Source: Faecalibacterium longum CLA-AA-H243
Lineage (GTDB): Bacteria > Bacillota > Clostridia > Oscillospirales > Ruminococcaceae
Direction: 5' to 3'
NCBI RefSeq assembly: GCF_020687245.1
Contig: NZ_JAJEQG010000002.1
Span: 1-64,000 of the forward strand
Length of the DNA: 64,000 nt
This document shows, piece after piece, positions 1 through 64,000 of this stretch (positions within the stretch are counted from its first letter, which is position 1; the number at the start of each line of letters is the position of its first letter). Under the pieces are notes generated by a model. The model searched no databases and was not told the origin of the DNA. It was given only the letters and a program-made list of their open reading frames with translations. The position numbers were made by a program, and so were the translations under genes.

Positions 1-292
1 GGACATGGGACTTGATGCTTCCTCGGCCTAGCCGGGTACTCCGTAACCAATCCTGACAGGCAGTTGCCGTGTCATTTTTCGAAAACTGTTTTACGGATAC
101 CCAGCAAGTGGGAACTTCCTGTTTTTCGTTGTTTGCATGATGAGCTTGTTCTGCCTGCCACGCGGCAAACTCCCTTTGGCCTTCCTCGCTGTTCCAGCAG
201 GCAAGGATGGCCGGGTAGAACGCCCGTGCCAGACGGTCGATGACATCATCGGGGTAAGGGGAAATGTTTGTGGACTTTTTCTTTTTGTTCAA
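1..292 (-). CDS. Small mobilisation-module protein, runs off the window
   Basis: An open minus-strand frame of at least 97 codons with no stop before the window edge. I place the start at a TTG (292) because the preceding ribosome binding site AAAGGAG and its GTGCG spacer closely match those of the ParB-like gene upstream in the same operon. The first ~60 residues are Lys-rich and then read YPDDVIDRLARAFYPAI and SEEGQREF, which from memory resembles a small conserved protein found near relaxases in Clostridia mobile elements. The distal third is the inverted repeat itself read in frame (from about residue 66), so the native C-terminus is probably replaced by repeat sequence. Function unknown. 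Confidence 0.5.
   Translation of the reverse strand, partial: MNKKKKSTNISPYPDDVIDRLARAFYPAILACWNSEEGQREFAAWQAEQAHHANNEKQEVPTCWVSVKQFSKNDTATACQDWLRSTRLGRGSIKSHV
4..97 (+). repeat. Left arm of 94-bp imperfect inverted repeat
   Basis: This stretch aligns without gaps to the reverse complement of 2728-2821, with about 80% of positions identical. Long identical blocks include CATGGGACTT, GTAACCAATCCTGACA, CAGTTGCCGTGTCATTT and ACTGTTTTACG. The two arms enclose the relaxase/ParB/small-protein module. The left arm also carries one half (CATGGGACTT) of the terminator-like hairpin that is complete at the right arm. Confidence 0.85.
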
Positions 293-435
293 ACGCACGC
301 TCCTTTGATCGTCCCACCGTGGCAAAGCCGGGCGAGAAAATCAAAGTTCCAATTTTTATCAGGCGCAAGGGCGCGGATGCTTTCCGCCCTGCACTTGCGG
401 CTGGGGGCTCGTTGATGGCTTACAGGTGTCTGTTG

Positions 436-1401
436 TTATGCGGTCTTTTCTTCTTCAAGGGCTTCTGCAAGAGCCTTTTCCAGATAGGTTTCGATTTCAG
501 TCAGGTAGTTAGCAGGCCTCTGCATTGCGAAGCGGAGAACCTTCTGCTTTTCCGGGTCAGTGAAATAGCTGGGATTGTTTTTGAGCGTTTTCTTCCATGA
601 GTTTTTCATCATTTCGGTCGCACGGCTCAAGGATTTGTAAACCTTCATAAACTCGTCCGGCACATGATAGCACCGGAATTCTTCTGTTTGTGGCGTGGGC
701 ATGGGAACGGGTTCCGCTTTTTCAGGCTCAAATTCAGCGCTGGCAGATTCCAACACTTCCAATGCCTCTGGATGCAGGATTTGAGCAAGGACATCTGAAC
801 GATGCTCGACACTTGCCTGCACAAGCTTGGACATTTCTTCGTTGGTGAACTTCACTTCACCGGAAAAGACTTTCTGCTTGATGCCGGGAGAGAGGTTGTC
901 CGCAATGTCGATGCCTCGTGTATAGTGGCTGGCACGGAGAACAGAGGCACGGCTGACACCGTTTTCTTCTGCGATTCGGTCGCAGGTTTTCTTCCCGGAG
1001 TGGTGGTTATCATCGTGAGCACCACCACTTTTCTTTGCTAAAGTGTACTGATTGCCCCGAAAGATTTTTGCAGCCTTCTTCTCGGCTTCGTACTGCTTCC
1101 CAAGCAGATAGCGTTTCTGTTCGGGACTCAGGTTTCGCCGTCCCAACTGATTCCGGCAAATCCACGCAATGGCTTCTTCGCGGTTCTCAAATCGGAGCGG
1201 CATGGTAGAGAAATAAATCTCCGGGTGCTTCTGAAGAATCGCATAACGGTTGTGACCATCAACAAGGGTATTATTCCACACGATCAAAGGAGAGATCAGC
1301 TTGCCCTCTTTCAGGATATTTTCTTCAAGCTGCTTGTACTCATCGTCCGTCAGCGGCGGAATCTGGGACTGGAACTCCGGGTCAATTTTCAGATTGATCA
1401 T
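436..1401 (-). CDS. ParB/Srx-domain (ParB-like nuclease fold) protein
   Basis: A 321-residue protein starting at ATG 1401, with AAAGGAG 6-7 bases upstream; the longer in-frame GTG start overlaps that site and is rejected. Residues ~20-55 contain a ParB N-terminal-like signature (LEENILKEGKLISPLIVW and LVDGHNRY), followed by a helical region with a probable helix-turn-helix (RIAEENGVSRASVLRAS, ~145-160). The C-terminal third is acidic and Pro/Glu-rich, then helical. The relaxase stop overlaps its ribosome binding site, so the two are translationally linked. ParB-fold proteins of this size are common cargo of mobilisable elements; a role in partition or in regulating the relaxase is inferred only. 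Confidence 0.75.
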   Translation of the reverse strand: MINLKIDPEFQSQIPPLTDDEYKQLEENILKEGKLISPLIVWNNTLVDGHNRYAILQKHPEIYFSTMPLRFENREEAIAWICRNQLGRRNLSPEQKRYLLGKQYEAEKKAAKIFRGNQYTLAKKSGGAHDDNHHSGKKTCDRIAEENGVSRASVLRASHYTRGIDIADNLSPGIKQKVFSGEVKFTNEEMSKLVQASVEHRSDVLAQILHPEALEVLESASAEFEPEKAEPVPMPTPQTEEFRCYHVPDEFMKVYKSLSRATEMMKNSWKKTLKNNPSYFTDPEKQKVLRFAMQRPANYLTEIETYLEKALAEALEEEKTA

Positions 1402-1413
1402 ACGCACACTCCT

Positions 1414-2715
1414 TTATCTCTCCTGCTGCGTCTGTTCTTCCTCCCGGAAAAAGGACGCAACATTCTGCTTTGCGGTTTTCAGTTTGAGCAGTTCCTCTTT
1501 AGCTTCCTTGTACTGCTCGTAGAACTTTGCCTTTTCGGAGGCAAGCTGCGCATACTCGGCTTCCAGCTTTTTCGGGCTGGGCAGCTTGGTGAGGTCATTT
1601 GCCTTGAAATAGGCTGCTGCTGCCCGGTATGCTGTCAGCTCTGCACGGTGCTGCTCCTCAAAGGCTGCGGGTCGTTTGGCAGTCTTTAACTGCTGTGCGA
1701 TTGTCTTGGTGCTGGCATAGGCTGCGACGTGATAGCGCAGCTCTTTGTTGGTTTTCATGCGACCTTCGAGGTCTTTCACCACCGCCAGTGCGTCGTGATA
1801 CTTGGTTTCCAGTTCAGCGATGCGCTGGTTCAGGGCGTCCTCGTCGGTCAAGTTCTTTTCCTGCAGAAGCTTCACGGTCTGTGCCATAACTTTGAGATTG
1901 TGTTTCGTGAGCCAACGCTTATAGCCAATGCCCTTGCCTTCGGTCATTTTCGACTGGATGTCGATCAGTTTCCCGATGGTATCCTGCTTGAACTGCGCCT
2001 TGGGTTCGCGTTCGGCGTTTGCCTGCAACGTGGCAAGCACTGCCGCCTTATCGAACTTGTCACCGATGCTGTGCGCCCGGATGAACTTTGTCCTTCCGGC
2101 AGGCAGATAGCTGAGCCGACCACGGCTTTCCTTGACCGTGATTCCGTACTGCTGCAAGAGCCTGTCCGAGAAATCTTCAAAGCTCATTGCGGTGTCCAGC
2201 ACATCCGAGATCTGTTTCCGCAAGGTTTCCTTTGCGGTTTCAAACTTCTTCTGCTGGGGCGGCTGTCCAGCTGCGGTGAGGGCTGCGTTTGCAAGGTCGA
2301 GTTTCTGCTGCCCGCGCCGCCTTGCCCAATACTCAGCTTCGCTCACACGCTTTTTCGAGCTGAGCAGGTCGATCTGGTACAGCTTGGCATCCTGACACAT
2401 TTCCATGACTGCGACACGCAGGTGCCGCATGGTCTGGGCTGTGCTGGAGTGCTTCATGCCTTCTAGCCAGTCGCGGGGTTTCTGCATATAGGGCTTGCGT
2501 TCCACCTCTCGTGTTCGGATGCTGCCGATTACGATGTGGACATGGATATTTCCCGAATGGTTGTGTCCATCGGGGTGCGTGCAGACGATGGCGGGATGAC
2601 CGGGGAAGTTGTCCTTGCAGAACTGCAAGCCAAGGGCTTGCGCCCGCTCCATGGTCAGGCCGTTCTCTACTGCGTCCTTCGGGTCGAAGCTGATGATATA
2701 ATGGTGGGTCTTCAC
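1414..2715 (-). pseudogene. Relaxase/mobilisation nuclease, 5'-truncated at the repeat
   Basis: The frame encodes 433 residues of a MobA/VirD2-like relaxase of the Clostridia type. It keeps the motif block THHYIISFDPKD, the metal-binding histidine cluster CTHPDGHNHSGNIHVHIVI and the downstream EAREYW-like segment (EAEYWARRRGQ), followed by a long Lys/Glu-rich coiled-coil tail. Family members normally carry roughly another 90 residues upstream. Here the frame closes at a stop only ten codons before the GTG at 2715, where the 94-bp repeat begins, and no ribosome binding site precedes that GTG. I infer loss of the N-terminal part by recombination or insertion at the repeat, so the nuclease is probably inactive. 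Confidence 0.8.
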
Positions 2716-2727
2716 GTCCGCAGACTG

Positions 2728-2821
2728 TTCGTAAAACAGTATTCAACAAATGACACGGCAACTGGATGTCAGGATTGGTTACTGTTCACTCCGCTAGGCC
2801 TAAAAAGCATTAAGTCCCATG
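2728..2821 (+). repeat. Right arm of 94-bp imperfect inverted repeat
   Basis: Inverted partner of 4-97. Its inner edge coincides with the point where homology to relaxase N-termini should continue but stops. Its outer edge runs into the hairpin at 2812-2856. Both arms are open in the same relative frame (NDTAT.CQDWL and SIKSH appear in each), which suggests a dispersed element whose ends can be read through rather than a unique sequence. Confidence 0.85.
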
Positions 2822-2856
2822 ACCACACCGCCGAGGTGTTGGCCATGGGACTTTTT
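2812..2856 (+). terminator. Strong intrinsic-terminator-like hairpin at repeat end
   Basis: AAGTCCCATGACCACACC pairs with GGTGTTGGCCATGGGACTT around a GCCGA loop, and five T residues follow on the plus strand. The stem is about 18 bp with one bulge. No plus-strand gene ends immediately upstream, so it may be a structural end of the repeat element rather than a gene terminator. Confidence 0.6.
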
Positions 2857-2871
2857 GTGTCTGGGAGCGGC

Positions 2872-2943
2872 ACACCTCTATCGAGGTGTAACACACTAGA
2901 CTTTGTTCCAAAGTCGTGTGCCAAAGGAGATTACGCTCCTTTG
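2872..2943. other. Three further tandem stem-loops beside the relaxase
   Basis: Three hairpins follow the one at 2812-2856 with almost no spacer. The first is ACACCTC/GAGGTGT (2872-2889). The second is CACAC-GACTTTG/CAAAGTCGTGTG with a two-base bulge (2892-2920). The third is CAAAGGAG/CTCCTTTG around ATTACG (2922-2943). Four adjacent hairpins next to a relaxase suggest an origin of transfer, an element terminus recognised as single-stranded DNA, or a structured RNA. I cannot tell which from the sequence. Confidence 0.5.
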
Positions 2944-2978
2944 AAATTTCCGTCATCATAGAGGAAAGAAACAATCTA

Positions 2979-3434
2979 TTAACTTTCCCATGCAGCAACA
3001 ATGCTTCTTTCTGGGTTTTGAGGGTCAATAGTCACCTTTATAGGTGTTCCCTTGCTCACGAGAGGCTTGAACCAAAACCAATGGGACTGTCCATAATAAG
3101 TGTCTTTTCCAATCTTGTATTGGTACCGAATCACCCAAGGATAAATTACATCTTCATCAGCAAGGTGATAGGTACTCATGTGGAATTTTATGTGAACCCT
3201 TTTTACTGCATTAACTTTTCCGGAAACAATCTTTCCGTTTTTCAGCAGGTCTGCTTTGCGGATGTCTGTAATCCATGCTACCCCGATAATTGCCATAGCA
3301 ATAAGCCACGCAGCTATGAGTGCCCCGATTCCAACTTGCTTATAGGCGATAGAAATCAGAAAAGCAACAAAAATCCCAACAGCACCAAGAATATGGAGCA
3401 AATCTTTAGAAAAGAACTTATGGATTTTTTTCAT
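2979..3434 (-). CDS. DUF3592-like membrane protein
   Basis: A 151-residue protein with a short basic N-terminus, two hydrophobic segments (about residues 10-28 and 34-54) and a soluble C-terminal part rich in beta-type sequence (VIYPWVIRYQYKIGKDTYYG; VTIDPQNPERS). The layout, two membrane helices and then a domain ending in a D.P.NP-type motif, is typical of DUF3592-like proteins of unknown function. The ATG at 3434 has AAAGGAAGTG upstream, and a promoter fits at 3477-3505. It is monocistronic and lies between the mobilisation module and the agr-like locus, so it is probably element cargo. Confidence 0.65.
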   Translation of the reverse strand: MKKIHKFFSKDLLHILGAVGIFVAFLISIAYKQVGIGALIAAWLIAMAIIGVAWITDIRKADLLKNGKIVSGKVNAVKRVHIKFHMSTYHLADEDVIYPWVIRYQYKIGKDTYYGQSHWFWFKPLVSKGTPIKVTIDPQNPERSIVAAWES

Positions 3435-3476
3435 GGAAAGACACTTCCTTTCTCGGTAGACAACATTATTTGTTCT

Positions 3477-3505
3477 ATTGTATCATATGCTCTGTGTTTT
3501 TTCAA
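3477..3505 (-). promoter_or_regulatory. Sigma-A promoter for the DUF3592-like gene
   Basis: On the minus strand TTGAAA (-35) and TACAAT (-10) are separated by 17 bp and lie about 45 bp upstream of the ATG at 3434. Confidence 0.5.
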
Positions 3506-4263
3506 ACCAAGTCAAGTGATTGGTGAAGCGACATGAAATAATTGCATCTCACGACAGGTCACCGAAGATAATTGGATTTTTGCAAAAAAGAGGAGTAGTG
3601 TATCGTCGAAGGACGTGTTATACTCAGTCCATGGAATAATTATGAACTTTATTGTTACTCGGCAGGGTTTGGGGCAGGCACGCCCCAACAAGATCACTTG
3701 GAAAACTCGCAAGAGTTTGAGAAGTGAAGTCCCGGATGGACAGGAAATTTTCAAGAATTGAAAATTTGTGGCCACGGGACGGTTCTTGCTCTCCACTGCT
3801 GCGCTCAAAACGTATTTCCGAAAGTTGTTTCCGAATTGTTAAGACGCAAAAATAAGTAGAGAGTTCCACTGCTCATATATGTGAATCGCCGTTTGCCCCG
3901 AACGAAGTTCCTGCCCCTGTTTTGCAGCGGCGTTGACTGGAGAGCCGGTATCACGTTCGGTCGGCTCATGAAATTTTCAAGGTGCAATCTTCCCCGGAAA
4001 AGAAAAATACCGCCCACGCAGTACAGGCGAAGGATTTTGTCGGGTGAAACAGACGGCAAAATGATCGGGTGTGTTGCGGGGCGGTAAATCTTCGCAGGAA
4101 ATAAAACCGCACAGAATCGTTTCTTTACAGAAATCTCTGTGGATTTGTTGGGAATGATAACATAAGTACGAATGCGTGTCAACACTTCAGGATAATGAAT
4201 ACATCAGATGAACGAAACACACAAAGTACAAGCGAAAGCAAGGCTGCGTTTTAGAAGAATGTT
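3506..4263. other. Gene-poor stretch, probably decayed mobile-element DNA
   Basis: No supported gene in about 760 bp. Several short frames exist on both strands (for example plus 3881-4087 and minus 3805-4185), but none has a convincing ribosome binding site or a recognisable domain, and they contradict each other. Base composition switches between AT-rich and GC-richer patches within a few hundred bases, as expected where fragments of different origin were joined. I see no clear terminator for the kinase gene that ends at 4264. Confidence 0.45.
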
Positions 4264-5535
4264 TTAATTTTCGCAGTTCAGGCGGACTTGGACGGTAAAC
4301 ACACCGTCCTTCTTCTTTGTGTAGAAGTCGCCATGGTTCTCTTGAACGATACGATTTATGTTCTTTAGTCCGTAACCGTGATACTCTCCGATGCGGATGC
4401 TGCGAACGGTATCGCTGTATGGATTCTCAAGCCGGTAAAAGAGACTGCGATACTGCTTGCGCAGCTGTAGATGAATGATTCGCTGTTCTGCTGGCAAGTC
4501 GCAGCAGGCTTCAATGGCATTGTCAAATGTGTTTCCGATGATGATGCTCAAAGACAACGATGAGATCGTCAGAACTTCAGGAATCGTCACATCCAGTTTG
4601 ACTTTGATGTTATTCCTTTCCGCAATTCGTAAGTAATAATTCAAAAGAGCATCAACAACAGGATTTCCGACAGCAGAAATATTTGTGGAACGCTCGAAAA
4701 CATTCGTGGCGGCCTGTGCGATCTTGTGAAGTTCTTCGGTATCACCGTGTTCTGCAACTGCCTGCATCGCCAGAATGTATTTCTTCACATCATGCTGTAG
4801 AGAACGGACTTCTTCCTGACGTTCTTTGAGCTGCTGGTAGTATTCCATTTGAAGGTTGTACTGCTGCTCATTGAACTTGACTTTGAATTTTTCTAGCTCA
4901 TTTTCCCGGAGAGCTTCCACATAGAACACGATCAGGATGTTTATAAGGAGAAGTACAGCCATAAGGCCGACCATATAATCAGGGAAATAATCATCCGCAG
5001 CATGATACTGTGCCACATAACAGACCGCGATACTTGCGATTTGAATCGCAATGATCGGCAACAGCCATAGGATGCGCAGAGCATTTCCCTTTCGGCTGAA
5101 AAAATGTGAAATCAGAACTACGAGTGGAATTTGAATCAGGTTTGAAAAAACAATATAGACCAACCGTGCTGCCCCAGCCTGCATCAGAATGTCGGTATCC
5201 GGGATACGCAGACCAATCAGGAGCATTGCAAGCACTTCCACCAAAGCAGCCAGTGTAAAGAAGGCTCCGCTTGCGAAAACCGCCTGCCACGGTCGCTCCT
5301 CATAGAACAGCAATGCAAGGAGAAATCCGCCAACTAAAAGATAAATCGTGCGCTGCGTTACCCAATCCGGGAATAAACTCAAAGCGCACTGCCCAGCGAT
5401 CAAGAGTGCAACATATGACGCATAGAACCACCTTGAGACGGGTTCCTTTTTGGGAAACAGCCGACCGATAAAAAGCAGCAACAGGGCAATGTTGGCAAAG
5501 CTCCCTGCAAACTCAACGAAATAATAAAGCATCAT
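4264..5535 (-). CDS. AgrC-like GHKL sensor histidine kinase
   Basis: A 423-residue protein. The start is the ATG at 5535 (ATGATG) overlapping the stop of the regulator gene, so the pair is translationally coupled. Six or so hydrophobic segments fill the first ~210 residues, a coiled stretch follows (NELEKFKVKFNEQQYNLQ), then the phosphoacceptor box SLQHDVKKYILAM and a GHKL ATPase domain with N-box IIIGNTFDNAIEAC and G-box GYGLKNI. This is the architecture of AgrC/ComD-type peptide sensors. Together with the LytTR regulator and the divergent agrB it forms a peptide quorum-sensing locus. The ligand is presumably a modified peptide exported by AgrB. Confidence 0.87.
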   Translation of the reverse strand: MMLYYFVEFAGSFANIALLLLFIGRLFPKKEPVSRWFYASYVALLIAGQCALSLFPDWVTQRTIYLLVGGFLLALLFYEERPWQAVFASGAFFTLAALVEVLAMLLIGLRIPDTDILMQAGAARLVYIVFSNLIQIPLVVLISHFFSRKGNALRILWLLPIIAIQIASIAVCYVAQYHAADDYFPDYMVGLMAVLLLINILIVFYVEALRENELEKFKVKFNEQQYNLQMEYYQQLKERQEEVRSLQHDVKKYILAMQAVAEHGDTEELHKIAQAATNVFERSTNISAVGNPVVDALLNYYLRIAERNNIKVKLDVTIPEVLTISSLSLSIIIGNTFDNAIEACCDLPAEQRIIHLQLRKQYRSLFYRLENPYSDTVRSIRIGEYHGYGLKNINRIVQENHGDFYTKKKDGVFTVQVRLNCEN

Positions 5536-6230
5536 CTTCCCAAATAAGCGTTGAAGATCTGATTGAACTCCTGACGCTTCCTCCTGCTGATCGGCAGCTG
5601 ATGTCCGCTGGAAAGAAAAACAGCGGTTCCCGTAGCGTAAACAATGTGTTCCATGTTGACGAGATAACTTTTGTGTGGTGACACAAAGCACCGTTTGGGA
5701 AGCTGCTCCAAGGCTTCAGGAATGCTCATTCGCAATGTAAGGTCTTGCTCCTTGCAGTGAATCAGAACTTTATGTCCGTGGCTTTCCAGAAAGTAAATGT
5801 CCGATGTTTCCAAGGACATGGTAACACCATCGTATTCGATCGTGAAATGTTTGGAGTTCAGTTCCTGAAGGACGGCATCCATTGCCGCAGCGAACAGCGT
5901 CTGATCCAAAGGTTTGACAAGGTAGCGGAATGCAATGCCATATCCCTGCACAGCGTACTCATGCCGCTTCGTGACAAATACCACCAAAGGATGCTTCTCC
6001 ATCTGAATCAAAGACTGCGCCAGCTGAAAACCGTTGGATGGCATCTCGATATCGAGAAGAAGCAGATCAAAGGATTTCTTCTGCATTTGCAATTCGCTCA
6101 GAAGTTCGTTTCCATCCATGTAAGTTTCAATGTCAAAGCAGCCTTGCACATCGTACTGCTGGACGCTTTGAACAATGCCATCAAGGTCTGATTTCTCATC
6201 ATCGCAGACTGCAACGTGGTACTTCAGCAT
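5532..6230 (-). CDS. AgrA-like LytTR response regulator
   Basis: A 232-residue protein. I chose ATG 6230 because GGAGG lies eight bases upstream; the longer GTG start would sit inside that site. The receiver domain (~1-115) has the acidic pair CDDE, the phosphoacceptor in LLLLDIEMP and the conserved K in YLVKPL. The LytTR DNA-binding domain (~135-230) has the typical FLESHGHKVLIHC and FVSPHKSYLVN segments. It is first in a two-gene operon with the kinase and diverges from agrB. A tandem LytTR-like site lies in the shared intergenic region, consistent with autoinduction of agrB. Confidence 0.9.
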   Translation of the reverse strand: MLKYHVAVCDDEKSDLDGIVQSVQQYDVQGCFDIETYMDGNELLSELQMQKKSFDLLLLDIEMPSNGFQLAQSLIQMEKHPLVVFVTKRHEYAVQGYGIAFRYLVKPLDQTLFAAAMDAVLQELNSKHFTIEYDGVTMSLETSDIYFLESHGHKVLIHCKEQDLTLRMSIPEALEQLPKRCFVSPHKSYLVNMEHIVYATGTAVFLSSGHQLPISRRKRQEFNQIFNAYLGR

Positions 6231-6264
6231 TTCGACAACCTCCACAAAATAATGTCCTGCTACT

Positions 6265-6293
6265 ATTATAGACTGTGCAAAGGCTCCTTACAA
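6265..6293 (-). promoter_or_regulatory. Sigma-A promoter of the agrA/agrC-like operon
   Basis: Minus-strand TTGTAA (-35) and a perfect TATAAT (-10) with a 17-bp spacer, 35 bp before the regulator start. Its -35 is within ten bases of the LytTR-like repeats, so one regulator could act on both divergent promoters. Confidence 0.7.
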
Positions 6294-6299
6294 GTAGCC

Positions 6300-6341
6300 A
6301 GACCTACCACTTTTGTCACCAGAACGACCAGTTTTGCCAAA
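6300..6341. promoter_or_regulatory. Tandem LytTR-type binding site upstream of agrB
   Basis: Two direct repeats with a 21-bp period share about 14 of 21 positions. The cores are ACCACTTTTGTCA and ACCAGTTTTGCCA. LytTR regulators such as AgrA bind pairs of short direct repeats spaced by two helical turns. Downstream, TATGAT (6364-6369) would serve as a -10 with no good -35 at 17 bp, as expected for an activator-dependent promoter of the agrBD type. Confidence 0.65.
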
Positions 6342-6409
6342 CCTCTTGATTTTGCTGAAATTTATGATACAGTGAAGCAAAAATCAGAAGATAAGGTGGC
6401 GCAACTGCA

Positions 6410-6997
6410 ATGTGGGAACGCACGCTGTCTCAAAAATCAGTCCGTCTTTTCTGCGAGCAAAAAGTGATAGATGAAGCAAAGGCGGATGCGTATGTCTATG
6501 GGTACGAGTTGCTCATATCATCTGTTGTGAGCGTTCTGCTTGTTGTTTTAATCGCTGTTGTGTGTGGTGATGTGCGGTACGCACTTTCATTTTTGATTGG
6601 GTTTATCCCACAGCGAATCTACATTGGCGGATACCATGCAACATCGCACACCAGATGCTATTTGGCATTCTCCGGACTGGCACTTATCTGCATTTTGCTA
6701 AGTAAGGCAATCGCAGCAAATCACCTTTTCCGTATCCTGACAACAGTAGCTCTTTTGGGCATCTCTATCTTTCTCTCACCTATCGAAGCAAAGAATAAGC
6801 CTTTAAGTGAAAAGAAGCGGTCAAGTTACAAGATGGTCGCATCTGTTCTTTCGTCAATAGATTTCCTGCTTGCCATTTTTAATGTGCTTCCGTATACACG
6901 TCATGTAGTTTGCTACTATCTCTCCAAATGGGTATTGATTGTATTCTCAACAATTCCTTTGGTTCAACAAAAATTTAATGCCAACTTTTGTAGATAG
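6410..6997 (+). CDS. agrB: AgrB-like peptide-processing membrane protease
   Basis: A 195-residue multipass membrane protein with the AgrB hallmark GGYHATSHTRCYL: His76 and Cys83 match the catalytic H-x6-C pair of AgrB cysteine endopeptidases. Further hydrophobic segments lie around 35-55, 60-72, 84-102, 106-125 and 150-185, and a basic loop carries KKRSSYK. AAGGTGG precedes the ATG at 6410. AgrB proteins cleave a precursor peptide and install a thiolactone or lactone ring. The divergent AgrC/AgrA pair supports this role. No canonical AgrD follows; the next small gene (7010-7183) is the only positional candidate. Confidence 0.9.
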   Translation: MWERTLSQKSVRLFCEQKVIDEAKADAYVYGYELLISSVVSVLLVVLIAVVCGDVRYALSFLIGFIPQRIYIGGYHATSHTRCYLAFSGLALICILLSKAIAANHLFRILTTVALLGISIFLSPIEAKNKPLSEKKRSSYKMVASVLSSIDFLLAIFNVLPYTRHVVCYYLSKWVLIVFSTIPLVQQKFNANFCR

Positions 6998-7009
6998 GGA
7001 GGTGATAAC

Positions 7010-7183
7010 ATGAAAAAAAACAAATGGGTGCTGCTTCTTATCGCTTTTGTTGCATTTTTGGTATTGGTTTATTTTATTGGTGCTTGCCTTAATGCAACGG
7101 CAGAGGCATTGACAATTATTTCGCTCTGCATCGGCATACTGGTCATTTATTTAGTCGTAAAAGCAATCAAATCAAAATCATGA
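7010..7183 (+). CDS. 57-residue hydrophobic peptide, possible non-canonical signal precursor
   Basis: Starts 12 bases after agrB with a strong GGGAGGTG site. The sequence begins MKKNKWVLLLIAFVAF and has two membrane-spanning stretches (about 6-24 and 33-51), a cysteine at ~26 in the turn (FIGACLNAT) and another at ~40, and a basic tail. Position and coupling are those of agrD, but a typical AgrD has an amphipathic helix, a short Cys-containing core and an acidic C-terminus, none of which is clear here. It could be a divergent pheromone precursor, an accessory membrane peptide or an immunity-type protein. Confidence 0.6.
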   Translation: MKKNKWVLLLIAFVAFLVLVYFIGACLNATAEALTIISLCIGILVIYLVVKAIKSKS

Positions 7184-7261
7184 TATTTTGTATTCGTATG
7201 ATTCCGGTGGACACCTTATGGATACTACAAAATCGTACCATCAAGCTGTGGGAGGCTAAGA

Positions 7262-7543
7262 ATGAAAAAAGGCAAAAGCAACTTTTTTCTTATTGCTCCT
7301 TTTGCCCTTTGGGGCTGCATTTCAGTATGGACTAGTAATCTTGTCCGATTGACAGATAAAAGCGCAGTACCTTATGCTTGGGCTTCTTTGTTTTTCTCAT
7401 ATGGAATCGTAGCAGTGCATTATATCCAAGTGGCAGTATCCTCCAAAGGCTGTAACAATGCCGAAAACGAAAAAATTGCATGGGTTCAGCTTGGGCTTTC
7501 AACTTTGTTCTTGATAGTAGCTGTTGTTCTAGCTATTCAATGA
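7262..7543 (+). CDS. 93-residue membrane protein of the agr-like locus
   Basis: A basic start (MKKGKS), then three hydrophobic stretches (about 8-24, 38-56 and 72-92) with one cysteine in the first and one in the loop KGCNNAENEK. GGGAGG lies seven to eight bases before the ATG. It follows the 57-residue peptide in the same direction with no terminator between, so agrB and the two small genes are probably co-transcribed. I recognise no family. A 45-codon frame (7198 onward) overlaps its start in another phase and is less likely real. Confidence 0.6.
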   Translation: MKKGKSNFFLIAPFALWGCISVWTSNLVRLTDKSAVPYAWASLFFSYGIVAVHYIQVAVSSKGCNNAENEKIAWVQLGLSTLFLIVAVVLAIQ

Positions 7544-7746
7544 AGGAAAGCAAAGTAATCACCCAAAGCAGTGTAAGGTCACAATATTTTCTATTCCAGC
7601 AGTATTCTAGTAGTTTCAGCATTTGTATGGTTCACATTTATTTGCCGAGGAGTATACACCTGAAGGGGAAAATTTAATGAAGGTGATTCCAATGGAGCTT
7701 TAGTGTATTGAGTGAAGAAAAAAAATAAATTAGGAGGCAGTATACT

Positions 7747-8313
7747 ATGACTAACAAAATCAAACGGCTGATTTCCATTCTATTGGTCACGGTTTTATTT
7801 CTCCTGACCATTCAGCCAGCATTTGCAACTGGAAATAAGAGAAAGATCGATGATTATTCGATAGAAGAACTTCTCAATCTTTCTGTGCAAGAACAAGAGA
7901 ATCTCGGATTTTATGTTTTGGCCGAGGTTCCAATGCGCATTCCTGTTTCTAATACAGACGGCTCAAGAGTTGTATCGTATATTGATGGAACATGGAGAGT
8001 TCTTTATACAAAGGCCAATGGATTGGGCTTTTATATGAGTGGAACTACCGTCGGTATTGGCCCGGATTTAATAAAAAATGTTTCAGGAACGGATTACTAC
8101 ACGAGCTATTCCGATAACATCGAACGAAGCTGCCCATTTTCAACGACAGCACTAGTTCCAGAACAAAGTATATATAATACAACCTATACATATGACTTCT
8201 ATGATGTTGGAACTTATCTTGATTGCAGCGTTGGGTGTTATTTTGGAGTGGTTGGCTCAAGCAAACCAATCTATTGGAGTGCAACTACACAAGTTACCAT
8301 CCCGAAATTATGA
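7747..8313 (+). CDS. Secreted protein of unknown function, candidate agr target
   Basis: A 188-residue protein with a clear signal peptide: basic MTNKIKR, hydrophobic LISILLVTVLFLLTI, and a likely cut after AFA near residue 27. The mature part is rich in Tyr, Thr, Ser and Gly (GLGFYMSGTTVGIGPDL; YTYDFYDVGTYLDC), has three cysteines and no transmembrane segment, suggesting a beta-rich extracellular protein. AGGAGG lies eight bases before the ATG. It is separated from the peptide genes by about 200 bp without a gene. It is followed after 12 bases by the DUF1835 gene. No family recognised. Confidence 0.7.
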   Translation: MTNKIKRLISILLVTVLFLLTIQPAFATGNKRKIDDYSIEELLNLSVQEQENLGFYVLAEVPMRIPVSNTDGSRVVSYIDGTWRVLYTKANGLGFYMSGTTVGIGPDLIKNVSGTDYYTSYSDNIERSCPFSTTALVPEQSIYNTTYTYDFYDVGTYLDCSVGCYFGVVGSSKPIYWSATTQVTIPKL

Positions 8314-8325
8314 TTTTGACCAGCT

Positions 8326-9063
8326 ATGGATGAAATTGTTTTTGAACCCAGTGATGTCAATATGTTAGCAGCTTTAGGCATCGTCGAAAGTGTAAAGTTG
8401 TTTCCGTTTATGTTATCAATGGGAGAACTTCAATATGCTTGCGATTCAGAATATCGTTGCAAACAATTCGTGAATTGCCTTTCAGAATATTATCCTGACA
8501 GCCAAATTGAAGCTAGACAACTGTGGTCGAAATATCATGGTACAGCGAATGCGGTTCAATGTGATATGATAAATCATAAGCCACTGCGTGTTTGGGTCAG
8601 GAGTTCTGCCGATTGTTGGTGCGGCATTTATTATATTTGTTACTATGCAGCAAAGTATGGTACAAATAGAATTTTGCTTGCATCCAGAGAAGGTCTGAAA
8701 GAATTTATGGAAGGGAAAACCGATAAGATCTCACAAAAGTATTTGACGGAAGAAACTATTACTGAGTATGCCAAAAGATGGGGAAAGCTATTAAACGAAA
8801 ACACCTCCATGCGTATTTGGCATGCGAACGATGTTAAAAGCGTTAACATAGATTATTTCGACCAGAGAATTATTAGTTTAGTATCGAGAATTCCTATTTC
8901 GGTTGGTGAACTTACCGCAGACGTATTAAAAGCGATTTCTGCTCCGGTAAGTGACTGGTATGTCATGAAACGCATAGAAGCACTTTTGAAAAAGGGTGTT
9001 CTTCAAGTCGTTATTCCAAACAAAATCTTTTATAATACCATCGTCCAGCTAAACGAAGAATAA
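8326..9063 (+). CDS. DUF1835/DUF3658-domain protein
   Basis: A 245-residue soluble protein. The N-terminal half resembles DUF1835: the start (MDEIVFEPSDVNMLAALG) matches HIVF...-like starts, and RVWVRSSADCWCGIYYICYY matches the W-S-x-x-x-x-C-G-Y-Y region. The C-terminal half resembles DUF3658 (WGKLLNENTSMR, then DYFDQRI and MKRIEALLKKGVLQVV). Both assignments are from memory of those families. The function is unknown; such proteins are often annotated near signalling genes. The codon use is AT-rich like its neighbours, unlike the chromosome, which fits cargo acquired with the agr-like locus. Confidence 0.65.
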   Translation: MDEIVFEPSDVNMLAALGIVESVKLFPFMLSMGELQYACDSEYRCKQFVNCLSEYYPDSQIEARQLWSKYHGTANAVQCDMINHKPLRVWVRSSADCWCGIYYICYYAAKYGTNRILLASREGLKEFMEGKTDKISQKYLTEETITEYAKRWGKLLNENTSMRIWHANDVKSVNIDYFDQRIISLVSRIPISVGELTADVLKAISAPVSDWYVMKRIEALLKKGVLQVVIPNKIFYNTIVQLNEE

Positions 9064-9082
9064 AGGAATCCGAGCAAGTCGG

Positions 9083-9124
9083 CCCAACAGTCACCTCATT
9101 TCAACGAGAGGGGTGGCTGTTGGG
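9083..9124 (+). terminator. Hairpin ending the secreted/DUF1835 transcript
   Basis: CCCAACAGTCACC pairs with GGTGGCTGTTGGG (one G-T pair) 20 bases after the DUF1835 stop. The T-run behind it is poor, so efficiency is uncertain. Confidence 0.6.
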
Positions 9125-9164
9125 TCAATTGTTCAAAAAGAAAAACTGAAGATAATAAAAAGTC

Positions 9165-9193
9165 TTGATTTCTCCATCAAAACATGGTATATA
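9165..9193 (+). promoter_or_regulatory. Sigma-A promoter of the serine recombinase
   Basis: TTGATT and TATATA with a 17-bp spacer, about 70 bp before the recombinase start. Confidence 0.55.
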
Positions 9194-9261
9194 CATTATA
9201 CGAAACAGTGCTTTGAAAGAACGCTCCACCGTTCAATGATGTAGAATGAGAGGTGTCCGTC

Positions 9262-10740
9262 ATGACCGCTGTAATCTACGCCCGCTATTCCAGTGATAAC
9301 CAGCGCGAAGAATCCATCGAAGGCCAGATTCGTGAATGCACGGCCTATGCCGAAAAGAATGACATCACTATCGTCAAGCACTACATTGACCGCGCCATCT
9401 CTGCCAAGACGGATAATCGCCCTCAATTCCAACAGATGATAAAGGACAGCGACAAGAAGCTGTTTGATATTGTTCTGGTCTGGAAACTTGACCGCTTTGC
9501 CCGGAATCGCTACGACAGTGCCCGGTATAAGACCCAGCTGAAGAAGAACGGTGTCAAGCTCATGTCGGCTACGGAGATCATCTCCGAGGGGCCAGAGGGT
9601 ATCATTCTGGAATCGGTTCTGGAGGGCTATGCAGAATACTACTCTGCCGACCTTGCCGAAAAGGTTGTCCGTGGACAGACAGAGAACATCCTGAAAGGCC
9701 GCTGCAACGGTGGTCGTGGAACGTTTGGATATACGCTGGATTCCGAGCGGAAATTTCACATCGACCCGCTTGCCTCCCCTTTCGTGCTGGAATCGTTCAC
9801 GAAGTATCGGGATGGCCTCACGATGAAAGAGATTCGGGACTGGCTGAATGAAAACGGCATCAAGAACCCGGTCGGAGGCGAATTTACTTACAACAGCGTG
9901 GAGCACATGCTCAAAAACCGGCGTTATATCGGAGAACTGAAATTCCGGGATGTGGTCGTGCCGGATGCGATTCCGCCCATCGTGCCGCTGGAACTGTTCG
10001 ATGATGTGCAGGAAAAGATTGCCAAAAACAAGAAAGCCCCTGCCCGAAGAAAGGCAGAGGACGATTACCTGCTGACAACCAAGCTGCACTGTGGTTGCTG
10101 CGGTGCGCTGATGTTTGGCGAAAGCGGCACAAGCCGGACGGGAGAAGTCCACCGCTACTATAAATGTGCCACGGCCAAAAAGAAGAAGGGCTGCAAGAAG
10201 AAAACTGTCCGCAAACAGTGGCTGGAAGATCTGGTGGTGAACCAGACCATGCAGCTTGTCCGGGACGATGCCGCCATGGAATCCATTATCGCCAAGGTCA
10301 TGGAGCTGCAAGACCGAGAGAACACCAACCTTCCTCTCTATGAGAAACAGCTCCGGGATGCAGAATCGGGTATCCAGAATATGCTCAACGCAATTCAAGC
10401 CGGAATCCTCACCAGTTCCACCAAGGAACGGTTGGAACAGCTCGAAGAAACCAAGCGTGAGCTTGAAGCCCGCATTGCGGAAGAAAAGCTGGCAAAGCCA
10501 AAAATCAAAGAGGAATTTATCCGTTTCTGGCTGATGCGCTTCCGTAAACTGGACATGAGCCTGAAAGACCAGAGGCAAGCGTTGGTGGATACGTTCATCA
10601 ATTCGATTTATCTGTACGATGATAAGGTTTTGATAACCTTTAACTATAAAGAAGGTACACAGACCATCACGTTTGAGGAAGCGGCCCAAGCCGCATCAAA
10701 GGAAAATGGTTCGGATTTGGATTGCTTTACTGCAAGATAA
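9262..10740 (+). CDS. Large serine recombinase (site-specific integrase/resolvase)
   Basis: A 492-residue protein starting at ATG 9262, with GAGAGGTG six bases upstream. The catalytic resolvase domain (~1-145) has YARYSSDNQREESIEGQ with the nucleophilic Ser and the helix KLDRFARNRYDSARYK. The recombinase domain follows (~155-260, GTFGYTLD and NGIKNPVGGEFTY), then a zinc-ribbon domain with CGCCG and a coiled coil (~360-430). This is the family of integrases moving Clostridia integrative elements. It stands alone at the AT-rich side of a junction and ends 38 bases from a tRNA-Leu gene. That suggests it mobilises the 1-10.7 kb element, although tRNA genes are not the usual target of this family. 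Confidence 0.93.
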   Translation: MTAVIYARYSSDNQREESIEGQIRECTAYAEKNDITIVKHYIDRAISAKTDNRPQFQQMIKDSDKKLFDIVLVWKLDRFARNRYDSARYKTQLKKNGVKLMSATEIISEGPEGIILESVLEGYAEYYSADLAEKVVRGQTENILKGRCNGGRGTFGYTLDSERKFHIDPLASPFVLESFTKYRDGLTMKEIRDWLNENGIKNPVGGEFTYNSVEHMLKNRRYIGELKFRDVVVPDAIPPIVPLELFDDVQEKIAKNKKAPARRKAEDDYLLTTKLHCGCCGALMFGESGTSRTGEVHRYYKCATAKKKKGCKKKTVRKQWLEDLVVNQTMQLVRDDAAMESIIAKVMELQDRENTNLPLYEKQLRDAESGIQNMLNAIQAGILTSSTKERLEQLEETKRELEARIAEEKLAKPKIKEEFIRFWLMRFRKLDMSLKDQRQALVDTFINSIYLYDDKVLITFNYKEGTQTITFEEAAQAASKENGSDLDCFTAR

Positions 10741-10776
10741 AAAATGACCCCAAGCCTGAGCTTGGGGCCATTTTTT
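10741..10776. terminator. Bidirectional terminator between recombinase and tRNA-Leu
   Basis: AAAATGACCCCAAG pairs with CTTGGGGCCATTTT around CCTGAG, with A and T runs on the two sides, so it can end the plus-strand recombinase and the minus-strand tRNA transcript. Confidence 0.85.
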
Positions 10777-10777
10777 A

Positions 10778-10857
10778 TGCGGGAGAAGGGGGTCGAACCC
10801 TCACTCCGTTGGAACTGGTGCCTAAAACCAGCGCGTCTGCCATTCCGCCACTCCCGC
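10778..10857 (-). tRNA. tRNA-Leu (anticodon TAG)
   Basis: Acceptor arms GCGGGAG/CTCCCGC pair fully. The anticodon stem CTGGT/ACCAG holds the loop TTTAGGC, giving anticodon TAG. The variable arm is long (class II) with a TCC/GGA stem. The T-arm GAGGG-TTCGACC-CCCTT is normal, and CCA is not encoded. It reads away from the chromosome genes towards the mobile element. Confidence 0.95.
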
Positions 10858-10872
10858 ACGGAAACTTTATTT

Positions 10873-10901
10873 ATAGTAGCAAGATTCGCCGCAAAAGTCA
10901 A
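10873..10901 (-). promoter_or_regulatory. Sigma-A promoter of tRNA-Leu(TAG)
   Basis: Minus-strand TTGACT and TACTAT with a 17-bp spacer end 15 bases before the tRNA 5' end. Confidence 0.7.
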
Positions 10902-10963
10902 CTGCCGAAGGATAATTCCCTCGTTGCCTCCGCATAATAACCCCAAAAACAGCGAGGGAGGCC

Positions 10964-12199
10964 ATGGGCGTGAAGAGAATGCAGCGGGCAAAGCTTGCGG
11001 CGGCATATCTGCTGCTGGCTCTTGCGGCAGCTTTGGGCTGGCTGTACAGCTGTCTGCCGGACCGGGTCTATCTGGAGCCGGGACAAGCCTTATATCTCCC
11101 CCGCTTTGCATGGGTCGAGCCACAGCGCGGCCATGGGAGCCAGAATGTTGCCAGCACCCGGGCGGTGGGCAGCTACCAGACGACGCTGACGCTGGGCGGG
11201 TGGCTCCCCATCAAAACCATCCGGGCGGTGGTGACAGAGCGGCCCAGAGTGACCGTCTGCGGTACACCCTTCGGCGTCAAGATGTTCTCCGAAGGGGCGC
11301 TCATCGTGGGATTTTCGGAGATCGGGCAGGCTGGCGGCGGGACATCGAATCCCGCCAAGGAGGCCGGGCTTCGCCTCGGTGACCGGGTCATCTGCATCGG
11401 GCAGACCCGCACCGAGAGCAATGAAGCCGTAAAGGAAGCCCTGGACGCTGCCGAGGGACAGTCCGTGGAGGTCGTGTATATCCGCAGCGGTGAGCAGAAG
11501 CTGACTACCCTGACCCCGGTGTGGGACGGTGCCGCCGGGCAGTGGCGGGCCGGAATGTGGGTGCGGGACTCCTCTGCCGGTGTGGGTACACTGACCTTTG
11601 CTGACGAGGAGCTCGGCGTATTTGCGGGACTGGGCCACCCCATCAGCGACAGCGACACCGGCGAAAGCGTCGCCCTGCGCAGCGGCGAGATCGTTCCCTG
11701 CGAGATAACCGGCTGCAGTGCCGGAACGGCCGGAAGCCCCGGTGAGTTAAAGGGCCATTTCCTGAGCGCCCACGCCATCGGCACCATCCGCATCAACGGC
11801 GAGAACGGCGTCTACGGCACGACGCGCACCCACTTCTCGGGCCAGCTGCGGGAGATCGCGTTCGCGCAGGAAGTCGTCACCGGCCCCGCTGAGATATGGG
11901 CTACCATCGAAGGGGAAGCGCCCCGCGCTTACCGCATCCAGATCGAGCGGGTCAGCGACGCCGACCCCCGCCGGAATCTGGTCATCCGGGTGACCGACCC
12001 TTCGCTTCTGTCTGCGACCGGCGGCATCGTGCAGGGCATGAGCGGAAGCCCCATCCTCCAAAATGGGCGCCTCGTGGGTGCTGTGACCCATGTTCTGGTC
12101 AATGACCCCACCCGAGGCTACGGGATTTTCGCCCAGACGATGCTCGAACAGGCAAAAAACGCCGTTCAAAGCGGTGCCGAAGCGCAGACCGCAGAATGA
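10964..12199 (+). CDS. spoIVB: SpoIVB-type S55 peptidase
   Basis: Up to 411 residues. One N-terminal membrane anchor (about 8-28), a PDZ domain (~105-175, EAGLRLGDRVICIGQ) and a C-terminal S55 serine peptidase domain with the catalytic His in LGHPISD and the nucleophile in QGMSGSPILQ. In Bacillus SpoIVB triggers pro-sigma-K processing across the forespore membrane. The ATG at 10964 is only two bases from GGAGG, whereas the GTG at 10970 has ideal spacing and may be the true start. It lies directly upstream of spo0A, the standard order in sporulating Firmicutes, even in lineages thought not to form spores. Confidence 0.93.
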   Translation: MGVKRMQRAKLAAAYLLLALAAALGWLYSCLPDRVYLEPGQALYLPRFAWVEPQRGHGSQNVASTRAVGSYQTTLTLGGWLPIKTIRAVVTERPRVTVCGTPFGVKMFSEGALIVGFSEIGQAGGGTSNPAKEAGLRLGDRVICIGQTRTESNEAVKEALDAAEGQSVEVVYIRSGEQKLTTLTPVWDGAAGQWRAGMWVRDSSAGVGTLTFADEELGVFAGLGHPISDSDTGESVALRSGEIVPCEITGCSAGTAGSPGELKGHFLSAHAIGTIRINGENGVYGTTRTHFSGQLREIAFAQEVVTGPAEIWATIEGEAPRAYRIQIERVSDADPRRNLVIRVTDPSLLSATGGIVQGMSGSPILQNGRLVGAVTHVLVNDPTRGYGIFAQTMLEQAKNAVQSGAEAQTAE

Positions 12200-12246
12200 A
12201 CAAGAAGATTTTTTGTGAAAATTCCAGAAAATGTAAAAATTTCCTG

Positions 12247-12275
12247 TTGCAATCCATGGTAAAATATGGTAAAAT
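12247..12275 (+). promoter_or_regulatory. Sigma-A promoter of spo0A
   Basis: TTGCAA and TAAAAT with a 17-bp spacer, 41 bp upstream of the spo0A start. A short direct repeat, ATGGTAAAAT, occurs twice around the -10. Confidence 0.65.
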
Positions 12276-12316
12276 CTAGACTGTAAAGGGAACTGCACAC
12301 ATTGGAGGATAGTACG

Positions 12317-13075
12317 ATGGATAAAGTAAGATTTTTGATGTCGGATACCAGTGCGGATGTTACGGCAGCCTGTCGAGAGGCACTGGAGCAAAAAGGCGTA
12401 GAAGTGACCGTCGTGGAAAAAGACGGCCTTCAGGTTTTGCAGAAGATGCTTGTGGTGCGGCCGCAGGTGGTTTTGCTGGATGCCTTCATGCCCGGGCTGG
12501 ATGCTCTGGCCGTCAAGCAGAAATATGTCGCCGCCGGCGAAACGCACACCACGTTTTTCGTCACCGGCGCCTTCCAGAGCGAGGAAATGGTCCAGGAGCT
12601 GCTGGATGAGGGCTTCGCCTACTACTTTGTCAAACCCTTCGACGAGAATGTCCTTGCCAGCCGGGTGCTCAAAGTCGCCCACGGCCACCAGAAGCGGCTT
12701 ATCACGGCCAGCGTGGACAGCGACGAGCTGAAGGTCACGGACATTCTGCATCAGATCGGCGTCCCTGCCCACATCAAAGGCTACCAGTTCCTGCGGGATG
12801 CCATCCTGCTCACCATGAACGAGCCGGAGTACATCAATGCCGTCACCAAGCGCCTGTACCCGGAGATCGCCAAGAAAAACGGCACCACCGCCAGCCGGGT
12901 AGAGCGCGCCATCCGCCACGCCATCGAGGTGGCATGGGACCGTGGCGATGTGGACACCCTGAACAGCTACTTCGGCTACACCATCCACAACCTGCGCGGT
13001 AAACCGACCAACTCGGAGTTCATCGCGATGATTGCGGATAAGATGCGCCTGGATAAGCGGCAGCAGGCGGGTTGA
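12317..13075 (+). CDS. spo0A: Sporulation master regulator Spo0A
   Basis: A 252-residue response regulator. Start ATG 12317 has GGAGG eight bases upstream. The receiver (~1-120) has the phosphoacceptor in [10 protein letters not shown], the conserved Thr in FFVTGAF and Lys in YFVKPF. The C-terminal Spo0A DNA-binding domain is well conserved ([48 protein letters not shown]). Odd point: where the receiver normally has an Asp-Asp pair, this one reads MSDTSAD, so one metal-binding acid appears to be Ser. It follows spoIVB after about 100 bp with its own promoter. Confidence 0.96.
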
Positions 13076-13173
13076 AAAGAATATTTTTCTGCGTCATTTT
13101 CCTGTGGTATTTTTCATTTGTTGCCGGGTGCGAAATTATAAATTACGGTTCCCTCATAATATGGTAATAACAG

Positions 13174-13212
13174 GCCTCCTGCATCAATTTTCCAATGCAG
13201 GAGGCTCGTTTT
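13174..13212 (+). terminator. Intrinsic terminator after spo0A
   Basis: GCCTCCTGCAT pairs with ATGCAGGAGGC, followed by TCGTTTT. Confidence 0.85.
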
Positions 13213-13293
13213 ATGTGCAAAAGTGATCGTTGGCGGATCAGCACGGCCACCCGCAGGCGGCAAGCAATCAGCCCAGTGGGCTGCCATCACAAC

Positions 13294-13322
13294 TTGACGA
13301 AAAAAGCAAGAATCTCTATACT
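13294..13322 (+). promoter_or_regulatory. Strong sigma-A promoter of the second LytTR/GHKL operon
   Basis: TTGACG and TATACT with a 17-bp spacer. It lies inside the longer open frame that could begin at 13230, which supports the downstream start at 13365. Confidence 0.8.
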
Positions 13323-13364
13323 ATAGAACAGAATAAACAAAGAAGGGAACGGATAGATCCCCTT

Positions 13365-14099
13365 ATGCTGAAGATCGCATTTTGTGACGACGAGAACCAA
13401 GAGACCAGACGGCTGGAAGCTCTGCTGGAAGAATATGCTGCTGACCGCGGGCAGGACTTTGCCCATACGTCTTATCAAAGCCCGGTCGAGCTGATGGCGG
13501 AGGTGGAGAAGGGAACGCGCTTCGACATCATCCTGCTGGATGTCCTGATGCCGGGCGAAAACGGGATGGCTGCGGCCCGGGAGATACGGGAATATGACTC
13601 GAATGTGAAGATCATCTTCCTTACTTCAAGCACGGAGTTTGCGGTGGAATCCTACGCGGTGGATGCATGGTATTACCAGCTCAAGCCCATCCGGAGAGAG
13701 GACTTTTTCCGCCTGATGGACTCGGCCTGTGCGGCCTGCACCAGGGAGCAGAAGCACAGCCTCATCCTCCGGAGCAAGAGCGGCATCGTCCGCCTGGAGC
13801 TGGAAGAGCTGGTCTACTGCGAGGTGATGGGGCGGACGCTCACGTTTCACCTGAACAACGGCGTCGTGCTGGAAAGCATGGGCCGGCTGGACGACCTCTG
13901 TGACCAGCTCGTGGAATACCCGAATTTCCTCCGTCCCCACCGCTCCTTCCTTATCAATATGGAGTATATCGCCAACATCGCAGCACGCTCCATTACGATG
14001 CAGGACGGAGCCGTGGTGCCGCTGCCCCACGGGAAGTATTCGGAAACGAAGGACCGCTACCTGAGCTATATTTTTGACCGAAAGCAGGTGGTCATGTAG
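13365..14099 (+). CDS. LytTR-family response regulator
   Basis: A 244-residue protein starting at ATG 13365 (MLKIAFCDDEN). The receiver domain (~1-120) has the acidic pair CDDE, phosphoacceptor IILLDVLMPGENG and Lys in YQLKPI. The LytTR domain (~140-240) has VYCEVMGRTLTFHL and FLRPHRSFLINMEYI. The promoter at 13294-13322 rules out the upstream start. It overlaps the kinase gene by one base. The target is unknown; the nearest candidate is the small secreted protein at 15493. No agrB or peptide gene lies beside this pair, unlike the locus at 4.2-7.5 kb. Confidence 0.9.
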   Translation: MLKIAFCDDENQETRRLEALLEEYAADRGQDFAHTSYQSPVELMAEVEKGTRFDIILLDVLMPGENGMAAAREIREYDSNVKIIFLTSSTEFAVESYAVDAWYYQLKPIRREDFFRLMDSACAACTREQKHSLILRSKSGIVRLELEELVYCEVMGRTLTFHLNNGVVLESMGRLDDLCDQLVEYPNFLRPHRSFLINMEYIANIAARSITMQDGAVVPLPHGKYSETKDRYLSYIFDRKQVVM

Positions 14100-15367
14100 T
14101 GAACGCTCTTACTGTACCAAACGGTGTTGCCGTGGCGCTCTTTGGCATCGCACTCTCGGCGGCGTTCTGTGACATCCACTGGACGAAGAAAAACTGCATT
14201 ATATTGGCGGTCGGCTCAGCAGCCATGCTCTTGATGCAGGCGCTTATTACTTATAAGGGTAGCTGGATGGCGATGCAGGAGGCGTATCCGCTTACCACCC
14301 ATCTGCCGCTCGCCATCATCCTCAGTGTCCTCAGCGGAAAATGGCTCTGGCCCACCATCTCGGTGCTGGCGGCGTATCTGTGCTGTCAGCTCCGGCGCTG
14401 GGTGGCGCTGCTGGTCATTGCGATGGTGCCGGGCATCGACTGGCTGCAGCCCGCCGTCGAGATGGTGGTTACGCTGCCGTTGCTGGCAGTATTGCTGCGC
14501 TATGTTGCACCGGCGGCCCGCAGCTTTGCCCGGTATCCGCGCTCGATGCAGCTTCTGTTCGGCGTAGTGCCGCTGGCAGGTTACCTTTTCGATTATGTGA
14601 CCCGCATCTACACCGACCTTCTCGCCCAGGGCAATCAGGCGGCGGTGGAATTCATGCCCTTCGTGTGCAGCGTGGCGTATATCGTCTTTGTCCTCCGGGT
14701 CTCGGCAGAGGAGCGCACCCGCGGCCAGCTGGAACAGACCCGGAACAACCTCAAATTGCAGGTCGGCCAGGCGGTGCGGGAGATCGAGGCCCTGCGCACC
14801 TCCCAGCAGCAGACCCGCGCCTACCGCCACGACCTGCGCCACCATCTGCAATACATCTCCGCCTGCATCGAGAACGGCAGGGGAGAGCAGGCACAGGAGT
14901 ACATCCAAAGCATCTGCTCCGAGATAGAGGCCAGCAAGGTGACGACCTACTGCGAGAACGAGGCTGCGAACCTCATCTTCTCGTCCTTTGCAGGCCGGGC
15001 GGAGAACTGTGGTGTGCCGCTCAACATTCAGGCTCATATCCCGCAGCTTATCTCGGTGGCCGAGACAGACCTCTGCGTGCTGCTCTCCAATGCGCTGGAA
15101 AATGCGCTCCGGGCCTGCCGCAGGATGAAAGCAGAGAATGGCCCTGCATACATTGAAGTTACTGCCCGGGAAAAGAACGGGCATCTCTTTTTGCAGTTCG
15201 TCAATCCCTGTCCGGAGGGAATACAGTTTGAAAACGGCCTGCCGGTGACCCACGCCGAAGGACACGGCATCGGTGTGCGCAGCATCTGCGCTATCGTGGA
15301 AAAATATAAAGGGCTTTCGGATTTCTCGGTGCAGGACGGCAGATTCATCCTCCGCGTTTCCCTGTGA
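14099..15367 (+). CDS. GHKL sensor histidine kinase partner
   Basis: A 422-residue protein starting at GTG 14099, overlapping the regulator stop. Hydrophobic segments cover residues ~5-205, a coiled linker follows (NNLKLQVGQAVREIEAL), then the phosphoacceptor region YRHDLRHHLQYI and a GHKL ATPase with LLSNALENALRAC (N-box) and GHGIGVRSI (G-box). The architecture is AgrC/ComD/VirS-like, so an extracellular peptide signal is likely. The ligand is unidentified. Confidence 0.9.
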   Translation: MNALTVPNGVAVALFGIALSAAFCDIHWTKKNCIILAVGSAAMLLMQALITYKGSWMAMQEAYPLTTHLPLAIILSVLSGKWLWPTISVLAAYLCCQLRRWVALLVIAMVPGIDWLQPAVEMVVTLPLLAVLLRYVAPAARSFARYPRSMQLLFGVVPLAGYLFDYVTRIYTDLLAQGNQAAVEFMPFVCSVAYIVFVLRVSAEERTRGQLEQTRNNLKLQVGQAVREIEALRTSQQQTRAYRHDLRHHLQYISACIENGRGEQAQEYIQSICSEIEASKVTTYCENEAANLIFSSFAGRAENCGVPLNIQAHIPQLISVAETDLCVLLSNALENALRACRRMKAENGPAYIEVTAREKNGHLFLQFVNPCPEGIQFENGLPVTHAEGHGIGVRSICAIVEKYKGLSDFSVQDGRFILRVSL

Positions 15368-15492
15368 GCCGGGTCGATTGAGCGCAGTTTCGGGGCGAAT
15401 CGTGTCAAACTGTCCGCCGCAGGGGCAGAAAAGAGTATACTGGAACCAGACAAAATGTGCTCTCCGAATATCGCACAAGGAGGAAAAGTTTT

Positions 15493-15981
15493 ATGAAACG
15501 TATCACTTCTCTTGCACTCAGCGCGGCACTTCTGGCCTCGCTTTCGACACCGGTGCTGGCCGCGCCGGCCATCTCTGTGGATGCGGCCCCTACGGCAGCT
15601 GTACTGGAAGAGGAAAACTCTTTGTGGGAGCTTCCGCAGGCAGATACGCCGGACATGAGCAACACGGTCTGGTCGTTTGCCGGCGGCTACATCGACGGCA
15701 GCGAGATGACTCAGGCCGAGATGGACGAGTCTCTGGCGGCATACGGCGGCACGCTGCAGTTCACCTTTGACGCCGCAGGCGGCGCAAAGATGATCCAGGG
15801 CGGCGGTACGCTGAACGGCACTTACCAGTATCTCGACGACGGCAGCGTGGGCGTCATCTTCGACTACAACGGCGAGGAGCTGCGCTACGCCTGCATCTTT
15901 ACCTGGACGGACGAGGGCGAGCTGCTCATGGTCGCCATCTCGGATGTGGAGGGTGCCGACGGCATTTACTTTGTCCAGTAA
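15493..15981 (+). CDS. Small secreted protein of unknown function
   Basis: A 162-residue protein. ATG 15493 follows AAGGAGG at good spacing. The signal peptide is basic MKR, then ITSLALSAALLASL, with a likely cut after VLA (residue ~22). The mature domain is acidic with repeated Gly/Asp turns (FAGGYIDGSEM, GGGTLNGTYQYLDDG) and no cysteines, suggesting a beta-sandwich or lipocalin-like small-ligand or matrix protein. It follows a peptide-sensing two-component pair by about 125 bp and may be its output. Confidence 0.75.
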   Translation: MKRITSLALSAALLASLSTPVLAAPAISVDAAPTAAVLEEENSLWELPQADTPDMSNTVWSFAGGYIDGSEMTQAEMDESLAAYGGTLQFTFDAAGGAKMIQGGGTLNGTYQYLDDGSVGVIFDYNGEELRYACIFTWTDEGELLMVAISDVEGADGIYFVQ

Positions 15982-16043
15982 ATTCGTTTCATCGTGTCTT
16001 TCAGATGCGATGCAGATAAGCCTTGTCTTGGAACTCTGGCTCT

Positions 16044-16072
16044 GACGGCTGCTTTTGCGGAAAGCAGCCGTC
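16044..16072. other. Perfect hairpin in the 15982-16358 gap
   Basis: GACGGCTGCTTT pairs with AAAGCAGCCGTC around TGCGG. No T-run follows. It is transcribed with the secreted-protein gene if that transcript runs to the terminator at 16125, and may protect the 3' end. Confidence 0.55.
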
Positions 16073-16124
16073 CTGCGGGAGCCGGAACGCCCATTCCCAG
16101 GTGAGGCTGGAGGAATCAGAAACG

Positions 16125-16159
16125 GCCCGGCAGAGTTTTCTGCCGGGCTTGTTCGTTTT
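16125..16159 (+). terminator. Intrinsic terminator after the secreted protein
   Basis: GCCCGGCAGA pairs with TCTGCCGGGC, followed by TTGTTCGTTTT. Confidence 0.75.
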
Positions 16160-16215
16160 CCGGGGCGGAGAGAAGGACTTTCCAGAAAAAAGTGCAAAAA
16201 AGTCAAAATATCCTC

Positions 16216-16243
16216 TTGCAATTTTTCCGGAGAGTGATATAAT
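16216..16243 (+). promoter_or_regulatory. Sigma-A promoter of rpmE
   Basis: TTGCAA and TATAAT with a 16-bp spacer, leaving a roughly 110-nt leader before rpmE in which I see no recognised riboswitch. Confidence 0.75.
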
Positions 16244-16358
16244 ATTAAGGCAATCGTTTCCAAGGCCGCTCGAGGGGGTAGCCGATATTGAAGGTTGTGA
16301 TGGGCACATACATTAAATATGGCCCCAATAAGTCAGAACCAGAAATGAGGTGAAAAGA

Positions 16359-16559
16359 ATGAAACAGGGTATCCATCCGAACTACGTTGACTGCACCATC
16401 ACCTGCGCATGCGGCAACGTCATTAAGACTCGTTCCACCAAGCCCGAGATCCACGTCGAAGTTTGCTCCAAGTGCCATCCTTTCTACACTGGTAAGCAGA
16501 AGCTGGTCGACAGCGGCGGACGTGTTGAGCGCTTCAACAAGCGTTTCGGCCGTAAGTAA
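16359..16559 (+). CDS. rpmE: Ribosomal protein bL31
   Basis: A 66-residue protein starting MKQGIHPNY at ATG 16359, eight bases after GAGG. Zinc-binding cysteines are kept in TITCACGN and [13 protein letters not shown], so this is the zinc-containing (C+) form of L31, and KRFGRK is the normal C-terminus. It is monocistronic between its own promoter and terminator. Confidence 0.97.
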
Positions 16560-16581
16560 TTGCAACAATTACAAGGCTTCC

Positions 16582-16620
16582 AAGAGCGTCGTTCCCTATG
16601 CGGGGAGCGGCGCTCTTTTT
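16582..16620 (+). terminator. Intrinsic terminator of rpmE
   Basis: AAGAGCG and CGCTCTT arms with an inner TTCCC/GGGGA pairing, then five T residues. Confidence 0.8.
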
Positions 16621-16763
16621 GCGTCCGGCCGCGAAAACTGCCGCATCAGCGCAAAAGAAACAATATTTGGAAACGCACACAGGTTTATCTTATTTCTGAC
16701 ACATTTTCGGGCTAAAATGATGCAGATATTCCCGGGGACACCCGCAGAGAAGGAGCGTTTTTT

Positions 16764-17489
16764 GTGATAGAAGTATCCCACCTCACCAAGAAATACGGCA
16801 GCCGCCTTGCAGTGGACGACATCTCTTTCACGGTGGAGGACGGCGTCATCTACGGCCTGCTGGGGCCGAACGGTGCCGGCAAGTCCACCATCATGAACAT
16901 CCTCACCGGTTATCTCGCCGCCACGGAGGGACAGGTGACGGTGGCGGGCCATCCGCTGCCCGAGGAAGCCGACGCCGCCAAAGCCTGCGTGGGCTATCTG
17001 CCGGAACAGCCGCCCCTTTACCCGGAGATGACGGTGGCCGAATATCTCGACTTTGCCGCCGAACTGAAAGGCGTCAAGAAAGCAGACCGCTCGGCACAGG
17101 TGCAGTCTGCCGCCCGCCGTACCGGTCTGGAAGACGTTCTGCCCCGGCTCATCCGCAGCCTCTCGAAGGGCTACCGCCAGCGGGTGGGCGTGGCGCAGGC
17201 GCTGCTGGGCAGTCCGCAGCTCATCATTCTGGACGAACCCACCGTGGGTCTCGACCCGGCGCAGGTCATCGAGCTGCGCCGCCTCATCCGGGAGCTGGGC
17301 CGAACCCACACGGTCATCCTGTCCAGCCACATCCTCAGTGAAGTGAAGGCCGTCTGTGATAAGGCGCTCATCCTGTCGCAGGGGCATCTGGCCGCTGTCG
17401 TGGACCTTGCCGCTGAAGAGCGCGATTTGGAAGAGCTCTTCCTTGAGCTGACGGCTCTGGAAGAGACTTCGGATAAAAAGGAGGACTGA
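16764..17489 (+). CDS. ABC transporter ATP-binding protein (GldA-type)
   Basis: A 241-residue ATPase starting at GTG 16764, with AAGGAG upstream. Walker A GPNGAGKST, Q-loop GYLPEQPPLY, signature LSKGYRQRVGVAQAL, Walker B LIILDEPTVGLD and the switch His in SSHILSE are intact. It is the first of four genes, followed by a permease, a GldG-like auxiliary protein and a DUF4340 protein, the set usually annotated as a gliding-motility-type or multidrug ABC exporter. Gliding is not expected here; the substrate is unknown. Confidence 0.93.
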   Translation: MIEVSHLTKKYGSRLAVDDISFTVEDGVIYGLLGPNGAGKSTIMNILTGYLAATEGQVTVAGHPLPEEADAAKACVGYLPEQPPLYPEMTVAEYLDFAAELKGVKKADRSAQVQSAARRTGLEDVLPRLIRSLSKGYRQRVGVAQALLGSPQLIILDEPTVGLDPAQVIELRRLIRELGRTHTVILSSHILSEVKAVCDKALILSQGHLAAVVDLAAEERDLEELFLELTALEETSDKKED

Positions 17490-17493
17490 TTCG

Positions 17494-18366
17494 ATGCTTG
17501 CCATCTACAAGCGGGAGCTGCGCAGCTTTTTTCACGGAATGATGGGCTATGTGCTCACGGCCTTTCTGCTGGCGGCTTCCGGCATCTATTTTCTGGCCCT
17601 GAACCTCGGTTACGGCCTGACGGATTTTGGCTACTATACGCTCTACCGCACGATCTTCATGCTGCTGCTCTATTTCCCGGTGCTGGCCATGCGCTCGCTG
17701 GCCGAAGAGCGCCGCGCCCGCACCGACCAGCTGCTTCTCACCAGCCCGGTGTCCGTGTGGGGCATCGTGGTGGGCAAGTATCTGGCACTCTGCACCGTGT
17801 TCGCGCTGCCCTGTCTGGCCGACGGCGTCATGATCGTCGTGCTCTGGCTGCTGGGCGGCACGGCCTCGGCCTGCGGGGCAAATTTCGCCGCGCTGCTGTG
17901 CTATTTCCTGCTGGGCTGTGCGGCCATTGCCGTCTGCGAGTTCTGCTCCGGCCTCACGGAGAACCAGATCATCGCGGCAGTCATGGGCTTTTCGGCCCTG
18001 CTGCTGGCCTATATGATGCCCAGCCTCCGCAGTATGTTCAACGCCGGGAGCGCCGTGGCACTGGTGGTCTTTACGGCTCTGTCGGCGGGAGCCTCCCTTG
18101 CGGTGGGCCTGCGCACCCGGAGCTTCACGCTGGGTTGCTTCTGCTTTGCGGCCCTCTGTGCCGGGCTGAGCGCCCTGTTCCTGCTGCGCAGCGCATGGCT
18201 CACCGAGGCGTTCAGTGCTGTCTTGAGCGCCCTCTGCCTGTTTGCGCCCTTTGAGGAGTTCGTCAACAACAGCTTTTCCATCCCGACGCTGGTTTATTAT
18301 CTGACGGTGACGGTGCTCTTCCTCTTCTTTACGGCGCAGGGCATCGAGAAGCGCCGCTGGAACTGA
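17494..18366 (+). CDS. ABC transporter permease (GldF/ABC-2 type)
   Basis: A 290-residue integral membrane protein with about six hydrophobic segments and the ABC-2 loop motif MRSLAEERRARTDQLLLTSPVS between the second and third, which is the coupling region seen in GldF/NosY-like permeases. It starts four bases after the ATPase gene and ends 13 bases before the auxiliary protein gene, so it is in the same operon. It is half-size, so it probably dimerises. Confidence 0.9.
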   Translation: MLAIYKRELRSFFHGMMGYVLTAFLLAASGIYFLALNLGYGLTDFGYYTLYRTIFMLLLYFPVLAMRSLAEERRARTDQLLLTSPVSVWGIVVGKYLALCTVFALPCLADGVMIVVLWLLGGTASACGANFAALLCYFLLGCAAIAVCEFCSGLTENQIIAAVMGFSALLLAYMMPSLRSMFNAGSAVALVVFTALSAGASLAVGLRTRSFTLGCFCFAALCAGLSALFLLRSAWLTEAFSAVLSALCLFAPFEEFVNNSFSIPTLVYYLTVTVLFLFFTAQGIEKRRWN

Positions 18367-18379
18367 GAGGGGGAAGACT

Positions 18380-19825
18380 ATGAAGAAATTTGAGAAAAAG
18401 AGCGCAGGCTCGCTGGAGCGTCTGCGGATGCGCAGCGGCATCTATGCCTCGGCGGTCACGGTGCTGGTGGTCGTGCTGGCCGTCCTGCTCAACCTCATCG
18501 TCCGGGCCATTCCGACGAAGTACACCGAGTTCGACCTCTCGGAGGCCGGACTCTACACCCTCAGTGACAGCTCCAAGGACATCGCCCACGCCCTGACGCA
18601 GGATGTCACCATCTACTATCTGGCCGAGACGGGCAGCGAGGACGCCATCATCACAAAGCTGCTGGACCGCTACGCCTCCGAGAGCGGCCACATCAAATGG
18701 GAGACGAAAGACCCCGCCGTCTACCCGACCTTCGCCGCCCAGTACGGTGTGCAGTCGGCTGAGAACGGCAGTCTCATCCTCGTCTCGGGGGAGAAGAGCG
18801 CCGTGCTGGCGGCGTCCGACCTCTACGATTATGACTACTCCGACTACTACACCACCGGCAGCTACAGTGTGACCTTTGGCGGCGAAAATAAGCTCACCGC
18901 TGCCATCTATCGCATCACCAGCGGCGAAGAGCTCCACGCCTACTACACGACGAACCACGGCGAACAGCGTCTCACCGACACCCTGACCGATGCGCTGGAA
19001 GGCCAGAACCTCTCCGTCAGCCCCCTCGACCTGCTGACGGACACCATCCCGGACGACTGCGACCTGCTCATCATCAATGACCCGCAGCAGGACTTTGCAT
19101 CGACGGGCGGCCTCGTGGATGAAATGTCGGCCCTGCGCGCCTACCTGAAAAATGGCGGACATCTGATGCTCACCACCGACAGCTATTACTCCACCCCGAA
19201 TCTTGACGCCCTGATGGCCGAGTTTGGACTGACCCGCACGACCGGCCTTGTGGTGGAAGGGGACAGCGGCCATTACCTGAATGGTTACCCCTACTATCTG
19301 CTGCCGGATTACGCCACCGACACCGAGAGCGGCACGCTGGACGGCATCGACACCAGCCGCCGCGTCCTGCTGCAGATGGCGCAGGGCATCACCATCACTG
19401 AAACGGAAGGCATCGCCTCGGAAGCTCTGCTGGTCAGTACCGAGAGCTCCTATAGCAAGGCGGCGGGCTATGAGATGACCACCGCCGAGCAGGAAGACGG
19501 CGACCCCGACGGCCCCTTTGCACTGGCAGCCTATGCTTCCAATAACAGCACCGGCGCAGAGGTCATCTGGGTCAACTGCGGCAACATGGACAACGAGGCC
19601 GTCTACCAGACTGTTCCCGGCAACGTGACCTTCCTGCAGGGCTGCGCAGCCTCTCTGGCCGGGCAGGAGGGGACCACCCTCGTGGAGTCCAAGGCGCTGG
19701 AAGCTGCGCCCATCACCATCTCGGGCCACACCGCCGCTGTGCTGGGTCTGGTGTTCGTCCTCATCCTCCCGGCGGCTGTGCTGGCCGTGGGCGCAGTGGT
19801 GGTGCTGCTGCGACGCCGCAAGTAA
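18380..19825 (+). CDS. GldG-like ABC transporter auxiliary protein
   Basis: A 481-residue protein: a cytoplasmic basic start, one membrane helix (~20-45), a long extracellular domain beginning with the family motif FDLSEAGLYTLSDSSKDI, and a second membrane helix near the C-terminus (~455-477) ending in RRRK. This is the ABC-type uncharacterised transport-system auxiliary domain (GldG family). It contains runs of Tyr/Asp (DLYDYDYSDYY). It is operonic with the permease and likely shapes the external face of the exporter. Confidence 0.88.
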   Translation: MKKFEKKSAGSLERLRMRSGIYASAVTVLVVVLAVLLNLIVRAIPTKYTEFDLSEAGLYTLSDSSKDIAHALTQDVTIYYLAETGSEDAIITKLLDRYASESGHIKWETKDPAVYPTFAAQYGVQSAENGSLILVSGEKSAVLAASDLYDYDYSDYYTTGSYSVTFGGENKLTAAIYRITSGEELHAYYTTNHGEQRLTDTLTDALEGQNLSVSPLDLLTDTIPDDCDLLIINDPQQDFASTGGLVDEMSALRAYLKNGGHLMLTTDSYYSTPNLDALMAEFGLTRTTGLVVEGDSGHYLNGYPYYLLPDYATDTESGTLDGIDTSRRVLLQMAQGITITETEGIASEALLVSTESSYSKAAGYEMTTAEQEDGDPDGPFALAAYASNNSTGAEVIWVNCGNMDNEAVYQTVPGNVTFLQGCAASLAGQEGTTLVESKALEAAPITISGHTAAVLGLVFVLILPAAVLAVGAVVVLLRRRK

Positions 19826-19836
19826 GGAGGCACGCC

Positions 19837-20799
19837 ATGAAAGCAAAACAGCGTACCCTCATCGTTTTGCTGGTGTTCGTCCTTGCCTCCGGGGCGGCGC
19901 TGGCCCTGCTGACCCACGCGAAGCAGAAAGCCGAACAGGCCGCCAGTGAGGCCGAGGACGGCAGCATTCCGCTGCTGGATGTGACCACCGCCACGCTGGA
20001 AAGCGTCTCCATCCAGTATGGCGGTGAGACGCTGACGCTCCGGCCCTCTGACGACGGCTGGACGCTGACCGAGGACCCGGCCTACCATCTGGATGATTCG
20101 GCCTGCAACACCATCCGGACCGCGCTGGCAGGCATGAAGGCCAGGCGCCAGCTCGAGGCGCAGCCCGGCGAGGACTACGGCTTCGACGCGCCCCGGCTTG
20201 TTGTAAATGTTTCGGCGGCGGGGGAGAGTACCACCCTTACCGTGGGAGCGGAGAACCCCGTCACCGGGGATGTGTACGTCCGGCGGGAGGGCAGCGACGC
20301 TGTCTATACCGTGGACGCGGCAAGGTTCCGCTGCATGGAGCAGACGAAGGCGGAGCTCTTTGGGGCGTTCAGTCCGGCGGGTATCACAGTCTCGGACATC
20401 GAGGCTGTGAGCTACACCCTCCAAAGCGGCGAGACGATCAAGCTGCAATCCGTATCCCAGCCCACGGAGGCCGACAGCACCACCTACCAGACCGTCTGGC
20501 AGCTCACAGATGAGCCGGATGCTGCGTTGGACACCGACAAGGCGGACGCTCTGCTGGCCGCACTGGCCAGCTATGTCACCGGGCAGGACACTGCCGCCGA
20601 CCTTTCCGCCTGCGGCTTTGACGCCCCGCTGGTGACAGCAGAGGTGACGACGGCAGACGGCACTGTCACCCTGACGTATGCCATCGGCACCGACGGCTAT
20701 TATATGATGGTGTCGGGCGACAGCTCTGTCTACACCGTGGACGGCCAGACCGTGCAGGCCCTCTGCCTGACGGCCCGGCAGCTGAAAGCCGACACCTGA
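19837..20799 (+). CDS. DUF4340 protein of the Gld-type ABC operon
   Basis: A 320-residue protein with one N-terminal membrane helix (~7-25) and an extracellular part made of repeated beta units with motifs such as YGFDAPRLVV and CGFDAPLVTAE, GDVYVRREGSDAVYTVD and DSSVYTVDGQ. The layout is typical of DUF4340 proteins that follow GldG-like genes. AAGGAGG precedes the ATG. It is the last gene before a strong terminator. Confidence 0.87.
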   Translation: MKAKQRTLIVLLVFVLASGAALALLTHAKQKAEQAASEAEDGSIPLLDVTTATLESVSIQYGGETLTLRPSDDGWTLTEDPAYHLDDSACNTIRTALAGMKARRQLEAQPGEDYGFDAPRLVVNVSAAGESTTLTVGAENPVTGDVYVRREGSDAVYTVDAARFRCMEQTKAELFGAFSPAGITVSDIEAVSYTLQSGETIKLQSVSQPTEADSTTYQTVWQLTDEPDAALDTDKADALLAALASYVTGQDTAADLSACGFDAPLVTAEVTTADGTVTLTYAIGTDGYYMMVSGDSSVYTVDGQTVQALCLTARQLKADT

Positions 20800-20810
20800 G
20801 AATTTATCCC

Positions 20811-20845
20811 AAAAGCACCTGCAGTTCTGCACTGTAGGTGCTTTT
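20811..20845 (+). terminator. Intrinsic terminator of the ABC operon
   Basis: AAAAGCACCTGCAG pairs with CTGTAGGTGCTTTT; A and T runs make it bidirectional in principle. Confidence 0.85.
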
Positions 20846-20942
20846 ATGCTGTATAAGAAAACGCTATATGAAAAATTGATGTAAAACCCGGGTGGGAAAA
20901 GCCCCCTCGGAGTCAAAGTTTTGGCAAACATCAGCAGAGTGA

Positions 20943-20971
20943 TTGACATTTTGACAAAGATTGTTTAAGAT
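20943..20971 (+). promoter_or_regulatory. Sigma-A promoter of the potABCD leader
   Basis: Consensus TTGACA and TAAGAT with a 17-bp spacer. Initiation near 20978 leaves about 300 nt before potA. Confidence 0.8.
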
Positions 20972-20977
20972 AGACAA

Positions 20978-21246
20978 GACAGGGCAGAATAACTGCGCAA
21001 TGTTACGGTCGTCATGGATGTTGTGCGGGGATGAGTCTGCTCCCACAGCCAGCACATATTGGATGGGCGAGGCGTTTTTGCGTCAGACAAGGAGGGCTTC
21101 CGCAGCAATCCTGACGGATTGCAAGGGAGAACGACGCGGTATGACACGAAAAAGGCCGTTCAGACGGTGTGGGATGGTTGTGGGAATAGACTCAAAGTCA
21201 CCCTAATGCGATAGAAGGATGGGGGAGTAAACCCCTGTCTTTTTTC
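20978..21246 (+). ncRNA. Structured leader RNA with terminator, candidate riboswitch upstream of potA
   Basis: Between the promoter and the potA ribosome binding site lie about 270 nt without a gene. The 5' end (GACAGGG, 20978-20984) is complementary to CCCTGTC (21233-21239), which is followed at once by T residues, so the whole leader can be closed by a long-range helix. Inside, GCGTC and GACGC flank the perfect hairpin GCAATCC-TGAC-GGATTGC. A competing local hairpin GGGG-AGTAAA-CCCC sits just before the T-run. This geometry, with alternative pairings of the same 3' strand, is that of a transcription-attenuating riboswitch or a self-terminating RNA. I recognise no known consensus. Confidence 0.55.
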
Positions 21247-21279
21247 GTATCTGAGTTACAAGGAGGATATAGGAAAGAA

Positions 21280-22326
<1,047 letters not shown>

Positions 22327-22332
22327 GGCCGC

Positions 22333-23148
22333 ATGAAGATTTACGATAAGAAACTGGCCTATCCGTACTTTGTATGGATGGTGCTGTTCACGGTGGTGCC
22401 GTTATTCATCGTGGTGTATTACGCCCTCACCGACTCCACCGGCAGCTTTACGCTGGACAATCTGGTGACCGTCAGCGGCTATGGCTCGGTGTTCGCCCGC
22501 AGCCTGCTGCTGGCCATCATCTCCACCGTCGTCTGCCTCATCATCGCGTTTCCGGTGGGCTATTTCCTCTCCCGGCTGCGCGTCAACAAGCAGCACATCA
22601 TGCTGATGCTGGTGATGCTGCCCATGTGGATGAACTTTCTGCTCCGTACCTACGCATGGATGGGTCTGTTGAGCATCAACGGCCCTGTGAATGCCGTTCT
22701 GGGCGTCTTCGGCCTCGGACCCTACAACATGCTGAATACCTCCGGCGCTGTGGTGCTGGGCATGGTGTACAACTATGTGCCGTATATGATCCTGCCCCTC
22801 TACACCAGCATGACCAAAATCGACCAGAGCATCGTGGAGGCGGCGCAGGACCTGGGCGCTTCCACCACCAAGACTCTGTTCCGGGTGCTCATCCCCATGA
22901 GCATCCCCGGCATCAGCACCGGCATCACGATGGTGTTCGTCCCGGCGGTGTCCACCTTCGTTATCAGCCGTATGCTGGGCGGCGGTTCCAACCTGCTCAT
23001 CGGCGATTTGATCGAGATGCAGTTCCTCGGCAACAGCTACAACCTCAATGTCGGCTCTGCCATGAGCCTCGTGCTGATGGTCATCGTGCTGCTCTGCATG
23101 AGCTTTACGTCCAGCTTCGACGAGGATGAGATGGAGGGTGTGTCCTGA
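22333..23148 (+). CDS. potB: Spermidine/putrescine ABC permease PotB
   Basis: A 271-residue inner-membrane permease with six hydrophobic segments and the EAA coupling loop VEAAQDLGASTTKTLFRVLIP (abridged; near residues 170-190). It begins six bases after potA and overlaps potC by one base. With PotC it forms the heterodimeric channel of the polyamine importer. Confidence 0.95.
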   Translation: MKIYDKKLAYPYFVWMVLFTVVPLFIVVYYALTDSTGSFTLDNLVTVSGYGSVFARSLLLAIISTVVCLIIAFPVGYFLSRLRVNKQHIMLMLVMLPMWMNFLLRTYAWMGLLSINGPVNAVLGVFGLGPYNMLNTSGAVVLGMVYNYVPYMILPLYTSMTKIDQSIVEAAQDLGASTTKTLFRVLIPMSIPGISTGITMVFVPAVSTFVISRMLGGGSNLLIGDLIEMQFLGNSYNLNVGSAMSLVLMVIVLLCMSFTSSFDEDEMEGVS

Positions 23149-23996
23149 TGAAAACGAAACATCTGCGTCTGATGCAGCGCGCCTATGTCATCCTGTTTTT
23201 CTGCTTCATGTACCTGCCCATCGCGTACATGGTCGTGTTCAGCTTCAACCAGAGCAAGGGCTACGCCCTCTTTACCGGCTTTACCTTTAAGTGGTACACC
23301 AGCCTGCTCCACAACGAGTCCATCCTGCACGCGCTGTGGGTGTCGCTGTATCTGGCACTGTTCTCGGCGGTCATCGCCACCGTGCTGGGGACTGCGGCGT
23401 CTCTGGGCATCGCTTCCATGGGGCGCAAGAGCCGCCTGCTGGTGACGAATATCACCTATATCACCACGGTCAACCCCGAGATCATCACCGGTATCTCCCT
23501 GATGATGCTCTTTGTGGCATACCAGCGCTTTGCGTCTGAGCTGGACTTCCTGCCCGACAACATCATGGGCTTTCCCACGCTGCTCATCGCCCATATCGCG
23601 TTCAACGTGCCGTATGTCATCTTCAATGTCACACCCAAGCTCAAACAGCTGGACATCAAGCTGTTTGAGGCGGCGCTGGACCTCGGCTGTGACCCCCGGC
23701 AGGCATTTTTCAAGGTCATCCTGCCCGAGATCAGTCCGGCCATCCTGTCGGGCTTCCTCATCAGCCTGACCTACTCCATCGACGACTTCATGATCTCCTA
23801 CTTCAACTGCGGTACGGTGGAGACACTGCCCATCGCCATCTACTCCATGACCCGCAAGAAGGTCAGTCCGGAGATCTACGCGCTGTCCACCATCATGTTC
23901 GTGGTCATTCTGAGCATCATCCTCATCTCCAACGCCATGGAGAGCCGCGGTTACCGCCGCGACCAGCGCGCACTGAGAGGGGGAGATGTCAAATGA
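23148..23996 (+). CDS. potC: Spermidine/putrescine ABC permease PotC
   Basis: A 282-residue membrane permease with six hydrophobic segments and EAA loop FEAALDLGCDPRQAFFKVIL (about residues 175-195). The IDDFMISYF segment is characteristic of PotC. The start overlaps the potB stop (TGATG) and the end overlaps potD by four bases, so translation is coupled through the whole operon. Confidence 0.95.
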   Translation: MKTKHLRLMQRAYVILFFCFMYLPIAYMVVFSFNQSKGYALFTGFTFKWYTSLLHNESILHALWVSLYLALFSAVIATVLGTAASLGIASMGRKSRLLVTNITYITTVNPEIITGISLMMLFVAYQRFASELDFLPDNIMGFPTLLIAHIAFNVPYVIFNVTPKLKQLDIKLFEAALDLGCDPRQAFFKVILPEISPAILSGFLISLTYSIDDFMISYFNCGTVETLPIAIYSMTRKKVSPEIYALSTIMFVVILSIILISNAMESRGYRRDQRALRGGDVK

Positions 23997-25225
23997 AGCG
24001 TTTCGTCATTCTTCTGCTGACGGCTGTACTGGCGCTGACCATGCCGCTGTCGGCTCTGGCCGCAGGACAGATCGAGGTCACAGAGGACATTTCTGTTTCA
24101 GATGACTACGACTGGACCCGCTTCAAGGGCCAGAATGTCACCCTGAACGTCTACAACTGGGGCGAGTATATCTCCAACGGTTCCGACGACAGCGTGGACG
24201 TGGTGGCGGCCTTTGAAAAGCTGACCGGCATCAAGGTCAACTATACCACCTTCGACTCCAACGAGTCCCTCTACGCCAAGCTGAAGTCCGGCGCGGCCAA
24301 CTACGATGTCATAATTCCGTCGGACTATATGGTCGCCAAGATGATAAGCGAAGGAATGCTGATGCCGCTGGACTACAGCAACATCCCGAACTTCCAGAAC
24401 ATCGACGAGGAGTACCGCAACGGGGACTATGACCCCGAGAACGCCTACACCGTGCCTTACACCCTCTGCACCACTGGCATCATCTACAATACAAAGATGG
24501 TAGACGAGGCCCCCACCAGCTGGGCAGACCTGTGGGACGAGAAGTATGCAGGCAACATCCTGATGTTCAACAACAGCCGCGACGCCTACGCCATCGGTGC
24601 GTTCAAGAGCGGCAGCAGCGTCAACCCCCAGACCACGGAGGGTGTGGATGCTGTGGTGGACGAGCTGAAAGCCCAGAAGCCTCTGGTGCAGGCCTATGTC
24701 ATGGACGAGATCTTCGATAAGATGATCGGCAGCGAGGCGGCCGTCGGCGTCTACTACTCCGGCGACGCCATCACCATGATTGACGACAACCCCGATCTGG
24801 CCTGGGTGTTCCCTGAGGAGGGAACGGTGCTGTCGGTGGACAGCATGGCCATCCCCGCCACCAGTGAGCACGAGGAAGCTGCAGAGATGTTCATCAACTT
24901 CATGTGTGCACCGGACGTCGGCAAGGCCAATATCGAGTATATCGGCTACACCACCCCCATGCACTGTGTGTGGGAGCTTCTGGATGAAGACCTCAAGTAC
25001 AGCGAGATCGCGTACCCCTCCGAGGACATTGCGGCCAAAGAAGAGGTGTTCACTGCCCTGAGCGATGAGGTCAACAGCGAGCTGGACGTGAAGTGGAGCG
25101 AGATGAAGAGCTACGACGAGGGCGGCAGCGGGTATCTGTTCCTGATGCTGCTGGCGGCGATGCTGGCTCTGGCCTGCTTCAATATCTGGCGCAAGGTGCG
25201 CAGGAAAACGCGCAATATGTATTGA
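23993..25225 (+). CDS. potD: Spermidine/putrescine-binding protein PotD with C-terminal membrane anchor
   Basis: A 410-residue solute-binding protein: a signal sequence (MKRFVILLLTAVLALTMPLS, likely cut after ALA near 22-23), then a PotD/PotF fold with YNWGEYIS, PSDYMVAKM and WADLWDEKY. There is no lipobox Cys. Instead the last ~30 residues form a hydrophobic helix (YLFLMLLAAMLALACF) followed by a basic tail, so the binding protein is probably tethered by its C-terminus and not by a lipid. That is unusual for Gram-positive binding proteins. Last gene of the operon. Confidence 0.95.
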   Translation: MKRFVILLLTAVLALTMPLSALAAGQIEVTEDISVSDDYDWTRFKGQNVTLNVYNWGEYISNGSDDSVDVVAAFEKLTGIKVNYTTFDSNESLYAKLKSGAANYDVIIPSDYMVAKMISEGMLMPLDYSNIPNFQNIDEEYRNGDYDPENAYTVPYTLCTTGIIYNTKMVDEAPTSWADLWDEKYAGNILMFNNSRDAYAIGAFKSGSSVNPQTTEGVDAVVDELKAQKPLVQAYVMDEIFDKMIGSEAAVGVYYSGDAITMIDDNPDLAWVFPEEGTVLSVDSMAIPATSEHEEAAEMFINFMCAPDVGKANIEYIGYTTPMHCVWELLDEDLKYSEIAYPSEDIAAKEEVFTALSDEVNSELDVKWSEMKSYDEGGSGYLFLMLLAAMLALACFNIWRKVRRKTRNMY

Positions 25226-25231
25226 ACCTGA

Positions 25232-25263
25232 GGGGGCTGTGCGGAGGCGTACAGCCCCTTTTT
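25232..25263 (+). terminator. Terminator of potABCD
   Basis: GGGGCTGT pairs with ACAGCCCC, followed by T5 (25259-25263). Confidence 0.8.
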
Positions 25264-25282
25264 ATAAGGAAAGGGAAAGAAT

Positions 25283-26035
25283 ATGAGTGAATACAGAAGC
25301 TATACGGAGCAGATGACCGTGCTGGACGGCGACAGCGACTTCCGCCGCTGCCTGAAGCCCAGCGCTCTGTTCCGGTATGTGGAGCAGGTGTCGGCAGACC
25401 ATGCCCGGGCTTACGGCATGGACCACGCCTTTTTCAGGGAGCGCCACAGCGCATTCCTCGTGGGCAAGCAGGCCCTCAGGGTCTGGCGGATGCCCGGCCG
25501 TGCGGAGAAGATCAACCTGACCACGGCCTGCGAGGTGTTCAAGAAAGGCACGATGAAGCGGCTGACCACCATCACCAGCGAAACAGGGGAGAAGCTGGCC
25601 CTCGTGGACTGCCGCTGGATGATCGTGGACACTGAGGCAGGGCGCATCCTGCGCACCCCCGGCTGGACGATGCCGGACTTCCAGAACGACGACCTGCCCG
25701 AAGAACTGCCCCAGATCGTCCACAAGAGCCAGCCGCTGACGGCGGCAGGGGAGAGCCGCGCCAGCTACTCCATGTGTGACCTCAACGGCCATATCAACAA
25801 CTCCCTCTATCTGGACATCGCCTGCGACGCTCTGCCGCAGGAGGTCGTGGAGGCTGCGCCGCTGTCCTTCGCTTCCATCAAGTACCACCGTGAAGTGCCG
25901 ATGGGCCAGACCGTGCAGGTGTTCTATGCCCCCTCAGGAAACGGCTGGTATGTGCTGGGCCGGAGGGAAGAGCACGCGGCTTTTGAGTGTTATCTGGAAT
26001 TCGGAAGCTCTGTCACAGAATCTTTACAAAAATAA
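25283..26035 (+). CDS. Acyl-ACP thioesterase (FatA/FatB family)
   Basis: A 250-residue double hot-dog protein. The family motifs are the N-terminal LFRYVEQVSADHARAYG segment, CRWMIVDTEAGRI in the middle, and the catalytic MCDLNGHINNSLYLD (Asn-x-His-x-Asn) in the second hot-dog. It hydrolyses acyl-ACP to release free fatty acids from the cytosolic fatty-acid synthase. AAGGAAAGGGAAAG precedes the ATG. It is monocistronic, squeezed between the potABCD terminator and an AT-rich promoter region. Confidence 0.92.
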   Translation: MSEYRSYTEQMTVLDGDSDFRRCLKPSALFRYVEQVSADHARAYGMDHAFFRERHSAFLVGKQALRVWRMPGRAEKINLTTACEVFKKGTMKRLTTITSETGEKLALVDCRWMIVDTEAGRILRTPGWTMPDFQNDDLPEELPQIVHKSQPLTAAGESRASYSMCDLNGHINNSLYLDIACDALPQEVVEAAPLSFASIKYHREVPMGQTVQVFYAPSGNGWYVLGRREEHAAFECYLEFGSSVTESLQK

Positions 26036-26059
26036 TTACAGAAAAATTACAAAAAACTA

Positions 26060-26088
26060 TTGCAAAAGTCCTTCAAAAGAGTTACAAT
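26060..26088 (+). promoter_or_regulatory. Sigma-A promoter of candidate small RNA
   Basis: TTGCAA and TACAAT with a 17-bp spacer, preceded by several TTACA repeats (26024-26095). The next plus-strand gene is over 400 bp away, beyond a terminator. Confidence 0.65.
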
Positions 26089-26094
26089 ATGGTT

Positions 26095-26270
26095 ACAGAA
26101 AGGGCAAGACCCTTCTGGATCATGAAATCTTTTTCTTCTTGTTTTTTGGAATATCGGGTGTCCGCCATCCTCCTCCGGCTGTTCTCCTTCGCAGCTGTCG
26201 GCCGACACCGCACAGGCGATATTCCGCTTCGTGTGCAAAAGAGCCCGTCTGGTTTCGGACGGGCTTTTTT
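26095..26270 (+). ncRNA. Candidate structured small RNA, about 175 nt
   Basis: Bounded by a promoter and an intrinsic terminator with no coding potential between. It can fold into a short 5' hairpin (CAGAA/TTCTG closing GGG/CCC, 26096-26117). A long helix follows: GGAATATCG (26148-26156) pairs with CGATATTCC (26217-26225), and the adjoining GGTGTC (26157-26162) pairs with GACACC (26204-26209). Inside lie a C/U-rich internal loop (CCATCCTCCTC) and an apical CGGCTG/CAGCTG stem. The CCTCCTCC stretch is complementary to Shine-Dalgarno sequences, as in many trans-acting sRNAs. A closed stem with a large central bubble also recalls 6S RNA. Identity unknown. Confidence 0.6.
26242..26270 (+). terminator. 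Strong terminator of the candidate small RNA
   Basis: AGCCCGTC pairs with GACGGGCT, followed by a T-run. Confidence 0.9.
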
Positions 26271-26379
26271 GCGTCCAAAAATCCGGAGAAATCGGCCCAC
26301 AGCGAGGGAAAGTATGACCTTAGGTCAATTTGCCTGTTTTTCTGCAAAGGACATTTATAAAGTTTGGCGGGGCAGGGGT

Positions 26380-26408
26380 TTGTATTCCGCGTGGGTTTGT
26401 GGTAAAGT
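26380..26408 (+). promoter_or_regulatory. Probable sigma-A promoter of guaB
   Basis: TTGTAT and TAAAGT with a 17-bp spacer; TATATA immediately downstream could serve as an alternative -10. Confidence 0.45.
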
Positions 26409-26503
26409 ATATACAATCAATTCCTAAGTCGAAAACATGAAATTGTTTTGATGTTGTTTGATATGATCCGCTGCGGATGCGTTAAGAGAAAAGGAGTTTG
26501 AAT

Positions 26504-28018
26504 ATGGCTTATTTTTACGAAGAACCCTCTCGTACCTTTGGCGAGTACCTGCTGGTGCCGGGCTACTCTTCTGCTGAGAATGTCCCCACAGCTGTCAGCC
26601 TCAAGACCCCGCTGGTCAAGTACCGCAAGGGCGAGGAGAACTGCCCGCTGGAAATGAATATCCCCATGATCAGCGCCATCATGCAGTCTGTCTCCGGCGA
26701 TAAGCTGGCCATCGCGCTGGCCCGTCAGGGCGGCGTCTCCTTCATCTACGGCTCCCAGAGCATCGAGAACGAGGCCGCTATGGTCCGCCGCGTCAAGAGC
26801 TTCAAGGCCGGTTACGTCGTTTCCGACTCCAACCTGGCCCCCACTGCCACCCTGCACGATGTGCTGGAGCTGAAAGCCCGCACCGGCCACTCCACCATCG
26901 CCATCACCGCCGACGGCACTCCTAACGGCAAGCTGCTGGGCATCGTGGCCTCCCGCGATTACCGCGTCAACCACACCCCCGATGACGCTCCTGTTACCAC
27001 CTTCATGACCCCCATCGAGAAGCTGGTCACTGCCCCGGAGAACACCTCCCTGCACGACTGCAACAACATCATCTGGGACAACAAGATCAACACCCTGCCT
27101 CTGGTGGATGCCGAGGGCAACCTGAAGTATATCGTCTTCCGCAAGGACTACGATTCCCACAAGAAGAATGCCAACGAGCTGCTGGACAAGAACAAGAGCT
27201 ACGTCGTCGGTGCCGGTATCAACACCCGCGACTACGCCCAGCGCGTGCCTGCTCTGGTGGAGGCCGGTGTGGATGTCCTCTGCATCGACTCCTCTGAGGG
27301 CTACTCCGAGTGGCAGAGCCGCACCATCGGCTGGATCCGTGAGCACTACGGCGACACCGTGAAGGTGGGCGCCGGTAACGTCGTGGATGCCGAGGGCTTC
27401 CGCTTCCTCGCAAAGGCTGGTGCAGACTTCGTGAAGATCGGCATCGGCGGCGGCTCTATCTGCATCACCCGCGAGACCAAGGGCATTGGCCGTGGTCAGG
27501 CTACTGCCGTCATCGAGGTCGCCAAGGCCCGTGACGAGTACTTCAAGGAGACCGGCATCTATGTGCCTATCTGCTCCGACGGCGGCATCGTCCACGACTA
27601 CCACATCACCCTTGCACTGGCCATGGGCGCTGACTTCGTCATGCTGGGCCGCTACTTTGCCCGCTTCGACGAGAGCCCCACGAACAAGGTGCGTATCAAT
27701 GGCCAGTATATGAAGGAGTATTGGGGCGAAGGCTCCAACCGCGCCCGCAACTGGCAGCGCTATGACCTCGGCGGCTCCACCAAGCTGAGCTTCGAGGAAG
27801 GTGTGGACAGCTATGTTCCTTACGCCGGTCCGCTGGCCGATGGCGTCCAGACCACCCTGTACAAGGTCAAGAGCACCATGTGCAACTGCGGCGCACTCTC
27901 CATCCCCGAACTGCAGCAGAAGGCCAAGCTGACCGTCGTTTCCTCTACCTCCATCGTTGAGGGCGGCAGCCACGACGTCGTGCTGAAGAATGCTACCCCC
28001 AGCATCATGAACGGCTGA
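26504..28018 (+). CDS. guaB: IMP dehydrogenase
   Basis: A 504-residue protein starting at ATG 26504, with AAAAGGAG seven bases upstream. A TIM barrel is interrupted by two CBS domains (~100-215). Catalytic features are the NAD site [15 protein letters not shown], the loop [15 protein letters not shown] with the catalytic Cys, the phosphate-binding [11 protein letters not shown] and the flap RARNWQRYD. The loop differs from the common GPGSICTTR form, so this belongs to a divergent IMPDH subgroup. It converts IMP to XMP, the first committed step to GMP. Confidence 0.95.
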
Positions 28019-28030
28019 ATCTGAAATATC

Positions 28031-28069
28031 AAAACACCTGCAGCACGAAAAGGCGCTGCGGGTGTTTTT
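28031..28069 (+). terminator. Terminator of guaB
   Basis: AAAACACCTGCAGC pairs with GCTGCGGGTGTTTT (one G-T pair), ending in T5. Confidence 0.85.
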
Positions 28070-28192
28070 GCATATTCGGGCGGCATCGATGCCCGTGATT
28101 TATCCGAGGACAGAAGAGCACTGCCGGAGGTGCTGGTAAAGATTTCGTAAAAAACATTTTTTCTTTCTGTCGTCATTTTTTACCAAAACCTC

Positions 28193-28221
28193 TTGCGTCT
28201 GCCCGCCAAAGATGCTATAGT
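28193..28221 (+). promoter_or_regulatory. Sigma-A promoter of nicotinate phosphoribosyltransferase
   Basis: TTGCGT and TATAGT with a 17-bp spacer, about 100 bp before the start codon. Confidence 0.7.
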
Positions 28222-28232
28222 GGTACAAACAT

Positions 28233-28246
28233 CCTGTCATGACAGG
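28233..28246. promoter_or_regulatory. Palindromic operator candidate before nicotinate phosphoribosyltransferase
   Basis: CCTGTCATGACAGG is a perfect 14-bp palindrome at about +5 to +19 of the predicted transcript. This is a usual place for a repressor site in NAD-biosynthesis genes, though the palindrome could also be a 5'-end hairpin. Confidence 0.45.
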
Positions 28247-28323
28247 GCAAAACGCGCGGCAGCGCAGAGTTTGTTTGGCTGCACCCGCCGCAGGGGTGCG
28301 CGGAAAAAGAGAGGAAACTTTTC

Positions 28324-29841
28324 ATGAGCGAGATCAAAGTTGTGCCGTATATCCCGGATGAGGACTACGACAATCCGGCAATGGTCGTTGATTTTTACGA
28401 ATTCACTATGGCCAACTGCCTGTTTCTGAACGGCTTTAAGGATACGACCCTTGTGTTTGATATGTTCTTCCGCAAGAACCCGGATAACCAGGGCTACTCC
28501 ATCAGCGCCGGCCAGCGCAAGCTGACCCGTTTCCTGCTGAACTACCACTTCAATGAGCAGGATGTCCACTGGCTGCGCACCAAGGGCATGAGTGAGGAGT
28601 TCTGCGAGTATCTGCGCACGTACCGCTGGAAGGGCGATATGTACGCTCTGCCCGAAGGCACGGTCTGCTACCCCCATGTGCAGATGGTGCGCATCGAGTG
28701 CGACCTCGTGGGCGCTATCCTCATCGAGACCTACCTGCTCCAGACCATGAACTTCCACAGCCTCATCGCCACCAAGGCCACCCGCATCACCGGCCTCAAC
28801 ACCCACACCCCCCGCAGCGTCATGGAGTTCGGCACCCGCCGCGCACAGGGCGAGAGCGCAGGCAACGACGGCGCTTATGCTGCCGTTCTGGGCGGCTGCA
28901 TCGGCACGGCCAACTGTCTGGCCGAGATGAAGTACGGCTCTGAGGTCAAGGCTGTGGGTACTGTGGCCCACAGCTTCATCGAGTTCTTCCCGACCGAGTT
29001 CGATGCCTTCAAGGCATTCGCTGATACCTACCCGGATTCCGTCAGCCTGCTGCTGGATACCTACAACATCATGGAGAGCGGTCTGCCCAACCTCATCAAG
29101 CTGGACGACTACCTCATTGAGAAATATCCTGATAACCCCAACCGCCGCGTCAAGAGCGCCCGCATCGACTCCGGTGACCTGGCCCGAGGCTCCAAGCGCC
29201 TGCGCAAGGCGCTGGATGCAGCAGGGAAGTCCTACATCAAGCTGGTGGCCTCCAACGGTCTGGACGAGAAGAAGATCGCCAACATGGAGCTGTACGAGCA
29301 CGCACACTTCGACTCCTACGGCGTGGGCGAGAACCTCATAACCTCGGCCTCGGACCCCGTGTTCGGCGGCGTATACAAGCTGGTGGCGGTCAAGCGCCCC
29401 GATGGCAGCTATCAGCCCAAGATGAAGTGCTCCGACTCCGCCAGCAAGGCCATCATCCCCGGCAAGAAGATGCCGTGGCGTCTCTACGATGAAAACGGCC
29501 AGGCGCAGTGCGACCTTATCGCCATGGACAGCGAGGTCATCGAGGCAGGCAAGCCGGTCACGATGGTCAATCTCGACTCTGATGCCATCGAGCGCACCGT
29601 CACCATCGTTCCCACCCGCGTCAAGCAGCTGCTGGTGCCGCATATCCTGAACGGTGAGCTGGCCATCGAGCTGCCCTCCATTGCGGAGAAAAAGGCCTAT
29701 ATCGCCAAGCAGCTCACCGAGGAGACCTGGGAGAGCGAGCTGCGCATCGAGATGCCTCACAAGCACTACGTCAACATGACCCCTGCTGTGGCTGAGTGCC
29801 GCTCCAAGATGTACGCAGAGCTGCACGGCGGCAAAGTGTAA
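28324..29841 (+). CDS. pncB: Nicotinate phosphoribosyltransferase
   Basis: A 505-residue protein that makes nicotinate mononucleotide from nicotinic acid and PRPP in the NAD salvage pathway. Diagnostic segments: DFYEFTMANCLF at the N-terminus, RITGLNTHTPRSVMEFGTRRAQ (abridged; near 155-175) with the active-site His region, VGTVAHSFIEFF, and the PRPP/phosphate-binding SARIDSGDLA and YGVGENL. AGAGGAAAC precedes the ATG. It is monocistronic with its own promoter and a palindrome in the leader. No other NAD-pathway gene adjoins. Confidence 0.95.
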   Translation: MSEIKVVPYIPDEDYDNPAMVVDFYEFTMANCLFLNGFKDTTLVFDMFFRKNPDNQGYSISAGQRKLTRFLLNYHFNEQDVHWLRTKGMSEEFCEYLRTYRWKGDMYALPEGTVCYPHVQMVRIECDLVGAILIETYLLQTMNFHSLIATKATRITGLNTHTPRSVMEFGTRRAQGESAGNDGAYAAVLGGCIGTANCLAEMKYGSEVKAVGTVAHSFIEFFPTEFDAFKAFADTYPDSVSLLLDTYNIMESGLPNLIKLDDYLIEKYPDNPNRRVKSARIDSGDLARGSKRLRKALDAAGKSYIKLVASNGLDEKKIANMELYEHAHFDSYGVGENLITSASDPVFGGVYKLVAVKRPDGSYQPKMKCSDSASKAIIPGKKMPWRLYDENGQAQCDLIAMDSEVIEAGKPVTMVNLDSDAIERTVTIVPTRVKQLLVPHILNGELAIELPSIAEKKAYIAKQLTEETWESELRIEMPHKHYVNMTPAVAECRSKMYAELHGGKV

Positions 29842-29843
29842 AC

Positions 29844-29872
29844 TTGACAAAACAGCATTTCTATTGTATTAT
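29844..29872 (+). promoter_or_regulatory. Strong sigma-A promoter of tRNA-Leu(TAA)
   Basis: Consensus TTGACA and TATTAT with a 17-bp spacer. A stable hairpin (GAGCTGCTGCT/AGCAGCAGCTC, 29876-29909) lies between the start site and the tRNA. Confidence 0.85.
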
Positions 29873-29916
29873 ATGAGCTGCTGCTTGCAAGATCGTGAGC
29901 AGCAGCTCATTCAGAA

Positions 29917-30000
29917 GCCACTGTGGTGAAATTGGCAGACACGAGGGACTTAAAATCCCTTTCTGGAGACAGAGTGCGGGTTCAAGCCCCGCCGGTGGCA
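29917..30000 (+). tRNA. tRNA-Leu (anticodon TAA)
   Basis: 84 nt. Acceptor arms GCCACTG/CGGTGGC pair with one G-T. The anticodon stem AGGGA/TCCCT holds CTTAAAA, giving anticodon TAA. The long variable arm (TTCTGGAGACAGAGT) and T-arm GCGGG-TTCAAGC-CCCGC are normal class II leucine features. CCA is not encoded. Confidence 0.96.
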
Positions 30001-30003
30001 TGG

Positions 30004-30047
30004 AAAAGCCCCGGTAAGTGCAGAAATGCATTTACCGGGGCTTTTTT
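30004..30047 (+). terminator. Terminator of tRNA-Leu(TAA)
   Basis: AAAAGCCCCGGTAA pairs with TTACCGGGGCTTTT, followed by more T residues. Confidence 0.9.
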
Positions 30048-30057
30048 GTGTATTATA

Positions 30058-30099
30058 GCAATTCAACTTTTTAATGCAACAGCAACAGCGTTGAATTGC
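30058..30099. repeat. 10-bp inverted repeat downstream of ttcA
   Basis: GCAATTCAAC (30058-30067) and GTTGAATTGC (30090-30099) are perfectly complementary around a 22-nt CA-rich loop. It is downstream of the minus-strand ttcA gene without a clear T-run, so a 3'-end hairpin is likely. I see nothing else in 30048-30208. Confidence 0.5.
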
Positions 30100-30208
30100 A
30101 TATCACAGATATGCTGTTATCAGGCTGCGTTATTTTCTTGATTTGCGATAAAACGGGAAGGAAACGATACTGCCGACCGGTATCCGCTCCATCCAAGGGG
30201 GTATTTTA

Positions 30209-31075
30209 TTACTCTTCGTTGAATGCTTCCTCCTGCGCATGGAACCGCTCGAGGAAGCTGTGCTCCACACCCTCAGATTTGTAGCCGGGCATGGTATCCA
30301 GAGCCACTGCGTGGATGCTGCGGAAGATGCTGTTCTCGATGTTGGGGTTGTCCCGCTTGAGGCGGCGGAGCAGAATTTTCGTCTCCTGCCGCTTGGAGCC
30401 ACCGCCGCCGTTGTCGCACATGGTGCAGTTCTCGGTAAAGCGGCAGGCGCACTGGATGAATTCCAGCTCATTGTAGCGCTTCCACGCCAGAATATCTTCC
30501 TCGCGGATGCAGTACATCGGGCGGATGAGGGTCATGCCGGGGAAGCTGGTGCTGTGGAGCATGGGCGGCATGGCCTGCAGCTGGGAGCCGTAGAACATAC
30601 TCATAACGGTCGTCTCGATGACGTCGTTGAAGTGGTGGCCCAGTGCGATTTTATTGCAGCCCAGCTCCTTGGCCTTGCTGTAGAGGTGGCCGCGGCGCAT
30701 CCGGGCGCAGAGATAGCAGGGGTTTTTGTCGGTGTTGTTGGCCACAGAGAAGATGTTGCTCTCGAAGATGGTCACAGGGATGTGGAGCAGCTCGGCGTTG
30801 GACTCGATCTTCTGGCGGTTTATCTCATTGTAGCCGGGGTCCATCACCAGGAAGACCAGCTCGAACGGCACATCGCTGTGGCGCTGAAGCTCCTGCATCA
30901 GCTTTGCCATCAGCATCGAGTCTTTGCCACCCGAGATGCAGACGGCGATCTTGTCACCGGCCTTGATGAGCTCGTAGCGCTTGACCGCTACGATGAAGGG
31001 GGTCCACAGCTCCTTGCGGTATTTTTTGATGATGCTCCGCTCAATGAGCTGGTAAGGTTCCATTTCGCGTTTCAT
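30209..31075 (-). CDS. TtcA-type tRNA 2-thiolation protein (PP-loop ATPase)
   Basis: A 288-residue protein with the PP-loop CISGGKDSM (~48-56), the CxxC pair PCYLCARMRRG (~120) and the second pair in FTENCTMCDNGGGG (~215), as in TtcA proteins that bind an iron-sulfur cluster and thiolate C32 of tRNA. LGHHFNDVIETTVM is the conserved central motif. AAGGACAG lies before the ATG at 31075. The gene just upstream encodes a cysteine desulfurase, the likely sulfur source. Whether it modifies cytidine 32 or another base cannot be read from the sequence. Confidence 0.9.
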   Translation of the reverse strand: MKREMEPYQLIERSIIKKYRKELWTPFIVAVKRYELIKAGDKIAVCISGGKDSMLMAKLMQELQRHSDVPFELVFLVMDPGYNEINRQKIESNAELLHIPVTIFESNIFSVANNTDKNPCYLCARMRRGHLYSKAKELGCNKIALGHHFNDVIETTVMSMFYGSQLQAMPPMLHSTSFPGMTLIRPMYCIREEDILAWKRYNELEFIQCACRFTENCTMCDNGGGGSKRQETKILLRRLKRDNPNIENSIFRSIHAVALDTMPGYKSEGVEHSFLERFHAQEEAFNEE

Positions 31076-31096
31076 GGCTCTGTCCTTTCTTTTTTC

Positions 31097-32221
31097 TCAC
31101 AGCTGGGTCAGCCGGGTGTAGCAGGCGTCAAAGGCGCGGAGAAAGCCGTCCAGCTCCTCCTGCGTGGTCAGGTGGCTCAGACTGATGCGCCACGAGGAGA
31201 GGGAATTCTTCCGGTCGCGGCTGACGGCGAACACCGCCCGGGAGGGCAGGCCGTCCGACGAGCAGGCCGACTTGACCGAGACACAGACGCCCTCCGCGTC
31301 CAGCTCCCGCTGGAACACGGTGCCTTTGACGTTCTCAACGCTCAGGTTCAGGATGTGGGGGATGGCACTCTCCGGGCTGTTGATGCGGACTTTTGGGTAC
31401 TTGCTCAGAGCAGTGCGGAGATACAGGTTTGCCTCTTTCACCCGGGCAGAACGCTCTGGCAGCTCATTTACCGCAGAGTTCAGAGCCGTCTCGAGGGAAG
31501 CCGCCAGAGCCACCGTAGGCGTGCCGCTGCGGTAGATGGTGGTGCTTTCGCCGCCGTGGATGAGAGGATCAAGCGCCAGCCGCCGCCGCTTGAGCAGCAG
31601 GCCGATGCCGTTCAGGCCGTAGAACTTGTGGGCTGTCAGGCTCATGGTGTCCACGCCCTCGAAGGAAACGGGGATCTTGCCCACGGCCTGGGTGGCGTCT
31701 ACGTGCAGGTGGCAGTTGGGCCAAGCCTGCAAAATTTCCGAAATTTCTTTCACCGGCTGCACGACGCCCAGCTCACTGTCCACCAGTGTTACCGCTACAG
31801 CAATGGTGTCGGGACGGAGAAGTTCTTTCAGGTGCTCGAGGTCGATGGTACCGTCTCGCCTGATGTCCACGAGGTCGATTTCATAGCCCTGCTCCTGCAG
31901 AGCGGTCAGGGTGCCGCTGACGGACGAGTGTTCCAGCGGGGTGGAGATGATGTGCTTGCCCAGATGGCGGGAGAGTTTTGCCAGCCCCTTGAGAGCAAAG
32001 TTGTTGGCCTCGCTGGCTCCCGAGGTATAGATGACCTCGGCGGGCTGTGCGCTCAGCAGCCCCGCGATGCTCTGGGTAGCGTGGTCAATGACCAGTTTTG
32101 CGTCCCGGCCTGCCTGATGGCGGGAGTTCGCGTTGCCGGGGCAGCTGCGCTCTACCTCACAAAAACGCTCCAGCACCCGGGAGTCTGCGGGGGTGTTGGC
32201 CGAATAATCCAGATATATCAT
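31097..32221 (-). CDS. Cysteine desulfurase (NifS/IscS-like)
   Basis: A 374-residue PLP enzyme. The N-terminal IYLDYSANTPADSRV, the cofactor contact HVDATQAVGKIPV, the Schiff-base Lys in SLTAHKFYGLNG and the catalytic Cys loop VKSACSSDGLPS are clear. It converts cysteine to alanine and an enzyme-bound persulfide. It is upstream of and co-directional with ttcA, 21 bp apart, forming a sulfur-transfer pair for tRNA thiolation. No iscU or other cluster-assembly gene is adjacent, which supports this specialised role. Confidence 0.92.
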   Translation of the reverse strand: MIYLDYSANTPADSRVLERFCEVERSCPGNANSRHQAGRDAKLVIDHATQSIAGLLSAQPAEVIYTSGASEANNFALKGLAKLSRHLGKHIISTPLEHSSVSGTLTALQEQGYEIDLVDIRRDGTIDLEHLKELLRPDTIAVAVTLVDSELGVVQPVKEISEILQAWPNCHLHVDATQAVGKIPVSFEGVDTMSLTAHKFYGLNGIGLLLKRRRLALDPLIHGGESTTIYRSGTPTVALAASLETALNSAVNELPERSARVKEANLYLRTALSKYPKVRINSPESAIPHILNLSVENVKGTVFQRELDAEGVCVSVKSACSSDGLPSRAVFAVSRDRKNSLSSWRISLSHLTTQEELDGFLRAFDACYTRLTQL

Positions 32222-32383
32222 AAGTGTCCTTCTATAATAAGTGGTACAACTGCTGTCGTTTCGGATGCCGCCGGCCCAGTGACCAACTGCGGCAATAGGT
32301 TATATTATAGTGCGGAATGCGGCATATTTCAAGGCTGTACGGCCTCCGCCGACAGAAAATCGCCGCAAAATACAGGAAAAAGG

Positions 32384-32412
32384 TTGTCAGCGTCCTTCTT
32401 TTATGCTATACT
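32384..32412 (+). promoter_or_regulatory. Sigma-A promoter of the uracil permease leader
   Basis: TTGTCA and TATACT with a 17-bp spacer. The transcript would begin near 32419, leaving about 160 nt of leader with a short coding region and a terminator. Confidence 0.8.
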
Positions 32413-32445
32413 ATGCCGAAGAATGAAAGGAAAGGGGAGAGCGGG

Positions 32446-32517
32446 ATGCTGAAAAAGAAATCGTCTTTTGCACGCATCGGCTGTATTTTCCGTTTCCGAT
32501 TTGGTCCCGATTTTTGA
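32446..32517 (+). CDS. Leader peptide of uracil permease attenuator
   Basis: A 23-codon frame preceded by AAAGGGGAGAGC at good spacing. It begins MLKKKSSFARIGCIFRF and ends in FGPDF. The coding region has repeated T-tracts (TCTTTTG, ATTTTCC, GATTTTTG), and its TGA stop overlaps the 5' edge of the terminator stem at 32516. In the E. coli pyrBI system the same arrangement couples RNA polymerase pausing at U-tracts under low UTP to ribosome disruption of the terminator. The downstream gene is a uracil permease, so the logic fits. Confidence 0.6.
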   Translation: MLKKKSSFARIGCIFRFRFGPDF

Positions 32518-32554
32518 GGCATTGCCGCTTTCCCGCGGTAGTGCCTCTTTTTTT
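32516..32554 (+). terminator. Attenuator terminator before uracil permease
   Basis: GAGGCATTGCCGC pairs with GCGGTAGTGCCTC and is followed by seven T residues, only about 20 bases before the permease ribosome binding site. A terminator here, inside the leader, implies conditional readthrough. Confidence 0.85.
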
Positions 32555-32579
32555 GGGCCGCAGATAGAAGGAGGAAATA

Positions 32580-33941
32580 ATGAGTCAGAATATTGATTAC
32601 TCCAAGGGTATTTACGATGCCCGCCAGCTGGGTGCCGGACGGATGCTGATCCTGGGCGTCCAGCACATGTTCGCCATGTTTGGTGCCACCGTGCTGGTCC
32701 CCCTGCTCACCGGCCTGAGCGTTTCGACCACCCTGCTCTGCGCAGGTCTGGGTACGCTGCTGTTCCACTTTATCACCAAGGGCAAGGTCCCGGCCTTCCT
32801 CGGCTCGTCCTTTGCCTATCTGGGCGGCTTCTCCATCGTGGCCCCCATGCTGGCTGACGCCGACGGCAATCTGACCATCGCCAACACCCAGATGCTGCCC
32901 TACGCCTGCGCAGGCGTGGCCTTCTCGGGTCTGGTCTATCTGGCCGTCAGCCTGCTCATCTCCACCTTCGGCATCCGGCGCATCATGCGCTTCTTCCCGC
33001 CGGTGGTCACAGGCCCCATCATCATCGCCATCGGCCTCATCCTCGCCCCCTCGGCCATCAGCAACTGTCAGGCAAACTGGCTGCTGGCCTTTGTGGCTCT
33101 GGGTACGGTCATCGTCTGCAACATCTGGGGCAAGGGCATGGTCAAGATCCTGCCCATCCTGATCGGAGTTCTCGTCTCCTACGCAGTGGCCCTTGTGACC
33201 GGTGCCGTGGACTTTGAGCGCATTGCCTCCGCCGCATGGTTTGGCATCCCTCTCCACAAGGAAGCCATGGGCCTCTTTGCCATCGACGGCAGCCCCGAGT
33301 TCATCAGCGCCCTGTTCACCATCATCCCCATCGCTCTGGCTACCATGATGGAGCACGTCGGTGACATCGCCGCCATCAGCGCCACCGTCGGCCACAACTA
33401 CATCAACGACCCCGGCCTGAACCGCACCCTGATGGGCGACGGCCTCGCCACCACTCTGGCCGGCCTGCTGGGCGGCCCGGCCAACACCACCTACGGTGAG
33501 AACACCGGCGTCCTCGCGCTGAGCAAAATTTACGACCCCCTCGTCATCCGCATCGCCGCTGTGCTGGCCATCATCCTGAGCTTCAGCCCCAAGTTTGAGG
33601 CCGTTATCAACACCATCCCCACCGGCATTATCGGCGGTATCAGCTTCGTGCTCTACGGCATGATCTCCGCCATCGGTGTCCGCAACGTGGTCGAGAACCG
33701 GGTGGACTTCACCAACAGCCGCAACCTCATCATCGCCGCTGTCATTCTGGTGTCTGCTCTGGGCTTCAACTCGGTGGGCGGCCTGACCTTCGTGGTCGCC
33801 GGTGTGTCTATCAACCTGTCCGGTCTGGCCATCGCTGCTATCGTGGGCATCCTGCTCAACGCCATCCTCCCCGGCAACGATTACGAGTTCGACGCTGCCG
33901 ATGGTGCCGATGCTCCTTCCAGCGGCAACCTGCAGGTCTGA
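32580..33941 (+). CDS. uraA: Uracil:H+ symporter (UraA/PyrP family)
   Basis: A 453-residue NCS2 permease with about 14 hydrophobic segments. The signature region MMEHVGDIAAISATVGHNY, then NRTLMGDGLATTLAG and TTYGENTGVLALSKIYDP, carries the Glu residues that bind uracil and is the UraA/PyrP version, distinct from xanthine/urate carriers. AGAAGGAGG lies seven to eight bases upstream. A promoter, a leader peptide and an attenuator precede it, which points to pyrimidine-dependent expression. It is monocistronic. Confidence 0.93.
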   Translation: MSQNIDYSKGIYDARQLGAGRMLILGVQHMFAMFGATVLVPLLTGLSVSTTLLCAGLGTLLFHFITKGKVPAFLGSSFAYLGGFSIVAPMLADADGNLTIANTQMLPYACAGVAFSGLVYLAVSLLISTFGIRRIMRFFPPVVTGPIIIAIGLILAPSAISNCQANWLLAFVALGTVIVCNIWGKGMVKILPILIGVLVSYAVALVTGAVDFERIASAAWFGIPLHKEAMGLFAIDGSPEFISALFTIIPIALATMMEHVGDIAAISATVGHNYINDPGLNRTLMGDGLATTLAGLLGGPANTTYGENTGVLALSKIYDPLVIRIAAVLAIILSFSPKFEAVINTIPTGIIGGISFVLYGMISAIGVRNVVENRVDFTNSRNLIIAAVILVSALGFNSVGGLTFVVAGVSINLSGLAIAAIVGILLNAILPGNDYEFDAADGADAPSSGNLQV

Positions 33942-34024
33942 CCTCGACAGGGAAGCCCCTTCTTCGGCAGAAGTGACAGCTTTTTGAAATGTTCTTTGGG
34001 CAATGTGCGAGACTTCAAAATAAA

Positions 34025-34039
34025 TGAGAATAATTCTTA
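34025..34039. promoter_or_regulatory. Fur/PerR-type box before rubrerythrin
   Basis: TGAGAATAATTCTTA is a 7-1-7 palindrome with one mismatch, the geometry of PerR/Fur boxes. It ends nine bases before the -35 hexamer. The same motif (TGAGAATCATTTTCA) occurs at 47860-47874 in front of rarA and the Fur-family gene. Confidence 0.6.
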
Positions 34040-34048
34040 AAATAAGCC

Positions 34049-34077
34049 TTGACTAACTAGGAATCATTCGCTATAAT
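34049..34077 (+). promoter_or_regulatory. Strong sigma-A promoter of rubrerythrin
   Basis: TTGACT and a perfect TATAAT with a 17-bp spacer. Confidence 0.88.
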
Positions 34078-34150
34078 AGAGTCAGAAACAAGGTCTGCTG
34101 TACCAGAGCAGACCCCTAAAAAAGAACAAACCTAATGGAGGATAAATCTT

Positions 34151-34702
34151 ATGAAGAAGTACGTTTGCACCGTCTGTGGCTACATCGCTGAAGGCACCAT
34201 CCCCGAGCAGTGCCCCGTCTGCAAGGCTCCCGCTTCCGCATTCGTCGAGAAGACCGGCAACACCTATGTCACCGAGCACGTTGTGGGCATCGGCAAGGCT
34301 GAGGGCGTTCCTCAGGAGATCGTCGATGGTCTGCGCGCCAACTTCGAGGGCGAGTGCAGCGAGGTCGGTATGTACCTGGCAATGGCCCGCGTGGCCGAGC
34401 GTGAGGGCTACCCCGAGATCGCCGAGGCTTACAAGCGCTATGCCTACGAGGAGGCAGACCATGCTTCCCGTTTCGCCGAGCTGCTGGGAGAGGTCGTCAC
34501 CGACAGCACCAAGAAGAACCTGATGATGCGTGCAGAGGCCGAGTGCGGCGCCTGCGCCGGCAAGATGGACCTGGCTAAGAAGGCTAAGGCTCTGAACCTC
34601 GACGCTATCCACGACACCGTCCACGAGATGGCAAAGGATGAGGCCCGTCATGGCCGCGGCTTCGAGGGCCTGCTGAAGCGCTACTTCAACACGGAAGTCT
34701 GA
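34151..34702 (+). CDS. Reverse rubrerythrin
   Basis: A 183-residue protein with the rubredoxin domain at the N-terminus ([12 protein letters not shown] and QCPVCKAP, residues ~4-27) and the di-iron four-helix bundle after it ([38 protein letters not shown]), the reverse order to classical rubrerythrin. It reduces hydrogen peroxide in anaerobes with electrons from the rubredoxin centre. TGGAGGA lies before the ATG. Its promoter carries a Fur/PerR-type box, consistent with peroxide induction. It is monocistronic between a promoter and a terminator. Confidence 0.94.
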
Positions 34703-34729
34703 GCAAGGGTACTCCAGTTATTGTAATAC

Positions 34730-34776
34730 GCCGCCCCGGCGTGCAGTTTGCAGCTGCTGCCGGGGCGGCTTTTTTG
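34730..34776 (+). terminator. Terminator of rubrerythrin
   Basis: GCCGCCCCGGC pairs with GCCGGGGCGGC, followed by T6. Confidence 0.9.
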
Positions 34777-34787
34777 TGGTAAAGCAT

Positions 34788-35414
34788 TTACAAAAGTTTT
34801 CGCAGTCGCTCCAGCTCTTCTACGGTATCTGCATCTTCCAGCTCTTCCTGCCGTGCCGCATATACCGCCCGCACAGACTCCGGATGCTGGCGGATGACCA
34901 CGCCGCCGCCCTTGCCCTCGGGCAGGGAACACAGGGCGCCGAAATAACTGCTTCCGAACAGAACGGGACTTCCCAGCCGCTCCGTGCCGTCCTCGGCACG
35001 AAAGCCCAGCCGGAGGATGGCCCGTTCTTTTTCGTCCAGCGCTGAGAAATCGCGCGCCATCGCCTCGAGGCTTTCTTTCCGCAAGAGCGGCTGATCCCCG
35101 GGCAGGAAGATGCATCCCGCAAGGCCGGGCAGCTCCGAAAGCAGCGCTTCGAGGCCGAGGCGCACCGTGTCGTTCCGGCCCGGCAGGCTGTGAAGGATGG
35201 TTTTCACGCCCGCCTTACACGCGAGTTCAGCCACTTCCGGTGAGCGGGTCACCACCACCCGGGCCGCGAGGGCGGGCGTCTCTGTTACGTCCAGCACCTG
35301 GGCGATGAGGGGCGCGCCGCCGAAGTCGGCCAGCAGCTTATTGGAGCCGAACCGCACCGCCCGCCCCGACGCCATGATGACGCAGCCCACCGCTGTGTTT
35401 TCTGTGTACTCCAT
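34788..35414 (-). CDS. Molybdopterin cytidylyltransferase-like NTP transferase (MocA/MobA type)
   Basis: A 208-residue protein. The ATG at 35414 has GGGAGG eight bases upstream; the long upstream extension of the frame crosses the divergent promoter and is rejected. The nucleotidyltransferase signature is present: VGCVIMASGRAVRFGSNKLL (glycine-rich NTP loop), LPGRNDTVRLGLE, CIFLPGDQPLL and GSPVLFGSSYFGAL. MocA-type enzymes attach CMP to molybdopterin for xanthine dehydrogenase-family hydroxylases. It is divergent from the hydroxylase operon starting at 35542, and overlapping promoters support co-regulation. Confidence 0.88.
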   Translation of the reverse strand: MEYTENTAVGCVIMASGRAVRFGSNKLLADFGGAPLIAQVLDVTETPALAARVVVTRSPEVAELACKAGVKTILHSLPGRNDTVRLGLEALLSELPGLAGCIFLPGDQPLLRKESLEAMARDFSALDEKERAILRLGFRAEDGTERLGSPVLFGSSYFGALCSLPEGKGGGVVIRQHPESVRAVYAARQEELEDADTVEELERLRKLL

Positions 35415-35456
35415 CCCGCAGACCTCCCGAAATTTCCGTTGTTGTTCGTTGCCGAA

Positions 35457-35485
35457 TTGATGCTTTCTGACGGTAGTATTATAGC
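35457..35485. promoter_or_regulatory. Overlapping divergent promoters of the hydroxylase operon and mocA
   Basis: Plus strand: TTGATG and TATAGC with a 17-bp spacer. Minus strand: TATAAT at 35478-35483 with a poor -35 (TTTTAT). The two -10 boxes overlap, so transcription in one direction should compete with the other. Confidence 0.5.
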
Positions 35486-35541
35486 GGATTTTGTGATAAA
35501 ATAAAAGAAAAAGGTCACAGGAAAAAGAGAGGATACTGCAT

Positions 35542-36324
35542 ATGATGACCATTCGGGAATACAAGCGGGCTGAAAGCCTCGAGGAGGCTTGGCAGCTCAA
35601 CCAGAAGCGCCCCAACCGTGTCCTCGGCGGCATGATATGGCTCAAGATGGAGAATATCAATGTCGGCACGGCCATCGACCTGTCGGGCCTCGGCCTCGAC
35701 ACCATCGAGGAGACGGACGAGGGCTTTTCCATCGGAGCGATGGTGACGCTGCGCCAGCTCGAGCTGCACCCCGGCCTCGCCGCCTATACGGACGGTGCCG
35801 TGCGGGAGTCGGTGCGCCACATCGTGGGCGTCCAGCTGCGCAACCTCGCCACCGTGGGCGGCAGCATTTACAGCCGCTTCGGTTTCTCCGACGTACTCAC
35901 CATGTTCCTCGCGCTGAACGCTTCCGTAGAGCTTTATAAGGGCGGCGTCGTGCCGCTTGCTGAGTACGCCCAGCGCCCCTACGACCGGGACATCCTCGTG
36001 CGTGTCCTCGTGCCGAAGGAGCACTCCCGCTTTGTCTACCAGTCGGTGCGCAACAGCCAGACGGACTTCCCGGTGCTGACCTGCGCTGCCGCAAAATTGG
36101 CGGACGGCAGCATCCGCGCCGCCATCGGTGCGCGTCCGGGCAAGGCTGTGCTCTACACCGCAGCGCCTGAGGCGGGGGAGACCGCCGAGAAATTTGCTGC
36201 CCGCTTTGCCGCCGAGGTAAAGGCCGACATCAAGACCGAAAGCAATCTTCGCGGCGGCGCCGAATACCGCCGCCATCTGGCTGGCGTGCTGACGAAACGC
36301 GCCGTCTGTCGTCTGGAAGGCTGA
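35542..36324 (+). CDS. Molybdenum hydroxylase FAD-binding subunit
   Basis: A 260-residue protein with the FAD-binding domain of molybdopterin dehydrogenases (~1-165: VLGGMIWLKM near 27-36, SIGAMVTLRQLE, and NLATVGGSIYSRFGFSD binding the flavin) and a CO-dehydrogenase-flavoprotein-like C-terminal domain (~170-258). It is the middle electron carrier of xanthine dehydrogenase-type enzymes. First gene of a ten-gene operon, with AGAGAGGA before the start. The spacing to the iron-sulfur subunit is 10 bp. Confidence 0.93.
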   Translation: MMTIREYKRAESLEEAWQLNQKRPNRVLGGMIWLKMENINVGTAIDLSGLGLDTIEETDEGFSIGAMVTLRQLELHPGLAAYTDGAVRESVRHIVGVQLRNLATVGGSIYSRFGFSDVLTMFLALNASVELYKGGVVPLAEYAQRPYDRDILVRVLVPKEHSRFVYQSVRNSQTDFPVLTCAAAKLADGSIRAAIGARPGKAVLYTAAPEAGETAEKFAARFAAEVKADIKTESNLRGGAEYRRHLAGVLTKRAVCRLEG

Positions 36325-36334
36325 GGAGGACACC

Positions 36335-36808
36335 ATGCAGATAACACTTACATTGAACGATAAAAAGCTTACCGCCGACGTGGCCCCCGACACTCTGCTC
36401 ATCGACTTCGTGCGCAGCCACGGTTGTCTGAGTGTCAAGAGGGGCTGTGAGACGTCCAACTGCGGCCTCTGCACGGTCTTCCTCGACGACAAGCCGGTGC
36501 TGTCCTGCTCCGTTCTCGCGGCCCGAGCGGATGGCCATAAAGTGACCACGCTGGAGGGTCTGCAGGACGAAGCCGCCGAGTTCGGGGCTTTCATCGCGGA
36601 TCAGGGTGCAGAGCAGTGCGGCTTCTGCAACCCGGGCTTCATCATGAACGCCCTCGCCCTCTTCCGGGAAAAGGAGTACCCCACCGACGAGGAAATAAAA
36701 GAGTATCTTTCCGGCAATCTCTGCCGCTGCTCTGGTTATGAGGGTCAGCTGCGGGGTATCCGGAACTTCCTCGCGTGGAAAAAGGCGAAAAAGGAGACGG
36801 CAGAATGA
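36335..36808 (+). CDS. Molybdenum hydroxylase [2Fe-2S] subunit
   Basis: A 157-residue protein with two iron-sulfur domains: a plant-ferredoxin-type site (RGCETSNCGLCTVFLD and the distal LSC, ~40-60) and the four-helix [2Fe-2S] domain (QCGFCNPGFIMNA and GNLCRCSGYE, ~100-140). It passes electrons between the molybdenum subunit and FAD. AGGAGG precedes the ATG, and the stop overlaps the next start (ATGA). Confidence 0.95.
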   Translation: MQITLTLNDKKLTADVAPDTLLIDFVRSHGCLSVKRGCETSNCGLCTVFLDDKPVLSCSVLAARADGHKVTTLEGLQDEAAEFGAFIADQGAEQCGFCNPGFIMNALALFREKEYPTDEEIKEYLSGNLCRCSGYEGQLRGIRNFLAWKKAKKETAE

Positions 36809-39102
36809 ACACAGTCAACAAACCCTTCCGCAAGAAGGATGCCATGCAGCTGGTGACGGGTCAGCCCGTCTATATGGACGACCTCGTCCCCGCCGACTGC
36901 CTCATCGTGAAGCTCCTGCGCTCTCCCCACGCCAACGCCATCGTGAAGAGCATCAATACGGCTGTGGCGAAGAAGGTGCCGGGCATTGAGGCCATCTTCA
37001 CCTGGGAGGACGTGCCGCAGGATGCCCGCCGCTACACCCAGGCCGGCCAGACTTACCCCGAGGCCAGCCCCTATGACCGCCTTCTCATCGACCGCCACGT
37101 ACGCTTTGTGGGCGACGTGGTGGCCATCGTGGCAGGCAAAGACGATAAATGCGTCGATAAGGCGCTGAAAATGATAAAGGTCGAGTATGAGGTGCTGGAA
37201 CCTGTGCTCGACTACCACACCGCAAAGGATAACCCCATCCTCGTCCATCCGGAAGACAACTGGGAGAGCCTCTGCCCTGTGGGGGGCGATAACAAGCGCA
37301 ACCTCTGCGCCCACGACGAGTGCGGCAGCGGCGACATCGACGCCGTGCTGGCCGACTGCGATGTGGTCATCGACCATGTCTACCATACCAAAGCCTGTCA
37401 GCAGGCCATGATGGAGACCTTCCGCACCTATTGCAGCATCGACCTCTATGGCCGGCTGAACGTCTTGAGCTCGACTCAAATCGTCTTCCACGCCCGCCGC
37501 ATCATTGCAAACGCGCTTCACATCCCGAAGTCCATGGTGCGTGTGACGAAGCCCCGCATCGGCGGCGGCTTCGGCGCGAAGCAGACGGCTGTCTGCGAGG
37601 TCTACCCGGCCTTCGTGACCTGGAAGACCAGGAAGCCCTCAAAGCTCATCTTCACCCGGGAGGAGAGCCAAATCGCCTCCACGCCCCGCCATGAGATGGA
37701 GATCCATCTTCGCCTCGGCGCAAACAAGGATGGCCGCATCCGGGGCCTCGACCTCTACACCCTCTCCAACACCGGCGCTTATGGCGAGCACGGCCCCACG
37801 ACGGTGGGACTTTCGGGACATAAATCCATCCCGCTCTATAGCAACGCTGAGGCTTTCCGCTTTACCTATGATGTGGTCTATACCAACCATATGTCGGCGG
37901 GCGCATACCGCGGCTACGGCGCGACCCAGGGCCTGTTCGCGGTGGAATCTGCCGTCAACGAGCTGGCCGCGAAGCTCCATATGGACCCCTTCAAGATCAG
38001 GGAAATGAACATCGTCCACGAGGGCGACGTCATGCCCGCCTACTACGGTGCGGTGAACACCAGCTGCACCCTCGACCGGTGCCTTGCAAAGGTCCACGAG
38101 ATGATAAACTGGAACGAAAAGTATCCCCGCCGCGACATGGGCAACGGGAAGATCCGTGCCGTCGGCATGGGCATGGCGATGCAGGGCTCCGGCATCTCGG
38201 GCATGGACGTGGGCAGCGCGACCCTGAAAGTCAACGACGAGGGCTTCTACACCCTGCTCATCGGTGCCGCTGATATGGGTACCGGCTGCGACACCACGCT
38301 GGCCCAAATTGCTGCCGAGGTGCTGGAATGCGGCCTCGACAATATCACGGTCTTCGGTGCGGACACTGACACCTCGCCCTACGATTCCGGCTCCTACGCG
38401 TCCAGCACCACCTACATCACCGGCAAAGCCGTTGAGAAGTGCGCGCTGAAGCTGCGGAGCCAGATCTGCAAGCTGGGCGCACAGCTGCTGGATTGCAGCG
38501 AAAATGACGTAGAATTTGACGGTAAAACGGTATTTACCTCGGCTGACCCGTCTAAATCTGTCTCGCTGGGTGATATTGCCACGGCTTCCATGTTCGGCCA
38601 CGACATCCCGCTGGAAGTCACCGAGACCCACATGTCGCCCCTGTCGCCTCCGCCCTACATGGTGGGCGCGGCCGAGGTGGAAGTGGACACCGAGACCGGC
38701 GAAGTAAAGCTGCTGGAATTTGACGCCTGCGTGGACTGCGGCACCCCCATCAACCCGAACCTCACCCGGGTGCAGGCCGAGGGCGGTATTTTGCAGGGCA
38801 TCGGCATGACCCTCACCGAGAACGTCACCTACGACCAGCGCGGCTGGCCCATGGAGAATTCGCTCATGCAGTATAAGATCCCCACCCGTGTGGACGTGGG
38901 CAAGGTCCGGGTCGAGTTCGAGAACAGCTATGAGCCCAACGGCCCGTTTGGTGCGAAATCCATCGGCGAAGTGGTCATCAACACGCCGCTTCCTGCCATC
39001 TCGGATGCCATCTACAACGCCATCGGCACCCGTTTCTACGAGCTGCCCATCACGCCCGAAAAAATCGCAATGGCAGTGGCCGAAAAAGAGGGTGCGGTCT
39101 GA
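36805..39102 (+). CDS. Molybdenum-binding subunit of selenium-dependent hydroxylase (xanthine dehydrogenase family)
   Basis: A 765-residue catalytic subunit starting at the ATG that overlaps the preceding stop. Cofactor-binding motifs: IGGGFGAKQTAVCE, AGAYRGYGATQGLF, ADMGTGCDTTLAQIA, and FGAKSIGEVV with the catalytic Glu near the C-terminus. Family members hydroxylate purines (xanthine, hypoxanthine) or nicotinate. The adjacent selD, yqeB and yqeC genes mark it as the subgroup with a labile selenium ligand on molybdenum. The substrate is not readable here; a purine is the best guess. Confidence 0.93.
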   Translation: MNTVNKPFRKKDAMQLVTGQPVYMDDLVPADCLIVKLLRSPHANAIVKSINTAVAKKVPGIEAIFTWEDVPQDARRYTQAGQTYPEASPYDRLLIDRHVRFVGDVVAIVAGKDDKCVDKALKMIKVEYEVLEPVLDYHTAKDNPILVHPEDNWESLCPVGGDNKRNLCAHDECGSGDIDAVLADCDVVIDHVYHTKACQQAMMETFRTYCSIDLYGRLNVLSSTQIVFHARRIIANALHIPKSMVRVTKPRIGGGFGAKQTAVCEVYPAFVTWKTRKPSKLIFTREESQIASTPRHEMEIHLRLGANKDGRIRGLDLYTLSNTGAYGEHGPTTVGLSGHKSIPLYSNAEAFRFTYDVVYTNHMSAGAYRGYGATQGLFAVESAVNELAAKLHMDPFKIREMNIVHEGDVMPAYYGAVNTSCTLDRCLAKVHEMINWNEKYPRRDMGNGKIRAVGMGMAMQGSGISGMDVGSATLKVNDEGFYTLLIGAADMGTGCDTTLAQIAAEVLECGLDNITVFGADTDTSPYDSGSYASSTTYITGKAVEKCALKLRSQICKLGAQLLDCSENDVEFDGKTVFTSADPSKSVSLGDIATASMFGHDIPLEVTETHMSPLSPPPYMVGAAEVEVDTETGEVKLLEFDACVDCGTPINPNLTRVQAEGGILQGIGMTLTENVTYDQRGWPMENSLMQYKIPTRVDVGKVRVEFENSYEPNGPFGAKSIGEVVINTPLPAISDAIYNAIGTRFYELPITPEKIAMAVAEKEGAV

Positions 39103-39800
39103 TGACCGGCCTCGAGGCTCTGCCATTCCTCGGAGAAACTGGACATGTTATCTCCCTCGTGGGCGGCGGAGGGAAGACAACATTGCTCTATGCGCTGGCC
39201 CGCTGGTATTCGGCGCAGGGACAGCGGGTGCTCGTCTCCACCACGACCCACATCCAGCGTCCGGACGCAAACTACGCCACTGATGAGGCGGCGCGGGACG
39301 CCCTCTGGCAGGCTGGTACCTACGCCGTGTCGGGGGTGCCTGCCGAAGGCGGGAAGCTGACCATGCCGCCCTATCTGGACGACTGGATGGCCGAGGCCGA
39401 CACTGTTTTGCTTGAGGCTGACGGAGCGAAGCGCCATCCCTGCAAGGCTCCGGCCGCTCATGAGCCGGTGCTCCTGCGGTCAAGCGACATCGTGATGGTG
39501 GCAGCCGGGCTGTCGGCGGTGGGGAAACCACTGCAAGACGTCTGCTTCCGCCTTGAAGCGGCCTGCACCTTGCTGGCCGTGCCGCCCGAGACGCCCCTGA
39601 CGCCCGCTCTGCTGGCAAAACTGCTGGTAAGTGAAGCAGGTGGAAGAAAGTGCGTCGGCACGCGGAAATTCTACGCCGTCCTCAATCAGGCCGACGACGA
39701 GGCCCGCCGTACAGCAGGGGAACAGACACTTGCCATCTTGAAAGAAAATTACGATGTAACAGGATATTTGACACACTTCGAGGAAGAGGAGAGAGCCTGA
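39102..39800 (+). CDS. yqeC: Selenium-dependent hydroxylase accessory protein YqeC
   Basis: A 232-residue protein with a P-loop near the start ([17 protein letters not shown], ~18-34) and STTTHIQRP, then [15 protein letters not shown], the pattern of the YqeC family found only with selenium-dependent molybdenum hydroxylases. It probably uses nucleotide energy to insert selenium or mature the cofactor. Its ATG overlaps the hydroxylase stop by one base, and its stop overlaps selD (TGATGG). Confidence 0.9.
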
Positions 39801-40840
39801 TGGCAAAAGAGGACAAAATCGTCTTCTGCACGGGCGGCGGCTGTACCGCCAAGCTCGGCGCGGGAGTGCTGAGCCATATTCTGGAAAAGCTGCCCCGGGG
39901 TGAGAAAGACCCTGACCTTCTCGTGGGCTACGACAGCCGGGACGATGCGGCTGTCTACCGCATCACCGACGACATCGCGCTGGTGCAGACGGTGGACTTC
40001 TTCCCGCCGATGGTGGATGACCCCTACACTTTCGGCCAGATCGCGGCGGCAAACGCCCTCAGTGACGTTTACGCCATGGGCGGCGAGGTAAAGACTGCAC
40101 TGAATCTCGTCTGCTTCCCTGAGAGCATGGATCTGAACATCCTCGGTGAGATCTTACGCGGCGGCGCAGAAAAAGTGGCCGAGGCGGGGGGCATCCTCGC
40201 GGGAGGCCACTCCATCGCCGACACCGGTGTGAAGTACGGCCTGTCCGTCACCGGTCTCGTGGACCCCCGCCGCCTCACTGCTAATGATACGGGAAAGCCC
40301 GGCGACAAGCTCATCCTCACCAAGGCGCTGGGGGTGGGCCTCATCTGCACAGCCAACCGCGTGGGCGAAGCTGCCCCCGGCGCCATGGACGCCGCCGTGG
40401 CCTCCATGACGACTCTGAACAAGTCTGCCGCCGAGATAAGTCGAAGCTATGATGTTCACGCGGCCACCGATGTGACCGGGTTCAGCTTCCTCGGCCACCT
40501 CCACGAGATGATGGGCGGGCGGCTGTCCTGCCGTATCGACGGCAGCGCTGTGCCGGTCCTTCCGGGTGCGTGGCAGGCCGCTGACGACTGCCTTTATACC
40601 GCCGCCGGTCAGCGCAACCGAAACCACACCGGGCCTTTCGTCCAGTTCGAAAATGTGCCGTTTGCCATGCAGGAAATTTTGTTCGACCCCCAGACCTCGG
40701 GCGGACTGCTGCTTGCCGTGGCTCCGGAAGAGGCTGAACACCTCCGGGACGAGCTGCAAAAAGCCGGCCTCCCCGCACAAATCGTGGGAGAGATCACAGA
40801 GAAGCAGGACGCCGAAATAGTTGTGTCCTATCCTGAATAA
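39800..40840 (+). CDS. selD: Selenide, water dikinase SelD
   Basis: A 346-residue enzyme making selenophosphate from selenide and ATP. The catalytic Cys-x-x-Lys is present ([10 protein letters not shown]). Other landmarks: [53 protein letters not shown] and [12 protein letters not shown]. The start ATG lies inside the yqeC stop. No selA, selB or tRNA-Sec gene is in the window, so this SelD appears dedicated to the hydroxylase cofactor. That is the orphan SelD pattern, though other genes outside the window cannot be excluded. Confidence 0.96.
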
Positions 40841-40864
40841 AACATACGATAGAGAGGGAAAACT

Positions 40865-41467
40865 ATGCTGAAAGTTGATGCCAGAGGGGACGCTTGCCCG
40901 CTGCCTGTAGTGAAGGCAAAGAAAGCGATTGCTGAACTAAATGGCGCAGGCGAAGTCGAAGTGCTCGTGGACAACGAGATCGCCGTCCAGAACCTCACCA
41001 AAATGGCCCAGCAGAAAGGCTACCGGTCTGCCGCCGAAAAGCTGGCCGAGCGGGAATACCGCGTTCTGTTCACCGTGGGTGAGCCTGCGGCAGAAGAAGA
41101 GGAAGCTCCGGCCTGCGCCCCTGACGCCCGCACCGATACGGTGGTGGTCCTCGCGTCCGACAAGATGGGCGAGGGTGCTGAGGAGCTGGGCAAGACTCTG
41201 CTGAAGGCTTTTATCTTCTCGCTGACCCAGCAGGACAAGCTGCCCAAGACCATCCTCCTCTATAACAGCGGTGCGCACCTCACCTGCGAGGGTTCGCCCA
41301 TGCTGGACGACCTCAAGGCGCTGGAGGCTGAGGGCGTTGAGATCCTCACCTGCGGCACCTGCCTGAACTTCTACGGCCTGACTGAGAAGCTGGCCGTAGG
41401 CGGCGTGACGAATATGTACGTTATCGCCGAGAAGATGCTGAACGCCGGGAACGTGGTCAAGCCGTGA
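40865..41467 (+). CDS. yedF: YedF-type selenium metabolism protein (TusA-DsrE fusion)
   Basis: A 200-residue protein. The N-terminal TusA-like domain (~1-72) has the CPLP motif DACPLPVVKAKKA with the persulfide/selenide-accepting Cys. After an acidic linker comes a DsrE-like domain (~92-200) with ILTCGTCLNFYGL. TusA-DsrE fusions of this type are found in selenium-utilising bacteria and probably deliver activated selenium or sulfur. AGAGAGGG lies before the ATG, and the stop overlaps the next gene. Confidence 0.92.
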   Translation: MLKVDARGDACPLPVVKAKKAIAELNGAGEVEVLVDNEIAVQNLTKMAQQKGYRSAAEKLAEREYRVLFTVGEPAAEEEEAPACAPDARTDTVVVLASDKMGEGAEELGKTLLKAFIFSLTQQDKLPKTILLYNSGAHLTCEGSPMLDDLKALEAEGVEILTCGTCLNFYGLTEKLAVGGVTNMYVIAEKMLNAGNVVKP

Positions 41468-42603
41468 TCTACCTCGACAACGCCGCCACCACCCTGCAAA
41501 AGCCGCCCTGCGTGGGCCAGGCTATGCTGGATGCACTGGAACATGCGGGCAATCCGGGCCGCGGGGCGCATGAGCCGACCCTTCACGCGGCCCGTATCGT
41601 CTACCATGCCCGTGAGACACTTGCAACACTTCTCCATGCGGAAAGCCCGGACTGCATTGCTTTCACGGCCAACGTGACCCAGGCGCTCAATACAGCGCTC
41701 TGCGGCCTCGTCCGCCCCGACGACCATGTTATCACAACGGTCTGCGAGCACAACTCAGTACTGCGGCCGCTCTATCGCCTGCGGGAGCAGGGGGCAGAAG
41801 TGAGTTTTGTGGAGGTGGACGACACCGGGCGGCTGCGGTATGAGCAGTTCGAAAAATTTCTCCGCCCCAATACCCGCCTTGTCGTGGTGACGCATGCTTC
41901 CAACGTCACAGGCAATCTTACGGACCTTGCGTTCGTCTCCGCTTTTGCAAAAAAGCACGGTCTTACGCTTGTCGTGGATGCGGCCCAGACCGCAGGCGCA
42001 CGGCCCATCGACGTGCAGGCGCTGGGGGTGGATGTTCTCTGTTTCACCGGACACAAGGCGCTGCTGGGTCCGCAGGGGACCGGCGGGCTGTATGTCCGCC
42101 CCGGGCTGACCATGGCCCCCCTTGTGGTGGGCGGCAGCGGTATCCACAGTTTCGACGAAACGCATCCTTCTCAAATGCCCACAGCGCTGGAAGCGGGGAC
42201 GCTGAATGTTCCCGGCCTCGCGGGCCTCGGGGCAGGCGTAGAGTGGATACTTTCGCAGGGCGTCGAGGTTCTGCATGAAAAAGAAATGGCCCTGACACGC
42301 CTGTTTTATGAGAAAATCGTCCATGCTCCCGACGTGAAAATTTACGGCAGTTTCGACGAAACAGACCGTGCGCCCATCGTCTCCCTAAACTTCGGGGATG
42401 CAGACGCAGCCCGTGCCGCCGACATCCTCTGGGAGGACTACGGCATCTGTGTCCGGGCGGGCGCTCATTGTGCGCCCCTCATCCATAAAGCCCTCGGCAC
42501 CGTGGAGCAAGGGATGGTGCGATTCAGCTTCTCCCACCAGAACACAGAGGCCGAGGTGCTCAGAGCCGCCGAGGCGGTCTGTGAGCTGGCCGAGGAGGGC
42601 TGA
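41464..42603 (+). CDS. Class V PLP-dependent cysteine desulfurase/selenocysteine lyase-like enzyme
   Basis: A 379-residue SufS/CsdA-like protein starting at GTG 41464, which overlaps the yedF stop. Markers are IYLDNAATTLQKP, TTVCEHNSVLRPLYRL, VVDAAQTAGARPIDV, the PLP Lys in CFTGHKALLGPQG and the mobile Cys loop VRAGAHCAPLIHKALG. It could free selenium from selenocysteine or supply the sulfur/selenium atom for the molybdenum site. It differs from the NifS-like enzyme at 31.1 kb and is embedded in the selenium operon. Confidence 0.92.
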   Translation: MIYLDNAATTLQKPPCVGQAMLDALEHAGNPGRGAHEPTLHAARIVYHARETLATLLHAESPDCIAFTANVTQALNTALCGLVRPDDHVITTVCEHNSVLRPLYRLREQGAEVSFVEVDDTGRLRYEQFEKFLRPNTRLVVVTHASNVTGNLTDLAFVSAFAKKHGLTLVVDAAQTAGARPIDVQALGVDVLCFTGHKALLGPQGTGGLYVRPGLTMAPLVVGGSGIHSFDETHPSQMPTALEAGTLNVPGLAGLGAGVEWILSQGVEVLHEKEMALTRLFYEKIVHAPDVKIYGSFDETDRAPIVSLNFGDADAARAADILWEDYGICVRAGAHCAPLIHKALGTVEQGMVRFSFSHQNTEAEVLRAAEAVCELAEEG

Positions 42604-42604
42604 T

Positions 42605-42835
42605 ATGCGCCGCAAAAGACAATATATCGTTCTTTCGTTTGCCTCTACTGCCCGCGCGATGGGCTGGGAGAAAGAGTGCGCCGCCCGGGGGATCCCGGGG
42701 CGGCTCATCCCGCTGCCCAGTGAGATCACGGCAGGCTGCGGGCTCGGCTGGCGGATGCTGCCCGAGGACTGGCAGGCGTGGCAGTCTCAGCTGAACGATG
42801 CAGGCTACGATGCTGCCACACCGGTGGAGCAATAA
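42605..42835 (+). CDS. DUF3343 (putative Se/S carrier-like) protein
   Basis: A 76-residue protein starting MRRKRQYIVLSFASTARAM one base after the previous stop. The family pattern includes a conserved hydrophobic start, a central GIPGRLIPLPSEITAGCG with the single invariant Cys of DUF3343, and LGWRML. DUF3343 is repeatedly found with SelD/YqeB/YqeC and is regarded as a selenium or sulfur carrier. The evidence is context more than sequence. Confidence 0.82.
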   Translation: MRRKRQYIVLSFASTARAMGWEKECAARGIPGRLIPLPSEITAGCGLGWRMLPEDWQAWQSQLNDAGYDAATPVEQ

Positions 42836-42854
42836 ACCATAATGGAGAAATTCT

Positions 42855-43907
42855 ATGTCGATTCGTGAGTTTTTGGACGCTTTGCGCAGCACACAGGGGC
42901 AGCATACGCTGGCCTCCGTACTGGAAGGGCCGGAAAGCGGAGCGCGGCTTCTTCTTTGTGAAGGCGTACCCGTCTGGCCCTCAAGACCGGAGGGGCTGCT
43001 GGCCCGGAATCTCCCGGCGCTGGCCGGATGTGGTGCAAGCGGCATCCTGACTCTGGAAAATAAGCGGATCTTCGTCGAGAAATTCGGAGGCGCGCCCCGG
43101 CTCGTCATCTGCGGCGGAGGCCATGTGGCCGAGTCCGTCGTCCGGCTGGCCGTGATGCTGGGCCTGCCCGTCACCGGTCTCGAGGAGCGGCCGGAGTACG
43201 CTGACGCCCTTCGCCGTGCCGGGGCCGAAAAGGTCCTCTGCGGTCCTTATGCCGAAAATCTTACGCAGGTGGAGGGCAGTGCGGAGACCTACTTTGTTGT
43301 CGCCACCCGCGCCCACTCCTTCGACGTGGAATGCCTTACCGAAATATACAAGAAACGATTTGCCTACGTTGGTATGCTGGGCAGCCGAAGCCGGTCGGCC
43401 CTTGTCCGCCGCCAGCTCATCGAGGCCGGAACTGCCCCGGAAAAGGCTGAGTCACTCCACGCTCCCATCGGCCTCGCCATCAAGGCACAGACAGCGCAGG
43501 AAATCGCACTATCCATCCTCGCGGAGATCGTTGAAGTGAAAAATGGCCGTCAGCAGACGGAAGGTTTCCCGCCCGAGCTGCTGAATGCGCTGGATGCCTG
43601 CACGGGACAGGGAAAGGCTCCTGTCCTTGTGACCATCGTTTCCCGCCACGGTTCGACCCCCCGGGAGGTGGGAGCAAAGATGTTGGTGCTGCCGGACGGC
43701 AGATCCGTGGGCAGTGTGGGCGGCGGCATTATGGAATACCGTGTGCAGCAGCTTGCATCAAAAATGCAGGCAGGCGAGGCTGCACCCTGCCAGCTGGCAG
43801 AGTATTCGGCCAGCGCAAAAGAGGACGATGCGGCGCTGGCTGCCTGCGGCGGCTCGATGAACGTGTTCCTGCAGCTGCTCAAGGAGGAAGAAAATAATGA
43901 AGCGTGA
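42855..43907 (+). CDS. XdhC-family molybdenum cofactor protein with permuted domains
   Basis: A 350-residue protein. Residues ~80-215 are an XdhC_C-type Rossmann domain (RLVICGGGHVAESVVRLAVM, then LGSRSRSALVRRQL and HAPIGLAIKAQT). Residues ~245-335 are an XdhC/CoxI domain (TIVSRHGSTPREVGAKMLV and GSVGGGIMEYRVQQL). In classic XdhC the CoxI domain comes first, so the order here is reversed. XdhC binds and sulfurates the molybdenum cofactor for insertion into xanthine dehydrogenase; here it would handle selenation. The 3' end overlaps yqeB by 11 bp. Confidence 0.9.
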   Translation: MSIREFLDALRSTQGQHTLASVLEGPESGARLLLCEGVPVWPSRPEGLLARNLPALAGCGASGILTLENKRIFVEKFGGAPRLVICGGGHVAESVVRLAVMLGLPVTGLEERPEYADALRRAGAEKVLCGPYAENLTQVEGSAETYFVVATRAHSFDVECLTEIYKKRFAYVGMLGSRSRSALVRRQLIEAGTAPEKAESLHAPIGLAIKAQTAQEIALSILAEIVEVKNGRQQTEGFPPELLNALDACTGQGKAPVLVTIVSRHGSTPREVGAKMLVLPDGRSVGSVGGGIMEYRVQQLASKMQAGEAAPCQLAEYSASAKEDDAALAACGGSMNVFLQLLKEEENNEA

Positions 43908-44712
43908 TGACGTCATCCTGGTGCGCGGCGGCGGCGACCTCGCCACCGGCACCATCCATCGGCTGTGGTCGGCGGGATTGAAAGTGCTCGTGCTCGAGGC
44001 AGAGCATCCTGCCGCCATCCGCCGCCAGGTCTCGGTGAGTGAGGCCGTGTATGAGGGCGGGGCTGTCGTTGAGGGAATGCGCGCTGCCCTTGTAAAAACG
44101 CTGGATGAGGCCGTTGTGGTTTGGCAGCGCGGCGACGTGCCGGTGATGGTGGACCCGAAGGGAGAACTCATCCCGCAGGTGCAGCCTGCCGCGCTCGTTG
44201 ATGCCATCCTTGCAAAGAAAAATCTTGGAACAACGCGTGATATGGCTCCGCTGACCATCGCGCTCGGCCCGGGTTTTAATGCCGGTGTGGATGTTGATTT
44301 CGTGGTGGAGACCAAGCGCGGCCACCGTCTGGGCCGTATCATCCGGGAGGGTGCGGCCATCCCCAACACGGGCGTCCCCGGAGTCATCGGCGGCTATGGC
44401 GCTGAGCGTGTCATCCACGCAGAAAAGGCCGGTATCTTCCGGAATGTGTGTGCCATCGGAGATATTGTGTCGGCGGGTGAAACAATCGCAGAAATCGAAA
44501 CGCCAGACGGCATCCGCACTCCGGTGACGACCCGCATCGCGGGCATCCTGCGCGGTCTGCTGCGGGATGGCTACCCCGTCACGCCCGACTTCAAGGTGGC
44601 TGACGTGGACCCCCGCCGGGGGGAGCTGGAAAACTGCTTCCTCATCTCCGATAAGGCGCGCTGCATCGCGGGAAGTGTGCTGGAGCTGATCGCGGCAAAT
44701 CTGTGGAAATAA
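43897..44712 (+). CDS. yqeB: YqeB/EF2563-family selenium-dependent hydroxylase protein
   Basis: A 271-residue protein starting MKRDDVILVRGGGDLATG, with a Rossmann-like glycine loop, the central GDVPVMVDPKGELIPQVQPA and GPGFNAGVDVDFVVETKRGH, and the C-terminal GVIGGYGAERVIHAEKAG. This matches the family defined by selenium-dependent molybdenum hydroxylase clusters. The exact step is unknown; it is thought to act in cofactor maturation with YqeC. It is the last gene of the operon. Confidence 0.92.
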   Translation: MKRDDVILVRGGGDLATGTIHRLWSAGLKVLVLEAEHPAAIRRQVSVSEAVYEGGAVVEGMRAALVKTLDEAVVVWQRGDVPVMVDPKGELIPQVQPAALVDAILAKKNLGTTRDMAPLTIALGPGFNAGVDVDFVVETKRGHRLGRIIREGAAIPNTGVPGVIGGYGAERVIHAEKAGIFRNVCAIGDIVSAGETIAEIETPDGIRTPVTTRIAGILRGLLRDGYPVTPDFKVADVDPRRGELENCFLISDKARCIAGSVLELIAANLWK

Positions 44713-44713
44713 T

Positions 44714-44754
44714 AAAAAGGAAAGGGACTGCCCAAGACAGTCCCTTCCTTTTTT
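44714..44754. terminator. Bidirectional terminator between yqeB and the SDR gene
   Basis: AAGGAAAGGGACTG pairs with CAGTCCCTTCCTT (one bulged A), with A5 and T6 tracts on the two sides. The convergent SDR gene stops at its edge, so it serves both operons. Confidence 0.88.
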
Positions 44755-45598
44755 ACATCAAATATCCAAGCCGGTAATCCCCGAGACACACCCGAAGTGC
44801 GCCCCACGTCGAGGAAAACTCGATGCCGTGAGCCCGGAGCTTCCCGGTATCCATCGCGAGGTTGCGGGGGAGATCGGATTCCTCGATCTTTACATCCACC
44901 TGCAGTAAATTGGCGAAGCATCGTGCTGTCTCGACCATATCTCCGTCGCACTCGCTGCCGAAGTTGTAGACGCCGCCGGGCAGCTCCATCGCAGGGACGA
45001 GGTTCTCGATGACCTCCCGCACATAGCCCACGCCACGGTAGTCATTGCGCGAAAAGCGCAGCACTTCACCGGTCTTTGCCGCTTTCAGGATGTTCAGCGG
45101 CAGGTTGCCCCGGATGGGCAGATGATAGCCCGGGAGGTCGTACATCCAGGGCAGGCGGAGAGCCACAGCATCCGGGCAGCGGGCCAGAACCCGGGCCTCG
45201 GCCTCGAACTTGTGCTGTCCGTAGACGTTGGAAGGGGAGAGGGGCAGCGTCTCCGCCAGCGCCCCCCGCTGCGTCACGCCTGCATACACCTGGTCGGAGC
45301 TGCAGGAGAGCAGCTTTGCGCCCACCTCCTCCGCTCCCTTCGCTATCCACTCGGGCAGCAGGACGTTGGCGCGGAAGGAGTCCTCCGGCTCCTGCTGGCA
45401 GTACTGGGTGTTGGAGAGGGCCGCTGTGTGGACGATGACGTCCGGGTGCTCCTTTAAAATGAAGCGCAGTACCGCGTTTTCGTCGGCAGTGCGCAGGGTG
45501 TCGGACGGGAAGGCACAGAGCGCAAACTTCCCCCGCCACATATCGAGGATGCGCGCGCCCACAAAGCCGCCTGCGCCGGTCACAAGAACTCGTTTCAT
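44753..45598 (-). CDS. RmlD-like NAD(P)-dependent reductase/epimerase (SDR)
   Basis: A 281-residue extended SDR. The N-terminal VLVTGAGGFVGARIL is the dinucleotide-binding loop, and CSSDQVYAG with SNVYGQHKFEAEA provides the catalytic YxxxK. The rest (RLPWMYDLPGYHLPIRG) resembles dTDP-4-dehydrorhamnose reductase and related sugar-nucleotide enzymes. It precedes azlD by 12 bp on the same strand without further sugar genes, so its substrate is open. Confidence 0.83.
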   Translation of the reverse strand: MKRVLVTGAGGFVGARILDMWRGKFALCAFPSDTLRTADENAVLRFILKEHPDVIVHTAALSNTQYCQQEPEDSFRANVLLPEWIAKGAEEVGAKLLSCSSDQVYAGVTQRGALAETLPLSPSNVYGQHKFEAEARVLARCPDAVALRLPWMYDLPGYHLPIRGNLPLNILKAAKTGEVLRFSRNDYRGVGYVREVIENLVPAMELPGGVYNFGSECDGDMVETARCFANLLQVDVKIEESDLPRNLAMDTGKLRAHGIEFSSTWGALRVCLGDYRLGYLM

Positions 45599-45610
45599 AG
45601 GGCAGTCACC

Positions 45611-45922
45611 TCAGTGAACAAGGAACAGTTCCAGCACGAAGACGACGGCGCAGCAGGCCACTGACACCTGGAACAGGCTGGCCCCGAACCATGCCGCCGC
45701 AATGCCTACCACCAGCGCCACCGCACCAGCTGCCGGACTCTGGGTGGCGTTGACGATGGCCGGGAAGGTCATGACCGCCAGAGTGACGTAAGGGACGTAG
45801 TACAAGAACGACTGGATGAACTGGTTTTTGATGGGCTTCCGGATGAGGGTCAGCGGCAGGATGCGGATGGTGTAGGATACGGCGAACATCACTGCGATGT
45901 AAAGCCAGTTGCTGCGAATCAT
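45611..45922 (-). CDS. azlD: AzlD-family transporter subunit
   Basis: A 103-residue membrane protein with three hydrophobic segments, including the AzlD-typical RILPLTLIRKPIKN start and YYVPYVTLAVMTFPAI. It partners AzlC in branched-chain amino-acid export. The start overlaps the azlC stop by four bases (ATGA). Confidence 0.92.
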   Translation of the reverse strand: MIRSNWLYIAVMFAVSYTIRILPLTLIRKPIKNQFIQSFLYYVPYVTLAVMTFPAIVNATQSPAAGAVALVVGIAAAWFGASLFQVSVACCAVVFVLELFLVH

Positions 45923-46701
45923 TGTTCAGCCTCCTCACTCTGGGTCTTGACGGGAAATAACAGCGCACCTGCGCAGGAAATGGCCACTGTCAGGATGATG
46001 GTGCGGGTGCCGTCCGACAGGGCGGAAATGCCCGGCAGATAGGTGCAGGCAAAGCTCAGCGCAAAGCTGATGGCCACCAGCGCGGCCACGATCTTATCCT
46101 TCCGGGCCGGAGGAATGATGATGGCGAGGAACATGCCGTAGAGCGCCACGCTCAGTGCGCTGACGGCCCGCAGGGGCAGCAGATTGCCCGCGATGATGCC
46201 CAGCGCCGTACCCGAAGCCCACGCCGGCGCGGCCAGCGCGATGGCACCGTAGGTGTAGAAGGGGTTCAGATAACCCGGCCGGGCGATGGTGATGCCGAAC
46301 AGCTCGTCAGTGACGTCATAGCCGATGATAAGCCGGTGGAAAAACGGTGTACCGGGGGCGAACCGCTGGGCCAGTGCACAGCTCATCAGCAGATAGCGGG
46401 CGTTGGCGATGAGGGTGATGATTGCTACCTCGAGATAGGTCGCGCCGCTGGCAATGAGGGCAAAGGCGGCGTACTCGCCCGCCGAAGCATTGTTGAGCAG
46501 GCTGGCCACGAAGCCCTGCAGGGGTGTAAAGCCCGCCGTCCGGGCCGCGATGCCCAGCGAGAACGACACCGCAAAATACCCCAGCGCGATCGGCACACCG
46601 TCCCGCATCCCCTCGCAGAACACCTTGCGGCTGAAAGCGTAGGGTTTGGCGGGCTGTGCGGAGCAGAGAGTCTGTTTCGACGACTCATGCGTAGTTTCCA
46701 T
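45919..46701 (-). CDS. azlC: AzlC-family branched-chain amino-acid exporter subunit
   Basis: A 260-residue multipass membrane protein. GMRDGVPIALGYFAVSFSLG and LLNNASAGEYAAFALI are the conserved AzlC segments. The last ~15 residues are hydrophilic (KTQSEEAEQ). AAGGAGC precedes the ATG at 46701, and a promoter fits at 46738-46766. AzlCD probably exports leucine, isoleucine or valine. Confidence 0.93.
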   Translation of the reverse strand: METTHESSKQTLCSAQPAKPYAFSRKVFCEGMRDGVPIALGYFAVSFSLGIAARTAGFTPLQGFVASLLNNASAGEYAAFALIASGATYLEVAIITLIANARYLLMSCALAQRFAPGTPFFHRLIIGYDVTDELFGITIARPGYLNPFYTYGAIALAAPAWASGTALGIIAGNLLPLRAVSALSVALYGMFLAIIIPPARKDKIVAALVAISFALSFACTYLPGISALSDGTRTIILTVAISCAGALLFPVKTQSEEAEQ

Positions 46702-46737
46702 GAGAAAAGCTCCTTTCCAATTTCAAACACAAACCCT

Positions 46738-46766
46738 ATTATAGCATAGTTCGAGAGAAAATGACA
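46738..46766 (-). promoter_or_regulatory. Sigma-A promoter of azlCD
   Basis: Minus-strand TGTCAT and TATAAT with a 17-bp spacer. Confidence 0.65.
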
Positions 46767-46779
46767 TCGGTCTGAAACG

Positions 46780-46813
46780 AAAAAACCACAGCTTTCACCC
46801 CTGAAAGCTGTGG
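46780..46813 (-). terminator. Terminator of the GlsB-family gene
   Basis: CCACAGCTTTC and GAAAGCTGTGG pair around six bases. On the minus strand the hairpin is followed by T6, 20 bases after the stop. Confidence 0.85.
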
Positions 46814-46832
46814 CATTTTCAAGATGGACTGC

Positions 46833-47072
46833 TTACTTGAACAGCTTGCGGCCAGCCCAGATGCAGACACAGGCGCCGATGACCGAGACGATGATCTCAC
46901 CCACGAGGCCGGTAGCGGACAGGCCCACGAGGCCGAAGAGGATGCCGCCCACAAAGCTGCCCAGGATGCCCAGCACGATGTTGCGCAGGGCGCTGGTCTC
47001 ACTGCCCATGATGCGGCCTGCAATGGAACCGGCCAGCGCACCGATGAGAAGACTGAAGATAAAACTAAACAT
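46833..47072 (-). CDS. GlsB/YeaQ/YmgE-family membrane protein
   Basis: A 79-residue, very hydrophobic protein with Gly-rich helices (LLIGALAGSIAGRIMGSE and GSFVGGILFGLVGLSATG), as in transglycosylase-associated/stress-response GlsB proteins. GGAGG lies upstream of the ATG. It is monocistronic. The role is probably general envelope stress. Confidence 0.9.
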   Translation of the reverse strand: MFSFIFSLLIGALAGSIAGRIMGSETSALRNIVLGILGSFVGGILFGLVGLSATGLVGEIIVSVIGACVCIWAGRKLFK

Positions 47073-47099
47073 AAGAAAAACCTCCTGAAATATGTAAAA

Positions 47100-47780
47100 T
47101 CAGACGTTGGATGCTTCCTCCCGCGCGCAGCGGCAGATGTCCGAAAGACAGCATTTTTCGCACTCCGGCTTCCGGGCATTGCAGACGGCCCGGCCATGCA
47201 TCACGAAACGGTGGCACAGATCACTGCCCTCTTCGGGCGGGACGATCTTCCAGAGCGCCATCTCCACCTTCTGCGGTTCCTTGATGCCGTCCACAAGGCC
47301 GATCTTGTTGCACAGGCGGATGCAGTGGGTGTCGGTGACGATGGCGGGCTTGCCGAACACGTCGCCCATGATGAGGTTCGCGCTCTTGCGGCCCACGCCG
47401 GGCAGTGCCAGCAGTTCCTCAAAGGTCGTAGGTACCTTGCAGTCGTACTTGTCCCGCAGCATCCGCATACAGGCTGAGATGTCCCGGGCCTTGCTGCGGC
47501 CCAGCCCGCAGGGTTTGACGATGGCTTCGATGTCCTCGGGCTCTGCCTCGGCCAGCGCGGCCACCGACGGATATTTTGCAAACAGGTCCTGCACCACGAT
47601 ATTCACCCGGGCGTCGGTACACTGGGCCGCCAGCCGGACGCTCACCAGCAGCTGCCAGGCGTGGTCGTAGTCCAGCGTGCAGCCTGCGTCGGGATACTCC
47701 GCCTTGAGCCGCCGGATGACCTCCAGAGCCAGCTCTTTTTTGGCCGTCAGGTCTTCGGCGGAGACATTCTTTCCGCGCAT
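47100..47780 (-). CDS. nth: Endonuclease III
   Basis: A 226-residue DNA glycosylase/AP lyase. I use ATG 47780 (MRGKNVS) with GAGGGG upstream, because the longer frame crosses the RarA promoter. The helix-hairpin-helix LLALPGVGRKSANLIMG contains the catalytic Lys, the catalytic Asp lies in AIVTDTHCIRL, and the [4Fe-4S] ligands are in the C-terminal VCNARKPECEKCCLSDIC. It removes oxidised pyrimidines. It lies divergently from rarA. Confidence 0.95.
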   Translation of the reverse strand: MRGKNVSAEDLTAKKELALEVIRRLKAEYPDAGCTLDYDHAWQLLVSVRLAAQCTDARVNIVVQDLFAKYPSVAALAEAEPEDIEAIVKPCGLGRSKARDISACMRMLRDKYDCKVPTTFEELLALPGVGRKSANLIMGDVFGKPAIVTDTHCIRLCNKIGLVDGIKEPQKVEMALWKIVPPEEGSDLCHRFVMHGRAVCNARKPECEKCCLSDICRCAREEASNV

Positions 47781-47859
47781 ACATTTCCCCTCGTTTCTTG
47801 ATTGGAATGGCACAAGCATATCATGTTTTGCGAAATTTGTAAATGCTTTGTCGTTTATC

Positions 47860-47874
47860 TGAGAATCATTTTCA
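47860..47874. promoter_or_regulatory. Fur/PerR-type box before rarA-fur
   Basis: TGAGAATCATTTTCA is a 7-1-7 palindrome with one mismatch, almost the same as the box before the rubrerythrin (34025). It ends nine bases before the -35 hexamer, the same distance as there. A further half-site (ATTCTCATGATCAT) follows near 47927. Confidence 0.6.
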
Positions 47875-47883
47875 TTATTTCTC

Positions 47884-47912
47884 TTGCCGCGGCGTGCAAA
47901 ATGCGCTATACT
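47884..47912 (+). promoter_or_regulatory. Sigma-A promoter of rarA
   Basis: TTGCCG and TATACT with a 17-bp spacer, 44 bp before the rarA start. Confidence 0.7.
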
Positions 47913-47956
47913 ATAAAAGAGAAGGATTCTCATGATCATTTTTGGAGGGAAGACCT

Positions 47957-49231
47957 ATGAACGAACCGCTGGCGCAGCGTCTGCGCCCCAAAACGCTGGC
48001 TGATGTCTGCGGCCAGCAGCATCTTCTGGCCGAGGGACAGGTGTTCCGCCGCACCATAGAGAGCGGACGTATCCCCAACATGATCTTCTACGGTCCCTCC
48101 GGCACGGGCAAGACCACCGTTGCCCGCATCATCGCCGAGAACAGCGGCATGACCCTCCATAAGCTCAACGGTACTTCCTGCGGCACCGGCGACATCAAAG
48201 CAGTGCTGAAGGACATCGGCACGCTGGCCGGGGCAGGGGGCATCCTGCTCTACCTCGACGAGATACAGTACCTCAACAAAAAGCAGCAGCAGAGCCTTCT
48301 GGAGTGCATCGAGGACGGTTCTGTCACCCTCATTGCATCCACCACCGAGAACCCTTACTTTTACATCTATAATGCACTGCTGTCCCGCTGTACGGTGTTT
48401 GAGTTCAAGTCCCTCTCCGCCGCCGATGTGGAGCGGGGCATCCGCAACGCCCTGAAAAAGCTCTCGGAGTCGGAATCACAGCCTGTCGTGATGGACGAGG
48501 ACGCCTGCGCCTACCTCGCCGAGAGTGCGGGCGGCGACCTGCGCAAGGCGCTGGGTTGTCTCGATTTCGTGGTGACGGCGGCCCCCGTGGACGAAACTGG
48601 AAAGCACATCACCCTCGAGATGATACAGCAGGTCACCCGCCGCACGGCCATGCGGTACGACCGGGACGGCGACGACCACTACGACATTGTGTCGGCCTAC
48701 CAGAAGTCCATGCGCGGCTCCGACCCCAACGCCGCCCTCCACTACCTGGCTCGTCTGCTGGAAGCGGGCGACCTGCCCTCGGCCTGCCGCCGGTTGATGG
48801 TCTGCGCCTGTGAGGACGTGGGCCTTGCATACCCGCAGATCATCCCCATCGTCAAGGCGGCAGTGGACGCAGCCAACATGGTGGGTCTGCCGGAAGCCCG
48901 GCTCCCGCTGGCCGATGCTGTCATTCTCGTGGCAACCAGCCCGAAATCCAACAGCGCCCATGATGCCATCAATGCGGCCATCGCCGATGTGCAGGCGGGG
49001 CGTACCGGCCCCATCCCGCGCCAGCTGCAGAACAAGCACTTCGACGGCGAGGATGCTGCCGTCAAGGGCCAGAACTACAAGTACGCCCACGACTATGAGA
49101 ACCACTGGGTGGACCAGCAATATCTGCCCGACCTGCTCAAGGACGTGAAATACTATACGTTCGGCGACAACCGCACCGAACAGGCCGCCCGGGCCTACTG
49201 GGCGAAGATCAAGGGGGAAGACAAGCTCTGA
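47957..49231 (+). CDS. rarA: Replication-associated recombination ATPase RarA (MgsA)
   Basis: A 424-residue AAA+ protein starting at ATG 47957, with GGAGGGAAG upstream. Walker A YGPSGTGKTTVARI, Walker B LLYLDEIQYLNK and sensor/arginine finger region ASTTENPYFYIYNALLSRC are clear. The C-terminal RarA domain (GSDPNAALHYLARLLEAGD) follows. It acts at stalled replication forks. The following Fur-family gene is 49 bp away and probably in the same transcript. Confidence 0.95.
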   Translation: MNEPLAQRLRPKTLADVCGQQHLLAEGQVFRRTIESGRIPNMIFYGPSGTGKTTVARIIAENSGMTLHKLNGTSCGTGDIKAVLKDIGTLAGAGGILLYLDEIQYLNKKQQQSLLECIEDGSVTLIASTTENPYFYIYNALLSRCTVFEFKSLSAADVERGIRNALKKLSESESQPVVMDEDACAYLAESAGGDLRKALGCLDFVVTAAPVDETGKHITLEMIQQVTRRTAMRYDRDGDDHYDIVSAYQKSMRGSDPNAALHYLARLLEAGDLPSACRRLMVCACEDVGLAYPQIIPIVKAAVDAANMVGLPEARLPLADAVILVATSPKSNSAHDAINAAIADVQAGRTGPIPRQLQNKHFDGEDAAVKGQNYKYAHDYENHWVDQQYLPDLLKDVKYYTFGDNRTEQAARAYWAKIKGEDKL

Positions 49232-49280
49232 ACCCGGCCTTTATCCCGATACACACCCCATCATAAAAAGGAGAAAGACC

Positions 49281-49661
49281 ATGCGTTATTCCAAACAGCG
49301 CGAGCTGGTACTGCAGAAAGTGGAGCAGCTCTGCGACCACCCTACTGCCGAGGAGATTTTCGACCTCGCAGCCAAGGAATGTCCCGGCCTGAGCCTTGGT
49401 ACCGTCTACCGCAACCTCAACAGCCTCGTAGATGCAGGCCGCGTCCGCCGCGTCTCCATCCCGGGCAAGGCTGACCGCTTCGACCACACTCTGGGCTGGC
49501 ACAGCCACCTCTACTGCAACTGCTGCGGCGGCGTCGTGGACGCTGACGTGGACGAAAAGCAGGTGATGAAGCTGGTGCGCAACCAGAAGGGCGTCGTGCA
49601 GGACTGTGCCGTGGTGCTGTTCGGCCTGTGCGAGGCGTGCGCCGGCAAGCAGGCTCAGTAA
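49281..49661 (+). CDS. Fur-family regulator, PerR-like
   Basis: A 126-residue metalloregulator. A winged helix (~10-70, HPTAEEIFDLAA and LSLGTVYRNLNSLVDAG) is followed by the metal-binding dimerisation domain with HSHLYCNCCG and CEAC forming the structural zinc site, and His/Asp ligands in RFDHTLGWHSH. The short length and the WHSHLYC pattern resemble PerR more than Fur. A Fur/PerR box in front of its operon and before the rubrerythrin suggests peroxide control with autoregulation. Confidence 0.9.
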   Translation: MRYSKQRELVLQKVEQLCDHPTAEEIFDLAAKECPGLSLGTVYRNLNSLVDAGRVRRVSIPGKADRFDHTLGWHSHLYCNCCGGVVDADVDEKQVMKLVRNQKGVVQDCAVVLFGLCEACAGKQAQ

Positions 49662-49671
49662 AAATAAACTC

Positions 49672-49700
49672 TTGCCCTCCAAGGCCAAAAAGGGTATACT
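49672..49700 (+). promoter_or_regulatory. Sigma-A promoter of miaB
   Basis: TTGCCC and TATACT with a 17-bp spacer. Confidence 0.72.
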
Positions 49701-49723
49701 ATAAAGAGCTTTCTTTATAGTAT
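49696..49723. repeat. 12-bp perfect inverted repeat over the miaB start site
   Basis: ATACTATAAAGA and TCTTTATAGTAT flank GCTT. The palindrome overlaps the -10 hexamer and the predicted start site. It may be an operator, or it may make a hairpin at the 5' end of the mRNA. Confidence 0.6.
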
Positions 49724-49767
49724 CAGTATGTCTGCTGCCGGAGGTGTGTCCCCAGCGGCAGAGAAGG

Positions 49768-51159
49768 ATGGTTTCATTGGAGTACATAGCATTTGAACAT
49801 AACAACGCGGCGGCAGAGCTGGTCAAGCTGGCCTATGACACCCCGCCGCTGGCCTTCGTCCACAGCTACGGCTGCCAGCAGAATGTCAACGACGGCGAGC
49901 GCATCAAGGGTGTGCTGATGGACATCGGCTACGGCCTGTGTGACAAACCTGAGGACGCCGACCTCATCCTTTTCAACACCTGCGCCGTCCGTGAGCACGC
50001 CGAGCAGCGTGTTTTCGGTAACGTGGGCGCTCTGAAGGGCCTGAAAGAGAAGAAGCACGGCCTCATCATCGGCCTCTGCGGCTGCATGGCCAACCAGAAG
50101 CACGTTGTAGAAAAGCTGCGCCAGAGCTACCCCTACGTGGACCTCGTGTTCGGTGTGGACGGCATCGACACGCTGCCCCAGCTCATCGCTCAGAAATTGC
50201 AGAAGCACAAGCGGGTGCTCATGGAGCCGGCTCAGCGCCCCGTCATCGTGGAGAATATCCCCATCCGCCGTGAGAGCGAGTTCCGTGCCTGGCTGCCCAT
50301 CATGTATGGCTGTGACAACTTCTGCACCTACTGCATCGTGCCTTATGTCCGCGGCCGCGAAAAGAGCCGCAAGCCCGGCGACATCCTCGCCGAGTTCAAG
50401 AGTCTCGTGGAGGCAGGATATAAGGAGATCACCCTTCTGGGCCAGAATGTCAACAGCTACGGCAAGGGCCTCGAGGAGCAGGTGGATTTCTCCGACCTGC
50501 TCAACCTGCTCTGCACCGTCCCGGGCGACTACCACATCCGTTTCATGACCAGCCACCCGAAGGACGCCAGCTTCAAGCTCATCGACACCATCGCGGCCCA
50601 GCCGAAGATCTGCAAGCATCTGCATCTGCCGGTGCAGTGCGGATCTGACCGTCTGCTCGTCCAGATGAACCGTCGCTATACCGTGGAGCACTACCTCGAA
50701 CTCATCGAGTATGCCCGGAAGAAGGTCCCCGGCATTACCTTCTCCAGTGACATCATCGTGGGCTTCCCCGGTGAGACCGAAGAGGACTTCCAGAAGACCC
50801 TTGAGCTGGTGCAGAAGGTGGGCTATATGCAGCTGTTCACCTTCATCTACTCCAAGCGCACCGGCACCAAGGCGGCAGATATGCCCGACCCCACCCCTCG
50901 CAAGGAGAAGACCGACCGTATGACCCGCCTGCTCAAAGTTCAGGACGACATCGCAATGGCCCTCGTGAAGGCTCAGGTGGGCCAGACCGTCCGCGTCCTC
51001 GTGGAGGGCTATGGCCGCAATGAAGGCACCCTCTCGGGCCGTCTCGACAACAACCTTACCGTCGAGTTCAAGGCTGACCCCGCCCTCATGGGCAGCTATG
51101 CAATGGTGCGCCTCACGGGCGCCCGTGCCACCGTCCTGCTGGGCGAATTGGTTGAATAA
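49768..51159 (+). CDS. miaB: tRNA 2-methylthio-N6-isopentenyladenosine synthase MiaB
   Basis: About 463 residues; ATG 49768 is adjacent to GAGAAGG, and TTG 49777 is better spaced, so the exact start is uncertain. The N-terminal UPF0004 domain has cluster ligands in HSYGCQQN, FNTCAVREHA and GLCGCMANQ. The radical-SAM motif is YGCDNFCTYCIVPYVRG, and a TRAM domain ends the protein. It methylthiolates i6A37 of tRNAs, the product of MiaA, whose gene lies 5 kb downstream. Confidence 0.96.
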   Translation: MVSLEYIAFEHNNAAAELVKLAYDTPPLAFVHSYGCQQNVNDGERIKGVLMDIGYGLCDKPEDADLILFNTCAVREHAEQRVFGNVGALKGLKEKKHGLIIGLCGCMANQKHVVEKLRQSYPYVDLVFGVDGIDTLPQLIAQKLQKHKRVLMEPAQRPVIVENIPIRRESEFRAWLPIMYGCDNFCTYCIVPYVRGREKSRKPGDILAEFKSLVEAGYKEITLLGQNVNSYGKGLEEQVDFSDLLNLLCTVPGDYHIRFMTSHPKDASFKLIDTIAAQPKICKHLHLPVQCGSDRLLVQMNRRYTVEHYLELIEYARKKVPGITFSSDIIVGFPGETEEDFQKTLELVQKVGYMQLFTFIYSKRTGTKAADMPDPTPRKEKTDRMTRLLKVQDDIAMALVKAQVGQTVRVLVEGYGRNEGTLSGRLDNNLTVEFKADPALMGSYAMVRLTGARATVLLGELVE

Positions 51160-51220
51160 TGATATTCTGGATACACCATCCTAATATATAACACAGGAAC
51201 GATAAAAGGAGACTATTACA

Positions 51221-51628
51221 ATGGATTGCATCGACCTTTTCAAGCGTGCCGCCATGGCACTTCAGACCGACTCCCGCTATCTGGCTATGGACCAGGCCCG
51301 CAAGATGAACGACAAGGACGAGGAACTGCAGAACCTTATCGGTGAGTTCAATCTGGCCCGTATGGACCTGAACAACGAGATCGGCAAGCCCGAGCGCAGC
51401 GATGAGCGCATCGCCGAGCTGAACCAGAAGGTGAACGACCTCTACGGCAAGATCATGGCCGACGACGGCATGGTGGCCTACAACGAGGCAAAGCGCGACT
51501 GTGAGGCCCTCGTGAACTATATCGACGCCATCATCAACACTGCAATGAACGGCGGCGACCCCATGACCGTGCAGGAGCCTTCCGCTTCCTGCACCGGTAG
51601 CTGCTCCACCTGCGGCGGCTGCCACTAA
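51221..51628 (+). CDS. YlbF/YmcA-family protein with Cys-rich tail
   Basis: A 135-residue helical protein (MALQTDSRYLAMDQARKMN; LQNLIGEFNLARMDLNNEIG) of the YlbF family, ending in CTGSCSTCGGCH, four closely spaced cysteines that could hold an iron-sulfur cluster or zinc. In Bacillus YlbF works with YmcA and YaaT to tune RNase Y and Spo0A activation, and ymcA also neighbours the miaB homologue there. AAAGGAG precedes the ATG. Confidence 0.87.
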   Translation: MDCIDLFKRAAMALQTDSRYLAMDQARKMNDKDEELQNLIGEFNLARMDLNNEIGKPERSDERIAELNQKVNDLYGKIMADDGMVAYNEAKRDCEALVNYIDAIINTAMNGGDPMTVQEPSASCTGSCSTCGGCH

Positions 51629-51646
51629 GGCTTAAACCATGAAACA

Positions 51647-51681
51647 CAAAACGCGGCTGTGCAATGCAGGGCCGCGTTTTG
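51647..51681 (+). terminator. Terminator after ylbF
   Basis: CAAAACGCGGC pairs with GCCGCGTTTTG; this separates miaB-ylbF from mutS. Confidence 0.8.
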
Positions 51682-51739
51682 CTTGCAACAGGCGGTTTTG
51701 GATGGCAAACCGACAACTAGGGGAGGAAGGTGAACGGTC

Positions 51740-54355
51740 ATGGCAGAGCTTTCGCCCATGATGCAGCAATATCTGGAGATCAAAAAACAACATAAGGATG
51801 AGATTCTATTCTACCGCATCGGTGACTTCTACGAGATGTTCTTCGACGATGCGCTCACAGCTTCGCGGGAGTTGGATCTGACCCTCACGGGCAAGCAGTG
51901 CGGCCTTGAAGAGCGTGCGCCCATGTGCGGCGTACCATTCCACAGCTACGAGGGCTATGTGGCCCGCCTCATCTCGAAGGGCTATAAGGTCGCCATCTGT
52001 GAGCAGGTGGAAGACCCGGCAAAGGCCAAGGGCCTCGTCAAGCGCGACATCATCCGCGTGGTCACGCCCGGCACCGTCATTGAGAGCAGTATGCTTCAGG
52101 ATGACAAAAACAACTATATTGCGAGTGTTTTCCTGAAAGGCGGTGCAGCAGGCCTCTGCTTCGCGGACGTTTCCACCGGCACGGCCCATATCACAGAGCT
52201 CAAGCGAGAGAAGATCGCCCCGGCGGTCATTGCGGAACTCTGCCGCTACAACCCCAGCGAGGTGCTGATGAATCCGGGCCTGCTGGACTGCCGGGAGATC
52301 ACTGCCTACATCAAAAAAAATATGAACTGCGCCGTCGAGCTGGTGGAAGAGGAGCGGTACGCCCCGGGCCTCGTGGCCATCTCCCTCGAGAACCAGTTTG
52401 GCCGCGACTGGGCCGCAAAGACCGGTATCACAGAAGACGGCCTTGTCCGCTTTGCAATGGCCGCGCTGCTGGAATATCTCCATGATACGCAAATTAAAGG
52501 CGTCGAGCGCCTGAAAACGGTCATCACGTATAATGAAGCCCAGTTCATGCGGCTGTCGCAGGTCACCCGGGCCAACCTCGAGCTCACCGAGACGCTGCGG
52601 GGCCGCGAAAAGCGGGGAACGCTGCTCTGGGTGCTGGACAAGACCAGCACCGCCATGGGCAAGCGGATGCTCCGCAGCTGGATCGAGCAGCCGCTCATTT
52701 CCAGCGCCGCCATCAACCGCCGCCTCAACGCGGTGGAAAGCCTCGTGAACCAGACCATGCAGCGGGGCGATTTGATCGAACAGCTCCACTACATCGCTGA
52801 CCTCGAGCGCCTGATGACCCGCGCGGTCTACGGCTCCGCCACCCCCAAGGAGATCTACACGATGGCCCAGACCTGTGAGCGCCTGCCGGAACTGCGGGCG
52901 CAGGCCGAGAGCTGCAGCTGCCCGGAGTTGACTGCGCTTGCGGGACAAATCGACCTGCTGGACGATGTGAAGACGGCCATCCTTGCCGCCATCGACCCGG
53001 AAGCGCCCTCCACCCTCAAGGACGGCGGCGTCATCGCCAAAGGCTACCACCCCGAGGTAGACGAGCTGCGCTCCATCCGCGACAACACCAAGGGCGTCCT
53101 CGCTCAGCTGGAAACGCGCCTGCGGCAGGAGACCGGCATCCCCAAGCTGAAAATCGGCTACAATCACGTCTTCGGCTACTACATCGAAGTCAGCAACTCC
53201 TATAAATCCATGGTCCCCGAGACCTATATCCGCAAGCAGACCCTCACCTCCGGTGAGCGCTATATCACCCAGGAGCTGAAAGAGCTGGAAAGCAAGATTT
53301 TAGGTGCGCATGAGCGTCTCATTGCGCTGGAGCACCGGCTCTTCTCGGAACTGCTGGAAACGATCGGCGGTCAGCTCGACCGCATCCAGCGGACGGCAAA
53401 TGCTGTGGCCGAGCTGGACGTGCTGGCGGCGCTGGCGCAGGTGGCCGCTGAAAACAACTACTGCCGCCCTGTGGTGGATGACAGCGACGAGCTGACCATC
53501 ACCGAGGGCCGCCACCCGGTGGTCGAGCAGATGCTGAAAGGCAGCCTCTTCGTCCCCAACGATACCAGGCTCAACTGCACCACTGACCGCTGTCTCATCA
53601 TCACTGGCCCGAATATGGCAGGCAAATCGACGTATATGCGCCAGAACGCCCTTATCGCTCTGATGGCACAGATCGGCTCCTTCGTCCCAGCGTCCAGCTG
53701 TCATGTGGGCGTCGTGGATGCCATCTTTACCCGCATTGGCGCATCGGACGACCTTGCCGCCGGCCAGTCCACCTTCATGGTCGAGATGACCGAGGTGGCC
53801 GAAATTCTCAAGAACGCCACACCCAAGAGCCTCGTTGTGCTGGACGAAATTGGCCGCGGCACCTCTACTTTCGACGGCATGAGCATCGCCCGGGCCGTCG
53901 TGGAGCACATCTCCGACCCGGCCAAGGGCCTCGGCTGCAAGACCCTCTTCGCCACCCATTACCACGAGCTGACTGACCTGGAAGGGGCCATCGAGGGCGT
54001 CAAAAACTACAACATCGCGGTCAAAAAGAGGGGAGAGGACATCACTTTCCTCCGCCGCATCATTCGCGGCCCCGCCGACGACAGCTACGGCATCGAGGTG
54101 GCGAAGCTGGCCGGTCTGCCCGGCACCGTGACGCGCCGCGCCCACGAGGTGCTGCGCACTCTGGAAGCGTCTGCTCCGAAGAACAAGGTGGAGCAGATGG
54201 ATTTCGACGCCCTGCAGGAGTATTCTTCGCCTGCCGTCCCCAGCGAGATGATGGAAAAGCTCGAGGCATTGGACGTTGAGACCCTGACCCCCATCGAGGC
54301 ACTGAATTTCCTGTATGAGCTGAAAAAGACCCTGAGCGGCAGCCTGAATGGCTGA
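51740..54355 (+). CDS. mutS: DNA mismatch repair protein MutS
   Basis: An 871-residue protein of normal length. The mismatch-recognition Phe-x-Glu lies in YRIGDFYEMFFDDA (~30). Connector, lever and clamp domains follow, and the ABC ATPase has ITGPNMAGKSTYMRQ (Walker A), SLVVLDEIGRGTSTFDG and FATHYHEL. A C-terminal helix-turn-helix tail is present. AGGGGAGGAAGG precedes the ATG. It leads the mutS-mutL-miaA run on one strand. Confidence 0.97.
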   Translation: MAELSPMMQQYLEIKKQHKDEILFYRIGDFYEMFFDDALTASRELDLTLTGKQCGLEERAPMCGVPFHSYEGYVARLISKGYKVAICEQVEDPAKAKGLVKRDIIRVVTPGTVIESSMLQDDKNNYIASVFLKGGAAGLCFADVSTGTAHITELKREKIAPAVIAELCRYNPSEVLMNPGLLDCREITAYIKKNMNCAVELVEEERYAPGLVAISLENQFGRDWAAKTGITEDGLVRFAMAALLEYLHDTQIKGVERLKTVITYNEAQFMRLSQVTRANLELTETLRGREKRGTLLWVLDKTSTAMGKRMLRSWIEQPLISSAAINRRLNAVESLVNQTMQRGDLIEQLHYIADLERLMTRAVYGSATPKEIYTMAQTCERLPELRAQAESCSCPELTALAGQIDLLDDVKTAILAAIDPEAPSTLKDGGVIAKGYHPEVDELRSIRDNTKGVLAQLETRLRQETGIPKLKIGYNHVFGYYIEVSNSYKSMVPETYIRKQTLTSGERYITQELKELESKILGAHERLIALEHRLFSELLETIGGQLDRIQRTANAVAELDVLAALAQVAAENNYCRPVVDDSDELTITEGRHPVVEQMLKGSLFVPNDTRLNCTTDRCLIITGPNMAGKSTYMRQNALIALMAQIGSFVPASSCHVGVVDAIFTRIGASDDLAAGQSTFMVEMTEVAEILKNATPKSLVVLDEIGRGTSTFDGMSIARAVVEHISDPAKGLGCKTLFATHYHELTDLEGAIEGVKNYNIAVKKRGEDITFLRRIIRGPADDSYGIEVAKLAGLPGTVTRRAHEVLRTLEASAPKNKVEQMDFDALQEYSSPAVPSEMMEKLEALDVETLTPIEALNFLYELKKTLSGSLNG

Positions 54356-54380
54356 TTTTATTTGAAACGGAGGGAAACGA

Positions 54381-56522
54381 ATGGCAGAGATACACGTTCT
54401 CGACAAGCACACGGCAGAACTTATTGCCGCCGGTGAGGTGGTTGAGCGGCCCGCATCGGTCGTCAAGGAGCTTCTGGAAAACTCCATCGACGCCGGTGCG
54501 TCTCAAATCACCGTCTCGATCGAGTCGGGCGGCGTTCGTCTGATTGAAATCAGCGACAACGGCACCGGCATCGAGGCAAAATACATCCCCACGGCTTTCA
54601 TCCGCCATGCCACCAGTAAGATTCGGACGGAAGACGACCTCACCAGTATCCACACGCTGGGCTTCCGCGGCGAAGCGTTGGCCTCTATCGCCAGCGTGGC
54701 CCGCGTCGAAGTGCTCACCCGCACCGAGGCCGACGAGTGCGCTTCCCTCTACCGTATTGAGGGCGGGGAAGAGCAGCCCATCGAGCCGGGTGCGCGAGGC
54801 GTCGGCACCACCATCCGGGTCTGTGACCTCTTTTTCAATACTCCTGCCCGGATGAAATTCCTCAAAAAGGATTCCAGCGAGGGTACTTTCGTGGCCGACA
54901 TCATGGGCCATGTGGCCCTGAGCCACCCCGAGGTGAGCTTCAAGTTCATCCGCGAAGGCAAACTGCAGTATGTCACCCCCGGTGACGGCCAGCTCCGCAG
55001 CGCGGCTTATGCCGTGCTGGGCCGGGAGTTCAGCCGTGACCTCGTGGAGGTTGATAACCGTGAGGGTGTTTACCGGGTCTGGGGGCTCATCACCCAGCCC
55101 CGCAGCTGCCGCGCCAGCCGCAGTATGCAGTATTTCTATATCAATGGCCGATATGTCCGCAACCGCACCATGATGGCGGGCATGGAGATGGCGTTCAAGG
55201 GTACCACGATGCAGGGCAAGTTTCCTGGAGGGATCTTGCTTCTTGAGATGCCTGCCGACCTTGTGGATGTCAACGTCCATCCGGCAAAAACAGAAGTCCG
55301 CTTTGCCCGGGAAAACGACATCTTCGACCTCGTCTACCATGCTGTCAAGCTGGCGCTGAGCCAGCCTGGTACAGGGGAAAGACAGTTCGTCTTTGACAGT
55401 GAGAAAGAGAATAATGTATCCAACAAACATGAAAATAGCGGAAATAAAGAAGAAAATACTGTAAAGAACAATAACTTTACAGGACTTTCAGCGGTGATTT
55501 CGGGTCAGGCAGAGCCGGGAAGCCTGCCGCACCCGGAGGAAAAAGCGGCACCGGCAGCGTCTGTGACACCCCGCACGACACAGCCCTCTGCCCCGGAGCG
55601 GGACATCCTCCCGCTGCCCGTAAAAGCTCCGGAAAAGGCTGCGCCGGCATCGGAACACACATGGACAACAGTTGCGGCCTTCGAGCCTCTTCCGATGAAC
55701 GCTGCCCTTCACAGTCCTGAGCCGCCGCAGAAGGAAAGTGTCCTTGAGCCGCCGCCCTTCCGGGCTGCATCCAGTGAGTCACAGCTGGACATCGAGGCAG
55801 ACATCGACCTGCCGGATGTCACCCGCGATCATATGGCCGCGTGGGAGCCTGTTCCGGATGAACCGGAGCGTCCGCCGCTGCCGGAGGCTTCGGATGAACC
55901 TCAGCAGAGCGCAGCCCCGGAGCAGCTGGGCTTTGACGTTCAGGATGGCCCGGAGCCTCTGCGGTATGTGGGCGAGATCTTCCGCACCTATATCCTCGCG
56001 GAGCGGGGCGACGAGATCTGCATCATTGACAAGCACGCCGCCCATGAGCGCCAGCTCTTCGAGAAACTGGCCGCCCACTACGGCGATGTCCCCAGTCAGC
56101 TTCTCCTGGAGCCGCTGGTGGTGGAGCTCTCCGCCGAGGAAAAGACCGTTCTGCTGGCCAACCTCGACCTGCTGGAAAGCGCCGGCCTCGAGGTGAGCGA
56201 TTTTGGCGGCAGCTCGGTCTGCCTGCGCTCGGTCCCCGCTGATGTGGAGCAGAGCAGTGCCGAAGATCTGTTGGTCGAGCTGGCGGCAAAGCTGGCCCAC
56301 GGCAGCCGCGACGCGTTGAACGAGCGGACAGAGTGGGTGCTCCATTCCATCTCCTGCCGCGCCGCCATCAAGGCGGGCGACCACACCTCGCCGCAGGAGC
56401 TGATGGCGCTGGCCGAAAAAATTCTTTCCGGCGAAGTGCCGCCTTTCTGCCCCCATGGGCGCCCCTGCGTTCTAAAACTTACCCGAAAGGAGCTGGAAAA
56501 GCAGTTTGGCCGAATCGTGTGA
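54381..56522 (+). CDS. mutL: DNA mismatch repair protein MutL
   Basis: A 713-residue protein. The GHKL ATPase (~1-330) has ELLENSIDAGAS, ISDNGTGI and TLGFRGEALAS. A long Pro/Ala/Glu-rich linker spans ~335-510, longer than usual. The C-terminal domain keeps the endonuclease motif DKHAAHERQLFE and the zinc-site CPHGRP, so this is a nicking MutL as in most bacteria lacking MutH. It overlaps miaA by 17 bp. Confidence 0.97.
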   Translation: MAEIHVLDKHTAELIAAGEVVERPASVVKELLENSIDAGASQITVSIESGGVRLIEISDNGTGIEAKYIPTAFIRHATSKIRTEDDLTSIHTLGFRGEALASIASVARVEVLTRTEADECASLYRIEGGEEQPIEPGARGVGTTIRVCDLFFNTPARMKFLKKDSSEGTFVADIMGHVALSHPEVSFKFIREGKLQYVTPGDGQLRSAAYAVLGREFSRDLVEVDNREGVYRVWGLITQPRSCRASRSMQYFYINGRYVRNRTMMAGMEMAFKGTTMQGKFPGGILLLEMPADLVDVNVHPAKTEVRFARENDIFDLVYHAVKLALSQPGTGERQFVFDSEKENNVSNKHENSGNKEENTVKNNNFTGLSAVISGQAEPGSLPHPEEKAAPAASVTPRTTQPSAPERDILPLPVKAPEKAAPASEHTWTTVAAFEPLPMNAALHSPEPPQKESVLEPPPFRAASSESQLDIEADIDLPDVTRDHMAAWEPVPDEPERPPLPEASDEPQQSAAPEQLGFDVQDGPEPLRYVGEIFRTYILAERGDEICIIDKHAAHERQLFEKLAAHYGDVPSQLLLEPLVVELSAEEKTVLLANLDLLESAGLEVSDFGGSSVCLRSVPADVEQSSAEDLLVELAAKLAHGSRDALNERTEWVLHSISCRAAIKAGDHTSPQELMALAEKILSGEVPPFCPHGRPCVLKLTRKELEKQFGRIV

Positions 56523-57462
56523 TAAAAATCAGAAGCATCCGGTGCTGGCCGTCGTCGGCCCCACTGCCACCGGCAAGACCGCTCTCGGCGTGGCGCTGGC
56601 CGAAGCTTTCGAGGGCGAAGTCATCAGCGCCGACTCGATGCAGATCTATAAAGGATTAGACGTCGGTACGGCGAAGGTCGCGCCCGACGAGACCCACGGC
56701 GTCCCGCACCATGCGGTGGATATTCTGGAGCCGGATGAGCTCTTCAGCGTGGCGGATTTCGTGACGTTGGCCGGAACGCTCGAGGCTGACATTTCCGCCC
56801 GGGGCCGTCTGCCCATCCTCGTGGGCGGCACGGGCCTCTATGTCCAGAGCTTTTTGTACGGTGTCCGCTTCGCCGCCGAGAAGACGCCGGACGGCCTGCG
56901 GGAACAGCTGGCCGCTGAGCTGGCTGAAAAAGGCCCAGAGGCCATGTACAAAGAGCTGCAGGCTGCCGACCCGGAAGCCGCCGCCGCCATCCATCCGAAC
57001 AATCAGGTGCGGGTCCTGCGGGCGCTGGAACATTTCCGGGCCACCGGCAAGCGTCTGAGCGAGCAGAAAGCCCAGTCCCTCCCGCTGGAGCGGCCCTATC
57101 GTTCACTGGTGCTGGGTCTGGACTTTCCCGATCGCACCCAGCTCTACCGCCGTATCGACCTGCGGGTGGACAAGATGCTGGACGCCGGCCTCCTCGATGA
57201 GGCAAAGCTGGTCTATGACCACCGCCAGACCTACCGCACGGCAGCGCAGGCCATCGGCTACAAGGAGTTCTTCTCCTATTTTGAGGGGACGGCCCCGCTG
57301 GATGCCTGCACCGAAAAGCTCAAGCAGGCCTCCCGCAACTACGCCAAGCGCCAGCTGACCTGGTTCCGCCATATGGACGGCGTGGTCTGGCTGGACGCCT
57401 CTGCGCCGGACGTTACAGCCCGGGCCGTGCAGCTGACCCAAGAATTTTTAGCGAAAGGGTGA
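56506..57462 (+). CDS. miaA: tRNA dimethylallyltransferase MiaA
   Basis: A 318-residue protein starting at a TTG inside the mutL end, with AAGGAG 13 bases upstream; no better in-frame start is visible. The P-loop is VVGPTATGKTALG, and ISADSMQIYKGLDVGTAK and LVGGTGLYVQSFLYG are the substrate-binding segments. It prenylates A37 of tRNAs reading UNN codons, the substrate that MiaB then methylthiolates. Confidence 0.95.
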   Translation: MAESCDKNQKHPVLAVVGPTATGKTALGVALAEAFEGEVISADSMQIYKGLDVGTAKVAPDETHGVPHHAVDILEPDELFSVADFVTLAGTLEADISARGRLPILVGGTGLYVQSFLYGVRFAAEKTPDGLREQLAAELAEKGPEAMYKELQAADPEAAAAIHPNNQVRVLRALEHFRATGKRLSEQKAQSLPLERPYRSLVLGLDFPDRTQLYRRIDLRVDKMLDAGLLDEAKLVYDHRQTYRTAAQAIGYKEFFSYFEGTAPLDACTEKLKQASRNYAKRQLTWFRHMDGVVWLDASAPDVTARAVQLTQEFLAKG

Positions 57463-57468
57463 CCTTTT

Positions 57469-58788
57469 ATGATGGATAGACCACGCTCTGATCCCGGCGC
57501 GTCCAGCGCTTTGGGCAAGCTGGCAGGCTTCGTCATCGCCGTCGTGGTGCTGGCGGGCATCTATGTGGGCTATCAGGCCCTGCAGGTGCTCTTCCCGCCC
57601 AACACCTATGAGACGGCACTTCTTGCCACCGTGGCGGATACGGTGGACGCCGACGGAGTTCTCCTCTTCGATGAGGTCTATGTTCCCGGCGGCGGAACGC
57701 TGGGCTATCTCGCGGCCGACGGCGAGCGCGTCTCGGCGGGGGCTGCAGTAGCGGAGATCTACAGCAGCCCGGAACAGGCGGGCCTCCGCCAGCAGCTCAC
57801 GAGTCTGAACGACCAGATCGAGCTTCTGCAGCGCTCTCAGAATACCACCGCCACCCAGCTGGATTCTCTGAAAAAAGAGCGGGCGTCCGCGCTTTATGAT
57901 ATGATGGATGCGCTGGACAGCTCTGCCTACGACGAGACAGCCCAGGGCGAAGAAAACTACATCCTCGCTCAGAACAAGCTCTGGGTCATCACGGGTGAAG
58001 TCTCGGACTTCTCGGCCCAGATCGCCTCCCTCACTGAGCAGTCGGCGCAGGTGCAGGCCCAGCTGGGAGAGCCGACCCAGATCACCGCCCCTCAGACGGG
58101 TTACTTCATCCGTAACTCTGCCACCGGGCGGCTCAACGCCGGGGCAGACGACATCCTCGCGCTGAACACCACCGACCTGCAGGCGTATCTGAACTCTGAC
58201 CCCGAGCTGCCGCTGGACGGCTGCGCGGGCAAGATCGTCTCGGGCTTTGCGTGGCGGTATGTCGGCCTCTGTTCGGCCAAGGAAGGGGAGAAGCTGCTGG
58301 GCGACAACGGCAAGCCCCTGACCCGCTCGGTGAAGATAAAGTTCCCCGGCCAGATGGAAACGCCCCTCAAGGCCTCCGTCTCCGAGGTGACCATCGACGA
58401 AGCGACCGGTCTGGCCTGCTTTGTCATCACCTGCGAGATCATCAACGGCGATGTGCTGCGGCTCAACCGGGCCAGCGCCCAGATCATCGTGGGCGAGACC
58501 ACCGGCCTGCGCGTCCCCATCGACGCTATCCATTACCTGAAAGAGGACGGTACTGAGTCTGAGACACAGGGCGAGAACTACATCCCGGGCGTCTATGTCA
58601 AATACGGCAATCTTGCCCGTTTCTGCAAGATCGACCCCGTGGATAATGACCATCCGCTGGTGACGGACGGCGAGTACCGCATCGTCATGCCCAGCAGCTC
58701 GGATAAGACAAAAACCGTCAGCGAAGTCCGACTTTACGACGAGATCATCGTCTCCGGACAAAATTTGTATGATGGAAAGCTTTTGTAG
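57469..58788 (+). CDS. HlyD-like membrane-fusion/adaptor protein
   Basis: A 439-residue protein: cytoplasmic start, one membrane helix (~17-42), then a HlyD-type extracytoplasmic part with a barrel/lipoyl segment (ADTVDADGVLLFDEVYVPGG...), a coiled-coil hairpin (~100-185, LRQQLTSLNDQIELLQ and FSAQIASLTEQSAQVQAQL) and a returning beta domain. No partner ABC gene is adjacent. Genes of this kind sit before sepF in several Clostridia, suggesting a role linked to the envelope or division. Confidence 0.78.
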   Translation: MMDRPRSDPGASSALGKLAGFVIAVVVLAGIYVGYQALQVLFPPNTYETALLATVADTVDADGVLLFDEVYVPGGGTLGYLAADGERVSAGAAVAEIYSSPEQAGLRQQLTSLNDQIELLQRSQNTTATQLDSLKKERASALYDMMDALDSSAYDETAQGEENYILAQNKLWVITGEVSDFSAQIASLTEQSAQVQAQLGEPTQITAPQTGYFIRNSATGRLNAGADDILALNTTDLQAYLNSDPELPLDGCAGKIVSGFAWRYVGLCSAKEGEKLLGDNGKPLTRSVKIKFPGQMETPLKASVSEVTIDEATGLACFVITCEIINGDVLRLNRASAQIIVGETTGLRVPIDAIHYLKEDGTESETQGENYIPGVYVKYGNLARFCKIDPVDNDHPLVTDGEYRIVMPSSSDKTKTVSEVRLYDEIIVSGQNLYDGKLL

Positions 58789-58791
58789 TTA

Positions 58792-58820
58792 TTGACATCT
58801 GACGCAAAAAATCAGATAAT
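58792..58820 (+). promoter_or_regulatory. Sigma-A promoter of sepF
   Basis: Consensus TTGACA and GATAAT with a 17-bp spacer. Confidence 0.8.
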
Positions 58821-58899
58821 AGAAAAAGCTATTAGCAACTCTTTTTCACAAAGGGGTGCCAGGCAGCGTGAGCTGCCCGAATGAAAGGAGCAAGTTTCT

Positions 58900-59370
58900 A
58901 TGTCTTTTGTGGACAGCCTGAAAAAAGGGCTTTTCGGCAGTGAGGACGATTACGACGATCAGTACATGGACGACGGTCCTCAGATGGTGAATAACAACAG
59001 CGGTCTCGGCGTCGCAGGCGACGGAGAAGAGGACGAGCCCGAAGAGAGCGCAGCCCCCAAGCGGAACGGCAAGGTGGTCAACATCCATGCTACCACCCAG
59101 CTCAAGGTCGTTCTGGTCAAGCCCGAGCACTTTGAGGATGCCAGCACCATTGCAGACCACCTGAACAACAAGCGCACCGTCGTGCTGAATCTGGAATCCA
59201 CCAACAAGGAAGTTTCCCGCCGTCTGGTGGACTTCCTCTCTGGTGTGGCCTACGCCAACAACGGCCAGATCAAGCGGGTGGCCAACAGCACCTTCATTAT
59301 TACTCCCTACAATGTAGACATCATGGGCGACCTGCTGGACGAGCTGGAGAACAATGGCGCGTTCTATTGA
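58900..59370 (+). CDS. sepF: Cell division protein SepF
   Basis: A 156-residue protein with an N-terminal amphipathic membrane-binding helix (SFVDSLKKGLFG), an acidic disordered linker (~15-50) and the globular SepF domain (VVLVKPEHFEDASTIADHL; VVLNLESTNKEVSRRLVDFL; LSGVAYAN). It tethers FtsZ filaments to the membrane. AAAGGAG precedes the ATG. It overlaps ylmH by 17 bp. Confidence 0.95.
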   Translation: MSFVDSLKKGLFGSEDDYDDQYMDDGPQMVNNNSGLGVAGDGEEDEPEESAAPKRNGKVVNIHATTQLKVVLVKPEHFEDASTIADHLNNKRTVVLNLESTNKEVSRRLVDFLSGVAYANNGQIKRVANSTFIITPYNVDIMGDLLDELENNGAFY

Positions 59371-60175
59371 TACCCAGCAAAGCGCCGTGCGGGGCTTCGT
59401 CCCGGCGCAGAACGATGAGGAACGCTTCCTCATGCGTCATGTCGAGGACCTGGCCCGCGCCGCCTTTGGCCGGGGCATCGCCCGTTATTCGGCGTTTCTG
59501 AGCGACAGGGAACAGCAGCTGGCGCAGGCGGCACTCAACCGTGCCGGTGCGCCGGAGGAAAGCTGCCGCTTCGAGGGCGGCTGGCCCGACGCCGAGCGCC
59601 GGGTGCTCTGCCTCGAGCCGGAAGACTGCTACCCTGCAAGCCCTGTCTGCTGCGTCCGGCTCAGGTGTCGTGCGCTGGCCGGGGCGCAGCTGCCCGTCCA
59701 TAAGGATTATCTGGGCAGCCTGATGGGGTTCGAGCTTCGCCGCGAGGCGCTGGGCGACATCGTCCTGCCGCCGGAGGAGCCGGGTACCGCTTATCTGTTC
59801 GCGCTGGAGCCTGCTGCAGCCCTTATCTGTCAGGAGCTGCGCAGTGTGGGCCGCACCGAGGTGACGGCTCAGCAGCTGGCGTTGGACGAAGTACCGGAGT
59901 TTGCACAGGCAGAGCGCCAGTTACAGACCGCGACCGTATCGTCGCTGCGTCTGGATGCTGTACTTGCCGCCATGCTGCGGTGCAGCCGGGGCATGGCCGC
60001 AGAGCTTGTGGCAGCGGGAAGGGTAGAGATCAACCATCTGCCCGTTTCCAGCGCCCATGCGCCGGTATACGAATCTGATGTGTTCACAGTGCGGGGCAAA
60101 GGGCGCTTCCGCCTCACGGCCCTGCCGGGAAAGAGCAAAAAAGACCGACAAATCATTGAGTTCTTCCAATATTGA
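59354..60175 (+). CDS. ylmH: YlmH-family RNA-binding S4 protein
   Basis: A 273-residue protein with a YlmH N-terminal fold (RYSAFLSDREQQLAQ; VHKDYLGSLMGFELRREALGDI abridged) and a C-terminal S4 RNA-binding domain (RLDAVLAAMLRCSRGMAAE; VEINHLPVSS). YlmH homologues act in rescue of stalled large ribosomal subunits. The order between sepF and divIVA is the standard Firmicutes division cluster. Confidence 0.92.
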   Translation: MARSIDTQQSAVRGFVPAQNDEERFLMRHVEDLARAAFGRGIARYSAFLSDREQQLAQAALNRAGAPEESCRFEGGWPDAERRVLCLEPEDCYPASPVCCVRLRCRALAGAQLPVHKDYLGSLMGFELRREALGDIVLPPEEPGTAYLFALEPAAALICQELRSVGRTEVTAQQLALDEVPEFAQAERQLQTATVSSLRLDAVLAAMLRCSRGMAAELVAAGRVEINHLPVSSAHAPVYESDVFTVRGKGRFRLTALPGKSKKDRQIIEFFQY

Positions 60176-60208
60176 GAAGGACGACTGGATAAACTGGAGG
60201 AGATCATT

Positions 60209-60958
60209 ATGCTGACACCGCAGGACGTGCGCTCTGTCCAATTCGAAAAGAACCTCCGCGGCTACCGTACCGAGGATGTTGACCACTTTCTGGATAAGGT
60301 AGAGCAGCAGCTCGAGCAGGATGCGGAGCAGATGGAGGCCCTGCGCAAGCAGGTGGCCGACCTGACTGCCGAGAACGAGACCCTGCGCCGCAATATGCAG
60401 AGCTATGAGGCCGACGGCGATATGCTCAAGAGCGCCCTCATCAATGCGCAGCGCATGGGCGAAAACGTCATCCGCGAGGCCAACCAGAAGGCCGAAGACA
60501 TCCTGCACCGTGCAAATCTGCGCGGCGACGACATCATCCGGGATGCCAACGAGCTGCTGCAGAAGGCCAGCGACCGCGCCGACGAGATCATCAGTGACGC
60601 CAACGACAAAAAGCTGGCCGAAGAGCGTGAATATGACCGCGTTCGTCTCGAGGTCACCCGCTTCAAGTCCGACGTGCTGAACCTCTACCGCACCCATGTG
60701 GAGTCCCTGAGCCGTCTGCCGGAGTTCCAGCAGAAGGAGGAGGCCCCCGCACAGGATGCCGAGGCTGAGCTGCCCGAAACCGAGGATGCCGATACCACCG
60801 AGGAAGCAGCACCCGCTGCGGACGCTGCCGAGACGGAAGACGCCGCCCTCGAGAAGGCCAGCGAGGACTTCTGGGAGAAGGACGAATCTCAGCTCAAGCT
60901 CGACCCGCCCCCGGCAGACCCCAACGCTGCCTTTCAGGGCGTGAACTTCAGCGAATAA
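60209..60958 (+). CDS. divIVA: DivIVA domain protein
   Basis: A 249-residue protein. The N-terminal lipid-binding motif LTPQDVRSVQFEKNLRGY and EDVDHFLDKVEQQLEQ start a long coiled coil to ~170. The C-terminal 75 residues are acidic and disordered (EETEDAD-like, DAEAELPETEDADTTEEA). It localises to curved membrane and organises the pole or septum. TGGAGGAG precedes the ATG. Confidence 0.94.
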   Translation: MLTPQDVRSVQFEKNLRGYRTEDVDHFLDKVEQQLEQDAEQMEALRKQVADLTAENETLRRNMQSYEADGDMLKSALINAQRMGENVIREANQKAEDILHRANLRGDDIIRDANELLQKASDRADEIISDANDKKLAEEREYDRVRLEVTRFKSDVLNLYRTHVESLSRLPEFQQKEEAPAQDAEAELPETEDADTTEEAAPAADAAETEDAALEKASEDFWEKDESQLKLDPPPADPNAAFQGVNFSE

Positions 60959-60987
60959 TTCCCGAAGCATCGACAGCAAGGCATCAT

Positions 60988-61017
60988 TTGTGTGCCGTAA
61001 AGCTGTTTTGATAAAAT
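60988..61017 (+). promoter_or_regulatory. Possible promoter of ileS
   Basis: TTGTGT and TAAAAT with an 18-bp spacer in the 115-bp gap. No T-box elements fit in this short leader. Confidence 0.45.
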
Positions 61018-61074
61018 AAGCGCGTAGCTGCGCTGTTTGCGATTGCAAAACCAATAGAGGAGAGTGTAAAACCA

Positions 61075-63870
61075 GTGGCTAAGAATAAGTCTCAGTACGA
61101 CAGTACTCTGAACCTGCCCAAGACCCTGTTTGAGATGCGCGCCGGCCTGCCCAAGAAGGAACCGGTCATGCTCAAGGATTGGGACGACAACGACCTGTAC
61201 AACCAGCTCATGAAGCACAACGAGGGCAAACCTCAGTTCATCCTGCACGATGGCCCTCCGTATGCCAACGGCAATATCCACATGGGTACCGCGCTGAACA
61301 AGATCATCAAGGACATCATCATCCGTGAGAAGAACATGGAGGGCTTCCAGGCTCCCTATGTACCCGGCTTTGATACCCACGGCCTGCCCATTGAGCTGAA
61401 GGCCCTGTCCTCCGTCGGCGAGAAGAAGAAGGACATCTCCAAGCTCGAGCTGCGCCAGATCTGCGAGAAGTTCGCCACCGAGCACATCGACATCATGAGC
61501 GACCAGTTCAAGCGTCTGGGCGTTATCGGCGATTTTGAGCATCCCTATCTGACCCTCAAGCCCGAGTTTGAGGCCCGCCAGATCGAGATCTTCGGCGAGA
61601 TGGCCAAGAAGGGCTATATCTACAAGGGTCTGAAGCCTGTCTACTGGTGCCCCGACTGCCGCACCGCTCTGGCTGAGGCCGAGATCGAGTACGGCGAGGA
61701 CGAGTGCGACTCTATCTTCGTCCGCTTCCACGTCTCTCAGGACCCCAATGGCGTTCTGGCAAAGCACGGCATCCCGATGGAGAAGACCTACTTCGTCATC
61801 TGGACCACCACCACCTGGACCCTGCCAGCCAACGAGGCTATCTGCCTGAACGGCCAGTTCGAGTACTCCTTCGTCAAGATCGGCGACGAGTTCCACATCA
61901 TGGCCACTGACCTCGTCAAGAGCGTCATGGATGCCTGCCACATCACCGAGTATGAGGTGGTGGGTGAGCCTGTCAGCGGTGCAGAGTTCGAGCTGATGCG
62001 CTATAACCACGTCTATCTGCCCAAGGAAGGCTGGGTCATCCTCGGCGACCACGTCACGCTGGAAAGCGGCTCTGGCTGTGTCCACACCGCCGGCGGCCAC
62101 GGCGTCGATGACTTCAACGTCTGCCAGAAGTACCCCCAGATCCCCATCACCGTCCCTGTGGACGACGGCGGCTATCTGACTGAGCAGGCCGGCAAGTACG
62201 CAGGCCAGCGTGTCTGGGCTTCCAACAAGACCATTCTGGCCGACCTGACCGCCGCCGGCGCTGTCATGGGCCAGCTGCACATCAAGCATCAGTATCCGCA
62301 CTGCTGGCGCTGCCATAATCCCATCATCTTCCGTGCTACCGAGCAGTGGTTCTGCTCCATCGCCAAGTTCCGTGAGGACGTCTACAAGGCCATCGACACC
62401 GTGACCTGGATGCCGGATTGGGGCCACGACCGTATGCACGGCATGGTGCGCGACCGCAACGACTGGTGCATCAGCCGTCAGCGCACCTGGGGCGTGCCTA
62501 TCCCGGCCTTCTACTGCAAGAAGTGCGGCGCTTACCACATCACCGACGCCACCATCAAGGCCGTCAGCGACCTGTTCCGCAAGGAGGGTTCCGACGCCTG
62601 GTATAAGTACGACGCTGAGCAGATCATCCCCGCTGGTGAAGTCTGCGAGAAGTGCGGCGCTTCCGAGTGGACGAAGGACACCGACATCATGGACGTCTGG
62701 TTCGACTCCGGCTCCACCCATGCTGCCGTTCTGGAAGAGCGCCCCGAGCTGCGCTTCCCGGCCGATATGTATATGGAGGGCGGCGACCAGTTCCGCGGCT
62801 GGTTCCAGTCCAGCCTGCTGACCAGTGTCGCAAGCAAGGGCTGCGCACCCTATAAGTCCGTTCTGTGCCACGGCTGGGTCGTGGACGAGCAGGGCAAGCA
62901 GATGCACAAGAGCGCCGGCAACGGCGTCGAGCCCAGCGAGATCATCAAGGATTACGGCGCAGACATCATCCGCCTGTGGGTGGCTTCTTCCGACTACACC
63001 GTCGATGTGCGTGCCGGCAAGAACATCTTCAAGCAGCTGAGCGAGGCCTACCGCAAGATCCGCAACACCGCCCGCTTCATTCTGGGCAACCTCGACGGCT
63101 TCGACCCCAACACCGACTGTGTGGCTGACGACCAGCTGCAGGACATCGACCGCTGGGCTCTGGCTGCGCTGGACGACCTCATCGTCAACACCAACGCTGG
63201 CTATGCTGTGTATGACTTCAACAAGGTCTACCACGCTGTCTACAACTTCTGCGTCGTGGCCATGTCCAACTTCTATCTGGACGTCACCAAGGATCGCCTG
63301 TACTGCACCAACGGCACTGGCCGCAAGGCTGCGCAGACCGCGATGTACAAGATCCTCGTCGCTCTGGACAAGATCATCGCTCCCATCCTCTGCTTCACCA
63401 GCCAGGAGATCTGGGACTTCCTGCCCAAGACCGAGGCTATGAACAAGTACGTTGTCTTCGAGGATATGCCGAAGGCTGGCCAGTACGCAGCTGACGATGC
63501 CTTCAAGGCCAAGTGGGCGCAGCTCATTGCTGTCCGCGACGAGGTCAAGAAGGTCCTCGAGCAGGCCCGTGCAGATAAGCAGATCGGCGCTTCTCTCGAG
63601 GCTTCCGTCACCCTGTACTGCAATGACGCCGTCTACGACCTGCTCAACAGCATCCCGATGGACGAGCTGGCCGACCTGATGATCGTCTCCCATGTGGAGC
63701 TGGTCAAGGGTGAAGGCGGCGCAGCCAGCGCCGTCGAGGGTCTGGGCGTTGCTGCTGCACACGCCACCGGCGACAAGTGCGAGCGCTGCTGGAAGTACTC
63801 CGCAGACATCGGCACCCACGCTGCTCATCCCACCCTGTGCGCACGCTGTGCCGCTGTTGTGGAGGGCTAA
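61075..63870 (+). CDS. ileS: Isoleucyl-tRNA synthetase
   Basis: A 931-residue class I synthetase starting at GTG 61075 after AGAGGAG. The HIGH-equivalent is DGPPYANGNIHMGTALN; the editing domain includes TTTTWTLPANEAICL; the KMSKS-equivalent is QMHKSAGNGVEPSE; and the C-terminal zinc site is CERCWKYSADIG with LCARCAAVV. It is the bacterial (type 1) form with a zinc tail. It ends the division cluster before lspA. Confidence 0.98.
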   Translation: MAKNKSQYDSTLNLPKTLFEMRAGLPKKEPVMLKDWDDNDLYNQLMKHNEGKPQFILHDGPPYANGNIHMGTALNKIIKDIIIREKNMEGFQAPYVPGFDTHGLPIELKALSSVGEKKKDISKLELRQICEKFATEHIDIMSDQFKRLGVIGDFEHPYLTLKPEFEARQIEIFGEMAKKGYIYKGLKPVYWCPDCRTALAEAEIEYGEDECDSIFVRFHVSQDPNGVLAKHGIPMEKTYFVIWTTTTWTLPANEAICLNGQFEYSFVKIGDEFHIMATDLVKSVMDACHITEYEVVGEPVSGAEFELMRYNHVYLPKEGWVILGDHVTLESGSGCVHTAGGHGVDDFNVCQKYPQIPITVPVDDGGYLTEQAGKYAGQRVWASNKTILADLTAAGAVMGQLHIKHQYPHCWRCHNPIIFRATEQWFCSIAKFREDVYKAIDTVTWMPDWGHDRMHGMVRDRNDWCISRQRTWGVPIPAFYCKKCGAYHITDATIKAVSDLFRKEGSDAWYKYDAEQIIPAGEVCEKCGASEWTKDTDIMDVWFDSGSTHAAVLEERPELRFPADMYMEGGDQFRGWFQSSLLTSVASKGCAPYKSVLCHGWVVDEQGKQMHKSAGNGVEPSEIIKDYGADIIRLWVASSDYTVDVRAGKNIFKQLSEAYRKIRNTARFILGNLDGFDPNTDCVADDQLQDIDRWALAALDDLIVNTNAGYAVYDFNKVYHAVYNFCVVAMSNFYLDVTKDRLYCTNGTGRKAAQTAMYKILVALDKIIAPILCFTSQEIWDFLPKTEAMNKYVVFEDMPKAGQYAADDAFKAKWAQLIAVRDEVKKVLEQARADKQIGASLEASVTLYCNDAVYDLLNSIPMDELADLMIVSHVELVKGEGGAASAVEGLGVAAAHATGDKCERCWKYSADIGTHAAHPTLCARCAAVVEG

Positions 63871-63886
63871 ACCATTTTGTATCTCT

Positions 63887-63925
63887 GGCGGCGCACCCGG
63901 CGCAAAAGGGGGCGCCGCCTTTTTC
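63887..63925 (+). terminator. Hairpin between ileS and lspA
   Basis: GGCGGCGC pairs with GCGCCGCC and is followed by T5, 16 bases after the ileS stop. Despite it, lspA starts 19 bases later, so readthrough or a separate start must serve lspA. Confidence 0.7.
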
Positions 63926-63943
63926 AAAAAATCAGGAGAAACT

Positions 63944-64000
63944 ATGGCATATGTCATTCTGAATCTGGTCTGTGTGGCCGCGCTGGTGGGAATCGACCAG
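63944..64000 (+). CDS. lspA: Lipoprotein signal peptidase LspA, partial
   Basis: Only the first 19 codons are in the window: AGGAG precedes the ATG, and the product starts MAYVILNLVCVAALVGIDQ, a hydrophobic helix ending in the IDQ of the LspA family, right after ileS as in most bacteria. Truncated by the window end. Confidence 0.75.
   Translation, partial: MAYVILNLVCVAALVGIDQ

Follow-up and report, generated by a model that had tools for sequence, protein, structure and literature searches.

Attenuators known as ABC-leaders have been described for operons of ABC transporters, among them that of potABCD in Haemophilus somnus and Pasteurella multocida, and they resemble the leader considered here in placing a terminator and, as we propose for ours, an anti-terminator upstream of potABCD (PMC2965389). 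The likeness is one of description; these ABC-leaders are gammaproteobacterial, and our leader is interrupted by a repeat. The one class of spermidine riboswitch with direct evidence in the open-licence papers searched is a rare variant of SAM-I, a transcription-terminating off switch that controls biosynthesis genes (PMC10853860, partial text). It shares with our leader, as proposed below, the link to polyamines and the use of transcription termination, but it is a SAM-I variant, whereas no SAM family of Rfam is found in our leader or in the scanned loci with the potA leader RNA of relatives. In Borrelia burgdorferi potB, 3′ ends depend on spermidine and the importer mRNA is shortened when spermidine is high, although this 3′ end lies inside the potB coding region and not in a leader (PMC10319736, partial text). 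The potE and odc1 motifs are candidate regulatory RNAs beside polyamine genes, but these genes differ from potA, a name that is absent from the main text of that report (PMC8632094). The available text of PMC11109978 has no occurrence of potA, spermidine or polyamine.

The locus that we compare with these systems lies in a window of 64,000 nucleotides, the whole stretch of DNA that was analysed, from Faecalibacterium longum CLA-AA-H243; coordinates are positions in this window and the features of the locus are all on the + strand. The operon begins with potA, the ATPase of a spermidine/putrescine importer (21280-22326; NCBIfam NF043075, 554.7 bits with a cut-off of 550), followed by a potB-like permease (22333-23148), for which PotB is the top NCBIfam model at a score under the curated cut-off, a potC-like permease (23148-23996), for which polyamine permease models rank first, again under the curated cut-off, and a potD-like substrate-binding protein (23993-25225), which scores under the cut-off of NCBIfam PotD and matches PDB 4eqb at E 1.4e-72. 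The named PotA records closest to the window PotA are from Faecalibacterium and are 91% identical to it. An initial annotation, made from the sequence without database searches, had read potABCD as a polyamine importer transcribed from a consensus promoter, and both readings hold. PotA scores above its NCBIfam cut-off and the solved structure nearest to PotD is 4eqb, a spermidine/putrescine-binding protein; the promoter (20943-20971), with a -35 element TTGACA (20943-20948), a 17-nt spacer and a -10 element TAAGAT (20966-20971), matches the consensus at 10 of 12 positions and is conserved in the homologous leaders of the genus. A Shine-Dalgarno sequence, AAGGAGG, can be read at 21260-21266.

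The RNA between this promoter and potA had been taken for a single structured leader of ~270 nt, a view that comparison with homologous leaders does not bear out. Of the ~270 nt, 163 belong to a palindromic dispersed repeat, TGAGTCT...AGACTCA (21032-21194, delimited by leader alignment with ends uncertain by 1-2 nt), which is missing from the homologous leaders. A DNA search of 61 genomes found further occurrences of the middle part of the leader in its own genome and in relatives, and this search and the leader alignment place the outer parts of the leader contiguously, uninterrupted at the insertion point, in G011 and G028. With window positions 21030-21200 as the query, 10 copies were found in the window's own genome at E < 1e-9, the window copy included, the nine others having E-values from 1.6e-24 to 7.2e-11. 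The flanks of the copies differ, and several copies lie, by eye, directly 3′ of a terminator-like hairpin. A second copy used as the query gave matches in 6 of 31 same-genus genomes, and full-length copies are present among these 31 in G000 (the window genome), G009, G011, G029 and G030; the many matches to the ends only suggest that shorter versions of the repeat exist. RNAalifold applied to 15 aligned copies predicts 60 pairs, 29 of them with double changes. As in MITE-like elements, many copies occur at unrelated sites and have terminal inverted repeats; by eye, no constant target-site duplication was recognised at the ends of the copies. Like MITE-like or ERIC-like repeats, the element is small, palindromic, non-coding, intergenic and multi-copy, with long and apparently short versions. 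A copy 68% similar is present at L015 in a genome from another family of the order (G049), its central hairpin kept through compensatory changes, and at L021 in G029 an insert of ~50 nt with ends resembling the repeat occupies the insertion point seen in the window.

The fold of 20978-21247 is far stabler than chance (z = -8.3), as would be expected if the whole 270-nt RNA, repeat included, were one functional riboswitch or sRNA. This strong score is, however, explained by the inserted repeat, which folds strongly by itself (21032-21194 alone, z = -8.8), whereas six natural repeat-free leaders are modestly better than shuffles (z = -0.8 to -2.9). The stable part has no counterpart in the leaders of G011, G028, G006 and others and also occurs at unrelated sites. 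We consider a function of the whole RNA highly improbable and reject one 270-nt riboswitch because most of the RNA is dispersed repeat. The nested stem-loop of GCGTC/GACGC and GCAATCC/GGATTGC, to which the initial annotation had drawn attention, does exist in the sequence but is part of the repeat and lies outside the native leader.

We propose that the native RNA is probably, though by no means certainly, a short transcription attenuator before potABCD, so far found in the genus only, that was invaded by the scattered palindromic repeat. The feature in the window, an attenuator-like leader that a repeat has split, is of an ordinary kind but in an unusual condition. Its presumed 5′ end is segment a, GACAGGG (20978-20984), which is largely kept in homologues and is followed by a 12-bp hairpin, P2, located by folding (20993-21028, with arms 20993-21004 and 21017-21028). 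Beyond the repeat lie segment b, CCCT (21201-21204), assigned from the fold and from forced folds, segment c, GATGGGG (21218-21224), the 5′ arm of a terminator identified by its pairing with segment d in homologues, and segment d itself, CCCTGTC (21233-21239), the 3′ arm, which with its T6 tract (21240-21245) spans 21233-21245. In 11 repeat-free homologues, which form the basis of the pairing counts and of covariance model R1, the distance from segment a through the last T of the T-run is 94-121 nt, and T6CGTATC after segment d is invariant. At L030 in G030 a small hairpin is inserted in the P2 loop, and G009 also has a small hairpin insert, at a point different from that of the window.

In the terminated state, segment a would pair with segment b around P2, leaving segment c free to pair with segment d and form the intrinsic terminator. 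In the read-through state, segment a would pair with segment d and segment b with segment c, so that the terminator would be absent and read-through would supply potABCD. The repeat, lying between P2 and segment b, folds on itself, and therefore both states are still possible in the window. The leader would switch between these states in vivo, and the signal may be related to polyamines.

Two elements of this model were seen in the initial annotation and stand: the first seven bases, segment a, are complementary to the CCCTGTC directly before the T6 tract, and a competing terminator hairpin, GATGGGG/CCCTGTC, is present. As in ABC-leaders, an intrinsic terminator between the promoter and potABCD, consisting of this hairpin and T6, is conserved in the 11 homologues, where the c:d pairing holds in 98.7% of cells and that of a:d in 94.8%; a:b is paired in only 81.8%, and P2, counted over 10 pairs, in 88.2%, with three pairs changed on both sides. 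A simple terminator scan of the window did not list the hairpin 21218-21239. When the two states were compared by forced folds in ViennaRNA, the energy of the a:d state minus that of the c:d state was +0.8 kcal/mol in the window and between -0.9 and +5.8 kcal/mol in 10 of the 11 homologues; in the eleventh, G025, which fits poorly in the fixed register, the a:d state lies at +12.8 kcal/mol. The existence of two near-isoenergetic states, one with a terminator and one with an anti-terminator, suggests an attenuator of potABCD. In the homologous leaders a:d and c:d are largely kept, but the covariation is weak. Pairing of a:d together with P2 reaches 90.9% of cells as against 88.5% with shuffling (reached by 2 of 500 shuffles), the terminated state (a:b, P2 and c:d) reaches 90.1% as against 89.2% (100 of 500 shuffles), and one double change supports a:d, a C-G to A-U replacement in G011 next to a mismatched pair. 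Because these column statistics fall short of proof, we hold the attenuator to be the likeliest reading rather than a demonstrated one.

The same counts bear on a simpler explanation, in which a fixed, leaky terminator merely sets the level of potABCD, while a:d serves to stabilise the 5′ end and the leader responds to no signal. This accords with the behaviour of c:d, which varies least among the helices (98.7%) and is the free-energy minimum for the window and for 10 of the 11 homologues, as well as with the weak covariation of the switch, but a fixed terminator would need neither the complementarity of a and d in 94.8% of cells nor states of nearly equal energy, and we judge it unlikely, if still a serious contender. 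An attenuator might also be decided by a protein rather than a metabolite, binding P2 or the palindromic terminator; the leader is small and weakly conserved, which leaves little room for an aptamer, and palindromic leaders can serve as protein targets (PMC2965389, partial text). To this version we assign a low probability.

The attenuator-like leader precedes potA in 14 of the 31 same-genus genomes; a tally of 15 would include a weak 62-nt match in G008, which we discount because the potA leader of G008 is of another type. The leaders read in the other 17 genomes, all but those of G002, G017 and G027, are of different kinds in 12 and consist of the RNA of relatives described below in G008 and G018, so that the genus has three or more types of potA leader. 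In the 12 genomes with leaders of other kinds (L149-L160) the promoter is similar. Model R1, run on 148 family genomes, gave four matches beyond G000, all weak (26.5-32.3 bits), which we judge to be due to chance because G114, G144 and G154, three of the genomes concerned, carry the other RNA before potA elsewhere. At gathering score, Rfam has no family for the window leader (best chance-level match E = 2) or for the 11 homologous leader loci (best chance-level match E = 2.9), and riboswitch and sRNA families such as T-box, 6S, SRP and SAM were rejected for the window leader by the lack of a covariance-model match. The initial annotation's view that the RNA belongs to no known family is thereby upheld for the window leader and its 11 homologous loci. 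Its broader suggestion of an unknown regulatory RNA fares less evenly: the leader is conserved in a part of the genus and is built like a terminator with an anti-terminator, but the idea fits the different potA RNA of relatives better.

This second RNA is the unexpected result of comparing potA leaders, and it is a stronger one than the window leader. Eight of 80 loci selected by their PotA were examined for their leaders. A different leader, whose final CCGCAAAGGGG immediately precedes the start of potA, was found in Gemmiger, Fournierella and other Oscillospiraceae, and also in G008 and G018 of the same genus. Four further loci of the 80, L077, L078, L079 and L119, were covered by an Rfam scan and by a search for the two hallmark motifs, with no hit. 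Model R2, built from eight leaders and run at E <= 0.01, matched 100 places in 99 of 396 family genomes and 49 of 126 genera, the 396 being counted irrespective of the presence of potA. Of the 100 places, 72 were opened and all lie directly before potA, the remaining 28 including most of the weakest; the 72 consist of the 30 best, 40 chosen down the list, and the places in G092 and G451. All 70 of the former adjoin a protein 60-79% identical to the window PotA. Of genomes sampled from the class, 3 of 391 matched a wider model, R3, built from 54 leaders; of those from the order, 17 of 375 did. Seventeen R3 places were opened, of which those in G092 and G451 are shared with the 100 of R2 and 15 lie outside the family; 14 of these 15 stand before potA, in seven further families, and the 16 potA proteins at R3 places are 59.7-67.1% identical to that of the window. 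The exception, L250, precedes an unrelated gene and is a false positive. In total, 86 of 87 opened places lie before potA (70/70 and 16/17). The loci assigned to this RNA are L164-L233 (70 loci), L234-L236, L239-L252 except L250, L071-L076, L161 and L162, in eight families of Clostridia. E-values of R2 and R3 are rough as calibration was shortened, and the absence of a match is weak evidence because the large searches used stricter filters. A strict 20-nt pattern matched 1 of 394 order genomes, its near emptiness being due to the demand for one of several loop variants.

Three helices and a pairing of the loop with the ribosome binding site are paired in 96.1% of cells in a sequence-only alignment of 36 leaders. 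In the same alignment, shuffling the columns lowers the figure to 90.1% and sliding the structure lowers it to 38.5-59.9%; the latter comparison favours the true position, since one of the 36 sequences served to place the structure. Cells changed on both sides number 61 as against 18 expected, a count that none of 500 shuffles reaches, and RNAalifold recovers the same three helices unprompted. In an alignment of 78 leaders to the model, one that leans towards that model, double changes occur at each of the 29 pairs. The loop motif is present in 69 of 70 leaders, and L196 has it with one changed letter. The 9-bp pairing of CCUUUGCGG with CCGCAAAGG is found in 99.1% of cells in the 36 sequences and is nearly invariant, so its support is complementarity and not covariation. 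An extra closing helix, UUGCAUC/GAUGCA, was unconvincing in a crude test (at least 6 bp in 52 of 70 leaders as against 43 of 70 when shuffled); by eye, some compensatory pairs, though not many, can be recognised in it.

Rfam gave no match to this RNA at gathering score in 20 of its loci, nor at E <= 1 in 7 loci, where three hits lay outside the RNA or in other loci, nor at E <= 1 in 8 loci, where two unrelated minus-strand hits fell in L239; the scans of 20 and 8 loci share one locus. Searches of open-licence PubMed Central turned up no such RNA in a potA leader; supplements and most subscription journals, which lie outside that scope, may describe one.

Since pairing of CCUUUGCGG with CCGCAAAGG would bury the Shine-Dalgarno sequence of potA, we infer a translational off switch, and on the basis of sequence comparison the RNA is a candidate for a new class of translational riboswitch. 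It is possibly polyamine-sensing, by gene association only. As a tentative proposal, which we rate as slightly more doubtful than an even chance, the RNA would be a widespread and uncatalogued potA element of Clostridia, seen in eight sampled families, with covarying stems and a near-invariant pseudoknot hiding the ribosome binding site, that senses polyamines directly and turns import off when they are plentiful; the lineage of the window would have lost it, gained an unrelated short attenuator and then received the repeat. Among the 31 same-genus genomes R3 matches at potA in G018 and G008, and G008 has a second, weak R3 match. Neither R2 nor R3 matches in the window genome, G000, and the possibility that the window leader is a worn form of the relatives' RNA was discarded on this result and the lack of similarity by eye. 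Loss and replacement of the relatives' RNA within the genus would be the simplest history.

The window illustrates a change of control, as a single genus has no fewer than three types of potA leader and one of them carries a 163-bp repeat. The relatives' RNA, having no match to a SAM-I-type family in the loci scanned, would offer a candidate for another class of spermidine riboswitch, beside the known one, that is open to direct testing, and if true, an RNA class fixed to potA in many Clostridia would tie polyamine supply to bacterial gene control.

Elsewhere in the window, the known IMPDH RNA (RF02994, E 1.2e-27) lies at 26143-26249, upstream of a reading frame that we take, from its translation, to be IMP dehydrogenase-like. 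Rfam also places tRNA genes at 29917-30000 on the + strand and at 10778-10857 on the - strand.
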